From Planctomycetota bacterium (GTDB taxonomy: Bacteria; Planctomycetota; Planctomycetia; Planctomycetales; Planctomycetaceae): a stretch of DNA of 64,000 nucleotides. The stretch's first letter is position 1, and each line of letters begins with the position of its first letter. A model generated the notes under the pieces. The model had not been told where the DNA came from. It searched no databases and saw nothing but the letters and a program-made list of their open reading frames with translations. Both the position numbers and the translations under genes were made by a program. This document shows, piece by piece, positions 1 through 64,000 of the stretch. The stretch lies in NCBI GenBank assembly GCA_030836185.1, contig JAURQH010000050.1, forward strand, positions 124,001 to 188,000, written 5' to 3'.

Positions 1-311
1 GTTTGCCAAGACATTTCCGCAGTTCCCAGCAGCCGCTTCGCCATGGTGAGAACAAACGCGTGCAGTCGATCAGTGGGAGTCGAATTTTCGGGAAGATCGG
101 GCATCGGGAACTGTGTCACTTTTTCGCTGTGTGCGAACATGATCGACTCCCGATACAAATTTTCCTTGTCCTGAAAGTGGTAGTTGACGGCTGCGGTGTT
201 GACCTCAGCCCGACGACAGATTTCGCGCACGGTGGTTCCTGTCAGTCCGGTTTCAGCAAAGGCTTCGCCGGCCGCAAGCAGGATTCGGTGTCGCGTATCG
301 TCTTCGGTCAT
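1..311 (-). CDS. TetR family transcriptional regulator, partial (C-terminus off the window)
   Basis: The visible 103 residues start at the ATG at 309-311 and run off the left edge. Residues 8-55 form a typical TetR N-terminal helix-turn-helix (RHRILLAAGEAFAETG, then TVREICRRAEVNTAAVNYHF and DKENLY). The AAVNYHF wording is typical of the CerR/YbiH branch, which often carries a DUF1956 ligand domain, but that part lies outside the window. Such proteins are usually dimeric repressors of a neighbouring gene. The downstream neighbour cannot be seen here. A perfect 10-base palindrome (caatcgattg, 357-366) lies 46 bases before the start and could be an operator, but it is short. Family call is secure; target is unknown. 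Confidence 0.85.
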   Translation of the reverse strand, partial: MTEDDTRHRILLAAGEAFAETGLTGTTVREICRRAEVNTAAVNYHFQDKENLYRESIMFAHSEKVTQFPMPDLPENSTPTDRLHAFVLTMAKRLLGTAEMSWQ

Positions 312-531
312 CAGTGAATCACTCGTTATTCAATCGCCTGATTCAAACACACGTTTCAATCGATTGTATGATAGGGCAGTCAAAATACAATAGACATTAT
401 GGGCCGATCATTCCATTTGGCCACGAAAGAGGAGGCAGAAATCCCTCCAAACCCATTAATATCAACAGGATACGATGTATTAATGTCAGTACAGCAGAGG
501 TTATGACGCAAGAGTGAGTCTAGCAGCAAGG

Positions 532-2421
532 TCACGGAACCTTGTTGTCTGTCCCTTCCAGCTCGTTGAGTGCTCTGTTGAGCACACGAACTGTATATTT
601 CCCGTCCGCCACAAGTCCCTTTCGATAAGCATTGTTGCGTTTCATTCCCTCAATCGCAGGGCGAGCCTGTTCGTCGATTTCATCAAGGACATTAGCGGCG
701 TGGACTCTCGCCCACTGACTGCCGTTGTCGAGGACATCGATCAAAACTGGAAGTGCTTCCTCGGGACGCTCCATTCGGCACAAAGCCCGTGCAGCCGCAA
801 CTCGGACGCTTTCGGATTGATCGTTGATAGCAATATGGACCAATTGTGGTTCCGCTCCGAGTCCCGCTTCTCCCATGTTCCCCAAGCCGATGGCAGCCCA
901 ATAGCGGAAGGTCGATTCTGGATGTTTGAGCAGAAGATTCATCACACTAAAAGAATCAGGGCCTGCTAATGATGTGGAAGCTGCGAGTCTCAACTGTTCC
1001 ATGAACATCGTTGCGTTGTCTGATTCATTCAGTATCGCCCAGGCTGAACCGAGCTTCTTTTCGCGTGCTTGAATTTCCGCTTCGGGAACAAGCCCAAGAT
1101 CGCGCGTTTCCAGAACCCATTTGAGATGTTGTTCTTTCAAGCGATCCAGAGTCTCTTTGTACTCGGGATCATTAGCGAGGTTGTTCATCTCGTGTGGGTC
1201 ATTTTTTGTGTCGTAAAGCTCTTCAATGGCTTTCTCTGGTTCCAGAAATTTTGCGACTTGTGCCGACGCATTTCCCTGCTTTTGAACTTTTCGTATTTCG
1301 CGCATTGTGGCTCCACTCTCGGGAGTGTTCATGTACTGGTAATACGTCTTGAAGGGTTCGTAATTGCGGATGTACTTATAGCGATGATCGCGTACCGCAC
1401 GAATGATGTCATATCGTTCGTCCATACGGTCTCGAGCACCATACACATACTTTCGCGGCGTGGGACAATTTGATCCCAGAAATGGTTGGCCGTGCATGTG
1501 TTCGGGGATTTCAGCTCCGGCAAGATTGAGGGCTGTTGGCCCCAAGTCAATTAAACTGACAAGTTGATTCGAGACAGACCCCGGCTTTCCCTGATCGCCA
1601 CTTCGATACTTCTCCGGGATGCGGACAATCAGTAGTACGTGCATGCCCGAGTCGTACAGCCAGCGTTTGGCTCTCGGCAATCCGACTCCATGATCGGACC
1701 AGAAGACCACGATTGTGTCATCGGCAAGACCGGCTTCTTCCAGAGTCTTCAAGTGTTGCCCCACCCAGCGGTCAAGAGCCGTGATAATGTCGTAATAACG
1801 CCCCCAGTCTTCCCGAGTTGTTTCAGTATTTGGATAATATGGAGGGAGTGATGCGGCAACGAGATCACGGTCATGTTTTTTGATCCCTTCTGTGACACTT
1901 TTGTATTTAGAATCTCCTGCGATTCCCGATTCATGGCATCCCGTGTAATTGAAGACAGAGAAGAAGGGTTTGTCATCGGGGCAGTTCTTCCAGTGGCCCT
2001 TTCTGCTTGATTCATCCCAAGTGTTTTTGGGAGCTTTGAATTGATAATCGGTCTTGGAATTGTTCGTGCAGTAATAACCGGCTTCGCGCATCCAGATGGG
2101 GAACGGTTTCACATGTGCGGGGAGCGTGGCATTGCACCGCATGTGATGGGTTCCCAAAGAGGTTTGATACATTCCCGTGATGATTGCTGATCGGCACGGA
2201 GCACAGACACCGGCGGTTACGAATGCGTGAGTGTAACGTGTCCCTTCGGTTGCAAGTTGATCGAGATTCGGCGTCGTCGCGTTCTCGTAGCCATAACAGC
2301 CAAGGTGAGCACTAATATCCTCTGCCGACAGCCACAAAATATTCGGTTGATCGGCTGCCTTGAGTGAAAACGGTACAAGCCACAGAAGAGAAAGAGCAAT
2401 CAGAGCACAGCGCATGTTCAT
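532..2421 (-). CDS. Secreted sulfatase (type I, formylglycine) with C-terminal HEAT-like repeats
   Basis: 629 residues from the ATG at 2421; the frame is open to a TTG at 2433, but the ATG gives a clean signal peptide (hydrophobic residues 5-20, cleavage probably after LKA). The alkaline-phosphatase-like domain begins at QPNILWLSAEDIS (about 25). The formylglycine motif is C73-A-P-C-R77 in GVCAPCRSAIITG, so the CxPxR core is present, with Cys where Ser is more common. FWSDHGVG supplies the later metal-binding Asp-His. From about residue 480 to the end the sequence turns into alpha-helical repeats (YWAAIGLGNMG, VRVAAARALCRM, WARVHAANVLDEI) that look like HEAT repeats, probably for protein or glycan contact. 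Closest in style to planctomycete heparan N-sulfatase-like enzymes acting on algal or host sulfated glycans. The actual substrate cannot be told. Confidence 0.9.
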   Translation of the reverse strand: MNMRCALIALSLLWLVPFSLKAADQPNILWLSAEDISAHLGCYGYENATTPNLDQLATEGTRYTHAFVTAGVCAPCRSAIITGMYQTSLGTHHMRCNATLPAHVKPFPIWMREAGYYCTNNSKTDYQFKAPKNTWDESSRKGHWKNCPDDKPFFSVFNYTGCHESGIAGDSKYKSVTEGIKKHDRDLVAASLPPYYPNTETTREDWGRYYDIITALDRWVGQHLKTLEEAGLADDTIVVFWSDHGVGLPRAKRWLYDSGMHVLLIVRIPEKYRSGDQGKPGSVSNQLVSLIDLGPTALNLAGAEIPEHMHGQPFLGSNCPTPRKYVYGARDRMDERYDIIRAVRDHRYKYIRNYEPFKTYYQYMNTPESGATMREIRKVQKQGNASAQVAKFLEPEKAIEELYDTKNDPHEMNNLANDPEYKETLDRLKEQHLKWVLETRDLGLVPEAEIQAREKKLGSAWAILNESDNATMFMEQLRLAASTSLAGPDSFSVMNLLLKHPESTFRYWAAIGLGNMGEAGLGAEPQLVHIAINDQSESVRVAAARALCRMERPEEALPVLIDVLDNGSQWARVHAANVLDEIDEQARPAIEGMKRNNAYRKGLVADGKYTVRVLNRALNELEGTDNKVP

Positions 2422-2502
2422 TCCAATCGACAATAGATGACAGTTTTGTAGAGTCCCATTATCAACGGAGACGTGTCAAAGATCAAACGCCGTCTTCGAG
2501 AA

Positions 2503-3900
2503 TTACCCCTGAGCTTTGATCACGTCCATGATGGCGTTCAAGTCGTTTGCGGCCTGAACGGGACGATTCCCAAAGGGCGTGTCGTGAACGCCTCGAACTG
2601 CTAAAGTCTTCTCGAACAATTCTTGGTCGTTCGAGTGATAAGCGACGGTTGCGGTTGGGTCTTTTAATTGATGACCGGTAAGGATGCAGACAACCCGGTC
2701 AGAAGGGGCAATGACTCCTTGACTGCGGAGCAGCTTTGCACCGGCAACGCTCGCTCCCGAAGCTGGTTCGCAACCGAATCCGCCTGCACCAACTTGTGCC
2801 TTCGCGTCGAGAATATCTTGGTCGGGAACCTCGCGAACGACGCCATCGCAGACTTCCAACGCTCGCAAACATTTCTTCAAGTTGACGGGTCGGTTGATTT
2901 CGATCGCTGTGGCCACCGTTGATGCGCGACGATTCTCGCGTGTCATTTCGTCGAAATAACCTTCGATATGATCATTTTCGGTTTGACCGTCGTTCCAGCG
3001 CTGTCCTTCCGATTCATAGATGTCGTAAAGGGTATTCGCGCCTTGAGCGTTAATGACGGCCAAGCGTGGAATGCGTGGAATCAGTCCCAACTCCTTGAGT
3101 TCCATAAACGCTTTTCCAAATGCCGACGAGTTCCCCAAGTTTCCACCGGGAACAACAATCCAGTCTGGTACTTCCCACTGCATCGCTTCTAAAACGCGAT
3201 ACATGATCGATTTTTGACCTTCAAGTCGGAATGGGTTCACGCTGTTGCACAGATAAATTCCCATCTCTTTGCAAACTTCCCGGACACGGATGAGGGCGTC
3301 ATCGAAGTCTCCCTGAATCTGTACGGTGAGTGCACCGTAATCGAGTGCTTGCGAGAGTTTTCCGTAGGCAATCTTTCCGCTGCCGACAAACACGAGCACG
3401 TTCATCTTGCCGGTGGTGGAGGCATAGACGGCCAGTGATGCAGATGTGTTTCCAGTGGAAGCACATGCGGCAGATTTCGCACCCACCATCCCGGCGTGAG
3501 TGAAGGCCGCTGTCATGCCGTTGTCTTTGAAGCTGCCGGAAGGATTGAGTCCTTCGTATTGCAGAAACAGATTGCCATCATCAACGCCGACGTATTTGGC
3601 GACGGAAGGCGAGTTTTGCAAGATTGTTTGCCCCTCGCCGATGGTGGCGATTTGATCTTCAGGTGCAAATGCGATCAATTCCCGAAAACGCCAGACACCA
3701 CTGAAATCGAGTGGATTCTGACGCGAGCTCCAGCGTTGTTCAAACTCTTTGAGCGAAGACGGAACGGGGATTTTGTCCCATTCGTACGCGATGTCCAACA
3801 ACTCTCCGCATTTTGGACAACTCGTAAGTGTTTCGGTTAGCGAATAAGTGGAACCACAGGTCACTGACAAACATTTTTGAAAAGCCACATCGCTCGACAC
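2503..3900 (-). CDS. thrC: Threonine synthase
   Basis: 465 residues. PLP enzyme that converts O-phospho-L-homoserine to L-threonine and phosphate in the cytoplasm. The N-terminus carries a four-cysteine zinc-ribbon-like element (C10, C15, C28, C31). The PLP lysine is K125 in [10 protein letters not shown], and the phosphate-binding GGNLGN loop ([15 protein letters not shown]) is present further on. This length and the Cys-rich N-terminus match the thermophile/planctomycete type of threonine synthase rather than the longer E. coli type. It lies 69 bases downstream-to-upstream from the sulfatase start with no obvious link, and follows the citrate-synthase-like gene in the same direction with a gap of 136 bases. 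Confidence 0.93.
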
Positions 3901-4036
3901 GAGATTCTTCCTCTCTCAAGTATTAGTTCTCTGCGTATTATCTCGAATCGTCCAGAAAAGCTCAACGCCGGAAAGTGAGTTCCTCAATTGATTCTTCACG
4001 AACCATCGAGATATGACATCTCGCGTTAGAGCCGAT

Positions 4037-5116
4037 TCACAGAAAATCGTCCGAGTCGTCGATCTTGCGAGATGCGTGGCCAGTATATTTCCAGCCACAA
4101 TTGAGAGGGTTTCCCAATTGCTCCAAATAATGGGCCGTCCACGCAGGCAGTCTAGTGACGACCAGCAGTGGTGCGATCAGTTCGTGCTCAAGTCCCAGAT
4201 AGTGAAATAGTCTTGCAAGTGGCCAAGCGACGGTTGTTTGTTGTTGCGGGCAAGCATGTTCGATGCGAGTCACGAGAGTCTCAAAGCCTGACTGCTCTCG
4301 ATCTTCGGCAAGGGCCAGGCAATGAGCCGTAAGAACTTCTTCGCGTGGGTCTTCCTCGGATTGTGCCTCGATCATCGCGGGTGGTTGGAGTTCACACGCC
4401 TCAATTCGCTCCAGCATTTGATCGACATCGGCTTCGCAATCAATTTCGTCCAAAAACTGAAACACGGCTTCGGCATCGCGAGTGATCTGAGGGATGCAAC
4501 TTGCCGACATTGCTGCCAGTAAAGCCGGTCCGAATTCTCCGTTCGCAGCCGCGATGGCACGGACGGCCACATCCGACGGACATTCGGGATCAGTCGCGAA
4601 TAGCAACATGATGGCCGAGACAACCTGTTTCTCAATCGGCTCCGATGGGACACCCCGAAAAGAAAGCAAATACTGATCGATCAAATCCAGACTTGAGTGA
4701 GACGCCGGCATCGGCACGCCCTGTGAACTGCAATATCGAACTGCCATCAGTTGCAAGAGTTGTTTCTGCAACTGCAAGCAACGGTCGATGGTTGCTTCGA
4801 CATGCGGGTTGTCTTGGTGTTCATCAAAATGGCTCAACTCAAGCAAGGCGAATTGGATCGCTTCGAACATCGATAAATGGAACGGAAGTCCGGCGACTCG
4901 TTCTTGGACCGAAGCATCGACATTCGGAAGCTCCTGAATACGAGATTGCAAATCGGCTGACATCTCTGGAGAAGCGAGCTCACCGTAAAAGAGCAGTGCG
5001 TTCAGATCGGTCATCGTAGCGCGTTCAGCAAGGTCGTACAGTGAGTAGCCTCGAATCTGTAACTCGTCGCGACGACCGTCGATTTCCGTATCAATGAAAG
5101 AAGGAGTCTCCGACAT
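4037..5116 (-). CDS. Citrate-synthase-fold protein lacking the catalytic residues (probable pseudoenzyme)
   Basis: About 359 residues from the ATG at 5116 (MSETPSF); ATG at 5131 is an alternative and the frame is open to 5194. The N-terminus reads like citrate synthase (DELQIRGYSLYDLAERAT, compare the usual LxYRGYxIxDLAE), and so does the C-terminus (LGLEHELIAPLLVVTRLPAW, TAHYLEQLGNP, compare the IPxxLFTPLFAxxRxxGWxAHxxEQ stretch). The middle is diverged: where citrate synthases have HADHExNAS this has FATDPECPSD, the following helix AAANGEFGPALLAAMS lacks the HGGAN histidine, and no GFGHRVY motif or VDFYSG aspartate is seen. All three catalytic residues of the family therefore appear lost. 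It may be a regulatory or structural paralogue. The family assignment rests on motif recall, not on alignment. Confidence 0.72.
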   Translation of the reverse strand: MSETPSFIDTEIDGRRDELQIRGYSLYDLAERATMTDLNALLFYGELASPEMSADLQSRIQELPNVDASVQERVAGLPFHLSMFEAIQFALLELSHFDEHQDNPHVEATIDRCLQLQKQLLQLMAVRYCSSQGVPMPASHSSLDLIDQYLLSFRGVPSEPIEKQVVSAIMLLFATDPECPSDVAVRAIAAANGEFGPALLAAMSASCIPQITRDAEAVFQFLDEIDCEADVDQMLERIEACELQPPAMIEAQSEEDPREEVLTAHCLALAEDREQSGFETLVTRIEHACPQQQTTVAWPLARLFHYLGLEHELIAPLLVVTRLPAWTAHYLEQLGNPLNCGWKYTGHASRKIDDSDDFL

Positions 5117-5328
5117 GCCAGGGGATTCCATAAGTGTGTGGTCTATTTGTGCGGATCTCATCCTACCGATCTGGCCACGAATTGAACATCCCAACGCAAA
5201 GGCAAACTCTCGCGGGGTTTATCACGATTTTCCAACCTCATTGATCTCACCTTGGCAGTCGTTCAGATTCGGCTTATGATTCCGCTCTTGTCGTTTCCTG
5301 TGACTTACCAATTGACTGGCCCGATTCG

Positions 5329-6162
5329 ATGTCGACCGCAGATAATTCAGACTCTTTTGATGAAATGATGCCCGAGTGGACCGTTCATAATGAAGATGGT
5401 TCCACCGAGCCCGTTTCGTCTTCGGAGGATGAGGGTGATCTCTCGACACAAGAACTGGAACGACTTTATCAGCAAGCCATGAACGTGGTTGATATGGCTG
5501 ATGCGGTTGAGAACTCCCTAGGACTCGATACAGACGCTGATGACTTCGCTCCCGAGCCGTCTGAACAATCTTCCGTAGAGCCGAGCCCAACGCAGTCACC
5601 TTCTTCGCAAACTGTCGATTTGCCCACACCTCTTGTCCCTAAAATGCAGCCGATCCAGATTTTGGAAGCGGCGTTGTTTGTGGGAGGAGCCGATCTGACC
5701 ATCAAAAAACTGGGGCGTTTGCTGGGAGAAAGCGTCACGCCCGACATGGTCGAAACAGAAATCACGAATCTCAACGAACGATACGAACAACAACAACGGC
5801 CTTACCAGATTGATTTTGGAGAAGGCGGGTATCGATTGGTCCTTAAAGCCGATTTTGAACGTATTCGAAATCGTGTGTATGGTTTGGGACCGAAAGATGT
5901 GAAGCTCACACAAGATGCCTTGGAAGTTCTGGCCATGATCGCCTACCGACAACCGGTCACTCGGGAAGTGATCATCGAGAAAGGGCCGAAGAATGCCAGC
6001 AGTTTGTTGAATCAATTGCTGCGTCGAGAACTCATCATTCTGGAGCGCGTGGGCGACACCCGAAACGATGTGGAATACACGACAACCGACCGTTTCTTAC
6101 AGGTCTTCGGCCTCGTCAATCTCAAAGATCTACCTCAGCCGGATGACTTGGCGTTCAAGTAG
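5329..6162 (+). CDS. scpB: Segregation and condensation protein ScpB with acidic N-terminal extension
   Basis: 277 residues. ScpB is the kleisin-associated winged-helix subunit of the SMC-ScpAB condensin that compacts and separates chromosomes. The ScpB core starts near residue 105 (MQPIQILEAALFVGGADLTI) and contains the hallmark LTQDALEVLAMIAYRQPVTR and the ending YTTTDRFLQVFGL. The first 100 residues are an acidic, Ser/Glu-rich, low-complexity extension not needed by the family (typical length about 180-200). It is divergent from the citrate-synthase-like gene across 134-212 bases that must hold both promoters. scpA is not in the window. Confidence 0.92.
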   Translation: MSTADNSDSFDEMMPEWTVHNEDGSTEPVSSSEDEGDLSTQELERLYQQAMNVVDMADAVENSLGLDTDADDFAPEPSEQSSVEPSPTQSPSSQTVDLPTPLVPKMQPIQILEAALFVGGADLTIKKLGRLLGESVTPDMVETEITNLNERYEQQQRPYQIDFGEGGYRLVLKADFERIRNRVYGLGPKDVKLTQDALEVLAMIAYRQPVTREVIIEKGPKNASSLLNQLLRRELIILERVGDTRNDVEYTTTDRFLQVFGLVNLKDLPQPDDLAFK

Positions 6163-6179
6163 ATTGTTGGATGGTCTAT

Positions 6180-6596
6180 TCACTCCGTCGGCGTTTCGTC
6201 GCGGGTTTTCCGCAAACGGTCCATGATGCCATTCACGAATTGTGCCGACTCTTTCGTGCCATACTTACGTGACAGTTCGATCGCTTCATCGATGGCAACT
6301 GGTGCGGGCGTGTCGAGAAACAACATTTCATAGGCACCGATACGAATGGCATTGCGGTCGGTCGTCGCCATGCGGTCGAGTGACCAGTTTTCGGCAGCGT
6401 CTGAAATCTGTTCGTCGAGTGCATCTTGGTGCTCGAGGACTCCCGAGACAAGTTCCCAACAGAACAGAAATAACTCTTCGTCTTCGAGTTGTTCACCGAT
6501 CATGTTTTTTAGGATGCGTGCGTCGGCGTCCGGGTTGAAATCCCTTTGAAAGAGCATCTGGAGAGCAATTTCCCGCGCTTTACTTCGACGAGCCAT
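6180..6596 (-). CDS. nusB: Transcription antitermination factor NusB
   Basis: 138 residues from the ATG at 6596 (MARRSKAREIALQMLFQRDF), which matches the family's normal start; the frame is open upstream to 6755 but that extension overlaps ribH and is not family-like. NusB pairs with NusE (S10) on boxA RNA and keeps rRNA transcription processive. The C-terminal AIDEAIELSRKYG and AQFVNGIMDRL are strong family signatures. It sits 101 bases downstream of ribH in the same direction, the common ribH-nusB order, and converges with scpB with 17 bases between stops. Confidence 0.95.
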   Translation of the reverse strand: MARRSKAREIALQMLFQRDFNPDADARILKNMIGEQLEDEELFLFCWELVSGVLEHQDALDEQISDAAENWSLDRMATTDRNAIRIGAYEMLFLDTPAPVAIDEAIELSRKYGTKESAQFVNGIMDRLRKTRDETPTE

Positions 6597-6696
6597 ATCT
6601 GAGCCTGATTCGTATCTAAAAAAGAGAAGGTCTGTTGTGAGGACCATTCGTGACAAAATAATATCAATGCTGAAAACCACGTCATCGAAAATGAAG

Positions 6697-7176
6697 TCAG
6701 TCGGCCAATGACCGATAAACGGACACCATCTCCAGTGCGGCTTGAGCCGCCTCAATTCCTTTATGCCCGACTAACCCGCCGGCACGATCCATTGCCTGTT
6801 TATCATTCATGCAGGTCAGCACGCCAAACATGACGGGGATTCCATGATCGCGGGCGGCGTTCATGATTCCATGGGCGACTGCATGATTGATGTATTCATG
6901 GTGCATTGTGTCTCCCTGGATGACGGCTCCGAGGCAAATCACGGCGGCATAGTTGCCCGTTAATGCTAATTTGTCAGCCAACATGGGGAGTTCAAAGGAG
7001 CCGGGGACATAGAATACTTCAATCTGATCGGGGCTTGCTCCGTGTTCTTTGAGAGTCTCGACAGCTCCATCGCGAAGTTTGTACGTGATCGAGTCATTCC
7101 AACGAGCGACGACGATGGCAAACCGTCCGTCACCCGCAGAGAGCGCTTCGTTAATTTCGGGGGCACCTTTACCCAT
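6697..7176 (-). CDS. ribH: 6,7-dimethyl-8-ribityllumazine synthase
   Basis: 159 residues, starting MGKGAPEINEAL with ATG at 7176. It condenses 5-amino-6-ribitylaminouracil with 3,4-dihydroxy-2-butanone 4-phosphate, the penultimate step of riboflavin synthesis, usually as a 60-mer or pentamer. Visible landmarks are RFAIVVARWND at the N-terminus, VPGSFELP, the substrate-loop CLGAVIQGDTMHHEYI with its catalytic histidine, and PVMFGVLTCMNDKQAMDRAGG. Length is normal for the family. It probably shares a transcript with nusB. Confidence 0.96.
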   Translation of the reverse strand: MGKGAPEINEALSAGDGRFAIVVARWNDSITYKLRDGAVETLKEHGASPDQIEVFYVPGSFELPMLADKLALTGNYAAVICLGAVIQGDTMHHEYINHAVAHGIMNAARDHGIPVMFGVLTCMNDKQAMDRAGGLVGHKGIEAAQAALEMVSVYRSLAD

Positions 7177-7264
7177 TGTCTGATCCGTTTACTGTAGTCG
7201 TGGCGTCATGAATTGAAGAGAACTGTATCTTCTGCGTGCATCGGTGCGCGTGCATCGGAGCGAA

Positions 7265-8611
7265 TCAGGAAAGATTCATCGTCATTAGAAATTCTTCGTT
7301 GGTTTTTGTTTTTCGCATGCGATTGGTTAATAACTCCATCGCTTCGACCGGATTCATATCGTTCAAAACGCGACGTAAAACCCAAACCAGCTTCAGTTCT
7401 TCTTCGTCCATAAGAAGTTCTTCGCGTCGAGTGCCTGACTGATTCACATCAATGGCGGGCCAAATACGCTTCTCGACCATGCGACGATCCAGATGCAATT
7501 CGGTGTTTCCGGTTCCTTTGAACTCCTCGAAGATGACATCGTCCATTTTGCTACCGGTATCGACCAAGGCTGTGGCAATGATCGTCAAGCTGCCACCTTC
7601 TTCAACTTTACGAGCCGCCCCGAAAAACCGTTTGGGGTGTTGGAGCGCGTTGGCATCAACACCACCCGAGAGAATCTTACCGGAGTGCGGGGTTTCTGTG
7701 TTCCAGGCACGAGCCAAGCGTGTGATGGAATCGAGAAAGATGATTACGTCTTGACCATATTCGACCATCCGTTTGGCTTTTTCGATGACCATTTCTGCCA
7801 CTTGAATATGGCGGCTGGTCGGTTCATCAAACGTACTGCTAATGACTTCGCAATTAGCCGACTTGATCTGCCGTTCCATATCGGTCACTTCTTCAGGCCG
7901 TTCATCAATCAACAACATAATGACATAGGAATCGGGATGATTCTTAATGACGGCTTTGGCAAGATTCTGCAGCAGCACAGTTTTACCGGCCCGCGGTGGT
8001 GACACAATCAATCCGCGTTGTCCCATGCCGATGGGCGCGACCAGGTTGACGACTCGGGTCGAAATATCGTCTCCCAGTTCGGCCAGCTTCAGGCGTTCTT
8101 CAGGGTGGAGTGGAGTCAGGTCGTCGAAGTAGACTTTCTCGGTCAGAAGATTCGGATCCTGCCCGTTGATCGCTTCAACTCGCAACAGTGCGAAGTATCG
8201 TTCGTTCTCTTTCGGTGGGCGAATTTGACCGGCAACGGTGGCTCCGTTACGCAATCCAAACCGACGAATTTGGCTCGGAGAAACATAGATGTCATCCGGG
8301 CAAGGGAGGTAGTGGTAGTCGGGACTCCGCAGGAAGCCGAACCCATCCGGTAAAATTTCCAAAGTCCCTTCTCCAAACATCAGACCATTCATTTTGGTCC
8401 GTTCTTTGAGAATTTTGAAAATCAAGTCCTGCTTTTTGAGCCCTTGATATTCAGAGAGTTTTTCCTGTTTGGCAATCTCATGAAGCTCTTTGATTGTCAA
8501 TCGATGCAGATCGGCGATGTGAATGTCACCTTCGAGACTGGCTGGGCTCTGATGATCGGCAGGTGGTGCCGTTTTATGATCGTCATCGAGGGAGGTTTTA
8601 GGAGTACTCAT
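7265..8611 (-). CDS. rho: Transcription termination factor Rho
   Basis: 448 residues. Hexameric RNA-dependent ATPase helicase that ends transcription at untranslated, unstructured RNA. The order is a charged N-terminal tail (1-32), Rho_N helices ([18 protein letters not shown], about 35-72), the cold-shock-like RNA-binding domain ([15 protein letters not shown], about 78-150) and the RecA-type ATPase with Walker A PPRAGKT (about 205-211), Walker [15 protein letters not shown] and the Q-loop/R-loop ([22 protein letters not shown]). Length is close to the usual 420-450. It stands 88 bases upstream of ribH and 121 bases downstream of coaE in the same direction. Confidence 0.97.
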
Positions 8612-8732
8612 GTGGGCCTCTGGAATGTTTAGGATGGGCTACGAGAGGAATTGAACCTTGACCGGGTTTCGCGAATGCGATGTCTGGTCCGGTGGTCGGA
8701 CAGGAACTTTGTTGTCTATGTTTTCAGAGTTT

Positions 8733-9377
8733 TCAGGATGAATGAAGATTCGGGAATCGTTGGTCGACAAAGGCGATCAATGATTCGACGGCTTCGGACA
8801 GTTTGCCATGATTGGGGATTACGGCATCTGCCAGGTTTTGTTTTTTGTCGATGGGAAGTTGACTTGCTTCTCGTTTGGTGAGTTCGCTGGCATCCCAGTT
8901 TCGTGTCTGTTGAACGCGTTGGAGGCGTTGCTCCCAGTTCGTATCCACAAAAACGACTGAATCACACATGTGGTTCCAATTTGCTTCAAACAGAATCGCT
9001 GCGTCCAGGATTAACAGTTGGTATTGGCCGCTTTGAGCCGCTTCGGCCAACTGATCTGCCGCGAGACGGAGGATATAAGGATGGACGATGGCTTCAAGTT
9101 GTTGTCGTTGTTGTATTTGATGGGAGCCGAAGACCTCTTTGGCAATCGCAGAGCGATCAAGTTGGCCATCGGCGTCCAGAATGTGAATTCCAAATTGTTT
9201 CGTCAGTTTGGTAATGATTTCGGGGAGTAGGAGTGTTTGATGTCCAATCTGATCAGCATCCACCACAAACCAAGGCCGTCTTCGACTCGCTTCGCGGGCA
9301 ATCGCGCTCTTTCCAGAGCCGATTCCACCTACGATTCCGACCACGGGAAGGCCGACGTTACGAGGCGATGTACTCAT
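8733..9377 (-). CDS. coaE: Dephospho-CoA kinase
   Basis: 214 residues from the ATG at 9377; the frame begins with a TTG two codons earlier. It phosphorylates the 3'-hydroxyl of dephospho-CoA, the last step of CoA synthesis. The P-loop is VGIVGGIGSGKSAIAR near residues 13-28, followed by VVDADQIGH, the family's DAD substrate loop. VHPYI and ILDAAILFEANW are the other landmarks, the latter containing the usual DxPLLFE-like segment in altered form. Length is within the normal 195-215 range. Confidence 0.93.
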   Translation of the reverse strand: MSTSPRNVGLPVVGIVGGIGSGKSAIAREASRRRPWFVVDADQIGHQTLLLPEIITKLTKQFGIHILDADGQLDRSAIAKEVFGSHQIQQRQQLEAIVHPYILRLAADQLAEAAQSGQYQLLILDAAILFEANWNHMCDSVVFVDTNWEQRLQRVQQTRNWDASELTKREASQLPIDKKQNLADAVIPNHGKLSEAVESLIAFVDQRFPNLHSS

Positions 9378-9440
9378 TGACAATGTATCTGGAGGAAGGT
9401 CATTTCAAACCGGTTTCACCGGGATGGAAAACCGCAATTA

Positions 9441-9459
9441 CCCAGTCTGTGAGACTGGG
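9441..9459. other. Short perfect hairpin between divergent genes
   Basis: An 8-base perfect stem (cccagtct / agactggg) with a 3-base loop lies 64 bases before the coaE start and 166 bases before the start of the TPR gene. No T-run follows on either strand, so it is not a standard intrinsic terminator. It could be an operator or an RNA structure in the coaE leader. Nothing else supports a function. Confidence 0.4.
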
Positions 9460-9624
9460 AAACAATTTGTTGCTGTGTGGAGAGGTTAGAAATCGCTTCA
9501 GAAAGGAATAAAAGGGATGTACCTCTATAATCACGACGCTATGCTGAAAAGTCAACGAAAAACTGGCCCCTGAACCTGCCAAATCGGTATTTCCTTCTTT
9601 CCACTGATATGTAGATGTATTGAA

Positions 9625-11265
9625 ATGTTCTTCACTCACATGACTCATCCCAGTTTCACCGTCCTTTGTCTATTGCTGACGACAATTGCATTCGGTCAAG
9701 AAGCGACGGTCACAGATGAAAATGTCACTGCTGGTCAAGAGGCTCCCCGTCTGTACTTGGTGAATGATGTCGAGATCATCATGAAGGACGGTCAGAGGCT
9801 GATTTTGCTTGCGGGGACCGCGATTGAGCGAGTGAATGGCCATGAAGAAGCAAATCAGACTCATATTCTGGTTTTGGGGGAAGAGCTTTCCATTCCAAGT
9901 GAGCAAGTGACACGGCGAGAAAATGTCGAAAGACAATTCCGCATTCGTGCGTTGATACCAATCCCCAAATCCATGAGACCGTGGGGGCGTTTTCTGCTCG
10001 AAGAAGAGCGATATCGTGAGGCTTCCGAAGTCTGGAAAAATATTGCCGACCGTTCTGGTTCGACTCCCAAGGACTTGTATCTCTGGTTAATGTCATGCAT
10101 TCAAAGTGAACAGTGGGAAGCCGCCCAGCAACCACTCGGCAAAATCATGGAATTGAAAGCGGGACCAAAGGAGAATCAACCGCCATTGGTCGGCGTAAGT
10201 TGGGATCATTTGCAGGCACTGCAAGGACTCTGTCATCTGCGCAATGGACGCCCCAAACTGGCCATTCGAGATCTTCGGGACGTGATCGAGACGCAGCCCA
10301 AAATCCTTTCCTATCAGATTTTACTCTTTGAAACATATCTTTCGTTGAATCGTTATGAAGAGGCCGTGGGCCTGGAACGCCAGATTGCCAATCTCTCTGG
10401 TGCAGATCCGATGATTATGAGCCAACTCAATCAGAAGGTTTGGACACTCTGTGATCTCATTGTCAACAAACTCGATGTTTCACAGAAATCTCTCCTTCAA
10501 CATTCACAGTTTCCTCTGCTGTTATCTGATCGAGAAACGACCACAACCGAACAGGCAGAGTTGGGTGTCGAGGCACTCCTGGCTCTCAATCAGAATCAGG
10601 CGGCCAATGAGTTTCTAGCAAGAGCGCGACAAAAGTTTTCCGACTCAAGGGAACTCAACTTTCTCGCCGGCGTCTCTGCTGCCATTCAGGGAGATTTCCG
10701 CAGAGCAGTCAGTGAGTTTGATCTGGTGATCGATCAATATCCCAACCACGAACAAGCCTATCAACATCGGGCTTCGATTTATTATCAAAATCGAGAGTAT
10801 GAGAAATCACGGCAAGATTACCATACAATCCTTAGGCTGAATCCTGAAAACGTCAATGCCTGGTACAGCGTTGCTCTTTGTCAATTGCGAGTAGGCCAAA
10901 CAGGCGAAGCGATCACCGTGCTGGAGATGATCACTGAAACATACCCTAATGATTATCGTCCCTGGAATTTGCTGAGTTGGACGTATTCCACATATCCCGA
11001 AGCCTCCTTTCGGAATGGTGATATGGCGATCTTGTGTGCCTTGCGTGCCAACGAACTCACAAACTTCAGCAACGCCGAGTTTCTCGACTCTCTGGCAGCC
11101 GCTTATGCCGAAGCTGGCCGGTATGATGACGCCATCTCAACTCAAATAGATGCCATCGACAAACTGCCGAACACTCCAAATCGCGCAGGGTTCCTCGAAC
11201 GCCTGGAGATGTATCGACACAATGAGCCATTCCGCGAAGATCCCAGGCACGGCGACTTCCGCTAG
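9625..11265 (+). CDS. Secreted TPR-repeat protein
   Basis: 546 residues. The N-terminus is a signal peptide (MTHPSFTVLCLLLTTIAFGQ if the second ATG at 9640 is used), cleaved probably after FGQ or just beyond. A short beta-like segment follows (VNDVEIIMKDGQRLILLAG, then LVLGEELSIPSEQV), and from about residue 130 to the end it is built of TPR-type helical hairpins (for example YQHRASIYYQNREYEKSRQD, NAWYSVALCQLRVGQTGEAI). This suggests an exported scaffold for protein contacts. The specific family is not recognised. It converges with the coiled-coil gene, with a terminator for the latter between them. Confidence 0.8.
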   Translation: MFFTHMTHPSFTVLCLLLTTIAFGQEATVTDENVTAGQEAPRLYLVNDVEIIMKDGQRLILLAGTAIERVNGHEEANQTHILVLGEELSIPSEQVTRRENVERQFRIRALIPIPKSMRPWGRFLLEEERYREASEVWKNIADRSGSTPKDLYLWLMSCIQSEQWEAAQQPLGKIMELKAGPKENQPPLVGVSWDHLQALQGLCHLRNGRPKLAIRDLRDVIETQPKILSYQILLFETYLSLNRYEEAVGLERQIANLSGADPMIMSQLNQKVWTLCDLIVNKLDVSQKSLLQHSQFPLLLSDRETTTTEQAELGVEALLALNQNQAANEFLARARQKFSDSRELNFLAGVSAAIQGDFRRAVSEFDLVIDQYPNHEQAYQHRASIYYQNREYEKSRQDYHTILRLNPENVNAWYSVALCQLRVGQTGEAITVLEMITETYPNDYRPWNLLSWTYSTYPEASFRNGDMAILCALRANELTNFSNAEFLDSLAAAYAEAGRYDDAISTQIDAIDKLPNTPNRAGFLERLEMYRHNEPFREDPRHGDFR

Positions 11266-11286
11266 TTTTCCAATGATGATCGGCGC

Positions 11287-11319
11287 AAAAAAACACCCGC
11301 TGAAATTGTCAGCGGGTGT
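11287..11319 (-). terminator. Intrinsic terminator for the coiled-coil/BRCT-like gene
   Basis: Read on the minus strand, an 11-base perfect stem (acacccgctga / tcagcgggtgt, positions 11293-11303 and 11309-11319) with a 5-base loop is followed directly by a run of seven T. It lies 32 bases past the stop of the minus-strand gene ending at 11351, and just after the end of the convergent TPR gene. Confidence 0.85.
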
Positions 11320-11350
11320 GAGATGCGAAAGGACTTCTTCTGTGGCCGAA

Positions 11351-12835
11351 TCAGCGAGGTGATTCGACATTTCGATTGCTTCCCGAGTATGCCCCGGATG
11401 TTGTTCCGCGTGAGACATTGTCTTTTCGTGAGCGACCACCGTCACGACGGGTCGTCATAATCCAAGGAATGTTTTCGCCCGGTCGCCAGAGACGACGTTG
11501 TGGTTTGTATCCCATGTAAGACAGGAAGTCATTCATTGTGATCACTCGCACGCCAGATTGCTGAGCTTCTTTTTTGATATCGTTGGCGAGTGAATGGACA
11601 CGCTGGATCGCAGCACGTTTCTGAGGATCTGGTTCTTTCAGTGGTTCGCCGATGTCACCCAGAACAACAAATTTGAAGTCGGAGGTGATTTCTTCTCCCG
11701 TTCGTTCTCCGCTTGGTAGAATTTCGTCTCCGACAAGTCCACCGGCATTCTGAATCGCCGTGATCAGAATTTTGCGGTCATCAATTTTATCCTGATCGAT
11801 ATCAAACTTACCGACCAGTGCAAAAGTTTCTTTCAAACCGGCTCGCCACAGCGGAGAGTAAATGGCATCTCCTCTGGCAATTGGTCGGGAATAGTCGCCC
11901 TCGTAGTCTCCTTCGCTAGTGATAGTTGCGATGGCACTTTCAGGCCCCAAGATATCAGTCACCATGATCGAAGCTTTGATGTCAGAAGTGCGACCGCCAA
12001 CATTTGAGATGTCTTTATTGTACACGCTGAACGTGGTTCCCGGCTTCAATTTCTGATCGCTTCCGAGATCGATGTAGACGCTTTTGTCTTCAAAAGCGAC
12101 AGAGGTCACATGGCCATCGGGAATATCAAAACTTTCGTCTCGTAAGTTATTCAATTCAGCAGTCAGCGACTCGTTCGTTTCGGTCAACTTGGAAACTTGA
12201 CCATCAAGGTCGTCGATTCGCAGGTTCAATTGCTCCTGCATTTTTTCGTAATCGATTTGCAGTTGCGAGTTCTTCTGTTGTTCGGCAAGCAACTGATTTC
12301 GGACGCTGTCAACTTCTTCTTTCTTCAACGAAATCAGGTTGACCTTTTCTTTTTCCGAATCTTCGCGTGCTTTGTCGTGAACATTTTCCTTCGCCGTGTA
12401 GACGTTCTGAAGGTTTACTTTTTCAGTATTAAGTTGAGTCTTAGAAGATTCCAGGTCGGCAATCAGGCGTTCATTGGCGTTGATCTCTTCTCGCATGCGT
12501 GCCAAGGTTTCAACAACGGTTGCCTGAGCAAACGGTCCGCCGAACTCCTGCATCTTGGCGTTGGTGAACCCAATGACTGTGTTCGGGTCTTGAGCATTCA
12601 CAGTACCGACATTGTCGAGCGTCGCTCCTAACGTCGATTTGAGTGCGGTGATTTGATCCAGATAGTTCCGCGAAGCAGCTTTCGAACTGTCCGCTTCTGC
12701 CTTGGCAGTGACCAGATCAGCAGATTGTTCGTTGTAGCTCTTATACATCAGGAATGTTGACACCATGAAGATCAACATCAGCACGGCACAAATAATCATG
12801 CCGATGTGGACGCCCGTTACTTTTCCCGAGGCCAT
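11351..12835 (-). CDS. Membrane-anchored coiled-coil protein with a BRCT-like C-terminal domain
   Basis: 494 residues. A short N-terminal tail (MASGKVTGVH) is followed by one membrane helix (about 9-31, IGMIICAVLMLIFMVSTFLM), then a long charged coiled coil (about 36-230, rich in E/K/Q heptads). A beta-rich segment follows (about 235-325: GHVTSVAFEDKSVYIDLGS, KPGTTFSVYNKD). Residues about 335-460 look like a BRCT fold (ALVGKFDID, ILITAIQNAGGLVGDEI, FKFVVLGDIGEP, GVRVITMNDFLSYMGY). The tail is Arg/Ser-rich. No enzyme motif is seen. The family looks like a conserved planctomycete protein of unknown role; the BRCT call is by eye. Confidence 0.75.
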   Translation of the reverse strand: MASGKVTGVHIGMIICAVLMLIFMVSTFLMYKSYNEQSADLVTAKAEADSSKAASRNYLDQITALKSTLGATLDNVGTVNAQDPNTVIGFTNAKMQEFGGPFAQATVVETLARMREEINANERLIADLESSKTQLNTEKVNLQNVYTAKENVHDKAREDSEKEKVNLISLKKEEVDSVRNQLLAEQQKNSQLQIDYEKMQEQLNLRIDDLDGQVSKLTETNESLTAELNNLRDESFDIPDGHVTSVAFEDKSVYIDLGSDQKLKPGTTFSVYNKDISNVGGRTSDIKASIMVTDILGPESAIATITSEGDYEGDYSRPIARGDAIYSPLWRAGLKETFALVGKFDIDQDKIDDRKILITAIQNAGGLVGDEILPSGERTGEEITSDFKFVVLGDIGEPLKEPDPQKRAAIQRVHSLANDIKKEAQQSGVRVITMNDFLSYMGYKPQRRLWRPGENIPWIMTTRRDGGRSRKDNVSRGTTSGAYSGSNRNVESPR

Positions 12836-13313
12836 AATACTTCCCCTGTAAGGTCAGTCTGCAATTGAAGTCATTGCTAAGTGTGTGTTCCGCCTGAAGA
12901 CTGGTGTTTTTCCGAATGGATGTGATCAGTCGTCGTTACGGACGGAATTGTGAATTCTGGTCGTTCCGTCAATATACCGATTCCCGGATCCTTGAGAGGT
13001 CTCTCCAGTCTAAATCGGTGAACCCTCAAGTCAAGATGTAACCGAAACTTGTACCCATTCGGGACAAACTCTGTCTGTGTAGCCCCTAAAATCGGCCTGA
13101 AAGGAGATTTCACCTCCATTCAAAGCTCTTGTCGAGACCGTTCCACCGTGGCATCACCGTCTCAAAGCCGACATAATGGGCACACAACTATCAGTTTCGA
13201 CCATCCGCAAGGTCGGCAATAGATGTCGTTAAACTATTCCGGCTGTGTGGATTACGCAAATTCTTACGACTCTTTCAAGATCATTATTGGAAGAAACGGA
13301 AAACTCGAACATC
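12836..13313. other. 478-base divergent intergenic region upstream of polA
   Basis: Lies between the start of the coiled-coil gene (minus) and the chosen start of polA (plus), so it should contain promoters for both. Open frames inside it have no recognisable protein features. No strong hairpin or clear -35/-10 pair was picked out by eye. Confidence 0.5.
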
Positions 13314-16007
13314 ATGGCTGATGAAACCCTCTACCTAGTCGATGTCTTCAACCTGATGTTTCAGGTCTTTCATGGCATTCCCCCCATGACGGGGCCAAAA
13401 GGACAGCCCACAAATGCCGTTTTTGGCTTCACACGCGATCTGATGAACCTGATCGAAAAACAGCCGAGTCACTTGGTTTGTGCGATGGATGTCTCTGGAC
13501 CGGGAGTCCGAAACGACATTTACGGCGAGTACAAAGCCAATCGCTCCGAGATGCCCGAAGACCTTCGGCCACAGGTTTCTCTCATTGAAGAGGTGATCGC
13601 CGGACTCAATGTTCCTGCGGTCTCTTGCACGGGTTGGGAAGCCGATGATGTTATTGCCACTTTGACAAAACGAGCCGTCGATGCCGGAATGAATGTCTGC
13701 ATTGTCACCAGTGACAAAGATAACCGACAACTGATCGGCCCGAAGGTGCGGATGTATAATTCGCGTAAGGACATATTCCTTGATGAAGCGGCCCTGATGG
13801 AGGATTGGGGTATTCGCCCCAATCAGGTGATCGACTATCAGGCATTGGTTGGCGATTCGGTTGATAACATCCCCGGCGTTCCCCTCGTGGGGCCGAAGAA
13901 AGCCAAAGCACTCATCGATGAGTTCGGGACACTTGATGAGATCCTTGCAAATGCCGACAAGGCTCCCGGCAAAAAGCTGAAAGAGAATCTGGTCAACTTT
14001 GCCGATCAGGCCCGTGTCAGCCGCGTTTTGGTCACTCTCAAACAAGATCTACCACTGGATTTTGATCTGGAATCGGCAAGAGTCACCCCTCCCAATCACG
14101 AGAAGTTGTTGGGACTGTTTCAGGATCTCGGCTTTCGTCGTCTCACCGAAAAAATGCAAGCGGGACTATCTGGAGACAAACCGCAGGAAAAAATTGAACG
14201 CAAGTGGGAACAGGTCGATACAGCCGCCAAGTTTAAGACGTTTGTCAAAGAACTAAAATCACAGACCAAGATTTGTGTCGACCTGGAAACGACCAGTCTC
14301 GATTCGCGGTCGGCTGAGATTGTGGGTTGGGCCGTCAGTTGGAAAATCGGACAAGGTTACTATCTTCCCGTACAAGGCCCGGCGGGACAGAAAACTCTCG
14401 ATTCGCAAGAAGTCGCCGATGTCATGTCACCGCTGTTGTCTGACCCTGACATCACCATCGTCAATCAGAACATCAAGTACGACATGATTGTGATGAAACG
14501 AATCGGCTTGGAAGTCCGCGGACTGGGCGTTGATCCGATGGTCGGCGATTACTTGCTCGATGCGGGAGCCCGCAGTCATTCTCTGAATACGATTGCCGAG
14601 AAATATCTCGACCACCGCATGATCCCGATCAGTGACCTGATTGGGAAAGGCAAAAAGCAAAAACAGATGTTCGAAGTCGATGTCGAAAAAGCGGCCGAGT
14701 ACGCCGCCGAAGATGCAGACATTTCGTTCGAGTTAGCAGGGATCATCGAACAGAAACTCAAAGACGAAAACCTGTTCGATTTGTATTGGGATCTCGAACG
14801 ACCGCTAATCCATGTCTTGACGGATATGGAGTTTTTGGGCATCCGTGTCAACGCGGAAGAACTTAAAGAGCAAAGTGCCGAACTGGGCGGTCGGCTCGAA
14901 GTGCTCGTCCATGAAATTTACGAACTCGCCGAGGAGGAGTTTAACATTGATTCCCCCAAGCAGTTGCGAGTGATTTTGTTTGACAAACTCGGTCTCCCCG
15001 TACAAAAGCGGACAAAGACCGGGCCGAGCACCGATCAGGAAGTGCTCGAAACACTCGCCACCCTGCACGAGCTCCCCGAGAAAATCATCGAGCATCGACA
15101 GCTTTCGAAACTCAAAGGCACCTACCTCGATGCCCTTCCCGACTTGGTCAACTCACAAACCGGCCGCATCCATGCGTCTTTCAATCAGGTCGTCGCGGCG
15201 ACCGGACGACTCTCATCGAGTGATCCCAACCTGCAAAACATTCCCATTCGTCGAGAAGAAGGACGACGCATCCGCAAAGCGTTTCTTCCCGGCCATGACG
15301 ACTGGCTGCTGCTGTGTGCCGACTATTCGCAAATCGAATTGCGTATGCTGGCTCACTTCAGTGGTGATGCCGAACTCACCAAGGCATATCAGGAAGGACT
15401 CGATATTCATACCGCTGTCGCGGCGGAAGTCTTCAATGTTGAACCGGAAGAGGTCAGCAAAGAGGAACGGCGGATCGCCAAAGCGGTCAACTTCGGCGTC
15501 ATCTACGGACAATCTCCCTTTGGTCTCGCCAAATCGCTCGGCATCCCGCAACATGACGCAGCCGAATTCATCGACAATTACTTCGCACAGTTCAGCCGTA
15601 TTGAAGACTTCCTGTTGGAGCTTCTCAAAGATTGTGCGAACAAAGGCTACGCGGAAACAATCCTCGGACGTCGTCGAGAAATACAAGGCATCCGTCAACT
15701 CGAAGGACGCCAGCGCAATATGCCCGAACGGACGGCTATCAACACCGTTATTCAAGGTTCGGCGGCCGACTTGATCAAAAAGGCGATGTTGAGTGTAGCG
15801 GCGAGACTCAAAAAAACGCCCGAGATGGGGAACTTACTGTTACAGATTCACGACGAACTGGTCTTCGAATGCCCCAGCGATCAGTTGCCAACATTGGCGG
15901 TGATGGTCAAACAGGAAATGGAGTCGGCGCTGAAGTTGGATGTTCCATTGGTGGTGGACCTGGCCGCCGGTCCAAACTGGTACGATCTTGAGAAGGTCGA
16001 AATTTGA
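13314..16007 (+). CDS. polA: DNA polymerase I
   Basis: 897 residues from the ATG at 13314 (MADETLYLVDVFNLMFQVFHG); the frame is open from a GTG/ATG-type start at 13245 but the shorter start matches the family. Order: 5'-3' flap nuclease (1 to about 290, with TSDKDNRQLI and the helix-3-turn VGDSVDNIPGVPLVGPKKA), 3'-5' exonuclease (about 305-490) with the metal-binding D323-L-E325 intact, and the polymerase. Polymerase motif A is DYSQIELRMLAHFSGD (D670), motif B is AKAVNFGVIYGQS, motif C is IHDELVFE (D847, E848). The proofreading domain appears active since DxE is kept and YAAEDADISFELA supplies the last aspartate. It does Okazaki-fragment maturation and repair synthesis. Confidence 0.96.
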   Translation: MADETLYLVDVFNLMFQVFHGIPPMTGPKGQPTNAVFGFTRDLMNLIEKQPSHLVCAMDVSGPGVRNDIYGEYKANRSEMPEDLRPQVSLIEEVIAGLNVPAVSCTGWEADDVIATLTKRAVDAGMNVCIVTSDKDNRQLIGPKVRMYNSRKDIFLDEAALMEDWGIRPNQVIDYQALVGDSVDNIPGVPLVGPKKAKALIDEFGTLDEILANADKAPGKKLKENLVNFADQARVSRVLVTLKQDLPLDFDLESARVTPPNHEKLLGLFQDLGFRRLTEKMQAGLSGDKPQEKIERKWEQVDTAAKFKTFVKELKSQTKICVDLETTSLDSRSAEIVGWAVSWKIGQGYYLPVQGPAGQKTLDSQEVADVMSPLLSDPDITIVNQNIKYDMIVMKRIGLEVRGLGVDPMVGDYLLDAGARSHSLNTIAEKYLDHRMIPISDLIGKGKKQKQMFEVDVEKAAEYAAEDADISFELAGIIEQKLKDENLFDLYWDLERPLIHVLTDMEFLGIRVNAEELKEQSAELGGRLEVLVHEIYELAEEEFNIDSPKQLRVILFDKLGLPVQKRTKTGPSTDQEVLETLATLHELPEKIIEHRQLSKLKGTYLDALPDLVNSQTGRIHASFNQVVAATGRLSSSDPNLQNIPIRREEGRRIRKAFLPGHDDWLLLCADYSQIELRMLAHFSGDAELTKAYQEGLDIHTAVAAEVFNVEPEEVSKEERRIAKAVNFGVIYGQSPFGLAKSLGIPQHDAAEFIDNYFAQFSRIEDFLLELLKDCANKGYAETILGRRREIQGIRQLEGRQRNMPERTAINTVIQGSAADLIKKAMLSVAARLKKTPEMGNLLLQIHDELVFECPSDQLPTLAVMVKQEMESALKLDVPLVVDLAAGPNWYDLEKVEI

Positions 16008-16087
16008 AGAAATCGCAGAGGGGACCAACCTGCGATGAGTGTCGAGACGCCTCTCATTCCCGAACACTCAACCGCCGTTTCAAGATG

Positions 16088-16163
16088 TCAAGATTCGGAG
16101 ATTCGGGGACACACCTTGACCGAATGTTGACCAAATGTTGAATCAAATCTTCCCGAATCTTGA
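16088..16163. repeat. 11-base inverted repeat flanking a 54-base spacer
   Basis: tcaagattcgg at 16088-16098 is matched exactly by its reverse complement ccgaatcttga at 16153-16163. A second copy of the agattcggg core at 16099-16107 can pair with the same right arm, so two alternative stems are possible. It lies 80 bases after the polA stop. Confidence 0.5.
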
Positions 16164-16383
16164 TTCCGTATCTCCCATACTCTTGAGCAAGTGGTTGAAG
16201 CCATTCTGTTTGCGTCGATCTTCATTTTGTGAAGGCGTGTGGTTTTTTGTGGGTGCGCATTTTCCACGTCACGCGAGATCGCCCTCTTTCTCACGTTGCA
16301 GTGGTCGTCATTGTTGAACACGCTGCTGGCTGAATCACAGGTGTGGCTTTGGACGAACGTAGTGAGCCCCCAAATCCCTGGTT

Positions 16384-16411
16384 CTGTGGGTGACCTGTCG
16401 GTCATCCACAG
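16384..16411. repeat. Hairpin, 12-base stem with one mismatch and 4-base loop
   Basis: Left arm ctgtgggtgacc (16384-16395), loop tgtc, right arm ggtcatccacag (16400-16411). On RNA the single mismatch is a G-U or A-C type pair depending on strand. No T-run follows. It resembles a dispersed intergenic hairpin, but only this copy was seen in the window. Confidence 0.55.
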
Positions 16412-16470
16412 CCACCCAAGCAATACACACCACGCTCGTACAAATCACCTGCGACACACAATGACACTTG

Positions 16471-16506
16471 AACCAGCCCCAACTGCTTGCGCAGTAGGGC
16501 TAGGTT
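16471..16506. repeat. Interrupted hairpin with three stem blocks
   Basis: Stem blocks are aacc/ggtt, agccc/gggct and actgc/gcagt, closed by a 4-base loop ttgc (16487-16490), with one- or two-base bulges between blocks. Its nested arrangement is unlikely in random sequence. It sits 60 bases after the previous hairpin and 278 bases before the next gene. Confidence 0.5.
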
Positions 16507-16783
16507 GATGTTGTCATGACGTTCAAATTGCCAAAGATCGATTCGCTGTCTGGCGAACCACGAACGCTAACTCTGGTAGATCACAATTGGCAAGACGAGT
16601 TTGAGAAATCAGTTATTTGACGCAAAGACGAAATGAGAAGATACGATGAATACAAACTCGAACAGACGCTGGGGAATTGACGGGCTTGGCATCGGTATTT
16701 AGGATTTATCAACACTTGCTTGAGTACTCATTTTTTTCGCTGCACCGAAAATGAAGGTGTGATTTTTGGTTTGAGATTTATCC

Positions 16784-18883
16784 ATGACGACTTCCATCGA
16801 ATCTGCCATCTCGACCAGTGATCAAAGATCGGTGAATTTCTGGATCGTCAACTGGTGGCAAGATCTTTTGTGGTTTGTCGCTCCGCCTCTGTTTCTGGTT
16901 CCTTTATTTGCCATGTTGTTACAGCGGATGCCGCTTGAACAACTCTCTTTGTTGGTGGTGACGTTTGGCGCGGTGGGCCATCACCTGCCAGGCATGATAC
17001 GCGCTTATGGAGACACACAACTTTTCCAGCGTTATCGGATTCGCTTTATTGTGGCTCCGATATTTTTGTTGACAGTCTCGATCTACTACTCCTACCACCG
17101 ACCCGATGCCTTGGGAGTCCTCTTGGTCTTATGGGGTTTCTGGCATTCGCAGGCTCAGGTTTATGGTTTCTTGCGAATCTATGATTCCAAGGTGGGGCAG
17201 ACCGATCAGAGTTCAGTTTGGGTAGATCGCTTGTTGTGCGTGAGTTGGTTTGGTGGCGCTATTGCGATGTCTGACGGTCGACTGACCGATTTCTTGAAAG
17301 TCTATTATCGCTCAGGCGGAGTCCCTGTTAACGCGGGATTGATCAATACAGTCCGGTTGGGCCTGATGGGCCTGATGGCTGTTTCGTTGGCACTCTTTCT
17401 GTTTCGACTCTTGACGCTATGGAAAGCCGGAAGCTCACCCAATCCGGTTAAATTACTGTCCATCGCTTTGAGTATTGGATTTTGGTGGTATTGCATGGTG
17501 GGCGTCCGCAATGTCATTCTCGGAGTCGCGTTGTACGAGGTGTTTCACGACATCCAATACTTGGCAATTGTCTGGTTTTTTAATCGTCGGCGTGTCACGA
17601 CCGGAAAATCTCCCGGCTGGGTCACCCGTTTTCTGTTTCAACCGCGCATTCGCTTGGTGGTCTTGTACGTCGCGCTAGTCGTCGCTTACGGTGCTGGTAG
17701 CCTTCTGACCAAGAACCTGGATGCTTCTGTTCTGCAAACCGTTTTGTCGGGTTTATTCGCCGCATCGGGATTTCTGCATTTCTATTACGACGGCTTTATC
17801 TGGCGAATACGTGATAAGGATACGAGTGAAACTTTGGGGGTGGTTAATTTCAATCGTCCTGCTGCCTTGATCGGCAACCTCTCTCAGTACAAGCATGCGA
17901 CATTGTGGTTGTTGTTTGTAATTCCTTTAATCGTGTTGTCTGTCAGTTCTGAATCTTCCGATGTTCATGGACAGGTGGTACAATCGTTACCTGATAGCGA
18001 TGATGCACATCTCAATTATGCTTCCGAACTTCTCGAGATGGGAGAGTTGAGTCAAGCTGAACACCATGCACGCATTGCCTTAAATATGAATGCGGACTGG
18101 TCGAAACCGTGGCACATTTTGGGCGAGATATCGCTCGCTCGAAATGACCCCAAACACGCTCTCGGATTTTTCGATAAAGCCATCGAATTTGAACCCTTCA
18201 ACGCGATCACTCAATTCAATCGTGGCGACGCTCTCATCAAGCTGAATCGAATACCCGAAGGGGTGGCGGCGTATGAAGAAGCTTCACGACTCGATCCCAC
18301 CTATGAATCCAGCGCGTTCAACAATCTCGGGGTCGCTTTACTCTCATCGGGTGCCCCGGAAGACGCAGAGAACGCATTCCAACAGGCCATCGCCTCTGAT
18401 CCGTCCGATCTCGATGCACGCTTAAATCTCGCCCAAACACTCTCGCAATTACAGCGATATCAGGAAGCGACTGAAATCTATCGTGATGTCATCAGCAATC
18501 GTCCCGATTACTCTCCGCCATATGCGTCATTGGTTCAACTCTTGATCATGCAGCAACGATTTCAAGCAGCCGAGCAAGTCATCGCGCGACACCAGAAATA
18601 CTTTCTCGGAGACATCACCGGAGACACACTGGAGGGTTTTCTGTTGCTCTCACAGAACCAACTTTCGTCTGCCGAAACAAGTTTTCAGAGTGTATTACAG
18701 ATCGATCCTCATGACTTCAAAGCCCGCTATGGGTTGACCCAACTGCGAATTCAGCAAAACCGAATTTCTGATGCTCAGACTCTCGTCAATGAGATGGAAC
18801 ATCAAAGCCCCCTAAGTCGCAGTCAATTTCAGATGATACGACAATTGCGTCGGCATATTGCGCAATCTCAACTGGCTGAATAG
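16784..18883 (+). CDS. Polytopic membrane protein with conserved-looking membrane histidines fused to C-terminal TPRs
   Basis: 699 residues. Residues 20-390 carry roughly eight to nine membrane helices. Histidines lie in or next to these: H66-H67 (GAVGHHLPGMIRAYG), H121 (WGFWHSQAQVYGFLRIYD), H255 (YEVFHDIQYLAIVWFF) and H332 (SGFLHFYYDGFIWRIRD), with D257 and D336 nearby. Such spacing would suit a metal or heme site in an integral membrane enzyme, but I do not recognise the family. From about residue 395 to the end there are TPRs (HLNYASELLEMGELSQAEHH, AFNNLGVALLSSGAPEDAEN). It has a 776-base gene-free region upstream and appears to be monocistronic. Confidence 0.75.
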   Translation: MTTSIESAISTSDQRSVNFWIVNWWQDLLWFVAPPLFLVPLFAMLLQRMPLEQLSLLVVTFGAVGHHLPGMIRAYGDTQLFQRYRIRFIVAPIFLLTVSIYYSYHRPDALGVLLVLWGFWHSQAQVYGFLRIYDSKVGQTDQSSVWVDRLLCVSWFGGAIAMSDGRLTDFLKVYYRSGGVPVNAGLINTVRLGLMGLMAVSLALFLFRLLTLWKAGSSPNPVKLLSIALSIGFWWYCMVGVRNVILGVALYEVFHDIQYLAIVWFFNRRRVTTGKSPGWVTRFLFQPRIRLVVLYVALVVAYGAGSLLTKNLDASVLQTVLSGLFAASGFLHFYYDGFIWRIRDKDTSETLGVVNFNRPAALIGNLSQYKHATLWLLFVIPLIVLSVSSESSDVHGQVVQSLPDSDDAHLNYASELLEMGELSQAEHHARIALNMNADWSKPWHILGEISLARNDPKHALGFFDKAIEFEPFNAITQFNRGDALIKLNRIPEGVAAYEEASRLDPTYESSAFNNLGVALLSSGAPEDAENAFQQAIASDPSDLDARLNLAQTLSQLQRYQEATEIYRDVISNRPDYSPPYASLVQLLIMQQRFQAAEQVIARHQKYFLGDITGDTLEGFLLLSQNQLSSAETSFQSVLQIDPHDFKARYGLTQLRIQQNRISDAQTLVNEMEHQSPLSRSQFQMIRQLRRHIAQSQLAE

Positions 18884-19033
18884 ACGTTGAAAATTGGAGC
18901 CGACGACGGAAGTCGGCAGGGGATCGCGGAGAAGACGTTCAAGAAATATTGAAATCGTATAAGTCTGATAGCACTTCAAATTTCCCATTCACATCAGGGT
19001 TGGTTTATCTTATGGTAGAGAGACCTGCCTTTT

Positions 19034-21769
19034 GTGAAAAAACCCGCCATGAGAGATTGCTCCTTAAGCCTTTGTTGCCTCTTTCTTTTCACTGCGAACC
19101 TCGCTGCGGAAGAGAAGCCGTTCGCCCATTATCTGGATCACGTCAAACCGCTTCTGACTGAAAAGTGCATCGGTTGTCACGGCCCGGTCAAACAGGAATC
19201 GGGGTTGCGTCTCGATACGGGCAAGTTCATCAAAGTCGGTTCGGACTTCAATGCTGTCGTTAATTTGAAGAAACCTGACGAGAGCGAAATTCTGAAACGT
19301 GTGACAACGACTCACGCTGAAGAACGAATGCCGCCTGAAGGAGAAGGAGAACGGCTCAAGCCGGGTCAAATCAAAATTTTGTCCGACTGGATTGCTGCCG
19401 GAATGCCGGCTCCCGACGATGAAGTCGCGTTGGAAGACCCCCGTGATCACTGGGCCTATCAAACTATTGTCAGACCAGATCTCCCTGGTGGATCAGGTAA
19501 CCCCATTGATCGTTTTTTGACTGCCAAGCATCAAGCGGCAGATCTTACACCCTATCCACGGGCTGAAAAGTCAATTTTGTTGCGACGGGCGTACTTGGAC
19601 ATCATCGGACTCAATCCGAATCCCAGAGAGTTAAAGGATTTTCTGGCTGACGAATCTCCTGACGCATACGGGCAACTGATTGATAAATTGCTCAATGATC
19701 CTCGGCATGGCGAACGCTGGGCCCGCCATTGGATGGACGTTTGGCGATACAGCGACTGGAGTGGTTACAAGAATGCACTGCGTGGAAGCCAACGACATAT
19801 CTGGCATTGGCGAGACTGGATTGTCGAATCATTGAACCATGACAAAGGATACGACCGGATGGTGGTTGAAATGCTCGCGGGCGACGAACTCGCACCGGGA
19901 GATCCACAGACACTTCGCGCGACGGGGTTTCTGACTCGCAATTTCCATAACAGCAATCGTAATATTTGGCTCGACGCGACGGTCGAACACACCGCGAAAG
20001 CATTTCTCGGTATGACCGTCAATTGTGCCCGCTGCCACGATCATAAGTTCGATCCGATTCCCCAAACGGACTATTACGAACTCCGCGCGATCTTCGAGCC
20101 GTATCATGTCCGCACCGAGCGACTTCCCGGCCAACCGAACCTGTCTACCGACGGCATTTCTCGCGTTTATGATCAGAAACCAGACGAACCGACCTTCGTC
20201 TACATTCGCGGTAATGAAAAGGAACCGGACAAAGAGAACCCGGTTTCGCCCAACGTCCCCGATGTGATTGAGCTACCATTCTCGGTGACACAGATTGACC
20301 TTCCCCCCATCGCCTTCTTCCCGGCATTAGCAGAACACATCCAACAAGAGGACCTCGACCGAGCAAAGTCGGCCCTGAAAATAGCAGAACAGACTTATCA
20401 GAAAACCTTTGCAGACATCGATGAAAACAATATCGCCGCCGCAATAGAGAACATCCCCTCTGCTCCTTCATTACCAGAGAATCTCACCGAAGGACAGATT
20501 CGAGCCGAGTACCAAGTCGTCTCCGCGCGACTCGCACTGAGTTCTCTTCAGGCACGCTGGAAAGCCGATCACAACAAACATAACCGTACGGAACAGGATG
20601 ACTCATCAAAGTGGGCCGACTTGTCTAAGATTGCCGCCAACAACGAGCGACAATACAATTTCGCCGTCGCCCGTCAAGAACTGTTCGAGAAACGAACTGC
20701 TTACGAAAAGACGTTCACAACGAAACACAAAGACGCAGCAACTCGTCAATCGTCCATCGAGAAAGCCAGCAAAGAGTGGCAGGCTGCCGTCAAAAAATGG
20801 GAACAGACTCACACGGCTCTGAACAAGACCGACCACAAATACACATCTGTCGGCAAAGAGTATCCGAAGCAGAGCACCGGGCGACGCCTCGCTTTAGCGC
20901 GTTGGATCACGCACCCGAAAAACCCACTCACTGCCAGAGTTGCCGTCAATCACATCTGGCTGCGACATTTCGGAACACCGCTGGTTGAGAATGTTTTTGA
21001 CTTCGGCTTACGAAGTTCACGTCCCGAACATGCTGAACTGCTTGACTGGCTATCGGCAGAGCTTATGGAACACAACTGGAGTATGAGACACATCCACCAA
21101 CTGATCCTCACTTCGGACGCCTGGCAGCGTCAGTCTTCCTCAAACGATGCGGAGCTGATGTCTCACAATCTATCGATTGATGCCGACAACAAACTGTACT
21201 GGAAAGCCAACATTCAGCGGTTGGAAGCGGAAATCATTCGCGACAATGTGATGTATGTTGCGGGCAAACTCGACCTGACGCAAGGCGGCCCCGACATCGA
21301 TTATGTCAAAGGAGAAGAGGTTCTCAGACGCAGCCTCTATTTCCGACATGCTTATGAAAAACAGATGACCATGCTGACGCTGTTCGATGCAGCATCTCCT
21401 AACGAATGTTACCGTCGATCTGAAAGTATTCTGCCGCAACAGGCACTCGTGCTGGCTAACAGCGACCTCGCCATTCGCATGTCGATTGAACTGGCCAAAC
21501 AACTCGACGCACAAATGGTCAACGACGAAGAGTTTCTCACCTTCTTGTTTTTGCACACACTCACACGCAAACCAACCCACCAGGAAACGGACGCTTGTTT
21601 GAAATTTCTGATAGCTCAGGAGCAACGACTGAGCGACACCTCTCAATTGACATCGTTCGAAACTGAAGCGGTCAAGAAAACCGTCCTTCCAGACGATCCC
21701 AAACTTCGGGCGCGGGCCAATCTCGCTCATGTTCTCATGAACCACAACGATTTCATCACGGTTCGATAA
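19034..21769 (+). CDS. Planctomycete cytochrome c (PSD1-type) DUF1549/DUF1553 protein
   Basis: 911 residues from a GTG at 19034; ATG at 19049 is an alternative. A signal peptide ([16 protein letters not shown]) precedes a cytochrome-c-like domain with CIGCH (C45-H49) and the MPPEGE distal Met region (about 99). DUF1549 follows ([20 protein letters not shown] onward) with a second CxxCH, C331-A-R-C-H335 in [14 protein letters not shown] helical, charged spacer (about 435-600) leads to DUF1553 ([20 protein letters not shown] to the end). The two CxxCH motifs suggest covalent heme. It is followed after 16 bases by the DUF1501 gene, the standard planctomycete pair, exported and probably cell-envelope bound. 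The biochemical role of the pair is not established. Confidence 0.92.
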
Positions 21770-21785
21770 GCCGCGGAACAATCCC

Positions 21786-23261
21786 ATGACACTACCAGAC
21801 TTTCATCATCAGACAGACGCAACTCAGTGGTCACGTCGCGGCTTCATGTCGTCGCTCGGACAAGGACTCGGCGGTCTTGCGCTCGCTTCGATGCTGCATC
21901 AGGAATCGCTGGCTCAGTCCATCGAGCAACAGGTGTCTCACTTTGCCCCGAAAGCAAAAAGTGTAATCTGGATGTTCATGATCGGCGGCGCGTCGCATAT
22001 GGAATCGTTCGATCCGAAACCGGCACTCAACGAACATGCCGGTAAAAAGATCACCGAGACTCCATACGGCGATGTCTTGAAATCTCCCTATCTCGCCAAC
22101 GAACGAGTGGTCGCATTTGATCCGAACAACGGCTTCATCCGACAGGAAGTTTACCCGTTGCAGGTTGGCTTCAAAAAACGTGGGGAGAGCGGCCTCGAAA
22201 TCAGTGATTGGTGGCCTCATTTGTCCGAGTCGGCTGATGATCTTGCCGTCGTCCGCTCGATGTGGACCGAAGACAGTAATCATGGGGCGCAATTACAGTT
22301 TCATACTGGTCGGCATCGCGTCGATGGATTTTTCCCCACGATTGGAGCCTGGGCCAATTATGGCCTGGGATCGTTAAACGAAAATCTGCCACAGTTTGTG
22401 GTAATGGGACAACCGGTTGCCGATTGTTGCGGCGGTATGGAGGCACATCGCGCGAATTATCTTGGGCCACAATATGACGGCGTACCACTCAAGATTGACC
22501 CCAAAAATCCGTTGCCATACGCCAAGCCGAACGGCGGCGTGTATCGCGAAGAACAGGCCGCTCAATTTGAATTGTTACACAAGCTGAATCGCATCACCGC
22601 TGACAGTCATCCTGATGACGAGGCAATTCAGGCACGGATCAATGCGTACGAACTCGCATTCCGCATGCAGACTGCTGTGCCGGAGGTCGTCAAATTCGAC
22701 GGTGAAACCAAAGAGATGCAAGAGGCGTACGGATTACATCAAAACGAAACCAAGACTTTCGGTCAGCAATTGCTCACGGCCAGAAGACTGGTCGAACGAG
22801 GCGTCCGCTTTGTGCAAATCTATCACGGCTCGAACGGCGGCGCTGGCCAATGGGACGCACATGCGAATCTCAAAAATGGACACGCCAAATTATGCAAGCA
22901 GGTCGACCAACCTATCGGCACGCTCATCAAAGACTTGAAGCAACGTGGGCTGTTTGAAGAAACGGTCGTCGTTTGGGCAACCGAATTCGGACGCACGCCG
23001 GGATCACAAAAATCGACCGGCCGCGATCATCATCCGTACGGCTTCTCAATCTGGATGGCCGGTGGCGGCCTCAAGGGAGGTGTCGCACATGGTGCCACCG
23101 ACGAACTCGGTTTTCACGCGGTCGAAAACCGACATTATGTCACCGACGTTCACGCGACTGTGCTGCATCAATTGGGACTCGACCCGCACAAAATGGCAAT
23201 CCCCGGACGCAAACGTCTGGAGAAAGAAATCGGCACCCCCATCCACGACATCATCGCGTGA
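21786..23261 (+). CDS. DUF1501 protein with Tat signal peptide
   Basis: 491 residues. The N-terminus has a twin-arginine motif, SRR (R17-R18) in [20 protein letters not shown], so it should be exported folded. The DUF1501 body contains [22 protein letters not shown] near residue 60, [23 protein letters not shown] and [15 protein letters not shown] followed by [10 protein letters not shown], the features that place this family near the alkaline-phosphatase/sulfatase superfamily. Length is typical. It is paired with the cytochrome/DUF1549/DUF1553 gene 16 bases upstream and probably co-transcribed. Confidence 0.92.
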
Positions 23262-23527
23262 TAAGCATCATTCGCAGCAGATCGTTCCAAGTGCCGAGAT
23301 CAGTCTTGGAGGGGTGAGTTCTCACTGGCCAAGCGGTCTCAATATCGCTCTCACTACGACCGCATCTCTTTAACAGCAATGACATTAATTCCCATTGCGA
23401 TTGACTTCTGATCTCGCTGGTCCGAGGAGACCTCACTTGTTCTCATAACTCGGGAGATGAAACACTGCAACGTATTCTGGAAATGATTTCTCCAACATAA
23501 ACATATTTTAATCAGCCAGATATGCTC

Positions 23528-24280
23528 TCACTTTACGAACCGCTTGCGATACGCGGCGGGGGTCATGCCGGTCACTTCGCGGAACCGTTTTGTCAGATGA
23601 CTTTGGTCAGTATAACCGACATCGATGGCGATTTCCGCGATACTGCGCGATGTGGTGGTCAGCAGTCGCTGCGTCGCCTGTGTGCGTACGGTCCGAAAAT
23701 ATTGCATGGGAGTCATTCGCAACAATTGTCGAAAACGGCGATTGAAGTGCGTGGACGAAAGTCCGGCCAATTCGGCCATGTCTGTCATCGTAATCGGTTC
23801 CGCGTAGTGTTGCTCGATATATGTGACGACGGGGAGCAGTTCCTGGAAGTATTCGGTCAGTTCGCCCTGTTGTTCGATCCGATACATGGCACCGGCTAAA
23901 CCGATCACTTCGCCAGTCGGATCGAACAAAGGTGATTTGGTGGAGATGTACCAGCGTGGGACTCGACGACGATGAAGGACCAGCCACATCTGACCGGGAA
24001 TTGTCTTCCGTCCATCCATGACACGTCGATCTTCTTCGATGTAGGCTTCCGCCATCAAAGGAGGGTGAAAGTCCCGGTCGGTCTTTCCCAACGCTTGCGA
24101 TTCATTTTCCAGACCGTGATTCTCCAGAAACAACTGGTTCACGCGTACAAATCGGCTCTGGGTATCTTTGGCATAAAAATAGGTTTGTGGAAGTGAGTCA
24201 AACAATGAAATCACAGCTTCAGCCAGCGGATGTTGCGCAAAAAACGCGGATTGAAACTCAGTTGTCGACGGTTCTTTCAT
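23528..24280 (-). CDS. PAS-AraC family transcriptional regulator
   Basis: 250 residues from the ATG at 24280 (MKEPSTTEFQSAFF); the frame is open to 24328. An N-terminal PAS-like sensor (about 20-135: SLPQTYFYAKDTQSRFVRVN, ALGKTDRDFHPP, YISTKSPLFDPTGEVIGLAG) precedes an AraC double helix-turn-helix (about 150-250: ITMTDMAELAGLSSTHFNRRF, SIAEIAIDVGYTDQSHLTKRF). It lies divergent from the second PSD1/DUF1501 pair with 106 bases between starts, so it is the obvious candidate regulator of that pair. The ligand sensed by the PAS domain is unknown. Confidence 0.9.
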   Translation of the reverse strand: MKEPSTTEFQSAFFAQHPLAEAVISLFDSLPQTYFYAKDTQSRFVRVNQLFLENHGLENESQALGKTDRDFHPPLMAEAYIEEDRRVMDGRKTIPGQMWLVLHRRRVPRWYISTKSPLFDPTGEVIGLAGAMYRIEQQGELTEYFQELLPVVTYIEQHYAEPITMTDMAELAGLSSTHFNRRFRQLLRMTPMQYFRTVRTQATQRLLTTTSRSIAEIAIDVGYTDQSHLTKRFREVTGMTPAAYRKRFVK

Positions 24281-24386
24281 GGTCAGAATGTACCAATATG
24301 GACCCCGAAAATCCAAGACCATCGCCAAACGCTACGCTATGATTAAAGAGAACTTCGACAGCGACCTTTATTATCGATACTCAACC

Positions 24387-27300
24387 ATGATTCGATTTCT
24401 CTATTCAACCACGATCCTGATGTTGATCGCTTCCATAGCGAATGCAGCGGAGCCGGTCAAATTCAGTCGAGATATCTTGCCGATTCTTTCTGATCGCTGC
24501 TTTCATTGTCATGGCCCCGATCCCGCGCATCGCGAAGCCGAGCTACGACTCGATTTACGGGAAGATGCTATAAAAAGACGAGATGCTCATGCGGTGATCG
24601 TTCCGGGTAACCCGGACGAAAGCGAACTCCTCAAACGCATCACATCCGATGATGAGTTCACGCTCATGCCACCGCCTGATGCGCATCGCAAACCACTGAC
24701 TGAAAAACAAGTCGAAACATTTCGCCAGTGGATCGCCGAAGGTGCAAAGTGGGGACGACACTGGTCCTTTGAGAAGCCGTCTCGCTCAAATCTTGCAGAT
24801 ACGAACGCTCACCCAATCGATGCCTTTGTCCTCCGAAAACTTCAGCAGGAGGGACTCTCTCCAACTCCGCAGGCGTCTCCCGAAACATTATTGCGGAGAC
24901 TCTCCTTTGATCTGACCGGCTTACCACCGTCTTCTGAAGAGGTGCAAGCCTTCACGGAGAATCCAAACGCCAAAGAATATGAGCAAGCGGTTGATCGTTT
25001 ATTATCGTCACCACATTTCGGCGAACGGATGGCGATGTGGTGGCTCGATGCAGCCCGCTATTCCGATACCGATGGTTACCAACAAGATTCCACCCGCAAT
25101 AACTGGCCTTGGCGGGATTGGGTGATCGACAGTTTCAATGCGAACAAGCCGTTTGATGACTTCACCGTCGAACAATTTGCTGGCGATCTCTTGGAAAACC
25201 CGACGCCGGAACAGATTCTCGCGACCTGTTTCCATCGCAATCACATGACCAACGGGGAAGGTGGTCGCGACCCCGAAGAATCTCGTATTGATTATGTTCG
25301 AGATCGTGTCAACACAACCGGCACGGTCTTTCTGGGTCTGACTCTCGAATGTGCCCAATGTCACTCTCACAAATTCGATCCGATTTCACACAAGGATTAT
25401 TACAGTCTGACGGCGTTCTTTAACAGCATCGACGAAACCGGCAAAGCAGGTGGCTCGGCAAATCCGTATCACGCTTACACTTCGCCTTACACAGAGCGGG
25501 CCGTGACGGAAGCGGAACAGATTGTCGCCGGACGTAAGCCGTTGGAAGCAGCCGCCCGCAAGCAGGCGGAAGCGGAGTTTGAGCCGTGGCTGCAAAACAA
25601 ATTCGAACAAGTTCAGCAACACGGTTTTAAGTCGTGGCGAGTGTTGACAGCCAGCGAACTTCAGTCCGTCGAAGGAACGCCTTTGCGACAGAAAGACAAT
25701 GGGACTGTCATTGCCGAGGGAACGACTCTGTTTCAAGACGATTACAAATTCGTCGCCTCCGTTCCAGTCAAGCGATTAACGGGGCTGAGGCTGGAAGTCT
25801 TTCCGCACGAATCGCAAACCGGTGGCAAGTACACGCAAGGGGGAAACGGCGAATTCATTCTGAGCGATGTTAAACTTCAGATTCGTAAACGGGGTAGCAC
25901 ACAACTCACAGACATCGAACTCGACTCGGCTGTCGCCAATATCGAGAAGAAAGTCAAGGGACGGAATTACGGCCTCGTTAAAGATACTCTCGACGATGAC
26001 CCCCGCAATGGCTGGACGACGGAAGGTGTCGAAGAGATCGAGGTACGAACGGCCGTCTTTGCTCTCGCCGAACCGTTGGAGATTGCGGATGATGAAGAAT
26101 TGATCTTCGTGATGTTGCACCGTTCGACGACCGGTTATGCGAATATCGGGCGGTTTAGACTGTCGGCCACCGATCAGGCTGGTGAAGCGGTCCGGTCGCT
26201 CCAACCAATGCCTCTGGAACAGTTGACAGACGAAGATGCGGAATCTATCGCGTCAATCACGCCTGAGACTCGGAAGCGTTTGCTGTCCCAATTTCTGGTC
26301 GATCACGATGAGTATCAAAACGTCAAAGCGGCGTTGGACCGGGCGAACCGACATTTGAGCGAAGTCAATAAAATGACCGGGAATATTCGCGTCCAGATAT
26401 TGAAACGCAAAGACGAACCACGCACGTCACATGTTCTCGTCCGGGGAGTCTGGGATAAAAAAGGAGATGTTGTCACGCCGAATGTACCCTCGGCATTTTT
26501 GAGTACAAACAGCGAAACTGAACCCTCACGGCTCGATCTGGCTCAGTGGATTGTTTCTCCCGAGAATCCACTCACCGCACGAGTGATTGTTAATCAGCTC
26601 TGGCAACTTTGTTTCGGTGAAGGGCTAGTGCGTACACCTGGTGACTTCGGCCTTCAAGGTGAACAACCGACGCACCCCGAATTGCTCGACTGGCTGGCGG
26701 TTGAATTCATGGAGTCGGGATGGGATGTAAAACACATCATCAAACTGATTGTCACAAGCCAAACGTATCAACAGTCGAGCGACATAACGCCCGAACTCCT
26801 CGAACGCGATCCCGAGAATCGTCTACTCGCTCGCGCACCTCGGTTTCGTCTGCCGAGCTGGATGATTCGCGATGCCTGGCTCAAGAGCAGCGGTCTACTC
26901 AATCCGGCTCTCGGCGGTCCGCCCGTCTATCCGTATCAGCCGAAAGGAGTCTGGGCCGAGATGTTCATGGGACGATTCAATTACAATCCAAGTCCTGGCC
27001 CGTCTCAATACCGACGAACCGTCTATGCATTCTGGAGGCGATCTGCCGCGCCGACATTCCTGTTCGATTCGGCCCAGCGTCGCGTCTGTGAAGTACGTCC
27101 CCGTCGAACCAACACCCCCTTACATGCTCTGACCTTACTCAATGATCGCACGAGCTTGGAAGCATCACAATTTCTCGCGCAAGAGGCGTTTTCGACAAAA
27201 GATGGTTTTCCACAGAGACTGAAATTTGTGACGGATCGAATCCTGTCCCGCAGTCTGTCTCCTCAAGAAGCCTCGATCATTGAACGGAAATGGAAACACT

Positions 27301-27458
27301 CCTTCAATTTTTACTCGAATCATCCACAGGAGGCGGCTCAACTACTCGATGTCGGACAACTCCCACGGACACCCACCGATCAGGACGCCGAACGGGCCGC
27401 CTGGATGGTGATAGCCAGCATGATTTACAACATCGACGAGGCGATTACACATGAATAA
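24387..27458 (+). CDS. Planctomycete cytochrome c (PSD1-type) DUF1549/DUF1553 protein, long form
   Basis: 1023 residues from the ATG at 24387 (MIRFLYSTTILMLIASIANA, a good signal peptide); the frame is open upstream to 24279. The cytochrome-c-like domain has C38-F-H-C-H42 and the distal LMPPP (about 93). DUF1549 runs from about 150 with a second heme motif, C322-A-Q-C-H326 in ECAQCHSHKFDPI. A beta-rich insertion (about 440-640, with RLTGLRLEVFPHE and GEFILSDVKLQIR) that the shorter paralogue at 19034 lacks may be carbohydrate-binding or structural. DUF1553 closes the protein (LDLAQWIVSPENPLTARVIV on). It overlaps the next DUF1501 gene by 8 bases, so the two are translationally coupled. Confidence 0.92.
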   Translation: MIRFLYSTTILMLIASIANAAEPVKFSRDILPILSDRCFHCHGPDPAHREAELRLDLREDAIKRRDAHAVIVPGNPDESELLKRITSDDEFTLMPPPDAHRKPLTEKQVETFRQWIAEGAKWGRHWSFEKPSRSNLADTNAHPIDAFVLRKLQQEGLSPTPQASPETLLRRLSFDLTGLPPSSEEVQAFTENPNAKEYEQAVDRLLSSPHFGERMAMWWLDAARYSDTDGYQQDSTRNNWPWRDWVIDSFNANKPFDDFTVEQFAGDLLENPTPEQILATCFHRNHMTNGEGGRDPEESRIDYVRDRVNTTGTVFLGLTLECAQCHSHKFDPISHKDYYSLTAFFNSIDETGKAGGSANPYHAYTSPYTERAVTEAEQIVAGRKPLEAAARKQAEAEFEPWLQNKFEQVQQHGFKSWRVLTASELQSVEGTPLRQKDNGTVIAEGTTLFQDDYKFVASVPVKRLTGLRLEVFPHESQTGGKYTQGGNGEFILSDVKLQIRKRGSTQLTDIELDSAVANIEKKVKGRNYGLVKDTLDDDPRNGWTTEGVEEIEVRTAVFALAEPLEIADDEELIFVMLHRSTTGYANIGRFRLSATDQAGEAVRSLQPMPLEQLTDEDAESIASITPETRKRLLSQFLVDHDEYQNVKAALDRANRHLSEVNKMTGNIRVQILKRKDEPRTSHVLVRGVWDKKGDVVTPNVPSAFLSTNSETEPSRLDLAQWIVSPENPLTARVIVNQLWQLCFGEGLVRTPGDFGLQGEQPTHPELLDWLAVEFMESGWDVKHIIKLIVTSQTYQQSSDITPELLERDPENRLLARAPRFRLPSWMIRDAWLKSSGLLNPALGGPPVYPYQPKGVWAEMFMGRFNYNPSPGPSQYRRTVYAFWRRSAAPTFLFDSAQRRVCEVRPRRTNTPLHALTLLNDRTSLEASQFLAQEAFSTKDGFPQRLKFVTDRILSRSLSPQEASIIERKWKHSFNFYSNHPQEAAQLLDVGQLPRTPTDQDAERAAWMVIASMIYNIDEAITHE

Positions 27459-28893
27459 TATCAATACTCAAGGAGAGTCCGTCTCTCGGCGGTATTTTCT
27501 CGGTCGTTGTACCGGAATCAGTCTGGGCGCAATGTCTCTCGGACTACTGGAACAGGAAAAACTGCGTGCAGATGCGGTTGGTCTGCCCGAACTACCCCAC
27601 TTCGCTCCCAAAGCAAAACGGGTGATCTTCCTCACTCAATCAGGAGGACCATCACAGATCGAATTGTTCGATCATAAACCGGGATTGATGAAATGGGCTG
27701 GCAAAGAATTACCGGCGAGCGTTCGTCGTGGTCAAAGGCTGACCACCATGACTGCTGGTAAAGCACAACTTATCATGCCCGCTCGAACAAAGTTCACACG
27801 CTGCGGTCAGAGCGGAGCGACCCTCGGCGAATGGATGCCCCATCTGCAAACCGTGGCTGATGATCTTTGTTTCATCAAATCGATGGAGACTGACCAGATC
27901 AATCACGCCCCCGCAATGACCAAGTTTCTCACGGGGCATCAACTTCCCGGTCGACCCAGCGTCGGCGGCTGGACAAGTTACGGTCTCGGCAGCGATAATC
28001 GAAATTTGCCCGATTACCTAGTACTCATCTCAAAAATGAAGCGTCCCAGCGATCAACCTTTGTACGATCATTATTGGGGTAGCGGATTTCTTCCGTCCAA
28101 ATATCAAGGCGTAAAACTTCGCAATGCCAAAGAACCGGTTTTGTATCTCCGCGATCCGGAGGGGATGCCAAGACAGGTGCGACGCAACATGCTTGATGGC
28201 ATCTCTGACCTCAATGAAATTCGCTTCGATAAAACCGGAGATCCCGAAATCGCCACGCGAATCAGCCAATATGAAATGGCTTGGCGAATGCAATCGAGTA
28301 TACCGGATTTGAATGATCTGTCTGACGAACCGGAATCGACGTTCGAACTCTACGGAGCTGATTCACGTCGCCCAGGTACATATGCTGCTAATTGTGTACA
28401 GGCTCGACGACTGGTCGAACGTGGTGTCCGTTTCGTGCAACTGTTTCATCCCGACTGGGATCATCACAGCCGCTTGAGTTCCTGGTGTACGGCTCGCTGC
28501 CGAGATACCGATCAAGCGAGTGCGGCACTGGTGAAGGATTTGAAACAGCGCGGTTTACTTGACGACACATTGGTGATCTGGGGTGGAGAATTCGGACGGG
28601 GTGTTGCGGGCCAAGGCAAATGGGATTCCCCTGAAGGGGGACGCGATCATCACCCACGTTGCTTCACAATGTGGATGGCGGGAGGCGGCGTGAAGCCGGG
28701 TATGACATACGGCAAGACAGATGATTTCAGCTACAATGTCGCCGAAAACCCGGTTCACGTGAATGATCTTCACGCCACGATCCTGCACCTGCTGGGAATC
28801 GATCACGAGCGATTCACGCACCGCTATCAGGGACTCGACTTCCGGTTAACGGGTGTGGAACAATCTCGCGTGGTCAAAGAAATCATCGCATAA
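27451..28893 (+). CDS. DUF1501 protein with Tat signal peptide
   Basis: 480 residues. The start ATG lies inside the last codons of the upstream gene (8-base overlap). Tat motif SRR (R13-R14) in VSRRYFLGRCTGISLGAMSLG, matching the SRRxFLK consensus well. The body shows [51 protein letters not shown] and GRDHHPRCFTMWMAGGGVKPG. It is a diverged paralogue of the 21786 gene: same architecture, different subgroup by wording. Exported, function not established. Confidence 0.92.
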   Translation: MNNINTQGESVSRRYFLGRCTGISLGAMSLGLLEQEKLRADAVGLPELPHFAPKAKRVIFLTQSGGPSQIELFDHKPGLMKWAGKELPASVRRGQRLTTMTAGKAQLIMPARTKFTRCGQSGATLGEWMPHLQTVADDLCFIKSMETDQINHAPAMTKFLTGHQLPGRPSVGGWTSYGLGSDNRNLPDYLVLISKMKRPSDQPLYDHYWGSGFLPSKYQGVKLRNAKEPVLYLRDPEGMPRQVRRNMLDGISDLNEIRFDKTGDPEIATRISQYEMAWRMQSSIPDLNDLSDEPESTFELYGADSRRPGTYAANCVQARRLVERGVRFVQLFHPDWDHHSRLSSWCTARCRDTDQASAALVKDLKQRGLLDDTLVIWGGEFGRGVAGQGKWDSPEGGRDHHPRCFTMWMAGGGVKPGMTYGKTDDFSYNVAENPVHVNDLHATILHLLGIDHERFTHRYQGLDFRLTGVEQSRVVKEIIA

Positions 28894-29010
28894 CGACTAC
28901 GGCTTATACTTCGCAGCAATTCAAACCTCTGCGGATAAGACATATTTCTTCTAGCTTAATTTGGTCAGCACCGCAAAGTAACCATAACTCTGATGAGGCA
29001 CCTCTAAAGC

Positions 29011-29754
29011 TTAGGTGGAACTTTCATTTTTTCTCTCTTCAAGAAATTCTTCCACCGCAGTTTTCACACCCGTGGAGAAGAAGTCATAATCATCCACGAC
29101 GAAAATTGCCCCGACCGGAGAAATCTGGTGCAAAAACTCGAGTGCAATTTTTATGGGTTCATAAAAATCGAAATCGATATATGCAAATGAAACCTGCTGC
29201 GGCAGATTTTCATTTCCCTGGATTGATGTCTCAATAAAACCTTTATGGATCACACATCGGTCGTCGGGAAATTGGATGGCTTTTAAGCGTGTTTTGACCA
29301 TGTCTTCTGGACAGGACATCGTCCCCTCGTAGGCTTCCATAGATCCTAACGAAAAAATATCGTCTTTGAGTTCATCCTTTTCCGTTGGTTTCGGGAGTCC
29401 TTCAAACGAATCAAACAGATGCAGCACTTTCTCGCTACTTTGAGAAATTTCGTTCGCAATGATTGATGTTGTCGCCCCTTGAGCGACTCCAAATTCGCAG
29501 ATGTCCCCGGAAAGATTCTTGGTTTTTTCAAGCGATTCAATGATGGCATACGCCTCGGAAGGCGGAGTCCCCATCAATCGAGAAAGCAGCTTTGGTCGTA
29601 AATCATTCGATGGGATGACACCCCCCAAATCCATGTATCGCTGTTCGTATGCCAGAACAAGATTCAAAAAATTCTCGTAAGGAACCGATTCATCTTGGGT
29701 CCGTCTTAATTCAAGACCGAATCGTCCCAATGTTTTTCGAACTAAATTTTTCAC
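29011..29754 (-). CDS. TylF/MycF-type SAM-dependent O-methyltransferase
   Basis: 247 residues. Landmarks are GDICEFGVAQGATTSIIANE (SAM-binding loop, about 98-117), LHLFDSFEGLPKP, RCVIHKGFIETS and FAYIDFDFYEPIKIALEFL with the metal-binding Asp residues, all as in the macrocin O-methyltransferase family (TylF/MycF/NovP). These enzymes methylate sugar hydroxyls. Here the likely target is a sugar of the surface polysaccharide made by the adjacent leftward locus, from which it is separated by a tRNA gene. It may be transcribed on its own. Confidence 0.85.
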   Translation of the reverse strand: MKNLVRKTLGRFGLELRRTQDESVPYENFLNLVLAYEQRYMDLGGVIPSNDLRPKLLSRLMGTPPSEAYAIIESLEKTKNLSGDICEFGVAQGATTSIIANEISQSSEKVLHLFDSFEGLPKPTEKDELKDDIFSLGSMEAYEGTMSCPEDMVKTRLKAIQFPDDRCVIHKGFIETSIQGNENLPQQVSFAYIDFDFYEPIKIALEFLHQISPVGAIFVVDDYDFFSTGVKTAVEEFLEERKNESST

Positions 29755-30042
29755 AATCTCGATCCGGATTCGTTTCTCCGGCTCGTACGTAGGGGAATGA
29801 GGTGGATTCCAGACAGAAAAACGACACGCAGAACCGAAAATAACGTGAGGTCGTTCAAGAAATTGAGAGTTGAATTCTCAATCTGACCGGAATACTGCTC
29901 AATCATAGCGATCAACGGAACCAAATGCGGTCAGCAAATGCATACCGACTGGAGAATAGCCCCCCTCCAACATTAGTTTTGAGGGTTATTATAGAAAAAG
30001 GGAAGAGAGTGAGGTGATCACTTTCTTCCCTTTCACATGGAG

Positions 30043-30115
30043 TGGTCAGACCCGGACTCGAACCGGGGACACCTGCCTTTTCAGGGCAGTGCTCTACCAA
30101 CTGAGCTATCTGACC
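30043..30115 (-). tRNA. tRNA-Phe (GAA)
   Basis: 73 bases that fold as a full cloverleaf on the minus strand: acceptor GGTCAGA/TCTGACC, D-arm with AGCTCAGTTGGTAGAGC, anticodon stem CTGCC/GGCAG around loop CTGAAAA giving anticodon GAA, and T-arm with GGTTCGAGTCC. The discriminator is A and the CCA end is not encoded. It lies between the polysaccharide locus and the methyltransferase gene, a typical integration-prone position, though no att repeat was seen. Confidence 0.97.
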
Positions 30116-30227
30116 GAACAGCCATAAGCTGCGTCTTCTATTGATGTAATAACGATTTTCGCGGTTCGACGCAAGATGACCGGACACTGAGAAATTCTGA
30201 TTCTGAAAAACTCTTCAAGGTTCGCGT

Positions 30228-30863
30228 TTATTCGCTCATTTCTGACCGGTTTTCTTCGGTTTCGACGAGCTTTTCTGTCTCCTCAAATTTTCGTACTCCC
30301 ACTTGGGTCGCGGGATTTCCTTTCATAATGACTCCGGGGGCAATCTGGTCCGACACCACGCTACCGGCGGAAATGATCGCCTCACAGCCCACCATAGTTC
30401 CCGGTAATAGAATCGCTCCGGCACAAATCCAACCTCCAGATGCCACACTGATCGGTTTGGTGATGAGATCAAAAGACTTTTCTCGGTAGTTGTGACTTCC
30501 CGTGCATAGGTAGACCCGCTGAGAGAGACAAACCTGATCACCAAGAGTGACTTGTGCCAGATTGTCGATCCAGACCTCCTGTCCAATCCAGACATGGTTA
30601 CCAATCGTCAATCGCCAGGGAAATTTGATACGAACATTCGGTTTGATCACAACGTGTGATCCGATGTTCGCCCCGAAAAAACGTAGCAAAAGAACTTTCA
30701 AACCGGAAAATGGACACCAGCCGCTTTCAAAAACAAGCAATCTACAAATCACCCACAGACAACGGACTAAGCGTCCTCGTCCAGGGGAATAATCACCCTG
30801 CGAATACGTCGATAAATTGACGTTCGTTTCAGGCAACTGCTGGATGTCCAACGAATTTGTCAT
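30228..30863 (-). CDS. WcaF-type left-handed beta-helix acetyltransferase
   Basis: 211 residues. A short N-terminal region with NVNLSTYSQGDYSPGRGRLVR leads into hexapeptide repeats (IGSHVVIKPNVRIKFPWRLT, IGNHVWIGQEVWIDNLAQVT, LGDQVCLSQRVYLCTGSHNY) and the CoA-proximal end GAIILLPGTMV-like segment and VMKGNPATQVG. The arrangement and the GSHNY histidine match colanic acid WcaF. It O-acetylates a sugar of the polymer with acetyl-CoA. It is the last gene of the leftward locus, 5 bases after the preceding GT4 stop. Confidence 0.88.
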   Translation of the reverse strand: MTNSLDIQQLPETNVNLSTYSQGDYSPGRGRLVRCLWVICRLLVFESGWCPFSGLKVLLLRFFGANIGSHVVIKPNVRIKFPWRLTIGNHVWIGQEVWIDNLAQVTLGDQVCLSQRVYLCTGSHNYREKSFDLITKPISVASGGWICAGAILLPGTMVGCEAIISAGSVVSDQIAPGVIMKGNPATQVGVRKFEETEKLVETEENRSEMSE

Positions 30864-30868
30864 CTCTT

Positions 30869-32005
30869 TTACGACTCTAAAATCGACTCATAGGCTTGTT
30901 TGGTACGCTCCGCACATCGCCTCCAGGTAAATTCCCGTTCGACCAACTGTTGACCGTTCACTCCCGTGGTGTGACATTTTTCGGGAGACAGCAAGAGTGT
31001 TCTCAATTGTTCGGCGATATGATCCGGTTCGAGACGACACTCCAAGCCGGCGTTTGCCTCAACGATATTGGAACAAATATTAACACGATTGCTGAGAACA
31101 ACCGGAACACCTAGCCGAAGCGCATCGACCACGACCAAGGCAAAATTCTCCTGGTACGAGGAGAGTGAAAAAACATCTCCCGCTGCCATCGCCTGCCACT
31201 TCAGTCGTCCTACAAGATTTCCTGTCATCGTGACGCAATCACTGATTTCTTCTTTGAGAATCAACTCTTTGAGAAATTGTTCGTAGGATGGCTCGCCTGA
31301 TCCAACGAGTAAGAGTTGCACATCGGGGACGGATTTCTTGAGAACTCGTATGGCAGGCATGAGTAGATCGAGTCCTTTCTTCTCATGCAGCCGACTCAGA
31401 AAGACGATGGTGGGTTTATTTTTCAAATCAGGGTGTGTTTCGTAGAACTCCTGCCGTAGTGTTTCACGATTATCGGGCGGGGAATCGGCTCCCAATGGGG
31501 TGATATAAGCGGGTGGAAGAGATGATACTGATTTTCTGGCAAGACGTGCTTCTTCCTCATGCGTGCACAGGAGTCCGGCAGACGATCTCAGAATCGGAAA
31601 TTCAACCAATGTCCCATACATTTTTTTCTTGAGCCGCTTTCTCTGCATTGAGTTGGGGTCCAGCATGCCGTGAGGCATCACAACATAAGGAGTATCAGTG
31701 GCCCGACAGACTGTCCGCACTGATCGGCTTGAGTCTGTCCACAAGGTGTGAAGATTAACGAGATCATAGGCGTCGATCTGCTGCTTCAAAGCACTCAACA
31801 GAGCGGGGCTTTTTGCGTAAGGAGACTGCTTTGTGATCGTCTGAATGTCGATGCGATCTTTTGACTTCCAGGTTTCTTTCCAACGGTGGTCATTCTGACT
31901 GGCGCAGAGATTTGTTGTCAGAATATTGGATTCGACTCCTAGAGCATTCAGTTCATGGCACACACGATCAACGACAACGGGTGGTCCGCCACCTTTCGGA
32001 TGCAT
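30869..32005 (-). CDS. GT4 glycosyltransferase, probably frameshifted at its 5' end
   Basis: The intact frame from the ATG at 32005 gives 378 residues starting MHPKGGGPPVVVDRVCHELN. GT4 features are clear (PTIVFLSRLHEKKGLDLLMPA, LLLVGSGEPSY, SLSSYQENFALVVVDALRLG). The usual first beta strand of the fold is missing from this frame. In the neighbouring frame just upstream, a TTG at 32031 reads KILHVIP, and one extra base near 32008 would join it to YMHPKGGGPPVVV, the family's normal start. The TTG lies 10 bases from the upstream stop with an AAGG sequence before it. A one-base loss is therefore likely; if so the protein made from 32005 lacks about 10 residues of its N-terminal Rossmann strand. 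Confidence 0.8.
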   Translation of the reverse strand: MHPKGGGPPVVVDRVCHELNALGVESNILTTNLCASQNDHRWKETWKSKDRIDIQTITKQSPYAKSPALLSALKQQIDAYDLVNLHTLWTDSSRSVRTVCRATDTPYVVMPHGMLDPNSMQRKRLKKKMYGTLVEFPILRSSAGLLCTHEEEARLARKSVSSLPPAYITPLGADSPPDNRETLRQEFYETHPDLKNKPTIVFLSRLHEKKGLDLLMPAIRVLKKSVPDVQLLLVGSGEPSYEQFLKELILKEEISDCVTMTGNLVGRLKWQAMAAGDVFSLSSYQENFALVVVDALRLGVPVVLSNRVNICSNIVEANAGLECRLEPDHIAEQLRTLLLSPEKCHTTGVNGQQLVEREFTWRRCAERTKQAYESILES

Positions 32006-32040
32006 ATAGGGATGACGTGAAGAATTTTCAAAAGGAAACC

Positions 32041-33189
32041 TTAGGAAGCAGAAGGAGCTGTCTTGATGGTCGGCTGCGTAAGATTCGATGCGAGTTCTTT
32101 CCAGAGTTCAGCTCCCCGTTCGGGAGTCCAGCGTTCGGCCTCTTGTCGTGATGCCAGCGACATCCGTTTTCTCTTCTCGGGATTATTCATCAATTTCTGA
32201 AGTTTTTCGGCAAGAGCTTTCCAATCTTCAACGGGAAATTGATAACCATTCACTCCGTCTTGAATCAAGTCATAGCCAGCCCCGACTTGATCACTGCAAA
32301 CCAGGGGCAAGCCGCTTGCCAAAGCTTGATTGACGACAACTCCCCAACCATCGTGACGAGAAGGAAGTACGAAAATATCGGCAGTAGCAAACAGATCTGG
32401 CAATGCGTCGACGGGCTGAAATCCTGTGAACTCGACCGCGTCTTGTTCGGCCTCACTCAAGAGTGATTTCAAAGCAGGTTCATCGGGGCCAGTTCCGACG
32501 AGACGAAGTTTGATATTTTGGTTTTGTGCGTAGAGTGACTGGAACGCCTGAAATAAAGTGTCGAGTCTTTTGCGATGAATGAGTTGTCCGCAATAGAGGA
32601 TTGTGACTGGAGAGTTGACAGTCGATTCTTCCGAAACTTGTCGTCTCTCCGCCGCAGCCATGAATTGATCAAGCTGACAGAGATAGGGAATATTCTCCAC
32701 CGGAAGATCTCTTATTAGCAATTTCCGATATTTCTCAACGGCAAGTTGTCCAATCCCGACAATGGCATCGGCTGATTGCAAAACGGGACGCATTGCCTGA
32801 TCTCGTAACCACTGTCCCAACAAACCCCGCCTTTTCAGTCCCGGTCTCTCCCCCCAAAACACCCAGCGTTTGCGATTCTTGATTAGCCAACGAAAAGCGA
32901 CCTGGTCGGTGAGGCTCGAATATCCTTGGACAATATAGAGGTCTGCTTCAGCCTGTTCGAGGTCTGTGATGATTCCCGAGTTGTAGCTCCATCGGCGACG
33001 TGGAGGAGATGCCGAATCTGGACCGATCAGCTTTGCATAGTGTGGTAACTCACGATCTCCCCAAAGCGTATCCTGAACCACCATCGCTTCATATAGAACC
33101 TTGATCTCCATTTCAGATGTCGTATTCAAGGCTGTAAAAATATCTTCCATGTAAGGAGATGGCATGATGCAGAGAAAGCAAAGCTTCAT
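32041..33189 (-). CDS. GT4 glycosyltransferase
   Basis: 382 residues from the ATG at 33189 (MKLCFLCIMPSPYMEDIFTA); a GTG three codons upstream is possible. The C-terminal GT-B half has VTILYCGQLIHRKRLDTLF, IKLRLVGTGPDEP, ATADIFVLPSRHDGWGVVVNQALASG and VCSDQVGAGYDLIQDGVNGYQ, the nucleotide-sugar site with its conserved glutamine in place of the more usual EAMAxG. It starts one base after the stop of the Wzy-like gene. The sugar transferred is unknown. Confidence 0.88.
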   Translation of the reverse strand: MKLCFLCIMPSPYMEDIFTALNTTSEMEIKVLYEAMVVQDTLWGDRELPHYAKLIGPDSASPPRRRWSYNSGIITDLEQAEADLYIVQGYSSLTDQVAFRWLIKNRKRWVFWGERPGLKRRGLLGQWLRDQAMRPVLQSADAIVGIGQLAVEKYRKLLIRDLPVENIPYLCQLDQFMAAAERRQVSEESTVNSPVTILYCGQLIHRKRLDTLFQAFQSLYAQNQNIKLRLVGTGPDEPALKSLLSEAEQDAVEFTGFQPVDALPDLFATADIFVLPSRHDGWGVVVNQALASGLPLVCSDQVGAGYDLIQDGVNGYQFPVEDWKALAEKLQKLMNNPEKRKRMSLASRQEAERWTPERGAELWKELASNLTQPTIKTAPSAS

Positions 33190-33190
33190 C

Positions 33191-34582
33191 TCAGGCACTC
33201 CGCTTCGTCACGCGAGGTTGCGGAGGAGGATTTTGCGGTGGTGTCGTCTGATTCGAGAGTATTACGGTTTGTTTTTTTGGGGCTCCCAACCCAAAGAAGA
33301 CCATGAGCAGGTAAATGGCAATCAAACCGTACAAAGCACTCATAGAAAATGAACGACCTGATAAAAACAGAATGACTAATCCCTCAGCATGAACCATGAA
33401 CACGACAAATGAATGCCGGTGCGCAAGTCGCATGTGGTCCCACGATTTAACAATGAATCCACCCATCGCACTTAGAAATACGACACCTATCAAACCGAAG
33501 TTCCAATACATCTCGCCAATAAGTCCTGGTGAACGCGTCAAGTAAGCCTCGCCAGTCTCTTTATTGACTTCCCCACGAGCAATGGCCAACATCAATCCCG
33601 CATCGCTCACTGGTTTATTCTTCCATACGAATCGGGGAATCGGGTTCACGACTTGTGTCGCGTATGTTCGCCCAAGCTCATAATCCAAGGTGCCCCCAAT
33701 CTGTTCGCTGATGTAGAGAAGCTCTCGAAACATTTCAAAACCGACGTACTTGGCCTCTGTGGCGGCTTCGAAACGAAACTCTCCCGAATTTCTTGTGACC
33801 ACCACGGCAGCCGACCAATAGTATCCCGCGATCACCATGAAAGGGACTCCGATTAAAACCGCCATTTTCTTGAGATCATCTCTCAGCAAGAAATAAACTC
33901 CACCGGCGACTGGTAGTGCAATGCCGAAAAAGCTGGCACGCGATCCACTATTCAGGGCTTTCAGCAACATCCACATGATGAACTTACCCGAGGCCGCTTT
34001 TTGTCCAAAGCTGGAATCTTTGCGGAGCACAATAATGATGGCGATGGGAAGGACCGCGTTGAAAAACAAGCGGAGTTCCAAAAAGGCATCACGAAATCCA
34101 CCGTATCGCCCACGACTCAAGCGGGATGACCACCGTTTCTGGAATTCAAACACACCATCCAAAAACAAAGTCAGGTCAAATTTCCCAATGATCAAAATAG
34201 GAAGCGAGCCAATAATGAACCCTGTTGCGAAAATTCGCCATTGCCAATTCAAATTATCGATGACGGTCAAACGATGGCCGAAGCCGTCAAACATTTTGAG
34301 GTTGCGAGACTCATAAGCAATCAGAAAACTGATTGCTGAGAGCATCACACAGAGCAGTCCATAGTCGTATTTATTCTGGGTTAAGCCCACCACTTCCCCA
34401 TCGGTGGCATTCGTGATGGTCACTGCTTCGAGCAAATACCAAACCATAATGCTGCCCAGAACCACATTGCGCCCAGTCACCACACGACGCAAATGTTTCT
34501 GGATATGCGCTAGAATCATGATCGCAACGACACCCAAAGCGATCTCCCCCAAAACTGTTGAAATTTCAGCGAATCCTGTCAC
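33191..34582 (-). CDS. Wzy-like polysaccharide polymerase, polytopic membrane protein
   Basis: 463 residues from a GTG at 34582. That start is chosen because it overlaps the previous stop as GTGA and has AGGAGG seven bases upstream; the frame is open to 34765 but the extra part lies inside the previous gene. About 10-11 membrane helices, with a large central loop bearing GTLDYELGRTYATQVVNPIPRFVWKNKP, and a following GLIGEMYWNFGLIGVVFLSAMGGF, the type of loop seen in O-antigen/exopolysaccharide polymerases. It would join repeat units on the outer face of the inner membrane. No Wzx flippase is seen in the window. Confidence 0.8.
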   Translation of the reverse strand: MTGFAEISTVLGEIALGVVAIMILAHIQKHLRRVVTGRNVVLGSIMVWYLLEAVTITNATDGEVVGLTQNKYDYGLLCVMLSAISFLIAYESRNLKMFDGFGHRLTVIDNLNWQWRIFATGFIIGSLPILIIGKFDLTLFLDGVFEFQKRWSSRLSRGRYGGFRDAFLELRLFFNAVLPIAIIIVLRKDSSFGQKAASGKFIMWMLLKALNSGSRASFFGIALPVAGGVYFLLRDDLKKMAVLIGVPFMVIAGYYWSAAVVVTRNSGEFRFEAATEAKYVGFEMFRELLYISEQIGGTLDYELGRTYATQVVNPIPRFVWKNKPVSDAGLMLAIARGEVNKETGEAYLTRSPGLIGEMYWNFGLIGVVFLSAMGGFIVKSWDHMRLAHRHSFVVFMVHAEGLVILFLSGRSFSMSALYGLIAIYLLMVFFGLGAPKKQTVILSNQTTPPQNPPPQPRVTKRSA

Positions 34583-35898
34583 GAGAGTTCCTCCTGTGAT
34601 GAGACGGGAGTCTTTCGCGTCAGTTGTTCTGTATTGATCTCTAGCCGAGGGGGAACTGTCATCAGATCCGCAATTTCTCTGACAATGGCTTCCAGGCGTT
34701 CTTCGTGTCGTTCCCAGGAGTATTCCCGGGCACGAGCCATCGCGGATTTTGACATCGAGCGACAAAGTTCCCGGTTCTCTGCCATCGTCTTTAAACGATG
34801 AGAAAGACCATCGACATCATCGGGTTCAAGAACGTAACCATCGACTCCATCCCGGATGATTTCGGGGGCAGCACTGTGAGTGCTCGAAATGACTGGCAAA
34901 CCGGTGGCCATCGCTTCTGGAATAACCAATCCGAATCCTTCCAGAACTGAAGGCAGGACCATAACATGCTGATCGTGCATCACAGCGACCAAGTCAGTCT
35001 GGTCGACTCGACCCAAATAGTTGTAATAGCCTTCGTAAGCGTGTAAAGCCTCTAGGTCGGCGGCAGCCGGACCAGCAATGGTCAACTGCACTAATTCGGT
35101 CCCCAGTCGCTTGACCGCATCGAGAAGATACTTGATGCCTTTGCGTTGTCCGACACCACCGACAAATAGAATCTTTAATTTTGGTTCGGAAAACTTCCGT
35201 TCAATTGGTACAAATCGATCAAGTTGAGCCCCCAATGGCAATAGCCGAATTTTCTCATCAGGCACACCGACATCCAAGAGCGATTCTCTCGTATAAGGGC
35301 TCGCAACCACACAAAGATCAGCCGCATGCGGTTCTGCTTCCAACCGTTCGCGATACCATTGTGGGAAATAGTAATTACTGATTGTATCGGCCCACTCTGG
35401 ATGTCGTTCTGCCTCTTGTTGGAGTACACGAATCGCCATCGGTGAATGAACGGTTGCCAGTTCAAGAACAGCGAATTTACCAGCAGCCCGTGCCGCTTTC
35501 AAACTTTCAAGACAAGCCCCCTGAAACCCCCAGAACACATCACCATGACTGGCCCAGTGACGGGCAACCCACCGGTCAAATTTTGCATCACGGTGGAACA
35601 CATGATTTTCCACTGTGTCGCGTGACGCACCCACTCGGCGAGAAAGAAGTTCCGGGAGTTCGAAAGACCAGCCTCGAATCACTTTATCGGGATTCAGGTC
35701 CTGGTGGTAACGACGTTTCAGACCGCGATCAATTCGTGAAATATATCGTACCAGACAGTCAGGCCAGCGAGTCGGCTTGTAATAGCCACTGGTCAAAAAA
35801 CGATCCAGACACCCCAAGTTCTGTAGCGCACGTGCATGCCAATAAGCGTGTTGCTTACCGGAGTGGCTAACCAGAATTTGAGGTAAGGGATGAATCAT
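34579..35898 (-). CDS. GT4 glycosyltransferase
   Basis: 439 residues. N-terminal half ILVSHSGKQHAYWHARALQNLG and TIYN-type acceptor region (AVLELATVHSPMAIRVLQQE), C-terminal half LKILFVGGVGQRKGIKYLLD, VMVLPSVLEGFGLVIPEAMATG, and SAAPEIIRDGVDGYVLEPDD, which is the full GT-B donor site with the EAMATG glutamate. Its stop overlaps the GTG of the polymerase gene, so the two are coupled. Transcribed after the GT2 gene with a gap of 77 bases. Confidence 0.9.
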   Translation of the reverse strand: MIHPLPQILVSHSGKQHAYWHARALQNLGCLDRFLTSGYYKPTRWPDCLVRYISRIDRGLKRRYHQDLNPDKVIRGWSFELPELLSRRVGASRDTVENHVFHRDAKFDRWVARHWASHGDVFWGFQGACLESLKAARAAGKFAVLELATVHSPMAIRVLQQEAERHPEWADTISNYYFPQWYRERLEAEPHAADLCVVASPYTRESLLDVGVPDEKIRLLPLGAQLDRFVPIERKFSEPKLKILFVGGVGQRKGIKYLLDAVKRLGTELVQLTIAGPAAADLEALHAYEGYYNYLGRVDQTDLVAVMHDQHVMVLPSVLEGFGLVIPEAMATGLPVISSTHSAAPEIIRDGVDGYVLEPDDVDGLSHRLKTMAENRELCRSMSKSAMARAREYSWERHEERLEAIVREIADLMTVPPRLEINTEQLTRKTPVSSQEELS

Positions 35899-35975
35899 CT
35901 GTTTCCGTAACGTCCTATTTTAGCGTTTCACGTGTATTTCGTTGAAAAATCACAAGTTGAATAATCACATTCAGT

Positions 35976-36935
35976 TCACTGTGTTCTTAACCCCATCGAT
36001 AACCGGCGTTTCCATGACGCCACTCGCTCCGAGACTCCAAAGCCAAGGCAACGGTAAGTCCAACGATAGATCCAAGGGAATGAAGCAGCCGCTGGCGGAG
36101 AGAATCCGGGTGACTTTTGACGGACTTGGTCGGCAAGTTCGTAAGCATATTCACGATCATGATTGATGGCGATTCGGGCGCATTCCAATCGCGTCTGGGC
36201 AATCGTGCGACGATATGTCGATGACATTTTGTCGTTGTTCTCCAGCCATTCCTCAAAGGTCGCAACCAAACTCATGCGGGTCTTCAAAGAATTCAAGGGA
36301 TCACGATGGCAGACGGTCTCAGTGCTCCAAATACGATAAAAGGCCCCTCCGGTTGCGTATTCAAATTTTTTACCGGCAGTCAACAGCCTCAGCATTGATT
36401 CATTTTCCTGGCAGACAAGCTGGTCGTCTTTCCAGCCAACAACTGCTCGCAAGACAGACGATTTCCAGAGCAGTCCACCCGTTTGTGGCAATCCCCAGCG
36501 AAGATAGAGGTTCCACGGGTCTTCATTGGCAGGAATCTCATCCAGAAATATTTCGACTTCACCACAGGGCAAAGTTCTTTCAATCGTCACCGGACCAAAT
36601 AAGACATCCGCATCACTCCCCTGCTCTAATGTTTTGACATGCCCTTCCACCTTGGTTGGTTCCAGATAGTCATCCGCATCGAGGTACTGAATCCAATCTC
36701 CCGTCGCCAATTTCAAAAGTCGGTTACGTGTGACGTTACCGCCTCGATTCGGCCCGGTTTCCACACGAATCGAATTTCCAAATGAACGAAGAATTTCAAG
36801 CGTACCATCGGTAGAACCATCATCGACACAGATCACTTCACAACGACCATATGTCTGATTCAAGGCTGACTCCACCGCCTGACGGACCCATCGTTCTGCG
36901 TTGTAACAGGGAATCAAAATGCTCACGTCGATCAT
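35976..36935 (-). CDS. GT2 family glycosyltransferase
   Basis: 319 residues. The GT-A fold starts at once: VSILIPCYNAERWVRQAVES, VICVDDGSTDGTLEIL (Asp pair of the donor site) and IQYLDADDYLEPTKVEGHV (DxD-like LDADD). The start ATG overlaps the stop of the broken glycosyltransferase upstream as ATGA (36932-36935), so its translation would normally depend on ribosomes ending there. If that upstream frame is cut short by its internal TAA codons, expression of this gene may be reduced. Confidence 0.9.
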   Translation of the reverse strand: MIDVSILIPCYNAERWVRQAVESALNQTYGRCEVICVDDGSTDGTLEILRSFGNSIRVETGPNRGGNVTRNRLLKLATGDWIQYLDADDYLEPTKVEGHVKTLEQGSDADVLFGPVTIERTLPCGEVEIFLDEIPANEDPWNLYLRWGLPQTGGLLWKSSVLRAVVGWKDDQLVCQENESMLRLLTAGKKFEYATGGAFYRIWSTETVCHRDPLNSLKTRMSLVATFEEWLENNDKMSSTYRRTIAQTRLECARIAINHDREYAYELADQVRQKSPGFSPPAAASFPWIYRWTYRCLGFGVSERVASWKRRLSMGLRTQ

Positions 36936-37864
36936 CGGGAGACCTCAACCAATTCAGGATGAGGTGCCGTCTGGATATTTTTGAGAAAACCTTTCTGAAC
37001 AAGATGTCGCATGCCTTCCGCGTACATCCGATTTCGAATCGCTCCGACATAATGCTTCAGAGGTTTCCCGGAAAGACCTTCTTCTAAGATGACATCATAG
37101 GGTTCAGAGAATGGCTGGCAGCCGTAGCTGGAACTACACAAGCAAAACAGGGTCTGTTCGATGAGCCAAAAATGCCCTTAGAGCAAGTTCGAAGAGAGAC
37201 ATCGTTCGATCTCGGTGAGTTGCAATGAATCCATCTGCAAGACACAAACCCCGGAATTGAATCGGGACGCAACATCCAAACCCAATCCTTCGGCAAGTTC
37301 GTCGCGTGGAGAAGTATAGGCATCGGCAACATCACGATTAAAGCGATTCGTCGTTTCTTCGTCGTTCAATGCGTCAATCAGTTCGACGGGTTGTGAGAAT
37401 GTCAAAACATCGGAATCGATCAGCAACACTCGTGACGATTGAGCATAATGAATCAGATTAAACAGTTTGATCGAAAGATTATTCTCTGAACGTAGCTTAT
37501 GACAGGCAGGATAGTCGGCTAAGGAGTCGAGAACCTCGACATCAGACTGCTCCCGTTTGATCAAGCGAACGCCGACAAAATGCGTACGGAGAATCTCACA
37601 TATTTCAGAAGTCAACGAACCATCATCATGAATACATAGAGCGGGGCGTGTATCACTAAAGTGGTAAAACGATTTTAAAGCCCACAAAAGATTCAGCCAG
37701 TCTTCCTGTGATGTCAGAGCGTGAATCTCTTATTCCGAATTTTGGGGCAGCAACAGCGAAGGAGTTTGCAAAATCCGAGAGCGCACAATTTCCCGATACC
37801 AAGAGGCCATCAAGCCCCCCTCGAAGAGTCTTCTCAACCGGTACAGGAGAACTCCCGGACGCAC
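36932..37864 (-). pseudogene. Glycosyltransferase-like gene interrupted by two in-frame TAA codons
   Basis: One reading frame of 311 codons runs from a GTG at 37864 (AAAGG nine bases upstream) to the TGA at 36932, but with TAA at 37730-37732 (codon 45) and at 37178-37180 (codon 229). Across both stops the protein reads on: QNSE*EIHALTSQEDW and SSNLL*GHFWLIEQ, then TLFCLCSSSYGCQPFSEPYD and PLKHYVGAIRNRMYAEGM. The middle part has WALKSFYHFSDTRPALCIHD and VLLIDSDVLTF, a DxD-like site of a GT8/GT-A-type transferase. No frameshift is needed, so the two stops are point changes such as CAA, AAA or GAA to TAA. Probably a recent pseudogene. The 169-residue middle fragment could still be made from an internal TTG at 37687. 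Confidence 0.82.
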
Positions 37865-37916
37865 GTCTGTTTACCTTTCGTCTTCAGTGAACACTGATGA
37901 TGAATTTCCTCAAGAC

Positions 37917-38951
37917 TTACCCAACCGGGTCTTTCCCGATCATTAAATTATGCTTTTCCCGTTCCGCTTCCTCCAGATCGGATTCCACCATTAACTCGAC
38001 CAATTCCTTGAAACTGGTCCGCGGTTTCCAACCAAGTTCCTGTTCTGCCTTCGAGTAATCACCCTGCAGGAGATCAACTTCAGCAGGACGATAGTAACGG
38101 GGATCGATTTCGACAAAATCATTCCAGTCGAGGTCGAGCATTTCAAAAGTGTGATTGAGAAATTCGCGAATGCTGTGAGTTTCATTCGTGGCCACCACAT
38201 AATCAGCGGACGTCTCGGCTTGCATCATCAACCACATCGCTTCCACGTAATCTTTGGCGTATCCCCAATCCCGTTTGGAATCGATGTTGCCCAAGTACAA
38301 TTTGTCTTGTAGCCCTAATTTAATACGGGCGGCCGCTCGCGTAATTTTGCGAGTCACAAATGTCTCACCGCGACGAGGCGATTCGTGATTAAACAGAATG
38401 CCATTGCTCACGAACAAATCATACGCTTCACGATAATTGATACATTGATGGTAGGCGTACACTTTCGCACATGCGTAAGGACTTCGTGGACGAAACGGAG
38501 TCAACTCCGTTTGTGGAGTCTCGACGACTTTCCCGTACATTTCGCTCGATGAAGCCTGATAAACTCGGACCGGCTGCTCGCGACTCAACATGCGAACCGA
38601 TTCGAGAATCCGTAAAAGTCCATTTCCGGTGACATCCAAAGTGTAGAGCGGATTATCGAACGACACTCGAACGTGACTCTGAGCACCCAAGTTGTAAATT
38701 TCATCGGGTTTCACTGTCATGATGATGTTCGAGAGTGATTGACTATCCGAGAGATCGCCATGATGCAGAAACAACCGAGCGTCCGAATCGTGCGGATCCT
38801 GATAGAGATGATCGATACGTGACGTATTAAACGTACTCGACCGGCGGACAATCCCATGAACTTCGTATCCTTTTTCAAGGAGAAGTTCTGCCAGGTACGA
38901 ACCGTCCTGACCCGTAACTCCTGTGATTAATGCTTTTCTCAATTCAGACAT
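37917..38951 (-). CDS. gmd: GDP-mannose 4,6-dehydratase
   Basis: 344 residues. It turns GDP-D-mannose into GDP-4-keto-6-deoxy-D-mannose, the first step to GDP-L-fucose. NADP-binding [14 protein letters not shown] (11-24), the ASSSEMYG catalytic Ser/Glu region (about 133-140) and the Y159-x-x-x-K163 pair ([13 protein letters not shown]) are all present, along with [27 protein letters not shown] before the ATG is a fair Shine-Dalgarno. It follows fcl with a gap of 16 bases. Confidence 0.95.
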
Positions 38952-38967
38952 CTCATATCCTAACGTG

Positions 38968-39993
<1,026 letters not shown>

Positions 39994-40029
39994 TCAAAGT
40001 CTATCAAATGGATACACCATTGTGACACT

Positions 40030-41337
40030 TCATTCAGTCGAGACTGGAATCTCTACATCATTTCGAGGATTCGCACTCTGGGTGGCTATTAAGATGTGAG
40101 GGTTTTGCCTGTTAGGCAAAACCCTCAAAAGGTTTTTGAACAACCCTACACTCACTTTACGATCATACTTGGTTTCCGCCAGTTGGCGTCCACGCTCTCC
40201 CGAGTCTTGCAACGATTGACGATCAGCCGCCAAATCCCGCAAAACCTGTTCAATCTGATCTGACTCAAATCGTGGAAGATTGACCCCAACACGATTCTCA
40301 ACGATGATGCGAGCCAATTCAGAAGTTTCAGGAGCGATGGAAAGCACGGCTGTACCACTCGCGAGAATTCCATAAAGTTTGCTGGGCATGAGACACTCAA
40401 GAGCCTCTTTGCGAATCGGCAACAAGTGCAAATCGGCAGCCGACAAACTTTCGGCAAGCCGTTCTCGAGGCTGGTACGGCAGAAACGTCACATCATCCAG
40501 TCCTTCGGCCTGCTCTATCAGTGCCTCGCGAGATGCTCCTTCGCCGACAAAAACAAAATGCAAGTCATCCAGGTCTTCTAACTTCTTGGCCGCGTCAACC
40601 ACGATCGACAAATCCTGGGACAGTCCCAGATTTCCTAAATACATCACAAGAAACAGATTCTCGGACGCAAAATTGTTTTCTACTCGCCAAGGGTTTGCCT
40701 CTTTCACAGGAACAACTTTCGTTGTGTCGATCCAGTTGGGAATGATGTGAATCGGCACTGCATCGAGAGTTCCCCATCCAGAAATTGTTTGTTTCATATC
40801 TTCACTGAGGACAACAATGCAATCAGCACGACGATAGCACCAACGTAAAAGACGGCGCAACAGCCGAATGAAAATTCCATTTCTGGCTTTGCCGACAGCA
40901 ATGGCAATATCGGGATAAATATCTTGCAGATAAAAGACCAGCTTGCAGCGTTTTCGAAACCGAACCCAAATGGCCAAGAATGGCAGCAGAAATGGATCGG
41001 TTTCGCAGACAACAACATCGGGTTTCGGTAAACGTGAAACACGCCAGAACGCATACCACACAAACGAAAGGAAATTGAACAGTTTTCCGATCAAAGAGCG
41101 TTTGGGAAACTGACTGTTTCTGACTCGAGAGATATGAACTCCCTGATGTTGCTCGTCTCCCGACTGCACGAACTGATGTTGTCCAAGATTCTGATTCGGT
41201 TGACCACAAAGAACCGACACGTCGAAGTCTTCAGAGAGATCCTCACACAACTCCGTTAACAATTGACCGGTCGCTTCCGCGTCGGGCCAATAGGAGCGGT
41301 TCAAAAACAGGATACGCGAGGGCGTTTCCGAGGACAT
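40030..41337 (-). CDS. GT4 glycosyltransferase (WcaI-like)
   Basis: 435 residues from the ATG at 41337 (MSSETPSRILFLNRSYWPDA); the frame is open to 41457. WcaI-type N-terminus with SYWPDAEATGQLLTELCEDL and VSVLCGQPNQ, a middle YLQDIYPDIAIAVG, and a donor site VMYLGNLGLSQDLSIVVDAA, FVGEGASREAL, LHLLPIRKEALECLMPSKLYGI. The last 25 residues (from PNRQNP) are encoded across a perfect 13-base inverted repeat and look unlike a normal family ending, so the C-terminus may be an extension. It is 97 bases upstream of fcl. Confidence 0.88.
   Translation of the reverse strand: MSSETPSRILFLNRSYWPDAEATGQLLTELCEDLSEDFDVSVLCGQPNQNLGQHQFVQSGDEQHQGVHISRVRNSQFPKRSLIGKLFNFLSFVWYAFWRVSRLPKPDVVVCETDPFLLPFLAIWVRFRKRCKLVFYLQDIYPDIAIAVGKARNGIFIRLLRRLLRWCYRRADCIVVLSEDMKQTISGWGTLDAVPIHIIPNWIDTTKVVPVKEANPWRVENNFASENLFLVMYLGNLGLSQDLSIVVDAAKKLEDLDDLHFVFVGEGASREALIEQAEGLDDVTFLPYQPRERLAESLSAADLHLLPIRKEALECLMPSKLYGILASGTAVLSIAPETSELARIIVENRVGVNLPRFESDQIEQVLRDLAADRQSLQDSGERGRQLAETKYDRKVSVGLFKNLLRVLPNRQNPHILIATQSANPRNDVEIPVSTE
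40097..40127. repeat. Perfect 13-base hairpin inside the 3' end of a glycosyltransferase gene
   Basis: tgagggttttgcc at 40097-40109 and ggcaaaaccctca at 40115-40127 are exact reverse complements with a 5-base loop. It lies within the last 33 codons of the minus-strand GT4 gene. On the plus strand it is followed by aaaagg, on the minus strand by catctt, so a standard U-tract terminator is absent on both. Confidence 0.65.
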
Positions 41338-41395
41338 TTGCGAACGACCGTTGAAGGAATGATGATTCGAGTGGCTTGGGAAAATCCGAAGACCA

Positions 41396-42004
41396 TCACG
41401 ATGAGTGAGAAAGTTGGGCGACCACGGGAGATTCACCAACCTCGGGAACATCCACATGGTCCGCTTCAGCCTGAGGCATATGTTCGTCGATCAGCTCAAT
41501 CAATTGAAGCTCGAAAGGCTTGAGCCCGGTAATCAGTTCTCCCATCCATTCACAGGCGGATTCAGAGCGACATGCCCCCATGAGACTCACTTTTCCGATC
41601 GGAATCTCTCTGAGGTGGAGAGGGATATCACAACTCCAGCATTCCTGAATATCGGGAGGGCTCTTTCGCTCCCATTTCGCATGAAACTCTTCGTTAATCG
41701 TGTGCAGGTTGAGACTCAAACGTACTTGGCTCAGATCAAAACGCTCGGCAAATTGTGTGAGAGTCAACCATAGCTGTTCCCACTCTTTGGTCCCCTGCAA
41801 CCGCATGAATTCCTGATTTCCTTGATGTCTCTTCTCACGAGTGAAAGACATGACAAATTTTTTGATTTTGGAAATTAACAGGAGCGATTCGACGTGTCCA
41901 AAAACTCGGGTCACAATCAGCATTCCAAAGACAGCAACAACCGATCCGAAGGCCAGCATTTCGTTCTTCTGATAGACACTCACAAACGCACCAAGAACGG
42001 TCAA
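41396..42004 (-). CDS. Possible C-terminal remnant of a WecA/MraY-type priming glycosyl-phosphate transferase
   Basis: The frame is open from the TAG at 42041-42043; the listed start is a TTG with no good Shine-Dalgarno. Two membrane helices come first (RLFGSLCTLTVLGAFVSVY partly before the TTG, and MLAFGSVVAVFGMLIVTRVFG), followed by a soluble alpha/beta part (LTLTQFAERFDLSQVRLSLN, CWSCDIPLHLREIPIGKVSL). This order resembles the last two membrane helices and cytoplasmic tail of the large planctomycete WecA-like transferases, with the catalytic N-terminal 300-plus residues missing; only 30 bases separate the stop from the next gene. If that is right it is a gene remnant. If not, it is a small membrane protein of unknown role. 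Confidence 0.5.
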   Translation of the reverse strand: MTVLGAFVSVYQKNEMLAFGSVVAVFGMLIVTRVFGHVESLLLISKIKKFVMSFTREKRHQGNQEFMRLQGTKEWEQLWLTLTQFAERFDLSQVRLSLNLHTINEEFHAKWERKSPPDIQECWSCDIPLHLREIPIGKVSLMGACRSESACEWMGELITGLKPFELQLIELIDEHMPQAEADHVDVPEVGESPVVAQLSHSS

Positions 42005-42071
42005 CGTGCAAAGCGAACCAAATAACCTTAAACTATTTCTCTAGTTACTTTTATGAGTTCCAATCCCGACT

Positions 42072-43346
42072 TTATCGAGCGAAATGATCGATGATATTCT
42101 TAAGATTGCCATCCGATTCCAGCAGTAATGGATCTGGACCAGAAACAATCTCCAACTCTTCACGTCCCTCGAATTCGGGAAGGTAAGCTTCCGAAACCAG
42201 CAACTCAGACAGATGCAGCGTGTCCGAAATCTGAATCAGGCGTAGCTGTTCTGCACTTTTAAGCCCTACCGTACTACATGCTGCTTCCAGAACCTCGACA
42301 TCTGTGGCAAAAGAGATCGGCAGCATGGCGGCTTCAGGATGGCCCCCCGTGATACAATTCACGGCAGTCACTTGCTGATCGATTTGTTCGATTGTGCGTT
42401 TGTTGGTGAATTCGGCAATGCCGATGCCAGTCCCATTCCCATGAGTTTCTTCTGTAAGTCCCCGCACAAAAATTCGATTCACCCGAACGGAATCTCCCTC
42501 GCGCGCTTCATGATCGTTATATTTTCGACCAATGATGTTCGTGTCGAGTCCGGTGCCACTAATATTTTTCCCAATCCGGTCAACAATCAGCACATCAATC
42601 TCAGTAAACGGTAATCGAGGTAGCCACTCTTTCGATTGTCGGCACAACTCGCATTCCTGTTCGTAAAAGTCTGTAGGAGCGACCGCCCGAACCAAGCCAG
42701 TCTCATCGTAAGCATTTTCGACGATGGCCAGCCCCGCCACTACCGAGCATTTCTGGAGTACCTGTTCGGCAACCGCACGAATAATCTCGTCGAAGGAATA
42801 ATTGAAGATGGCTTGATGATAGATCTTCGCTCCGGCATGTTTCCCCAAGCCGATCAACATCATCTTGTGGAGACCTGATTCGATGTCTCCAATGAACCTT
42901 GTGTGCGCTTTAATCCGATTGCAGACCAGAACATGATCGGCCTCAAAAGCGTTTTTGTCGAAATGAACGGGGATCCCCTGCGGCGTCTCGGCCACAACAA
43001 CCGTTTCCATGCTCGAACGAATCTCGCAGCCGAGGAATTCTTCCGTTAATCCGTAACCTTCGACGATCTGCCGTTGTCCTTCTGCTGTTCCACCGCCGTG
43101 ACTTCCCATCGCGGGAATAATCATCGGGACCGCTCCCAGAGATTTCAGAAAATCGACCGTGGTCTTGATAATGGTGGTAATGTTCGCAATGCCGCGGCTG
43201 CCGACCGTGACGGCAACCGTTTGTCCCGGTTGAATCTGTTTCTCCAACTGGAGAGACTCGAGTTCAACGAGAACCGTCTCTTCGATGTTTTCGACAACAG
43301 AGCGATCAAAACGCTGTCGAACTTTTAACATTCGTGGAAATTCCAT
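42072..43346 (-). CDS. Lactate racemase-like (LarA N-terminal domain, DUF2088) protein
   Basis: 424 residues. The LarA-like features are VAVTVGSRGIANITTIIKTT, IPAMGSHGGGTAEGQRQIVE with the usual GSHGG, IPVHFDKNAFEADHVLVCNR and the catalytic-His region RIKAHTRFIGDIESGLHKMM. True LarA uses a pincer-nickel cofactor on a lysine; whether this homologue carries it cannot be decided from sequence. Planctomycete members often lie near sugar genes and are of unknown substrate. It is the first gene upstream of the polysaccharide locus but may not belong to it. Confidence 0.82.
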   Translation of the reverse strand: MEFPRMLKVRQRFDRSVVENIEETVLVELESLQLEKQIQPGQTVAVTVGSRGIANITTIIKTTVDFLKSLGAVPMIIPAMGSHGGGTAEGQRQIVEGYGLTEEFLGCEIRSSMETVVVAETPQGIPVHFDKNAFEADHVLVCNRIKAHTRFIGDIESGLHKMMLIGLGKHAGAKIYHQAIFNYSFDEIIRAVAEQVLQKCSVVAGLAIVENAYDETGLVRAVAPTDFYEQECELCRQSKEWLPRLPFTEIDVLIVDRIGKNISGTGLDTNIIGRKYNDHEAREGDSVRVNRIFVRGLTEETHGNGTGIGIAEFTNKRTIEQIDQQVTAVNCITGGHPEAAMLPISFATDVEVLEAACSTVGLKSAEQLRLIQISDTLHLSELLVSEAYLPEFEGREELEIVSGPDPLLLESDGNLKNIIDHFAR

Positions 43347-43441
43347 CGAAGAGCCTTTGACGATTTTTCGATACTGTTACAGTGATATGAGAAACATCGA
43401 CGTCTACTGAAGATTCAAAGAATCTGTGAGTGTAACACCCT

Positions 43442-43906
43442 ATGGCTGAATCCAAACCCGACGACCTGGTTTACCGCAGTAAATTGCAGGTTTCTTCAAC
43501 CATCAAAATCCCTCTCGCTGACCTCGACTTTCAGTTTGTCCGTAGCTCCGGTCCGGGTGGACAGCATGTCAACAAAACCAATTCGAAAGTTCAGCTTTTC
43601 TGGAACGTCGCCGAGTCTGAAATCATCGGTCGCAATCTAAAACTTCGCTTCATGGACAAGTACGCGAACCAGATTTCCACAGCCGGCGTACTACTGATTG
43701 AATCACAAACCCATCGTGACCAACACCTCAATAAACGTGTGGCGTTGCAGAAACTTCAAAAGATGATTCGTTCTGTGGCTCGCCCTCCAAAACCACGCAA
43801 GCCGACCAAGCCGACTAAGGCGTCAAAACGGAAACGTCTGGAAAACAAAGCCCAACAATCCGAAAAGAAAAAAAAACGACAACCTCCCAAAATGGAAGAC
43901 AATTGA
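43442..43906 (+). CDS. arfB: ArfB/YaeJ-type alternative ribosome rescue peptidyl-tRNA hydrolase
   Basis: 154 residues. The release-factor catalytic loop SSGPGGQHVNKTNSKV has GGQ at 39-41, and there is no codon-recognition domain, as in ArfB. The tail from residue 115 is Lys/Pro/Arg-rich (PRKPTKPTKASKRKR, KKKKRQ), matching the ArfB tail that enters the empty mRNA channel of a stalled ribosome. It frees nascent chains from non-stop complexes. It converges with the isomerase gene with 17 bases between stops. Confidence 0.9.
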   Translation: MAESKPDDLVYRSKLQVSSTIKIPLADLDFQFVRSSGPGGQHVNKTNSKVQLFWNVAESEIIGRNLKLRFMDKYANQISTAGVLLIESQTHRDQHLNKRVALQKLQKMIRSVARPPKPRKPTKPTKASKRKRLENKAQQSEKKKKRQPPKMEDN

Positions 43907-43923
43907 TTGCCGTTCGTTTTCGC

Positions 43924-44775
43924 TTATCCCAAAATCTTTGTTCGCAACTCTTCCAACAGACTCACGGCCTGGCCGACATCGGCTTTTTGTTTGACAGGGT
44001 CTTGAGGAATTTCTCGCTCAATTGTGAGCGGTCCTTTGTAACCAATTTCCTGCAATGTTCGCAGATAGGTTTCCATTCCGACATCGCCCTCACCGAGAGG
44101 AACTTCCGTTCCCCATGACTTGCCCCGTTCACCTTCGGGAGCCCATTTGCCATCCTTGCAATGAATGCTGCGGACGTACTTGCCAACTTTTTTGAGAGCT
44201 TCAATCGGATCGCCCGTTCCGTACAAAATCATATTGGCGGGATCAAAATTGATAAACAGATTGTCGCGGTCAACCTCGCTGATGAAGTCGAGCAGATGGT
44301 CGGCAGTTTCCTGCCCGGTTTCGAGATTCAATTGTTGATCGTTGTCGGCGATGTGATCGAGTAAATCACGAGTACACTCAATTAAGCCGGTGTAGCTTTC
44401 CGAACTTTTGTCTTCCGGGACAAAGCCGATATGCAGTGCCACGGTCGAGCAACCAAGAAGCCGTGCGAAGTCCGAAATCTCTTTCATCTCTTTGACTCGT
44501 TCGGCTCGTGTCTCTTCAGGAACCAATCCGACCGTCTTCACAGTCGTCGGGATGTCGGCGTAACTCTCGCCGTCAAATCCACCAAAAACAGCCGTCACCG
44601 TAATTCCGGCATCGGCACATTTGGCGAGAAAGGCTTTCGCGCTCTCGGGGTTGCGAGAATCGCCATGAGGCGCGTGAAGTTGCACACTGGGAATGTTGAG
44701 CTCTTGAGCAACGTCTAAATTCACACCTAAACCAGCGTCGATTGATGCGAATACTCCGATGGGCCATTCTTGCAT
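43924..44775 (-). CDS. Sugar phosphate isomerase/epimerase (xylose isomerase-like TIM barrel)
   Basis: 283 residues. TIM-barrel signs include IPSVQLHAPHGDSRN, ITVTAVFGGFDGESY, LGCSTVALHIGFVP, LNLETGQETADHLLDFIS (metal-ligand Glu), INFDPANMILYGTGDP (Asp) and SIHCKDGKWAP (His/Asp), plus a final GPLTIERE glutamate. These carboxylates and histidine would hold one divalent metal, as in IolE/IolI-like enzymes. It starts directly with the barrel and has no signal peptide. The substrate is unknown. Confidence 0.87.
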   Translation of the reverse strand: MQEWPIGVFASIDAGLGVNLDVAQELNIPSVQLHAPHGDSRNPESAKAFLAKCADAGITVTAVFGGFDGESYADIPTTVKTVGLVPEETRAERVKEMKEISDFARLLGCSTVALHIGFVPEDKSSESYTGLIECTRDLLDHIADNDQQLNLETGQETADHLLDFISEVDRDNLFINFDPANMILYGTGDPIEALKKVGKYVRSIHCKDGKWAPEGERGKSWGTEVPLGEGDVGMETYLRTLQEIGYKGPLTIEREIPQDPVKQKADVGQAVSLLEELRTKILG

Positions 44776-45019
44776 TGCGGATTCTTTCCGATTTTCTCAG
44801 TAGTCTGTTTTTCCGAGCCGTATGTCTCGTAATTGATCTCGTCAAATATTGCGAGCTGGTTTCAATATAACTGCGCAGAAGTGGTCGTTCCAGTTGTCTC
44901 TTCAGGAATCGTTCATCCTTCCTCTTCTTTTTCGTTCAGCGGCAGATTTAGGCTAGGGTTCGCTTTGGTACTCCAGTAAGATTTCATCTCATAGTCATTC
45001 TGCCGACAGCATTCACCTG

Positions 45020-46678
45020 ATGAATAATACTCTTAAAGAACAGCCCGCTTTACCAAATTCCACATCGAGTCGTGTCACACAACTCGGTCGGTGGTTGGGA
45101 ATCGTTCTCTTCCTGGCCGTCTGGTTTCTGCCGACGCCCTCGGGGCTTTCTCCGGCTGGGCAGAGATTGCTGGCGACAACAATGCTCATGGGAACCTACT
45201 GGCTCACATCGGCCATCCCGATTTATGTCACCAGTCTCATCCCGCTCTCGCTCTTCCCAATTTTGGGGATACTTTCAGCGAAAGAGGTGGCTTCTTCTTA
45301 TATCAGCCACACGGTCTTCCTCTATTTCGGTGGATTCGTGATCGCATTGGGGATCGAACGCTGGGGACTCCATCGACGCATCGCTCTGCGAATTCTCACT
45401 TCTGTGGGTAGTAGCCCGCAGCGTATTGTCTTGGGATTCATGTTGGCCACCGGATTCTTGTCGATGTGGATCAGCAACACCGCCACAACACTTTTGATGT
45501 TGCCCATTGCACTCTCTCTGACCACCTCTTTACGCGAAGTGAACGGTGATCGGGAACAAAGTCATTCCAAATTCGAGACCGCTTTACTTTTAAGCATTGC
45601 CTACTCTGCCAGCATTGGAGGAATGCTGACGCTTGTTGGGACTCCCACAAATGTGATGTTTGTGGAAATCTTCCAACGAAACTTTCCAGAGGCACCCGAA
45701 ATCTCTATGGGTGCCTGGATCACCGCGTTTCTCCCTTTAGGACTTATTTTCTTTTTGATCGTCTGGTGGAAACTTTGCTGGTCCATCAAACGAACCGCAC
45801 CTGTCGGAAAGCATTTCTTCCGAGAACGCTTGTCGGCATTGGGACCGGCTTCTCAGGGAGAAAAATGGATGCTGGCCATTTTCGGTATCACCGCAGCCCT
45901 CTGGATGTTCCGCAGCGATCTCGATTTTGGGCTCGGATTTGTCATCCCCGGTTGGAAACATCTCGCTACTCGTTGGTTGGTCACGGGACTTTCACTCGGC
46001 GATCCTGAAGATCCCGAGAGATTCAAAAAAGTCCTCGGTTTTCTCAATGATTCAACCGTCGCCATGACGATGTGCATTCTTATGTTTCTGATTCCCGTCA
46101 CGACCGGTTCGCGGGAATCAAAACACAAAGTCCCGCTGATGGACTGGGAAACTCTCGACAAAATGCCTTGGGGGATCCTGTTGTTGTTTGGTGGAGGCTT
46201 TGCCTTGGCCGATGCATTTACTTCTACCGGCCTTTCTGGCTGGATTGGAATGGCTGCCAGCGAATTGCTTGGTTCTCAACCAACGTGGGTCATCGTGGCC
46301 GGCGTCTGCTTGATTTTGACGTTCATGACAGAATTTACCACTAATGTTGCGACCGTCTCTGCACTGTTACCGGTCTTGGCGGCATTATCAATACGCCTGG
46401 GAATTGATCCTCGTTTGATTATGATTCCCGCCACTCTTTCGACGAGTTGTGCGTTTATGTTGCCAATCGCGACGCCACCCAACGCCATTGTGTTTGGTTC
46501 AGGGCGCATACGAACTCAAGACATGGCCAAACATGGCGTGATCCTGAACTTGATTGGCGTTGTCTTAATTACCGTCATTACATTCACATGGGCATTGCCA
46601 CGTTTGGGCCTCGATGCAAATGCATCAAATCCTGAGTGGGCAGTGCCGTTGATCGAGACACAGGAATCAGATCAGTGA
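45020..46678 (+). CDS. DASS family (SLC13/NaDC-like) anion:sodium symporter
   Basis: 552 residues with roughly 11-12 membrane helices. The substrate/Na motif SNT is at 152-154 (SMWISNTATTLLMLPIALS), the second half has TEFTTNVATVSALLPVLAAL and STSCAFMLPIATPPNAIVFGSG, which is the inverted-repeat Na site pair of the family. GTPTNVMFVEIFQ is another family mark. It should import di- or tricarboxylates (succinate, malate, citrate) or sulfate with sodium. No operon partner is evident. Confidence 0.92.
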   Translation: MNNTLKEQPALPNSTSSRVTQLGRWLGIVLFLAVWFLPTPSGLSPAGQRLLATTMLMGTYWLTSAIPIYVTSLIPLSLFPILGILSAKEVASSYISHTVFLYFGGFVIALGIERWGLHRRIALRILTSVGSSPQRIVLGFMLATGFLSMWISNTATTLLMLPIALSLTTSLREVNGDREQSHSKFETALLLSIAYSASIGGMLTLVGTPTNVMFVEIFQRNFPEAPEISMGAWITAFLPLGLIFFLIVWWKLCWSIKRTAPVGKHFFRERLSALGPASQGEKWMLAIFGITAALWMFRSDLDFGLGFVIPGWKHLATRWLVTGLSLGDPEDPERFKKVLGFLNDSTVAMTMCILMFLIPVTTGSRESKHKVPLMDWETLDKMPWGILLLFGGGFALADAFTSTGLSGWIGMAASELLGSQPTWVIVAGVCLILTFMTEFTTNVATVSALLPVLAALSIRLGIDPRLIMIPATLSTSCAFMLPIATPPNAIVFGSGRIRTQDMAKHGVILNLIGVVLITVITFTWALPRLGLDANASNPEWAVPLIETQESDQ

Positions 46679-46793
46679 ACTTGTCAGCGAGGAAGAAGGT
46701 CGCGGTCGCAAGAAATCGTAACTCTCGCTTGGGTCGGAGTGAGGAGGAAACGGAGCCTGAAATCTCGTTGCGGCCCCAAAAGTCGCGCTGTGA

Positions 46794-47360
46794 CTAAAGT
46801 GGCTCGGCTTCGGCGACCAGACGCCTCCACAGTTCCTCGATCTTTAGTTCTTCGACCCAATGGTTCAGATATTGATGATCCATCACGCCATACTGGACTT
46901 CAAACACTCGCAAGGCATCTTGAAATTGCTTCTCACTGCCGCCAGAGAAGATTGACCAACGAAGTTTCATGAGAATCGTGTCTTCAGGTGTACTAACACT
47001 AAGAGCGACTCCTTCAATCTCATCACGAATGCGTCTCTGAAAACGAGTTTGATCAAATTTGTCGTCAGTGACAATCCAGAAGTCGATCTTATCGCCGGTG
47101 GATAGTTCCAAGAGATTAAACATACGTTTGGCTTGAATTGCCTGACGAATGCTCGATTCAGTCAAGTAATACTCAGGCGCGGAGAAGACTGACAATAGCT
47201 CAGAGATATGGGACTCCTTAAGCTCAACAAGCATGTCGATATCATGTGTCGACCGTGGTTCACCATATAAACTTGACGCAAGAGAACCAGTAACCATGTA
47301 AGGAATCTGAATTTGATCGAGAATTTCAATGGCATGTCTCAGTAGTTCTGATTGTGACAT
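46794..47360 (-). CDS. Nucleotidyltransferase (AbiEii/DUF6036-like)
   Basis: 188 residues. The polymerase-beta-type motif is GSLASSLYGEPRSTHDIDML, i.e. GS followed by DxD (D37, D39), and a later aspartate in GDKIDFWIV completes a catalytic carboxylate triad. PEDTILMKLRWSI is typical of AbiEii-like proteins. It overlaps the small upstream gene by 22 bases and is surely co-transcribed with it. Members of this fold include toxins that modify tRNA and enzymes of drug resistance; the function here is not known. Confidence 0.85.
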   Translation of the reverse strand: MSQSELLRHAIEILDQIQIPYMVTGSLASSLYGEPRSTHDIDMLVELKESHISELLSVFSAPEYYLTESSIRQAIQAKRMFNLLELSTGDKIDFWIVTDDKFDQTRFQRRIRDEIEGVALSVSTPEDTILMKLRWSIFSGGSEKQFQDALRVFEVQYGVMDHQYLNHWVEELKIEELWRRLVAEAEPL

Positions 47361-47548
47361 GTTGCCAATCGCTCCAAAAAGAGTTGATGAAGATCCTCGT
47401 CGGAGAGTTCTGGAAAGCGTTTGCGGAGGGCCTGCTTCAGTAGTCGTTTGTTTCGTTCGCCGAGATCGAAGGCGATGCGAGCGCGTTGAGCCGAAGTCAT
47501 CGAACGCAATACTTCCAGATATTCACGATGATTGTCCCGTTTCTTCAT
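47339..47548 (-). CDS. Small protein paired with the nucleotidyltransferase
   Basis: 69 residues from the ATG at 47548 (MKKRDNHREYLEVL); the frame opens six codons earlier at 47566. It contains SAQRARIAFDLGERNKRLLK and FPELSDEDLHQLFLERLATC, wholly helical and charged. I recall short proteins with this wording directly before nucleotidyltransferase genes in several phyla. It may act as a partner, chaperone or antitoxin-like inhibitor. There is no DNA-binding domain visible. Confidence 0.72.
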   Translation of the reverse strand: MKKRDNHREYLEVLRSMTSAQRARIAFDLGERNKRLLKQALRKRFPELSDEDLHQLFLERLATCHNQNY

Positions 47549-47668
47549 GATTCTGAGTGTACCCATTTTACACAGTGACCACCAAGCGGAACCGATGATT
47601 TCTCTTCAGGAAGTGATGGCCGAAGGGATCCTGCGGTCTATAACAACATAGACTTTCAAGGAGCTGCA

Positions 47669-48199
47669 ATGACTGAATTCACCAAAGACGCCATCGAATT
47701 ACCGAAGATCCATCCGCAACCTGAAAAACCGGGAGATTACACGCTCTCTTGCGAATTGAGAGTCCCCTATTCTTGCGAGCAAGTGTTTGACTTCTTCGCC
47801 GATGCCCATGAATTGGAGCGGATCACGCCGCCTTGGCTCCACTTCAATGTTTTAACCCCGAAGCCGATTGAAATGTTTGCCGGCGCGCTCATCGACTACA
47901 AACTACGCCTTCATGGTATCCCAATCCGTTGGAAGACAGAAATCGCGGCTTGGGAGCCTCCGTATCGCTTCGTCGATCAGCAACTCAAGGGGACTTACAA
48001 GTATTGGCATCACGAGCACACCTTTGAAGAAATCGAAGGAGGAACGCTCGTCAAAGATTGCGTCAAGTACGGAGTTCCCGGTGGACGACTCATTCACAAG
48101 CTGTTTGTGGAAAAAGATCTGATCAAGATCTTTTCACATCGGCAGCACGCCATGTGGGACATCTTCGCGCAAGAAAAACAGCCGCTGGTGACAAATTAA
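47669..48199 (+). CDS. SRPBCC (START-like) ligand-binding protein, cyclase/dehydrase type
   Basis: 176 residues. The SRPBCC fold is indicated by LSCELRVPYSCEQVFDFFAD, ELERITPPWLHFNVLTP, IPIRWKTEIAAWEPPYRFVD and YKYWHHEHTFEEIEGGTLVKD, which are the usual strands lining the hydrophobic pocket. GAxxxYxxxxHGIPxxWxxxI is a common form in bacterial ones (YfcH/SRPBCC-associated). Cytoplasmic, ligand unknown. Its last codons form the left arm of the terminator of the next, opposing gene. Confidence 0.85.
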   Translation: MTEFTKDAIELPKIHPQPEKPGDYTLSCELRVPYSCEQVFDFFADAHELERITPPWLHFNVLTPKPIEMFAGALIDYKLRLHGIPIRWKTEIAAWEPPYRFVDQQLKGTYKYWHHEHTFEEIEGGTLVKDCVKYGVPGGRLIHKLFVEKDLIKIFSHRQHAMWDIFAQEKQPLVTN

Positions 48200-48213
48200 T
48201 CACGCAGCGGCTG
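48179..48213 (-). terminator. Intrinsic terminator for the minus-strand gene, overlapping the SRPBCC 3' end
   Basis: A 9-base perfect stem (cagccgctg 48179-48187, cagcggctg 48205-48213) with a 17-base loop is followed on the minus strand by TTTTTCTT. It lies 22 bases past the minus-strand stop at 48235, and the far arm is coding sequence of the convergent SRPBCC gene. Confidence 0.75.
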
Positions 48214-48234
48214 AGAGAGTTTTGTAGACATCGA

Positions 48235-48993
48235 TCATTTGCCGATGTTACGACCATCTGGTGCCAAGACGTATCCCGAGAGTTGAACTTTCAAGGCACC
48301 CGAAACACGAGCAGTGGCGGGTGTATTGATTTTCAAGAACAAAAAACCTGTCTCTTTGGGAGTGATCTCTTTATCCGTTCCGATATCGATGGGTTGTGGG
48401 CCTTTATTTTCACCTCCTCGACCGTTTCCTGCGGGTCCCTGTCGAGGGATAATCATTCCGATCAGCTTGCCCGGAGCAATTCCTTCGACAAGATCCTGTT
48501 GGATGTTGGCTTCGGGAAATCCTTCTGGGCCCATCGTTTCACTGATAGTCAATTTGTAACTACCAATCGCTTGTAACCGAAAAGGCTTACCGGCACGGAC
48601 AAACGCCACGGGATTTCCCCAAGTTTGCGCCACTTCCATTTTGAACTCAAAATCATTGGCTGCCATAATCTCTTCTTGCAGCTCTTCGATCTTAACTTCG
48701 ACGTCATTCAAATCAGGATTGATCTTCAGCATCGCTTCCAGATACTCAATTGACCGTTCCAGATCGCCCGCTTTTTCATACTTGGAAGAGAGGTCGTAGG
48801 CATTCTTGAGAAACTCAAGCTCAACTTTACTGGCTTCCTTATCCAGTTTTTTCAAGTCACTGTTGCGGATCGCAGATGGAGCGGTGCCCGACGAGCCGCG
48901 TTGAGCATAGACGGAGGTCAAAAGGATCGAGCCCGTCAATACGAAAGAGAAGCAAGACAGCAGGAGAAACTGATTCAGGGAGAAGCGGCGCAT
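48235..48993 (-). CDS. Secreted protein with TPR-like helices and a PA-IL-like beta domain
   Basis: 252 residues from the ATG at 48993; the frame is open to 49020. Signal peptide MRRFSLNQFLLLSCFSFVLT up to VYAQ. A helical middle (about 40-105: SKYEKAGDLERSIEYLEAML) looks like one or two TPRs. The C-terminal half (about 115-250) has GNPVAFVRAGKPFRLQAIGSY, GKLIGMIIPRQG, DIGTDKEITPKETGFLFLKI and VSGALKVQLSGYV, close to the arrangement in PA-IL (LecA) galactose-binding beta sandwiches. Calcium ligands were not confirmed. Confidence 0.72.
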   Translation of the reverse strand: MRRFSLNQFLLLSCFSFVLTGSILLTSVYAQRGSSGTAPSAIRNSDLKKLDKEASKVELEFLKNAYDLSSKYEKAGDLERSIEYLEAMLKINPDLNDVEVKIEELQEEIMAANDFEFKMEVAQTWGNPVAFVRAGKPFRLQAIGSYKLTISETMGPEGFPEANIQQDLVEGIAPGKLIGMIIPRQGPAGNGRGGENKGPQPIDIGTDKEITPKETGFLFLKINTPATARVSGALKVQLSGYVLAPDGRNIGK

Positions 48994-49304
48994 ATCAATA
49001 GCTTTCTGAAACGCGGGCAAAATTGGTGTTGAAATTCATCATAAAATACCTTTGTGCAATTATACGGCAAAGATCACAGCGAATGAAGGGGATTTCTCAA
49101 ATGTCATAGTTTACCGTCGAACCATGCGAAAAAGAGAGTAATCTGATTCGGTTGCCTCGTCTGAAAGATGTCGTGATTTGATGGTGCCCTCAAAGATTAT
49201 TCTTGCGAATCAAAATTTTACAGGCCACGATCAATGCATTGGGCAGAGAGTTTCCTTCTCATGTCCCAAGGTTTTTTTCTTATTCCTATCTCTCGGAGAC
49301 TTCC
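48994..49304. other. 311-base intergenic region before the broken DUF1559 gene
   Basis: Divergent spacer with no recognisable coding sequence. The only clear signal is ctcggagacttcc just before the DUF1559 ATG at 49305, a usable Shine-Dalgarno (GGAG). No promoter pair or hairpin stands out. Confidence 0.5.
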
Positions 49305-50209
49305 ATGCATTCTCGCAGTTCAAGACAAGGCTTTACGTTGATTGAATTGTTGGTAGTCATTGCGATCATCGCGGTTTTGGTGGCCCTTTTACTACCTGCC
49401 GTTCAACAAGCACGCGAAGCGGGTTGGCGATGCACAATTACCACGACACTCACACAGTCTTTCCCTTTGGAACAATTACCCGAATCAATGGCCCGGCCCC
49501 TTCGCCAGGAACCTCAAACACTCGCCAAAACTGGTTCCATATGATTCTTCCGTTTTTCGATCAAGCCCCACTTTACAATGCCATCACGCCACGTATTCAG
49601 GCGAATCAATTTCCCGGTGCATGGCCAGAAGCGACCACAATCATCAAAACCGTTTTATGTCCCTCAGATGCAGTTGGAATCAAAACCACTCAACAGGGAT
49701 TTCACGGAAACTACCTCGTCTGCCACGGTTCCTCTCACAATGGAAACAACAATACATATGCCAAGACAGACGGAATGTTTTATCCACTGTCGAGTGTTGA
49801 TTTTGGCAAGGTCAAAGATGGCACGTCTAATACGGCCATGTTTAGTGAAATCAAATTATCACTCGATTCCATTGGTGCTGATGGCCCGGGCAATGTGGAG
49901 TGCGGCGGTTCACACGATCTTCGCGGCCGGTATCACAACGGTTACCACGGAAACATCACCTTCACAACAATGCGACCACCGAACACTGATGTTGGAGACG
50001 CCTTACAATATTGTAATGGGAACCCTGATGCTCCCTGTAGAGTGTGTAGAAGTGGGCAGCAGGAACTTCATGCTCGGAGCTATCACACGGGAGGTGTTCA
50101 CATCGGAATGGCAGACGGGGCTGTCCATTTTGTCTCTGAAAACATCGACCAAGGAGTCTTTCAGGCCTTGGGGTCGATCAATGGGCGCGAAACCGTTTCG
50201 TTCCCATAA
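49305..50209 (+). pseudogene. DUF1559 prepilin-like gene broken by a deletion of about 40 bases
   Basis: The ATG at 49305 opens a typical start, [20 protein letters not shown], through [12 protein letters not shown], then the frame reads on as [10 protein letters not shown] and stops at 49544. The rest of a normal DUF1559 protein continues in another frame: [18 protein letters not shown] at about 49418 through to TGGVHIGMADGAVHFVSENI, ending at 50209. Compared with the intact paralogue at 54296 (QQAREAARRSACKNNLKQWGLALHNYHD), about 13 residues are missing at 49423, i.e. about 40 bases, which shifts the frame. The type IV-pilin-like leader and the C-terminal body are otherwise intact. A fragment from an internal start could be made but would lack the leader. 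Confidence 0.82.
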
Positions 50210-50339
50210 AACGGTTGCCTCTTATGATTTCTCTCAAGAGTGTCGGCTGTTTTTGAACAACTGGCACTTTTCTATTTCCTCATTGTGAGTCGATTGTTCG
50301 TTTCTCGATCTTCCCGATTTGCCTCATGAAAGTATTGAA

Positions 50340-50741
50340 ATGATGCGTTTACAATTGATTATTCTTGGATTCGGCCTGTGCCTTCTTTCTTATGGATGTG
50401 GTGGCGGCGTGTCAGACGCTCCCCAAACCTACCCGGTCACAGGAACTGTGACCTTGGATGGTCAACCACTTTCCAGCGGTAGTATTGTTTTAGATGTCGC
50501 TGATAATACCGGCAAACCGGCTGCTGGTGGAATTGACGATGGTCAATTCAGTTTTGAATCAACGATCGGTTCCAAAATCGTACGAATCTCCGCTGTCGAA
50601 GAAACTGGTGAGACCGATCAGTACGGTGAAATAATTTCCGTTTCTATCATCCCGGAAAAGTACAATGTCGATTCAGAGTTGAAAGCCGACATCACTGCTG
50701 ACAGCGAGAATATTCTCAGCTTCGATCTCAAATCGGAATGA
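50340..50741 (+). CDS. Small lipoprotein, regulatory-domain-like beta protein paired with DUF1559
   Basis: 133 residues from tandem ATGs at 50340/50343. Lipobox LLSYGC (about residue 20) after a hydrophobic leader MRLQLIILGFGLCL. The rest is a single carboxypeptidase-regulatory/transthyretin-like beta domain (YPVTGTVTLDGQPLSSGSIV, GIDDGQFSFES, IIPEKYN). Such lipoproteins regularly follow DUF1559 genes in planctomycetes. Its partner here is broken, so it may be an orphan. Tethered to a membrane, role unknown. Confidence 0.82.
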   Translation: MMRLQLIILGFGLCLLSYGCGGGVSDAPQTYPVTGTVTLDGQPLSSGSIVLDVADNTGKPAAGGIDDGQFSFESTIGSKIVRISAVEETGETDQYGEIISVSIIPEKYNVDSELKADITADSENILSFDLKSE

Positions 50742-50910
50742 GTTTACACTTAAAAGTCACAAAAGCTGGCCTTCCATTGTGTCTCACTCGCGCATACTCT
50801 GCCCTCGCTGGAGACATTGAAACGATAAAATCTGGAGTTCGTCGAATTTGCGGGGTAGGCTAAGAATGTTATTTTTCATTCTCTCTACAAGCGATGAAAG
50901 CCGGAATCCT

Positions 50911-51144
50911 ATGAAACTGCTGACGGGGGCGTTTTTTTTATTGATTGCCGAACTGGCCTTCGCACACACACATCTGACACCATTTCCACATCACGAATAC
51001 GTCAGCCAAACACTCCTGCCAGCTTCTGCCTTAGCCGCAGTCTTGGGAGGACTGTTTCTTCTTTGGGGAGTCGTCGCAGAGTTGAAGTCGAGTTTCGGAG
51101 ACAAACGACAATTTCCCAGTGAGAACGCGAAACATAGGGAATGA
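50911..51144 (+). CDS. Small membrane protein coupled to the TPR/ASPIC gene
   Basis: 77 residues from the ATG at 50911; the frame is open to 50848 but this start gives a signal-like leader MKLLTGAFFLLIAELAFAHT. A second membrane helix follows (LPASALAAVLGGLFLLWGVVA), then a charged tail. His/Thr-rich AHTHLTPFPHHEY lies between, on the outer face by the usual rule. Its stop overlaps the next ATG as ATGA (51141-51144), so the two are translationally coupled. Not recognised. Confidence 0.7.
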   Translation: MKLLTGAFFLLIAELAFAHTHLTPFPHHEYVSQTLLPASALAAVLGGLFLLWGVVAELKSSFGDKRQFPSENAKHRE

Positions 51145-54095
51145 AAGGAATGCTTTTAAATTCTCATTTGCGGCCTGATCGTTGTCTCTGCCTCCTGACA
51201 ACGCTGGTGGTTGTCGGTGCAATTACGTTGATGGGAAAGATATTATTATTTCCTGATCATTCGCAGACGCTCTTTCGGAACGCTACGTTAGCTTATGAAT
51301 CTCAAGAGTTCCAGACGGCTGATGAACTGAGTGCCGAATTATTAGAACTCCTTCCCAATGATCCGGCAGCATTGCTGTTGCGAGCAAGAGTTCTGGCGCG
51401 TCGTAATAAAGACGACGCAGCAATCCCATTGTTTCGTCGCGTGACGAGAATGGACGAACCGTACGCAACCGATGCATATCTGGGACTTGCCGATCATTTT
51501 TATCATGGCAGTAATTTCCCAACGGCAGAAAAACACTATCGTCGTTATTTGAAAAATCGCCCCAACGATTTGAAGGCCAATAAAAACCTGGCATTTTTGC
51601 TTTCATTCCAAGGCCGAACGTGGGAAGCGATTCCCTTCGCCGCCAAACGGATTGCGTTGGGAGAATTCAACGCCCGAGAGTTGATCATGCTCGGCCTGGC
51701 CGAATCGCATTGGGTCGAGGATGAGAATGTGGCTCACCTTCTTGCCCAACGATTTCCAAACCAAACGATGAATCATTTTTCTCAAGTGAAAAAAGCATTC
51801 CTGAATAATCGTGGTGAAGAACAAGTCAGCCTTCTCGAACAAATCATTTCTCAGAATCCAGAACAAATAGAGCCGCTGACTCTGTTGGGAGGATACCTAC
51901 TGGATACAAATGAAACACGACGCTTTCTCGATTGGCATGAAAATTTGCCACCCGCCGCCAATTCTCATCCTGAAATTTGGTATTTGCGAGGACGTTGGGA
52001 AAAGGAGCAAGCTCGTTACGATCAAGCAGCAGAATGTTTCTTACGCGCGATTTCTTGCTCACTCAATCATACGAAATCATTATTCCAATTGTCGCAAGTC
52101 TGCAGAGAACGAAATAAGAATCGTCTTCCCGGAGGCTTGGCGGAGGACGTGAAAGCATCGTCAGATATCAATTATTTAATCGCAGGAATGATGGAATCGG
52201 TAGACGCACAAAAAATCCGTAAGCTGACGATGGCACTTGAACAACTGGGACGATTTCAGGAAGCAGCGGGATGGTGCGACTTAGTGGGTCGGTTTAGTGA
52301 TAATTCCAAGTGGGCAAGAGCCGAAAAGCTTCGATATACCGATCTCTCTCGCAAAGTAACGAGATCTCCAGAACAGCGTTTCGTCAATCGCATTTCATCT
52401 GAATCCGATCTTTCCTTGGCGAATGTTCCCTACCAATTGCAAAGAAATCAGGTTTCTCCGAGGCGACAAAAGCGAGAGGTTGCGTCGACTTCTCAAATTC
52501 GGTTTGAAAATACTGCTGCCGGTGTTGGATTGGATTTTCAATACTTCAATGGGACCACAGAATCAGGAGGCTTACAGCATATCTTGCAAGCGACGGGTGG
52601 TGCCGCAATTGTGATTGACTACGACCTTGATAACTGGCCCGATCTCTACTTTTGCCAGAGTGGAGAATGGCCCATTGAAGAAGAGCATAATCCATACACG
52701 GACCGTCTATTTCGCAACTTGGGAAATGGTCGGTTTCGAGATGTCACAGAACACGCGGGACTCGGTGACCGCCTCTATTCGCAAGGAGCGACCTGTGGAG
52801 ATGTAGATAATGATGGCGATCCCGATTTGATCGTCACAAATGTCGGCAGAAATCGATTTTACATTAATCAGGGGGATGGCACATTTCGCGAAGAATCCAG
52901 TCAGTTCCCCGCCTCTTTCTCTGACAACGCATGGTCGATGAGCTCGGCATTGGCCGATTTGAATCAAGATGGATTGCTTGATCTTTACGTCGTGAATTAT
53001 GTTCTTCTTCAGCAGGCACTTGAGCAAGCCTGCAAGGTCAATGGTCGACCACGCGGTTGCGATCCGACGATGTTTGATGCCGAACAGGATCGCGTCTATC
53101 TCAATGATGGAGCCGGCGGCTGGCTCGACATCACTCAATCCGCGGGCTTTGAAGTTCCTGATGGAAAAGGGTTGGGAATCGTTGCCGCTGACTTTGATGC
53201 GGATGGACAAACCGAATTCTTTGTCAGTAACGACACAATCGCTAATTTTTATTTCGACAGCAAAGTCACTGCCGCTTCACAAATACCCCATTATCAAAAC
53301 ACAGGCGTGCTTTCTGGCACCGCCTTAAATGAACAGGGATCAGCTCAAGCCTCGATGGGAATTGCTTCAGGTGATGTCGATGCCGATGGTCGGCTCGATC
53401 TGTTCGTGACGAATTTCTATGCGGATTCGAATACCTTGTATCTTCAGAAGTCTCCTTCCTCATTTTTAGAGCGAACACGCCAATCGAATTTAAGAGATAG
53501 CGGCTTCATGCAGCTCGGTTTCGGTACTCAATTTGTGGATGCCGATCTCGATGGTGATCTCGATCTGTTAGTATCCAATGGACATATCGACTTGACCTTT
53601 GCGACGGGTGAACCGGATGTGATGCCGCCGCAATTTCTGGAAAACAAGCAAGGCTTTTTTTACGAACAACCTGCTGACTTCATTGGCAACTACTTTGCTG
53701 GAAAATACTTGGGCCGTTCTGTATCACTACTGGATTGGGATAAAGATGGGTTACAGGATGTGGTGATTACCCACTTGGATCATCCTGTCGCGTTGTTGAC
53801 CAATCAGTCGGAACCTGTGGGAAAATCTTTGTCACTACGTCTCATCGGTACACAATCAAACCGTGACGCGATTGGAGCACGGATTAAGGTGCAACAGAAT
53901 AATGCCGTCCAGTATTTCTTTCTGACAAGCGGAGATGGCTACTTAAGTGGCAACGAGAGAAGAGTTTATGTCGGATTACCACATAACGGTAAGGTTGAAA
54001 TCACGATCAATTGGCCCAGCGGTATCACTCAATCCAACACATATTCTGGCGTGGAGAAAGAACTGACGATTGTGGAAAAAGAAGCTCCACAATAG
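51141..54095 (+). CDS. Exported TPR / FG-GAP (VCBS) / ASPIC-UnbV protein
   Basis: 984 residues. N-terminal signal anchor (CLLTTLVVVGAITLMGKILL, about 17-36), TPR helices (about 40-420: FQTADELSAELLELLPNDPA, AEKHYRRYLKNRPNDLKANK). Then FG-GAP repeats with Asp-rich calcium loops (DYDLDNWPDLYF, DVDNDGDPDLIV, DLNQDGLLDLYV, DFDADGQTEFFV, DVDADGRLDLFV, DADLDGDLDLLV, DWDKDGLQDVVI), seven in about residues 480-870. It ends in an ASPIC/UnbV domain (LRLIGTQSNRDAIGARIKV, YFFLTSGDGYLSGNERRVYV, ITINWPSG). This is the CRTAC1-like architecture frequent in planctomycetes, thought to be surface adhesion or glycan-related. Confidence 0.9.
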   Translation: MKGMLLNSHLRPDRCLCLLTTLVVVGAITLMGKILLFPDHSQTLFRNATLAYESQEFQTADELSAELLELLPNDPAALLLRARVLARRNKDDAAIPLFRRVTRMDEPYATDAYLGLADHFYHGSNFPTAEKHYRRYLKNRPNDLKANKNLAFLLSFQGRTWEAIPFAAKRIALGEFNARELIMLGLAESHWVEDENVAHLLAQRFPNQTMNHFSQVKKAFLNNRGEEQVSLLEQIISQNPEQIEPLTLLGGYLLDTNETRRFLDWHENLPPAANSHPEIWYLRGRWEKEQARYDQAAECFLRAISCSLNHTKSLFQLSQVCRERNKNRLPGGLAEDVKASSDINYLIAGMMESVDAQKIRKLTMALEQLGRFQEAAGWCDLVGRFSDNSKWARAEKLRYTDLSRKVTRSPEQRFVNRISSESDLSLANVPYQLQRNQVSPRRQKREVASTSQIRFENTAAGVGLDFQYFNGTTESGGLQHILQATGGAAIVIDYDLDNWPDLYFCQSGEWPIEEEHNPYTDRLFRNLGNGRFRDVTEHAGLGDRLYSQGATCGDVDNDGDPDLIVTNVGRNRFYINQGDGTFREESSQFPASFSDNAWSMSSALADLNQDGLLDLYVVNYVLLQQALEQACKVNGRPRGCDPTMFDAEQDRVYLNDGAGGWLDITQSAGFEVPDGKGLGIVAADFDADGQTEFFVSNDTIANFYFDSKVTAASQIPHYQNTGVLSGTALNEQGSAQASMGIASGDVDADGRLDLFVTNFYADSNTLYLQKSPSSFLERTRQSNLRDSGFMQLGFGTQFVDADLDGDLDLLVSNGHIDLTFATGEPDVMPPQFLENKQGFFYEQPADFIGNYFAGKYLGRSVSLLDWDKDGLQDVVITHLDHPVALLTNQSEPVGKSLSLRLIGTQSNRDAIGARIKVQQNNAVQYFFLTSGDGYLSGNERRVYVGLPHNGKVEITINWPSGITQSNTYSGVEKELTIVEKEAPQ

Positions 54096-54295
54096 ATATA
54101 CAATTAGCCATATGATAATCGGTCTTCGCGCAATTATATAAAATAGTTGCAGCGACAGGAACTTTCTGGCAGGATGTGGGTTGAATCACATGAGATGAGT
54201 AACTTCATCTTTTTGATGTTGCCCGCAAAATTCTAATTTTGTTAACGGCAACTTCTTTACTTTTTCTCGTTCAAATTTCGACTAAGGAACATCTC

Positions 54296-55339
54296 ATGAC
54301 TCAACGTCAACATCTCCGTCAACGTGGTTTCACGTTGATCGAACTCTTGGTGGTGATTGCCATCATCGCCGTGCTGGTAGCATTACTGCTACCTGCCGTG
54401 CAACAGGCTCGCGAAGCGGCTCGTCGCTCTGCGTGCAAAAACAATCTAAAACAGTGGGGACTCGCTCTTCACAACTACCACGACACATATGGTGTTCTTC
54501 CGATTGGGGTGAACGGCCAAATGCCCGGATGGGGAGTTTCTTTTTATGCTGGCTTACTCCCCTATGTTGATCAAGCTCCCATGTATAACCAGATGACATT
54601 CAGCGGAACTCATCCTGGTTGGACGGGTTCAGGCACTGGACAAAGTGTGAACGGCCCCGTAATCACTGGTGCTGTCATTTCAGTTATGCTGTGCCCCTCT
54701 TCACCATATGATAAGATGATTCCAAATGCGGGGGGTGGGTTCTCTCAAACAGGTGCTAGTTATGTAGGAATTGCGGGCGCGATAGATGAAGACGCTTTAG
54801 GATCCGCACCAGCTGCTGATACAGATAACTTCCGTGAACTTCGTCAGCGTTCCGGTGCGAACTGCTGTGCAGCTAACGCACAAAATGGCTGGCACTCAGC
54901 AGGTGGCTTGTTGGTTTCGAATGATGCTTTCGGTCTTGAAAAAGCGACCGATGGCACCTCAAACACCATTATCATGTCCGAAACATCCGACTGGGGATTT
55001 GATGCAGCCGGAAACAAAGTGGATATCCGTGGATCGGCAACCCATGGATGGCTCATGGGTTCTGATGGTGGAGGTCGAACAACCGCAATTAATAATGGTC
55101 CGAACTCTCGTAAATTTAATATCACAAGTGTGAGATACCCGCCTGGAACAAGAGACACGACTCTTCCAGGCATTCATCCCAATAAAGGTCCAAATAGTCC
55201 TTTGACTTCAGCCCACACTGGCGGGACACACGCACTGCTTGCAGATGGGCATGTTGTTTTCATAAGCGATAATATCAATCTGCCAACCCTGAAGTACTTA
55301 TGTACTAGGGATGACGGTGAAACAGTTGGTGATTATTGA
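54296..55339 (+). CDS. DUF1559 prepilin-like protein
   Basis: 347 residues from the ATG at 54296 (AAGGA eight bases upstream); the frame opens at 54239. A type IV pilin-like leader ([20 protein letters not shown], prepilin cleavage after RG) is followed by [20 protein letters not shown] and a large SBP-like domain (DUF1559) with WHSAGGLLVSNDAFGLEKAT, GTSNTIIMSETSDWGFDAAG, and the terminal TGGTHALLADGHVVFISDNI. Function is unproven; pseudopilin-like export is inferred from the leader. It is followed by a terminator and then its lipoprotein partner. Confidence 0.93.
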   Translation: MTQRQHLRQRGFTLIELLVVIAIIAVLVALLLPAVQQAREAARRSACKNNLKQWGLALHNYHDTYGVLPIGVNGQMPGWGVSFYAGLLPYVDQAPMYNQMTFSGTHPGWTGSGTGQSVNGPVITGAVISVMLCPSSPYDKMIPNAGGGFSQTGASYVGIAGAIDEDALGSAPAADTDNFRELRQRSGANCCAANAQNGWHSAGGLLVSNDAFGLEKATDGTSNTIIMSETSDWGFDAAGNKVDIRGSATHGWLMGSDGGGRTTAINNGPNSRKFNITSVRYPPGTRDTTLPGIHPNKGPNSPLTSAHTGGTHALLADGHVVFISDNINLPTLKYLCTRDDGETVGDY

Positions 55340-55364
55340 TTGGCTGATAAATTTTTGATTTACG

Positions 55365-55397
55365 CCGGAGGTGGCATGTGCTCCTCCGGTTTTTTTT
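55365..55397 (+). terminator. Intrinsic terminator between DUF1559 and its lipoprotein partner
   Basis: Stem ccggagg/cctccgg (55365-55371 and 55383-55389), 11-base loop, followed by eight T. It lies 26 bases past the DUF1559 stop and 39 bases before the lipoprotein ATG, so most transcripts should end here, setting the ratio of the two products. Confidence 0.85.
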
Positions 55398-55435
55398 CGT
55401 CTCCATTTTTTCATTGCTACAAAAAGGATCACAAC

Positions 55436-55921
55436 ATGGTGCGTTCCAGATTCATTCTCACTGCAAATTCGATTTTTTGTGTGGCTGTATATTCTTCGCT
55501 GCTTCTGGCAATCTCTGGTTGTTCTGGGAATGACGGAAGTTATTCAGGACCAACTGGCACAGTCACAGGAACTGTAACTCTCGATGGAAAACCTGTTTCA
55601 GCCAATGTCGTCTTTATGAACTCTATTGAAGGTTTTAATGCCAGTGGCGTTGCCGATGATAGTGGAAGTTTCAGTTTACAATCTAATGGGAATTCTGAGA
55701 TTCCTGTTGGAAAATACCAAGTTGGAGTTACTGCAGCTGATTCTGGGGCAGAAATGGATCCTGAGGCTGCTATGAAAGCATCGCTCGAAAGCGAAGATGG
55801 TTCCATTGGAGAGGGGAGTTCCACAATTCCCGCGAAGTATAATTCCCCAGCAGGTAGTGGCTTGTCCTTCGAAGTCAAAGAAGGAGGCAACAACTTTGAG
55901 GTCAAAATGACCAAGGAATAG
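55436..55921 (+). CDS. Small lipoprotein, regulatory-domain-like beta protein paired with DUF1559
   Basis: 161 residues from the ATG at 55436 (AAGGA nine bases before); the frame is open through the terminator to 55340, which argues for the later start. Lipobox LAISGC after FILTANSIFCVAVYSSLL. Beta domain GTVTGTVTLDGKPVSANVVF, VADDSGSFSLQ, IPVGKYQVGV and TIPAKYNSPAGSGLSFEV, a near copy in design of the 50340 protein. Read-through of the upstream terminator, or a promoter inside the DUF1559 gene, must supply it. Confidence 0.85.
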   Translation: MVRSRFILTANSIFCVAVYSSLLLAISGCSGNDGSYSGPTGTVTGTVTLDGKPVSANVVFMNSIEGFNASGVADDSGSFSLQSNGNSEIPVGKYQVGVTAADSGAEMDPEAAMKASLESEDGSIGEGSSTIPAKYNSPAGSGLSFEVKEGGNNFEVKMTKE

Positions 55922-55950
55922 GTTGTTCAGCGCAGTATTTAACACAAAAA

Positions 55951-55983
55951 CCGCATCGAGAGTCGTAAGGACTCTCGATGCGG
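55951..55983. terminator. Bidirectional intrinsic terminator
   Basis: A 14-base perfect stem (ccgcatcgagagtc 55951-55964, gactctcgatgcgg 55970-55983) with a 5-base loop. It is followed by ttttctttt on the plus strand and preceded by aaaaa, so it also ends transcripts on the minus strand. It separates the lipoprotein gene (plus) from the sialate esterase-like gene (minus, stop at 56025). Confidence 0.92.
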
Positions 55984-56024
55984 TTTTCTTTTACGCAATC
56001 TTTGCGACTCTATTCCGAATACCG

Positions 56025-57596
56025 TCACTTCGTAACACCAGCCGTCACGCCGGGCCAGTCATCTGTGCGGAACGGCGTCAGTTTCAAGCCGTGGACATTC
56101 TGCACGTTGGTGACCGGGTTATCGGCCCAGCCATAACGGACCGCGACCGGGTTGGGAACGTCTTCGCTCCAGACCTCGATCTGGTTTTTGCCGACCAGTC
56201 GAGCGGTCGCCCACTGGAACTGTTTGTCTTCACCGGCAATCGCAAAGCCTACTGGTTGCCGAACATCAAAGGTGTCCAAACCGCCGCCGACATGATCGAA
56301 GGTCAGCACGATACGGCTGCCGTTCTTTTCCATCGACTTGTATTGAGGACTACGAAAAGGAACATCGATGCCATAATCGTTGGCCAACGCCCAGCGAGCA
56401 AGCCGTTTGGCGACATTCTGCTTGTCCCGCGGATGAATGTCGTGAGCTTCTCCCAGATCAGTAATGACGGCTTCACCACTGTTGGGAAGGGACAACGTCA
56501 TCGTTTGAGCTTCGCGCAGTTCCGCCCAAGCAGATTCTTGTGGCTCGGCCGATTCATCGCGAAAATCGGCCAATTGCACCCAATAGAACGGGAAGTCGCC
56601 AATACCCCATTCCTTACGCCATTGCGTAATCATTAGCGGGAAGAGGTCACGATATTGATAGGCTCTGTTCGCGTTGCTTTCGCCCTGATACCAGATCGCT
56701 CCACGGATGCCGTAACCGATGGTTGGCTTCAAAACACCATTATAGATGTTTGCAGGCCGATGATTTCCGGTGAGAGGATTACGGGGCGCACGGGGTCGAT
56801 TCGGCAATGGTTTGCCGGCTTCTTTAGCGGTCTTGTAGGCGACTTGCCAATTTTTCAGTTTCTCTTGATAGGTCGCCTGGACCGCATCCCAGTCGAAGTT
56901 CTTTGCTGTGGTGGCCCAATTCTCTAACAGATCGTTGTATTTGCCATCCGCGGCCAGAACTTTGTTGGGAATCCAGGCTTCTGCGGAGGAACCGCCCCAC
57001 GCATTATCAATCAAGCCGATAGGAACATCGAGCGTCTGGTGGAGTTGCCGACCAAAGAAGTATCCGACCGCCGAGAAGCTTTTGACCGTCTCTGGAGTGC
57101 AGTGTGTCCAGGCACCATTGAAATCATTTTGTGGCTCCTGTGTGCCGACCTGAGGAACAGAAATCAGGCGAATATTGGGATACTTGGCAGTCAGTGACTC
57201 CAGATCAGAGTCGTTCGCGTTGCTCACCGGCCAAGCCATGTTCGATTGACCCGAGCAGACCCAAACTTCGCCGACGAGTACATCTTCAAAGGTCACTTCA
57301 TTGTTACCCTTGATCGTCAATTGGTGTGGACCACCCGCTTTGAGAGGCTTCAGGTTGAGTGACCAATAACCATCTTTGTCGGCAGTCGCGGAGTGCGATT
57401 GTTCGCCAATTTTGACCTCTACTTTTTCGCCTACATCGGCCCAACCCCAGACTTTGCAGGGGATTTCACGCTGTAAGACCATATGATCGCCAAAGATAGC
57501 CGGCAGCTTCACGTCGGCATGAGCACTGACGGCCATTGAGGCAACAAACATGGTTGCCAAGACAGTTTTCAAAAATTGATAAGAGAAGCGTTTCAA
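56025..57596 (-). CDS. Secreted sialate O-acetylesterase-like (SGNH) hydrolase
   Basis: 523 residues from a TTG at 57596, chosen because AGGAG lies nine bases upstream and [20 protein letters not shown], up to AHA, is a clean signal peptide; the frame is open to 57680. The N-terminal beta part has [20 protein letters not shown], then SGNH block [20 protein letters not shown] with nucleophile Ser, block [18 protein letters not shown], block [18 protein letters not shown] and block [15 protein letters not shown] with Asp/His. It probably removes acetyl groups from sialic acids or plant/algal acetylated glycans. Confidence 0.92.
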
Positions 57597-57829
57597 GGTG
57601 TGGGTCTCCTGTGAAGTGTGAGGAAAGATGTTAAGAGGCAGGTTGCTCTCGTTCACTTCTACATCGCGAGACACCGACATTCAATCATATTGTATTGAGG
57701 AAAGAGTCGCGGAATCCTTCTCTTTCTGAATCCGAGGTATCGAGATTCTCTGGAAATTCCTCTTGAGAACAACGCATCAACCGACGATAATGCGTTGGTA
57801 CAGGCCATGTTCGCGCTCCGAGGCATCTG

Positions 57830-59221
57830 ATGCTCACGATTCAGGACCAAACCCCCCGTCTTTGTGACGGAATTTCCCGACGCAATTTATTGCAGGCGGG
57901 AGGACTCTCGGCACTCGGCTTGACGCTTGCTCACCCGCAGACATTAAAGGCGTCTGTGATTCATCCCTCAGGAGGCAAAGCGAAACGCTGTATCACTCTG
58001 TTCTTGATGGGTGGTCCTCCGCAACATTCCACTTGGGATCCCAAACCTCTTGCACCAGCCGAAGTACGAGGCGAGTTCGGACCAATCGCCACTAATGTTC
58101 CCGGCATCCATCTTTCTGAACTGCTACCAAAGACCGCCGGTCATGCTGATAAAATTGCCATTTTGAGAGGAGTTTCCACCGGCGATAACGCTCACTCTTC
58201 CAGTGGCTATTACATGTTGACGGGAACACCCCACATTCCCAAAAACCGTGAGAATGCGAATCCGGGTGCTCCCAATAACTGGCCGACGATGTCGTCTGTC
58301 GTGCAACATTTAAGTCATGGACAGCAAATGCTCCCTCCCTCTGTCCGAATGCCAATGCATATCTTTAATACCGATGGTAGTGTCTGGCCCGGACAAGATT
58401 CTGGCTGGCTCGGACATCGTGCCGACCCGTGGTTGTTCAATTGCCAACCCGCCTCTGCTGATTTCGACATTCCCCAGTTTCGTCTTTCTGCCGACGTAAC
58501 GCTCGACCGCCTAGCTCAACGACGTTCTTTGTTGTCGCAACTGGAATCACAACTCACCCAGCATGAGCAACTCGGCACCACTGAAACATACAACGATCAG
58601 CAACATCAGGCGTTCCAACTTCTCTCCAGCTCACAGGCACGGGCAGCCTGTGATTTGAGTCAGGAATCGGACGAGACTCGCGACCGATACGGACGCAGTC
58701 AATTTGGTCAAAGTGTGTTACTGGCCCGACGACTGATCGAAGCCGATGTCAAATTCGTGCACGTCAACTGGTTTCGTGGACCTGAAGAACCGAGTAATGC
58801 TCCCTGCTGGGACAGTCACGTGGGAGAAGCGAATCGTCTGAAAACGGTTCTGGTTCCCCCTTTCGATCAAGCGTATTCCTCGCTGCTGACTGATCTTGAA
58901 GAACGGGGGCTACTCGATGAAACTCTCGTGCTGGTTCTTTCTGAATTTGGGAGAACGCCCAAAATTCAAGCGAATGGCGGTCGTGGGCATTGGGGACATG
59001 CTTTTTCTGCCACGATGGCGGGCGGTGGAGTGAAAGGGGGGCAAGTTTACGGGGCCTCCGATGCACAGGGAGGCTATGTCAAAGACGGCCTGGTACGCCC
59101 TGAAGATCTCACGGCGACCGTGTTTCATACTCTCGGATACACTCCCGAAACCGAGTTGCAAGATCCGTTTGGTCGACCATTGCCAATCAGCCGCGGCAAC
59201 GTGCTAAAAGCGATTGTTTGA
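57830..59221 (+). CDS. DUF1501 protein with Tat signal peptide
   Basis: 463 residues. Tat motif SRR (R17-R18) in ISRRNLLQAGGLSALGLTLA. The body carries CITLFLMGGPPQHSTWDPKP, LPKTAGHADKIAILRGVSTG, ARRLIEADVKFVHVNW, LVLVLSEFGRTPKIQ and GRGHWGHAFSATMAGGGVKG. It is the third DUF1501 of the window and has no DUF1549/DUF1553 partner beside it, unlike the two at 21786 and 27451. It is followed by the HD gene on the opposite strand with its stop adjoining. Confidence 0.92.
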   Translation: MLTIQDQTPRLCDGISRRNLLQAGGLSALGLTLAHPQTLKASVIHPSGGKAKRCITLFLMGGPPQHSTWDPKPLAPAEVRGEFGPIATNVPGIHLSELLPKTAGHADKIAILRGVSTGDNAHSSSGYYMLTGTPHIPKNRENANPGAPNNWPTMSSVVQHLSHGQQMLPPSVRMPMHIFNTDGSVWPGQDSGWLGHRADPWLFNCQPASADFDIPQFRLSADVTLDRLAQRRSLLSQLESQLTQHEQLGTTETYNDQQHQAFQLLSSSQARAACDLSQESDETRDRYGRSQFGQSVLLARRLIEADVKFVHVNWFRGPEEPSNAPCWDSHVGEANRLKTVLVPPFDQAYSSLLTDLEERGLLDETLVLVLSEFGRTPKIQANGGRGHWGHAFSATMAGGGVKGGQVYGASDAQGGYVKDGLVRPEDLTATVFHTLGYTPETELQDPFGRPLPISRGNVLKAIV

Positions 59222-59869
59222 TCACAGTCCGTTCCATTCCTTGTCGAACTGTTTCAAAAATGTTTCCAGAAACGCATGACGTTCCTCGGACATTGTGCGA
59301 GCCGTTGGCGTATTGAGACGATCTTTCAGATGCAGTAACTTCTCATAGAAATGATTGATCGAAGGGCCGCTTTTCGTTTTGTAATCCTCGAATGATTGGT
59401 GCATCACTGGAGGATCATGGGGATCGTAGATCGCGCGGTCTTTCGCGCCACCGAATGCAAAACAGCGAGCGATGCCAATCGCTCCGATCGCATCCAACCG
59501 ATCCGCATCTTGCACAATCTGGCCATCGAGAAACGGCATATTGTCTTCGACGCCATGCCCTTTGAATGAAATGCGGTCAATGATCTCGCAAATCTGGTGC
59601 GATTCTTCCTCCGACACCCCGGCATCTAACAACCATTGATTCGCGAGAGATTCTGAAGTGGGCTCTTTTTTCAACTTCCAGTCATCGACATCATGCAACA
59701 GAGCCACTAACTCTACTCGTTCTGCATTTCCCTGTTCCCGTTCACAAATGATGAGAGCCGTCCGACGTACACGATCAACGTGCCACCAGTCGTGACCGGT
59801 TGAGTCATTTTCCATCTGCTGTTTGACCCTCTGTTCAATAACGGGAATGACTTCTGAATAATCGCGCAT
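59222..59869 (-). CDS. HD domain phosphohydrolase
   Basis: 215 residues. HD metal motif: H at GHDWWHVDRVRRTAL, then VALLHDVDDWKL (HD), and later IVQDADRLDAIGAIGIARCF (D), the yfbR/YpgQ-like arrangement of a small one-domain enzyme. It probably removes phosphates from nucleotides. No regulatory domain is attached. The stop abuts that of the DUF1501 gene (59221/59222), and the gene diverges from mazG. Confidence 0.9.
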   Translation of the reverse strand: MRDYSEVIPVIEQRVKQQMENDSTGHDWWHVDRVRRTALIICEREQGNAERVELVALLHDVDDWKLKKEPTSESLANQWLLDAGVSEEESHQICEIIDRISFKGHGVEDNMPFLDGQIVQDADRLDAIGAIGIARCFAFGGAKDRAIYDPHDPPVMHQSFEDYKTKSGPSINHFYEKLLHLKDRLNTPTARTMSEERHAFLETFLKQFDKEWNGL

Positions 59870-59959
59870 GAAAAACTTTCAGGTGTAGGTCGGTCGAGGT
59901 ACAGTGTCTTGTCTCGCACTCAGCTATCGAGACGTTACGAACCGAGAAAGAGATTGTCC

Positions 59960-60259
59960 ATGACACTCACAGAACTTCAAAACCTGATTCAAAAAATGTA
60001 TTCCAGCAAAGATGCTGAACGCGGTGTGGATGGCACATTTATGTGGTTCATGGAGGAGGTAGGAGAATTGGCGGCCGCATTGCGGGAAAATGACCGGCAG
60101 GAACTGGGCCGCGAGTTTGCCGACGTGATGGCATGGCTGGCGACACTTGCCAATATCGCCGACATCGACCTCGCTGAAGAAATGCAGAAGAAATACGGCC
60201 AAGGATGCCCTGGATGTGGTCAAATGACCTGCCAATGCGGAACCTCTGAAAAGCCTTAA
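59960..60259 (+). CDS. MazG-like nucleotide pyrophosphohydrolase
   Basis: 99 residues from the ATG at 59960; the frame opens at 59909. The four-helix MazG motif is clear: FMEEVGELAAALRENDRQELGREFADVMAWLATL gives the EExxE and ExxD metal ligands (shown here in short parts: EEVGELAAAL, EFADVMAWL). The tail CPGCGQMTCQC has four cysteines that could bind zinc, as seen in several short MazG proteins. It hydrolyses NTPs to NMP and PPi, cleansing the pool. The neighbour, a HD phosphohydrolase on the opposite strand, would fit the same theme. Confidence 0.88.
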   Translation: MTLTELQNLIQKMYSSKDAERGVDGTFMWFMEEVGELAAALRENDRQELGREFADVMAWLATLANIADIDLAEEMQKKYGQGCPGCGQMTCQCGTSEKP

Positions 60260-60614
60260 CAGCCGGTTGAAAACGTAATTTCTGCGGCAAATGTTTTTTG
60301 TATCCACTTTCACTGAAATGATTTACGGATATTTTGGAGTAAAAAGACAATTGACACGCAAATCCGGGAAGTTACCATAAAGAGAGCTGATCGCATGCTT
60401 ACAGGCTTCAGATCAGCGACTGATTTCCTCACAATAATCCCACCCCGGTTCTACGAATCCTTTTTTCCCGAGCCGCATAATCCCACTGTATTTTACGCTG
60501 TTTGAGGAAATCTCAATGGACAGTCTCTGTTACGGACCGTTCATCGTGTACAATTACAACAGTGGCAGATGAGATCCATCTGTCGAACATATATGTCGAG
60601 GAGATTGACCAACC
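60260..60614. other. 355-base leader region of the tat genes
   Basis: No gene is seen. A candidate promoter lies at 60351-60378, and a further TACAAT at 60549-60554 could be a -10, but lacks a good -35 at the right spacing. The tatA ribosome site gaggag lies just before the ATG at 60615. Confidence 0.5.
60351..60378 (+). promoter_or_regulatory. Candidate sigma-70-type promoter upstream of tatA
   Basis: TTGACA at 60351-60356 is a perfect -35 match; TACCAT at 60373-60378, 16 bases further, matches four of six -10 positions. The start of transcription would be about 60385, leaving a leader of some 230 bases. Spotted by eye only. Confidence 0.35.
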
Positions 60615-60806
60615 ATGATGCCCGGATTACCTCAAATCTTGATTGTGCTGCTCATTGTTCTGCTGTTTTTCGGAAAGCGAATTCCAGAAACAATGAGATC
60701 GTTGGGGCTCGGCATGAACGAGTTTAAAAAAGGACTCGATGGTGTCGATGAGAAAAAAGATAAAGAGGCGGTTGAATCTGAACAGAAAGAAAAGTCAGAC
60801 GTCTGA
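60615..60806 (+). CDS. tatA: Sec-independent translocase subunit TatA
   Basis: 63 residues. One membrane helix (LPQILIVLLIVLLFFGKRIP), the FGxxxxP hinge and a short amphipathic helix followed by a charged tail (MNEFKKGLDGVDEKKDKEAV), which is the TatA plan. TatA rings form the pore for folded, twin-arginine proteins. It is followed 54 bases later by a second TatA/B-type gene. Neither tatC nor a clear tatB is in the window. Confidence 0.92.
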   Translation: MMPGLPQILIVLLIVLLFFGKRIPETMRSLGLGMNEFKKGLDGVDEKKDKEAVESEQKEKSDV

Positions 60807-60860
60807 ATGTTCCAACAGCCTTAAGACTCAAGACATCATGACCTTGCAGGAGTGTTGAAA

Positions 60861-61196
60861 ATGTTTGGATTTGGTACTCCGAGTAGCGGAGAACTTATGG
60901 TCGTCCTTGTGATCGCTTTGTTGCTATTCGGTCGCAAGCTGCCCGAGGTCGCCATGAATCTCGGTAAAGGATTGCGAGAATTTCAATCCGGCCTGAAGGG
61001 AATGCAGGACGAGTTTACCCGTTCGGCCACCGCTGCCACTTCGACCAACAGTTACAGCGAGACATCTAGTAGCGACTCTCGTCCCATCCCTGAAGAAGAA
61101 CTCGCTCAGGATGAGGATGACATTCCGGCATTCGAGTTGCCGTCCGGGCCTCCTGTCGAAGAAAATGAGACTAAAGAATCAACGACAAACGCCTGA
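60861..61196 (+). CDS. TatA/TatB-type translocase subunit
   Basis: 111 residues from the ATG at 60861 (AGGAG nine bases before); a GTG upstream is out of place. It starts MFGFGTPSSGELMVVLVIAL with the membrane helix and LLFGRKLPEVAMNLGKGLREF, and ends in a 60-residue acidic/Ser-rich tail. The tail is longer than in TatA and its ELMVVLVIALLLFGRK is between TatA and TatB; the class cannot be set without alignment. Acts with the TatA above in export of folded proteins, for example the DUF1501 proteins of the window. Confidence 0.88.
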   Translation: MFGFGTPSSGELMVVLVIALLLFGRKLPEVAMNLGKGLREFQSGLKGMQDEFTRSATAATSTNSYSETSSSDSRPIPEEELAQDEDDIPAFELPSGPPVEENETKESTTNA

Positions 61197-61224
61197 TCAA
61201 CAATCGTTCTAACCAATCATGAAA

Positions 61225-61256
61225 AAGGCCGGGCTCTTTATGAGAAGCCCGGCCTT
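61225..61256. terminator. Bidirectional terminator between tat genes and sigma factor
   Basis: Stem aaggccgggct/agcccggcctt (61225-61235, 61246-61256) with a 10-base loop; aaa precedes and tattc follows, so T-runs are short (after the stem the plus strand reads att, the minus strand ttt). It lies 28 bases past the tat stop and 41 bases from the sigma factor stop on the other strand. Confidence 0.8.
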
Positions 61257-61296
61257 ATTCATTGACTCAAGATCTGAATGAGCGTGATTTCATGTT

Positions 61297-62217
61297 TCAG
61301 GCGACTTCAATCGCCAGCCGTTCGGATTGTTCGCGAAGTTGATCTAACGACCTCGCCAACAACTGACGAACTCGTTCGGTACTGATATTGAGCCCTTCCG
61401 CGATTTCCCGGAATCGATGAGGTTTATCCTGTTCGTTCATTCCAAACCGAGCCTGAACAATGAATTTGTCACGATCATTAAGTTGCGACAGCAAGCCTTC
61501 CACCGCCTCCTGAATTTCCAGATGATAGCTTTCAAAACTGCGTACCCGCTCTACATCATCTTCAGCAACGAATGGGAAAAGTTCATCAATACCGTTACGG
61601 AATCGACGCGAATGTTTGCGATTTCGGGGAGTGGAGCGATACAGTTTGTTTCGAACCGCCCAAGTCGCGTAGGTGCTGAAACGAGTCCCTCGTTCAAAAT
61701 CAAAGATCTCTACAGATCGCATGAGCGGTAAGTGCCCATCGCTAATCAGGTCTTCAATCAGGTTATCACGATCCGCCAGTTTCTTGGCAATAGAAACAAC
61801 CAGACGCAAGTTGGCAGAAACAATCAGGTTTCGGAAATGCCTTGCTCGATGGAATAACAAATTCATCTCTCGATGTAGTTTTTGAGAGGCACGTTTTCGA
61901 CCGTTGACACGTTGTGCTGCCCGGTATTTCAGATAATTCATCCATTGAAAAATCTGATACTCGTCATCCCCTTTCAACAATGGAACCTTGTGGAGTTCTG
62001 CCAAATAAGTGGAAAGACCGGTTTCCACCGAGTTAAGGTCGACCTCACGAATGTTCGCCTTGATGGGTTCGATTTGGCACAACTCATCGAGGTCAATGCG
62101 ATCATATTTCCGGTCAAGATCGCTGAAGGAATCACTACGGATGTATTCGATCTCTGGATGATGATCGAAAGGTGTTTCTTGTGTTCGGATCGCTCGAGTT
62201 GATTTTGATGTCGACAT
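61297..62217 (-). CDS. Sigma-70 family RNA polymerase sigma factor without a recognisable region 3
   Basis: 306 residues from the ATG at 62217 (GGAAA before it); the frame begins with a TTG at 62229. Region 1.2 is TGLSTYLAELHKVPLLKGDD (about 66-85), region 2 is NLRLVVSIAKKLADRDNLIE (from about 136) through GTRFSTYATWAVRNKLYR, and region 4 is LSQLNDRDKFIVQARFGM to STERVRQLLARSLDQLRE (about 243-296). The 45 residues between regions 2 and 4 are short and do not look like region 3, so it differs from RpoD. It is likely an alternative sigma factor. Confidence 0.88.
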   Translation of the reverse strand: MSTSKSTRAIRTQETPFDHHPEIEYIRSDSFSDLDRKYDRIDLDELCQIEPIKANIREVDLNSVETGLSTYLAELHKVPLLKGDDEYQIFQWMNYLKYRAAQRVNGRKRASQKLHREMNLLFHRARHFRNLIVSANLRLVVSIAKKLADRDNLIEDLISDGHLPLMRSVEIFDFERGTRFSTYATWAVRNKLYRSTPRNRKHSRRFRNGIDELFPFVAEDDVERVRSFESYHLEIQEAVEGLLSQLNDRDKFIVQARFGMNEQDKPHRFREIAEGLNISTERVRQLLARSLDQLREQSERLAIEVA

Positions 62218-62821
62218 TTCAATTTCCAATTGAGTGTTCCCAAAATGACGTCTCGCTCTGGTCGTGTCGCGAGCACGAATTCCTCAACCTGTACTTGCTA
62301 TTTATCGCCAATTTCAACATTAATAACAATAGATATAGAGAATATAAACGTCCATAACGTCCTTTTCAACTTCATGTTCTTCGTAAGTAATTCTAATATA
62401 GTGACTTAAGCGTTTCGCAATTAGCTGGCTTTGATCTCTAATTAGGATAACATTGACTTCGACAGTTAGAAAACTGAGAAAATTATGCGTTTCCGCACCC
62501 AATTCCCGGCTGAAACGATAATCACTCAGGCTGCATTTTTCTGGCTTCACTGCTACAATGCGTTTGAGACACCGATTCCTTAGAAAATCGGTGTCTCTCA
62601 ATTGGCGTAGGGTTGCACGAGGCAACGAGTTACGCTTTACTTCCGAGGCTTGTTTTCCACCCGGAAACCACGCCAATGACATATCGTTCTGGATTCGTTG
62701 TCGACACCTCAATTTTGTGAGATCGCTCGGCTTCAACGGGTTCGAGAACATTCAATCATAGATACATCCCTTTATGCAGAGGTCAGGCTGTTCATACGGC
62801 TGGCTGACGAGAGAAAATGCT
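62218..62821. other. 604-base region between the sigma factor and aceE
   Basis: Contains divergent promoters for both genes and a perfect hairpin (62566-62597). No coding sequence is recognisable; open frames here lack any family feature. No further structure was seen. Confidence 0.5.
62566..62597. repeat. Perfect 12-base hairpin upstream of aceE
   Basis: gagacaccgatt (62566-62577) and aatcggtgtctc (62586-62597) pair exactly over an 8-base loop. It sits 225 bases before the aceE start with no T-run on either side (the right arm is followed by tcaatt). It could be a terminator-like remnant or a leader RNA structure. Confidence 0.6.
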
Positions 62822-64000
62822 ATGGCACAGGATTTATCACAGATTTCGAGCATCGACCCGAATGAGCTCGAAGAATGGTATTCCTCACTCGAAGACATCC
62901 TGCATCGTTACGGACCACAGCGACTGCAAGAGCTTCTGGTGAACCTTCAAGAGCGGGCATATCTCCGCGGCGTGACGATGCCGTTCACTGCCAACACACC
63001 TTACGTCAACACCATCCCCGTTGATAAGCAGACACGTTTTCCAGGCAATCTGGAAATCGAACGCCGCATTAAAAGTATCATTCGCTGGAATGCCATGGCG
63101 ATGGTGGTTCGCGGAAACAAAGTTGCCGATGGTATTGGCGGTCACATTTCGACATTCGCTTCCTCGGCAACACTCTATGAGATCGGTTACAACCACTTCT
63201 TCAAAGCCCGGAATGAAAACCAGATCGGCGATATGGTTTACTTCCAAGGCCATGCCTCTCCCGGAATGTATTCTCGTGCGTTCATGGAAGGTCGTTTGAA
63301 CGAAGAACACCTGATCAACTTCCGTCGTGAAATTCCTCGTGGACAAGGACTCTCCTCGTATCCTCATCCGTGGTTAATGCCCGATTTCTGGCAGTTTCCA
63401 ACCGTCTCGATGGGTCTCGGCCCCATCTGTTCGATTTATCACGCACGATTCCTTCGATATATGGAACATCGTGGTTTGATCGACACCAGTGAGTCGCGCG
63501 TCTGGCAGTTTGGTGGAGACGGCGAAGTTGATGAACCCGAAACTCTCGGTGCCATCACACTTGCATCCCGCGAAAACCTCGACAATCTCACTTGGGTCAT
63601 TAACTGTAATCTCCAACGACTCGACGGCCCTGTCCGTGGAAACGGGAAGATTATTCAGGAACTGGAAGCCGCGTTCCGTGGTGCTGGCTGGAATGTCATT
63701 AAAGTCGTTTGGGGAGGAGACTGGGATCCGTTGTTGGCCAAAGATGCTGATGGAAAACTTGTCAAACGCATGGGAGAAATTGTTGACGGCCAGTATCAAA
63801 AATACAGCGTCGAAAATGGCGAATACATTCGCGAACATTTCTTTGGTATCGACCCGGACCTTGAAGGAATGGTCGAGCATCTGACCGACGAACAGATCCA
63901 GAAATTACGTCGAGGTGGTCACGATCCCGAAAAAGTTTACGCCGCCTTCCAATCTGCGGTCGAACATAAGGGAGCCCCCACTGTCATTCTTGCCAAAACG
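62822..64000 (+). CDS. aceE: Pyruvate dehydrogenase E1 component, homodimeric type, partial (3' end off the window)
   Basis: The first 393 codons from the ATG at 62822. Landmarks of the homodimeric E1 are FPGNLEIERRIKSIIRWNAM, GIGGHISTFASSATLYEIGY, VYFQGHASPGMYSRAFMEGR, and the thiamine diphosphate site FGGDGEVDEPETLG to NLQRLDGPVRGN. It decarboxylates pyruvate and passes the acetyl group to the E2 lipoyl domain. About 900 residues are usual, so more than half is missing. Upstream is a long leader with a hairpin. Confidence 0.95.
   Translation, partial: MAQDLSQISSIDPNELEEWYSSLEDILHRYGPQRLQELLVNLQERAYLRGVTMPFTANTPYVNTIPVDKQTRFPGNLEIERRIKSIIRWNAMAMVVRGNKVADGIGGHISTFASSATLYEIGYNHFFKARNENQIGDMVYFQGHASPGMYSRAFMEGRLNEEHLINFRREIPRGQGLSSYPHPWLMPDFWQFPTVSMGLGPICSIYHARFLRYMEHRGLIDTSESRVWQFGGDGEVDEPETLGAITLASRENLDNLTWVINCNLQRLDGPVRGNGKIIQELEAAFRGAGWNVIKVVWGGDWDPLLAKDADGKLVKRMGEIVDGQYQKYSVENGEYIREHFFGIDPDLEGMVEHLTDEQIQKLRRGGHDPEKVYAAFQSAVEHKGAPTVILAKT

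Follow-up and report, generated by a model that had tools for sequence, protein, structure and literature searches.

The Gene and Its Two Stop Codons

Is a glycosyltransferase gene that carries two in-frame stop codons and no frameshift still a working gene, or has it been lost, and how recently? This question is raised by a polysaccharide cluster in the draft genome of a bacterium of the Planctomycetaceae (5,160,223 bases in 107 contigs, 97.94% complete). The window, by which the whole analysed stretch of 64,000 nucleotides is meant, comprises positions 124001–188000 of a contig of 254,113 bases. The gene, its two internal stops, and the gene that follows it are located there as given below.

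36932..37864, minus strand: GT8-like glycosyltransferase gene, very probably a pseudogene; GTG to TGA, 311 codons, two in-frame TAA; orthologue in the sister genome open
37730..37732, minus strand: first in-frame TAA, codon 45; immediately precedes the invariant residues E46-I47-H48 and the first strand (46–51) of a low-confidence fold model
37178..37180, minus strand: second in-frame TAA, codon 229; immediately precedes the invariant residues G230, W233, and I235-E236-Q237-T238
35976..36935, minus strand: family 2 glycosyltransferase, the next gene; open; its ATG overlaps the TGA of the GT8-like gene, and its own GAGG lies 7 bases upstream of the ATG

The sequence-only reading had described a single minus-strand frame of 311 codons with a GTG start, a Shine–Dalgarno sequence, a terminal TGA, and TAA at codons 45 and 229. 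All of these elements were found, with AAAGG located 9 bases upstream of the GTG, and the proposed ATGA overlap between the TGA of this gene and the ATG of the next one (36935) was confirmed. The translation had also been taken to continue as one protein across both stops. This view was borne out by a genome of the same genus, called the sister here (G002), in which the locus lies on a contig of 8,997 bases (C137, locus L007). The sister gene region is identical over 3,930 bases to JAQWSQ010000149.1, a record of a Planctomycetaceae metagenome-assembled genome. Its orthologue is open over the full length with 89% amino acid identity, and the nucleotide alignment of 4,632 bp (window 36460–41091) spans the whole gene without a gap, so the joined frame cannot be ascribed to chance.

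TAA is an ordinary, working terminator in this region, since it ends 9 of the 28 long open reading frames in the window. This count is the only part that was used of a codon-usage scan for stops within coding-like frames. The scan itself did not discriminate because the codon bias is weak; the two stops ranked 4th and 5th of 198, and their neighbours in the ranking were gene ends and shadows on the opposite strand.

Homologues without the Stops

When 99 genomes, including its own, were searched with the read-through frame, five matched: its own genome with the two TAA codons, and the sister, G054, G051, and G071 without a stop inside the match. A search with a six-row alignment as the query covered 392 genomes of the phylum, an even draw from a larger group. 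Six of them matched, namely its own, again with two TAA, and five stop-free genomes (G124, G242, G276, G280, and G320). A scan of a second genome collection returned four loci, the sister once more and L008, L009, and L010, whose frames are open over 295, 299, and 306 residues, respectively. Besides the sister, 11 loci (L004–L006, L008–L010, and L012–L016) are stop-free inside the match, where several homologues are distant (26–46% identity) and some matches span only part of the query. These 11 loci are mutually distinct; no pair shares a nucleotide match at 80% identity. A second copy of the gene in its own genome (97.94% complete) was not found at E ≤ 0.001.

The stop positions are not shared with relatives, as sense codons occupy both places in the sister and in four further aligned homologues. 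The equivalent of codon 45 is Tyr in the sister and Cys in L004, L008, L009, and L010. At codon 229, Gln is found in the sister, and Ile, Val, His, and Ile are found in the same four loci. The earlier expectation of Gln, Lys, or Glu at both places therefore held for residue 229 of the sister and failed for its residue 45 and for the four further homologues. Both residues are variable in the family, and the columns next to them (E46-I47-H48; G230, W233, and I235-E236-Q237-T238) are invariant over the six aligned rows.

Unitary pseudogenes made by nonsense substitutions are a general class in bacteria. What marks such a pseudogene, an in-frame stop within a frame that is open in relatives, is present here as two TAA codons against an open frame in the sister and stop-free matches in the 11 loci. 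The gene also shares with this class that it is single-copy, has an intact orthologue in the sister, and is recognisable along its full length. It has no distinctive trait within this class; each lesion is a TAA and there is no indel, which fits a young age.

A GT8-like Transferase

The best Pfam match of the gene is PF01501 (glycosyl transferase family 8), with E = 1.1e-4 for the joined frame and E = 3.7e-5 for the middle piece. The corresponding scores of 22.3 and 23.9 bits are below the curated cut-off of 24.3, and for this reason the product is named GT8-like and not GT8. A DxD-type motif (D150-S151-D152), as in the family, is invariant in the six aligned rows. Support for a GT-A fold comes from a low-confidence model. 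This model of the sister protein was built from a four-row alignment and is weak (mean pLDDT 50.3). Its best fold matches, the mannosyltransferase Ktr4p and glycogenin, were obtained at E 0.005–0.01, with none at E ≤ 0.001, and can serve as a pointer only. The NCBIfam search with the sister protein gave no match; of the sequence searches against solved structures, one gave two unrelated matches at E of about 1 and another gave none. Taken from these weak family and fold matches, the enzyme appears to have been a GT8-like transferase.

The Surrounding Cluster and the Age of the Probable Loss

Besides a GDP-mannose dehydratase and an epimerase, the cluster around the gene includes several transferases and a Wzy-like polymerase, whose Wzy matches fall below the cut-offs. 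The genes on the other side of the GT8-like gene are as follows.

37917..38951, minus strand: GDP-mannose 4,6-dehydratase, located before the GT8-like gene; open; dN/dS control
38968..39981, minus strand: NAD-dependent epimerase, by context presumably GDP-fucose synthase-like; open; dN/dS control
40030..41457, minus strand: family 4 glycosyltransferase; open frame in the window; the sister copy lacks its N-terminal part; dN/dS control
41396..42004, minus strand: WecA/MraY-type sugar-phosphate transferase, C-terminal remnant of 202 residues; second broken gene of the locus

The remnant at 41396–42004 has 17 matches in other genomes, and all of them lie in frames of at least 504 residues. The one that was examined, L074 with 543 residues, has a WecA match at E = 7e-42, which stays under the curated cut-off. 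At the other end of the region, a tRNA-Phe is located at 30042–30115, beyond an acyltransferase gene (30228). Farther out, the stretch at about 28180–28890 has dozens of counterparts in both congeners (about 64–84% nucleotide identity) and is thus a member of a large gene family.

The dN/dS of the GT8-like gene between the window and the sister is 0.102 (Nei–Gojobori; bootstrap 0.065–0.152). Two transferases of the cluster, used as controls, gave 0.098 and 0.090; the other two controls, the epimerase and the dehydratase, were lower, at 0.079 and 0.041. In addition, the gene at 42072 had a value of 0.066 and a transferase tail one of 0.107, while two pieces of the acyltransferase gene (30228) reached 0.198 and 0.264. 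Since the value of the broken gene is like that of the neighbouring glycosyltransferases, the loss must be recent, and the neutral part makes up at most about 12–14% of the window branch. With the two transferases of the cluster as the yardstick, the neutral fraction f of this branch has a median of 0.013, with 0.116 at 95% and 0.135 at 97.5%. The probability of two or more neutral nonsense changes, calculated with a transition weight chosen by the analyst, is 0.007 at f = 0.01, 0.05 at 0.03, 0.35 at 0.10, and 0.50 at 0.135. Two such changes are unlikely at the median f of 0.013 (P about 0.01), which counts against the loss, and are plausible within the upper-bound neutral time. Because these probabilities rise with f, the upper part of its range is more likely.

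The changes at sites conserved among outgroups (six for the GT8-like gene and ten per control gene) were also split between the window and sister lineages. At a 50% majority, the split was 7:6 for the gene versus 6:16 for three pooled controls (Fisher two-sided p = 0.16). It was 6:4 versus 6:13 at 60% (p = 0.24) and 4:3 versus 3:3 at 80% (p = 1.0). The excess of window-lineage changes at conserved sites is non-significant, dN/dS is normal, and no significant decay is seen beyond the two stops. On the scale of the species split, the loss of the gene is recent. It is highly probable that a GT8-like transferase gene has here become a unitary pseudogene of young age, through two nonsense substitutions that arose once the window and sister species had separated.

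Could the Gene Still Be Intact?

A normal dN/dS and a non-significant excess of changes are equally expected if the gene still works or if the stops are errors, and this argues against an immediate verdict of gene loss. One or both stops might be sequencing or consensus errors, arising for example from mixed strains, in which case the gene would be intact. The assembly is a draft in 107 contigs, and pseudogenes that are artefacts of draft assemblies are reported as common (PMC11017572); together with the normal dN/dS, this speaks for an error. Against it, both lesions are substitutions and sit in a single gene. Across this genome, 151 of 152 sulfatase and ABC matches are stop-free, and the remaining genes of the cluster that were set against the sister have open frames in the window. 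Of the 109 sulfatase-domain matches, which came from scoring 150 of 174 first-look candidates and include cases where a gene is counted as two half matches, a single one holds an internal stop; the 43 ABC-domain matches hold none. Stops are thus not scattered through the assembly, and scattered base errors are unlikely to explain them here. The single stop-bearing sulfatase match has a TAG and is located at 20223–21314 of contig C50. Two stops in one gene fit a gene that is free to gather them, and an assembly error is given a small chance.

It may also be asked whether both stops are read through at a low rate, so that the enzyme is still made in a down-regulated manner. The two TAA codons would then act as a standing brake that holds the enzyme at a very low level, with selection keeping the surrounding coding sequence. 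Belinky et al. (2021, PMC7918605) interpret a low dN/dS near in-frame stops that species share as pointing to read-through, which would mostly be short-lived, and the dN/dS of 0.10 found here resembles their cases, as do the in-frame stops with a pairwise dN/dS well below 1. In that work a stop had to recur at the same place in at least two species, whereas here both stops are known from one genome and the sister is without them. Since they are known from a single genome and the bulk of the divergence predates them, dN/dS mainly reflects the time before they arose and cannot tell read-through from a very young pseudogene. A value well below 1 is to be expected of the latter and is no proof of read-through.

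Other observations also speak against read-through. Two TAA codons in succession would multiply the loss, and the 12 other loci have no stop inside the match. A tRNA with an anticodon for TAA, TAG, or TGA was not found among the 47 tRNA matches typed by ARAGORN; these came from 150 of 206 scored first-look candidates, so that a very divergent tRNA could be missed among the other 56. The sequence-only reading had considered read-through the less likely course, and the typed tRNAs and the sense codons of relatives at both places agree with it. Both low-rate read-through and its use as a standing brake are very improbable, to the same degree.

Some tRNAs of this genome deserve a separate description. 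An odd tRNA of 76 bases without a long variable arm (L113 188–263, on contig C34, 2400–2850) was considered as a suppressor and rejected, as its anticodon UAA reads UUA and not a stop. A tRNA-Leu of 87 bases elsewhere in the genome (L119) also has the anticodon UAA. On contig C7, between tRNA-Glu and tRNA-Lys, there is a tRNA of 74 bases with a low score of 39.5 bits, typed as Leu CAG (L123 313–386).

The least credible proposal is a split gene whose separate pieces, made from internal starts, assemble into a working enzyme: a frame of 169 codons with the DSD motif does begin at a TTG between the stops and one of 69 codons follows the second stop, but the TTG of the middle frame is codon 60, already past the first strand (46–51) of the weak model, no ribosome-binding site is seen at a normal distance upstream of it, and no homologue found is split.

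One Lesion among Several in the Genus

The probable loss of the GT8-like gene is not the only difference at this locus. In the sister, about 5.2 kb of the window (31223–36459) are missing, and where the two aligned pieces meet they share 7 bases. The next transferase departs there from the window sequence after residue 167 (L007 6088–7550). At L007 1297–2918, the sister has a Wzy_C (O-antigen ligase) piece in two broken frames, followed by the family 4 transferase without its N-terminal part. These lesions of the sister (the gap, the broken Wzy_C piece, and the truncated transferase) add to the two stops of the window, as does the WecA-type remnant in the window itself.

In a third congener (G001, L039 1–2936), the GDP-mannose dehydratase stands alone between the homologue of the 42072 gene and tRNA-Phe. 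It lies 256 bases behind the former, and the tRNA-Phe follows 327 bases on. The transferases and the polymerase are absent there, and a search of this genome for a homologue of the GT8-like gene gave no match. The three congeners, as compared at the sequence level, each differ at the locus: one by two stops, one by the 5.2-kb loss, and one by the apparent absence of all but one gene, which may have been lost or never present. The two stops are one lesion among several.

Consequences and Meaning

If two nonsense substitutions hit the GT8-like gene after the split from the sister species, translation from the GTG would yield a peptide of 44 residues, which stops short of the catalytic fold. Initiation behind the first stop would give a product that breaks off ahead of the conserved EQT stretch. 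As the first stop precedes strand 46–51 of the model and the second precedes the EQT columns, presumably no piece between the stops holds the whole catalytic unit. The next transferase gene is open and has its own ribosome-binding site; thus, the cluster may still make its polysaccharide, minus the sugar once added by the GT8-like enzyme. We infer in this way the loss of activity, the lost sugar, and the continued expression of the following genes.

The proposal that two point-mutation stops recently abolished the function of the gene is supported by the open sister frame, the neighbour-like dN/dS, the lack of a second copy at E ≤ 0.001, and the lack of a stop-reading tRNA among those typed. 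Its placement in the polysaccharide locus also stands, refined by the further lesions in the genus. Of the suggested coupling to the next gene by ATGA, the overlap is real, but the next gene has its own GAGG and an open frame, so the loss need not silence the neighbour.

The open-access papers that were searched contained no literature on this gene. The finding is ordinary for fast-changing polysaccharide clusters. Alone, it is of little weight, being a single, probably dead gene in a variable cluster for surface sugars. Seen alongside the congeners, it gives a modest example of how a planctomycete polysaccharide locus can differ, by apparent losses, from species to species within a genus.
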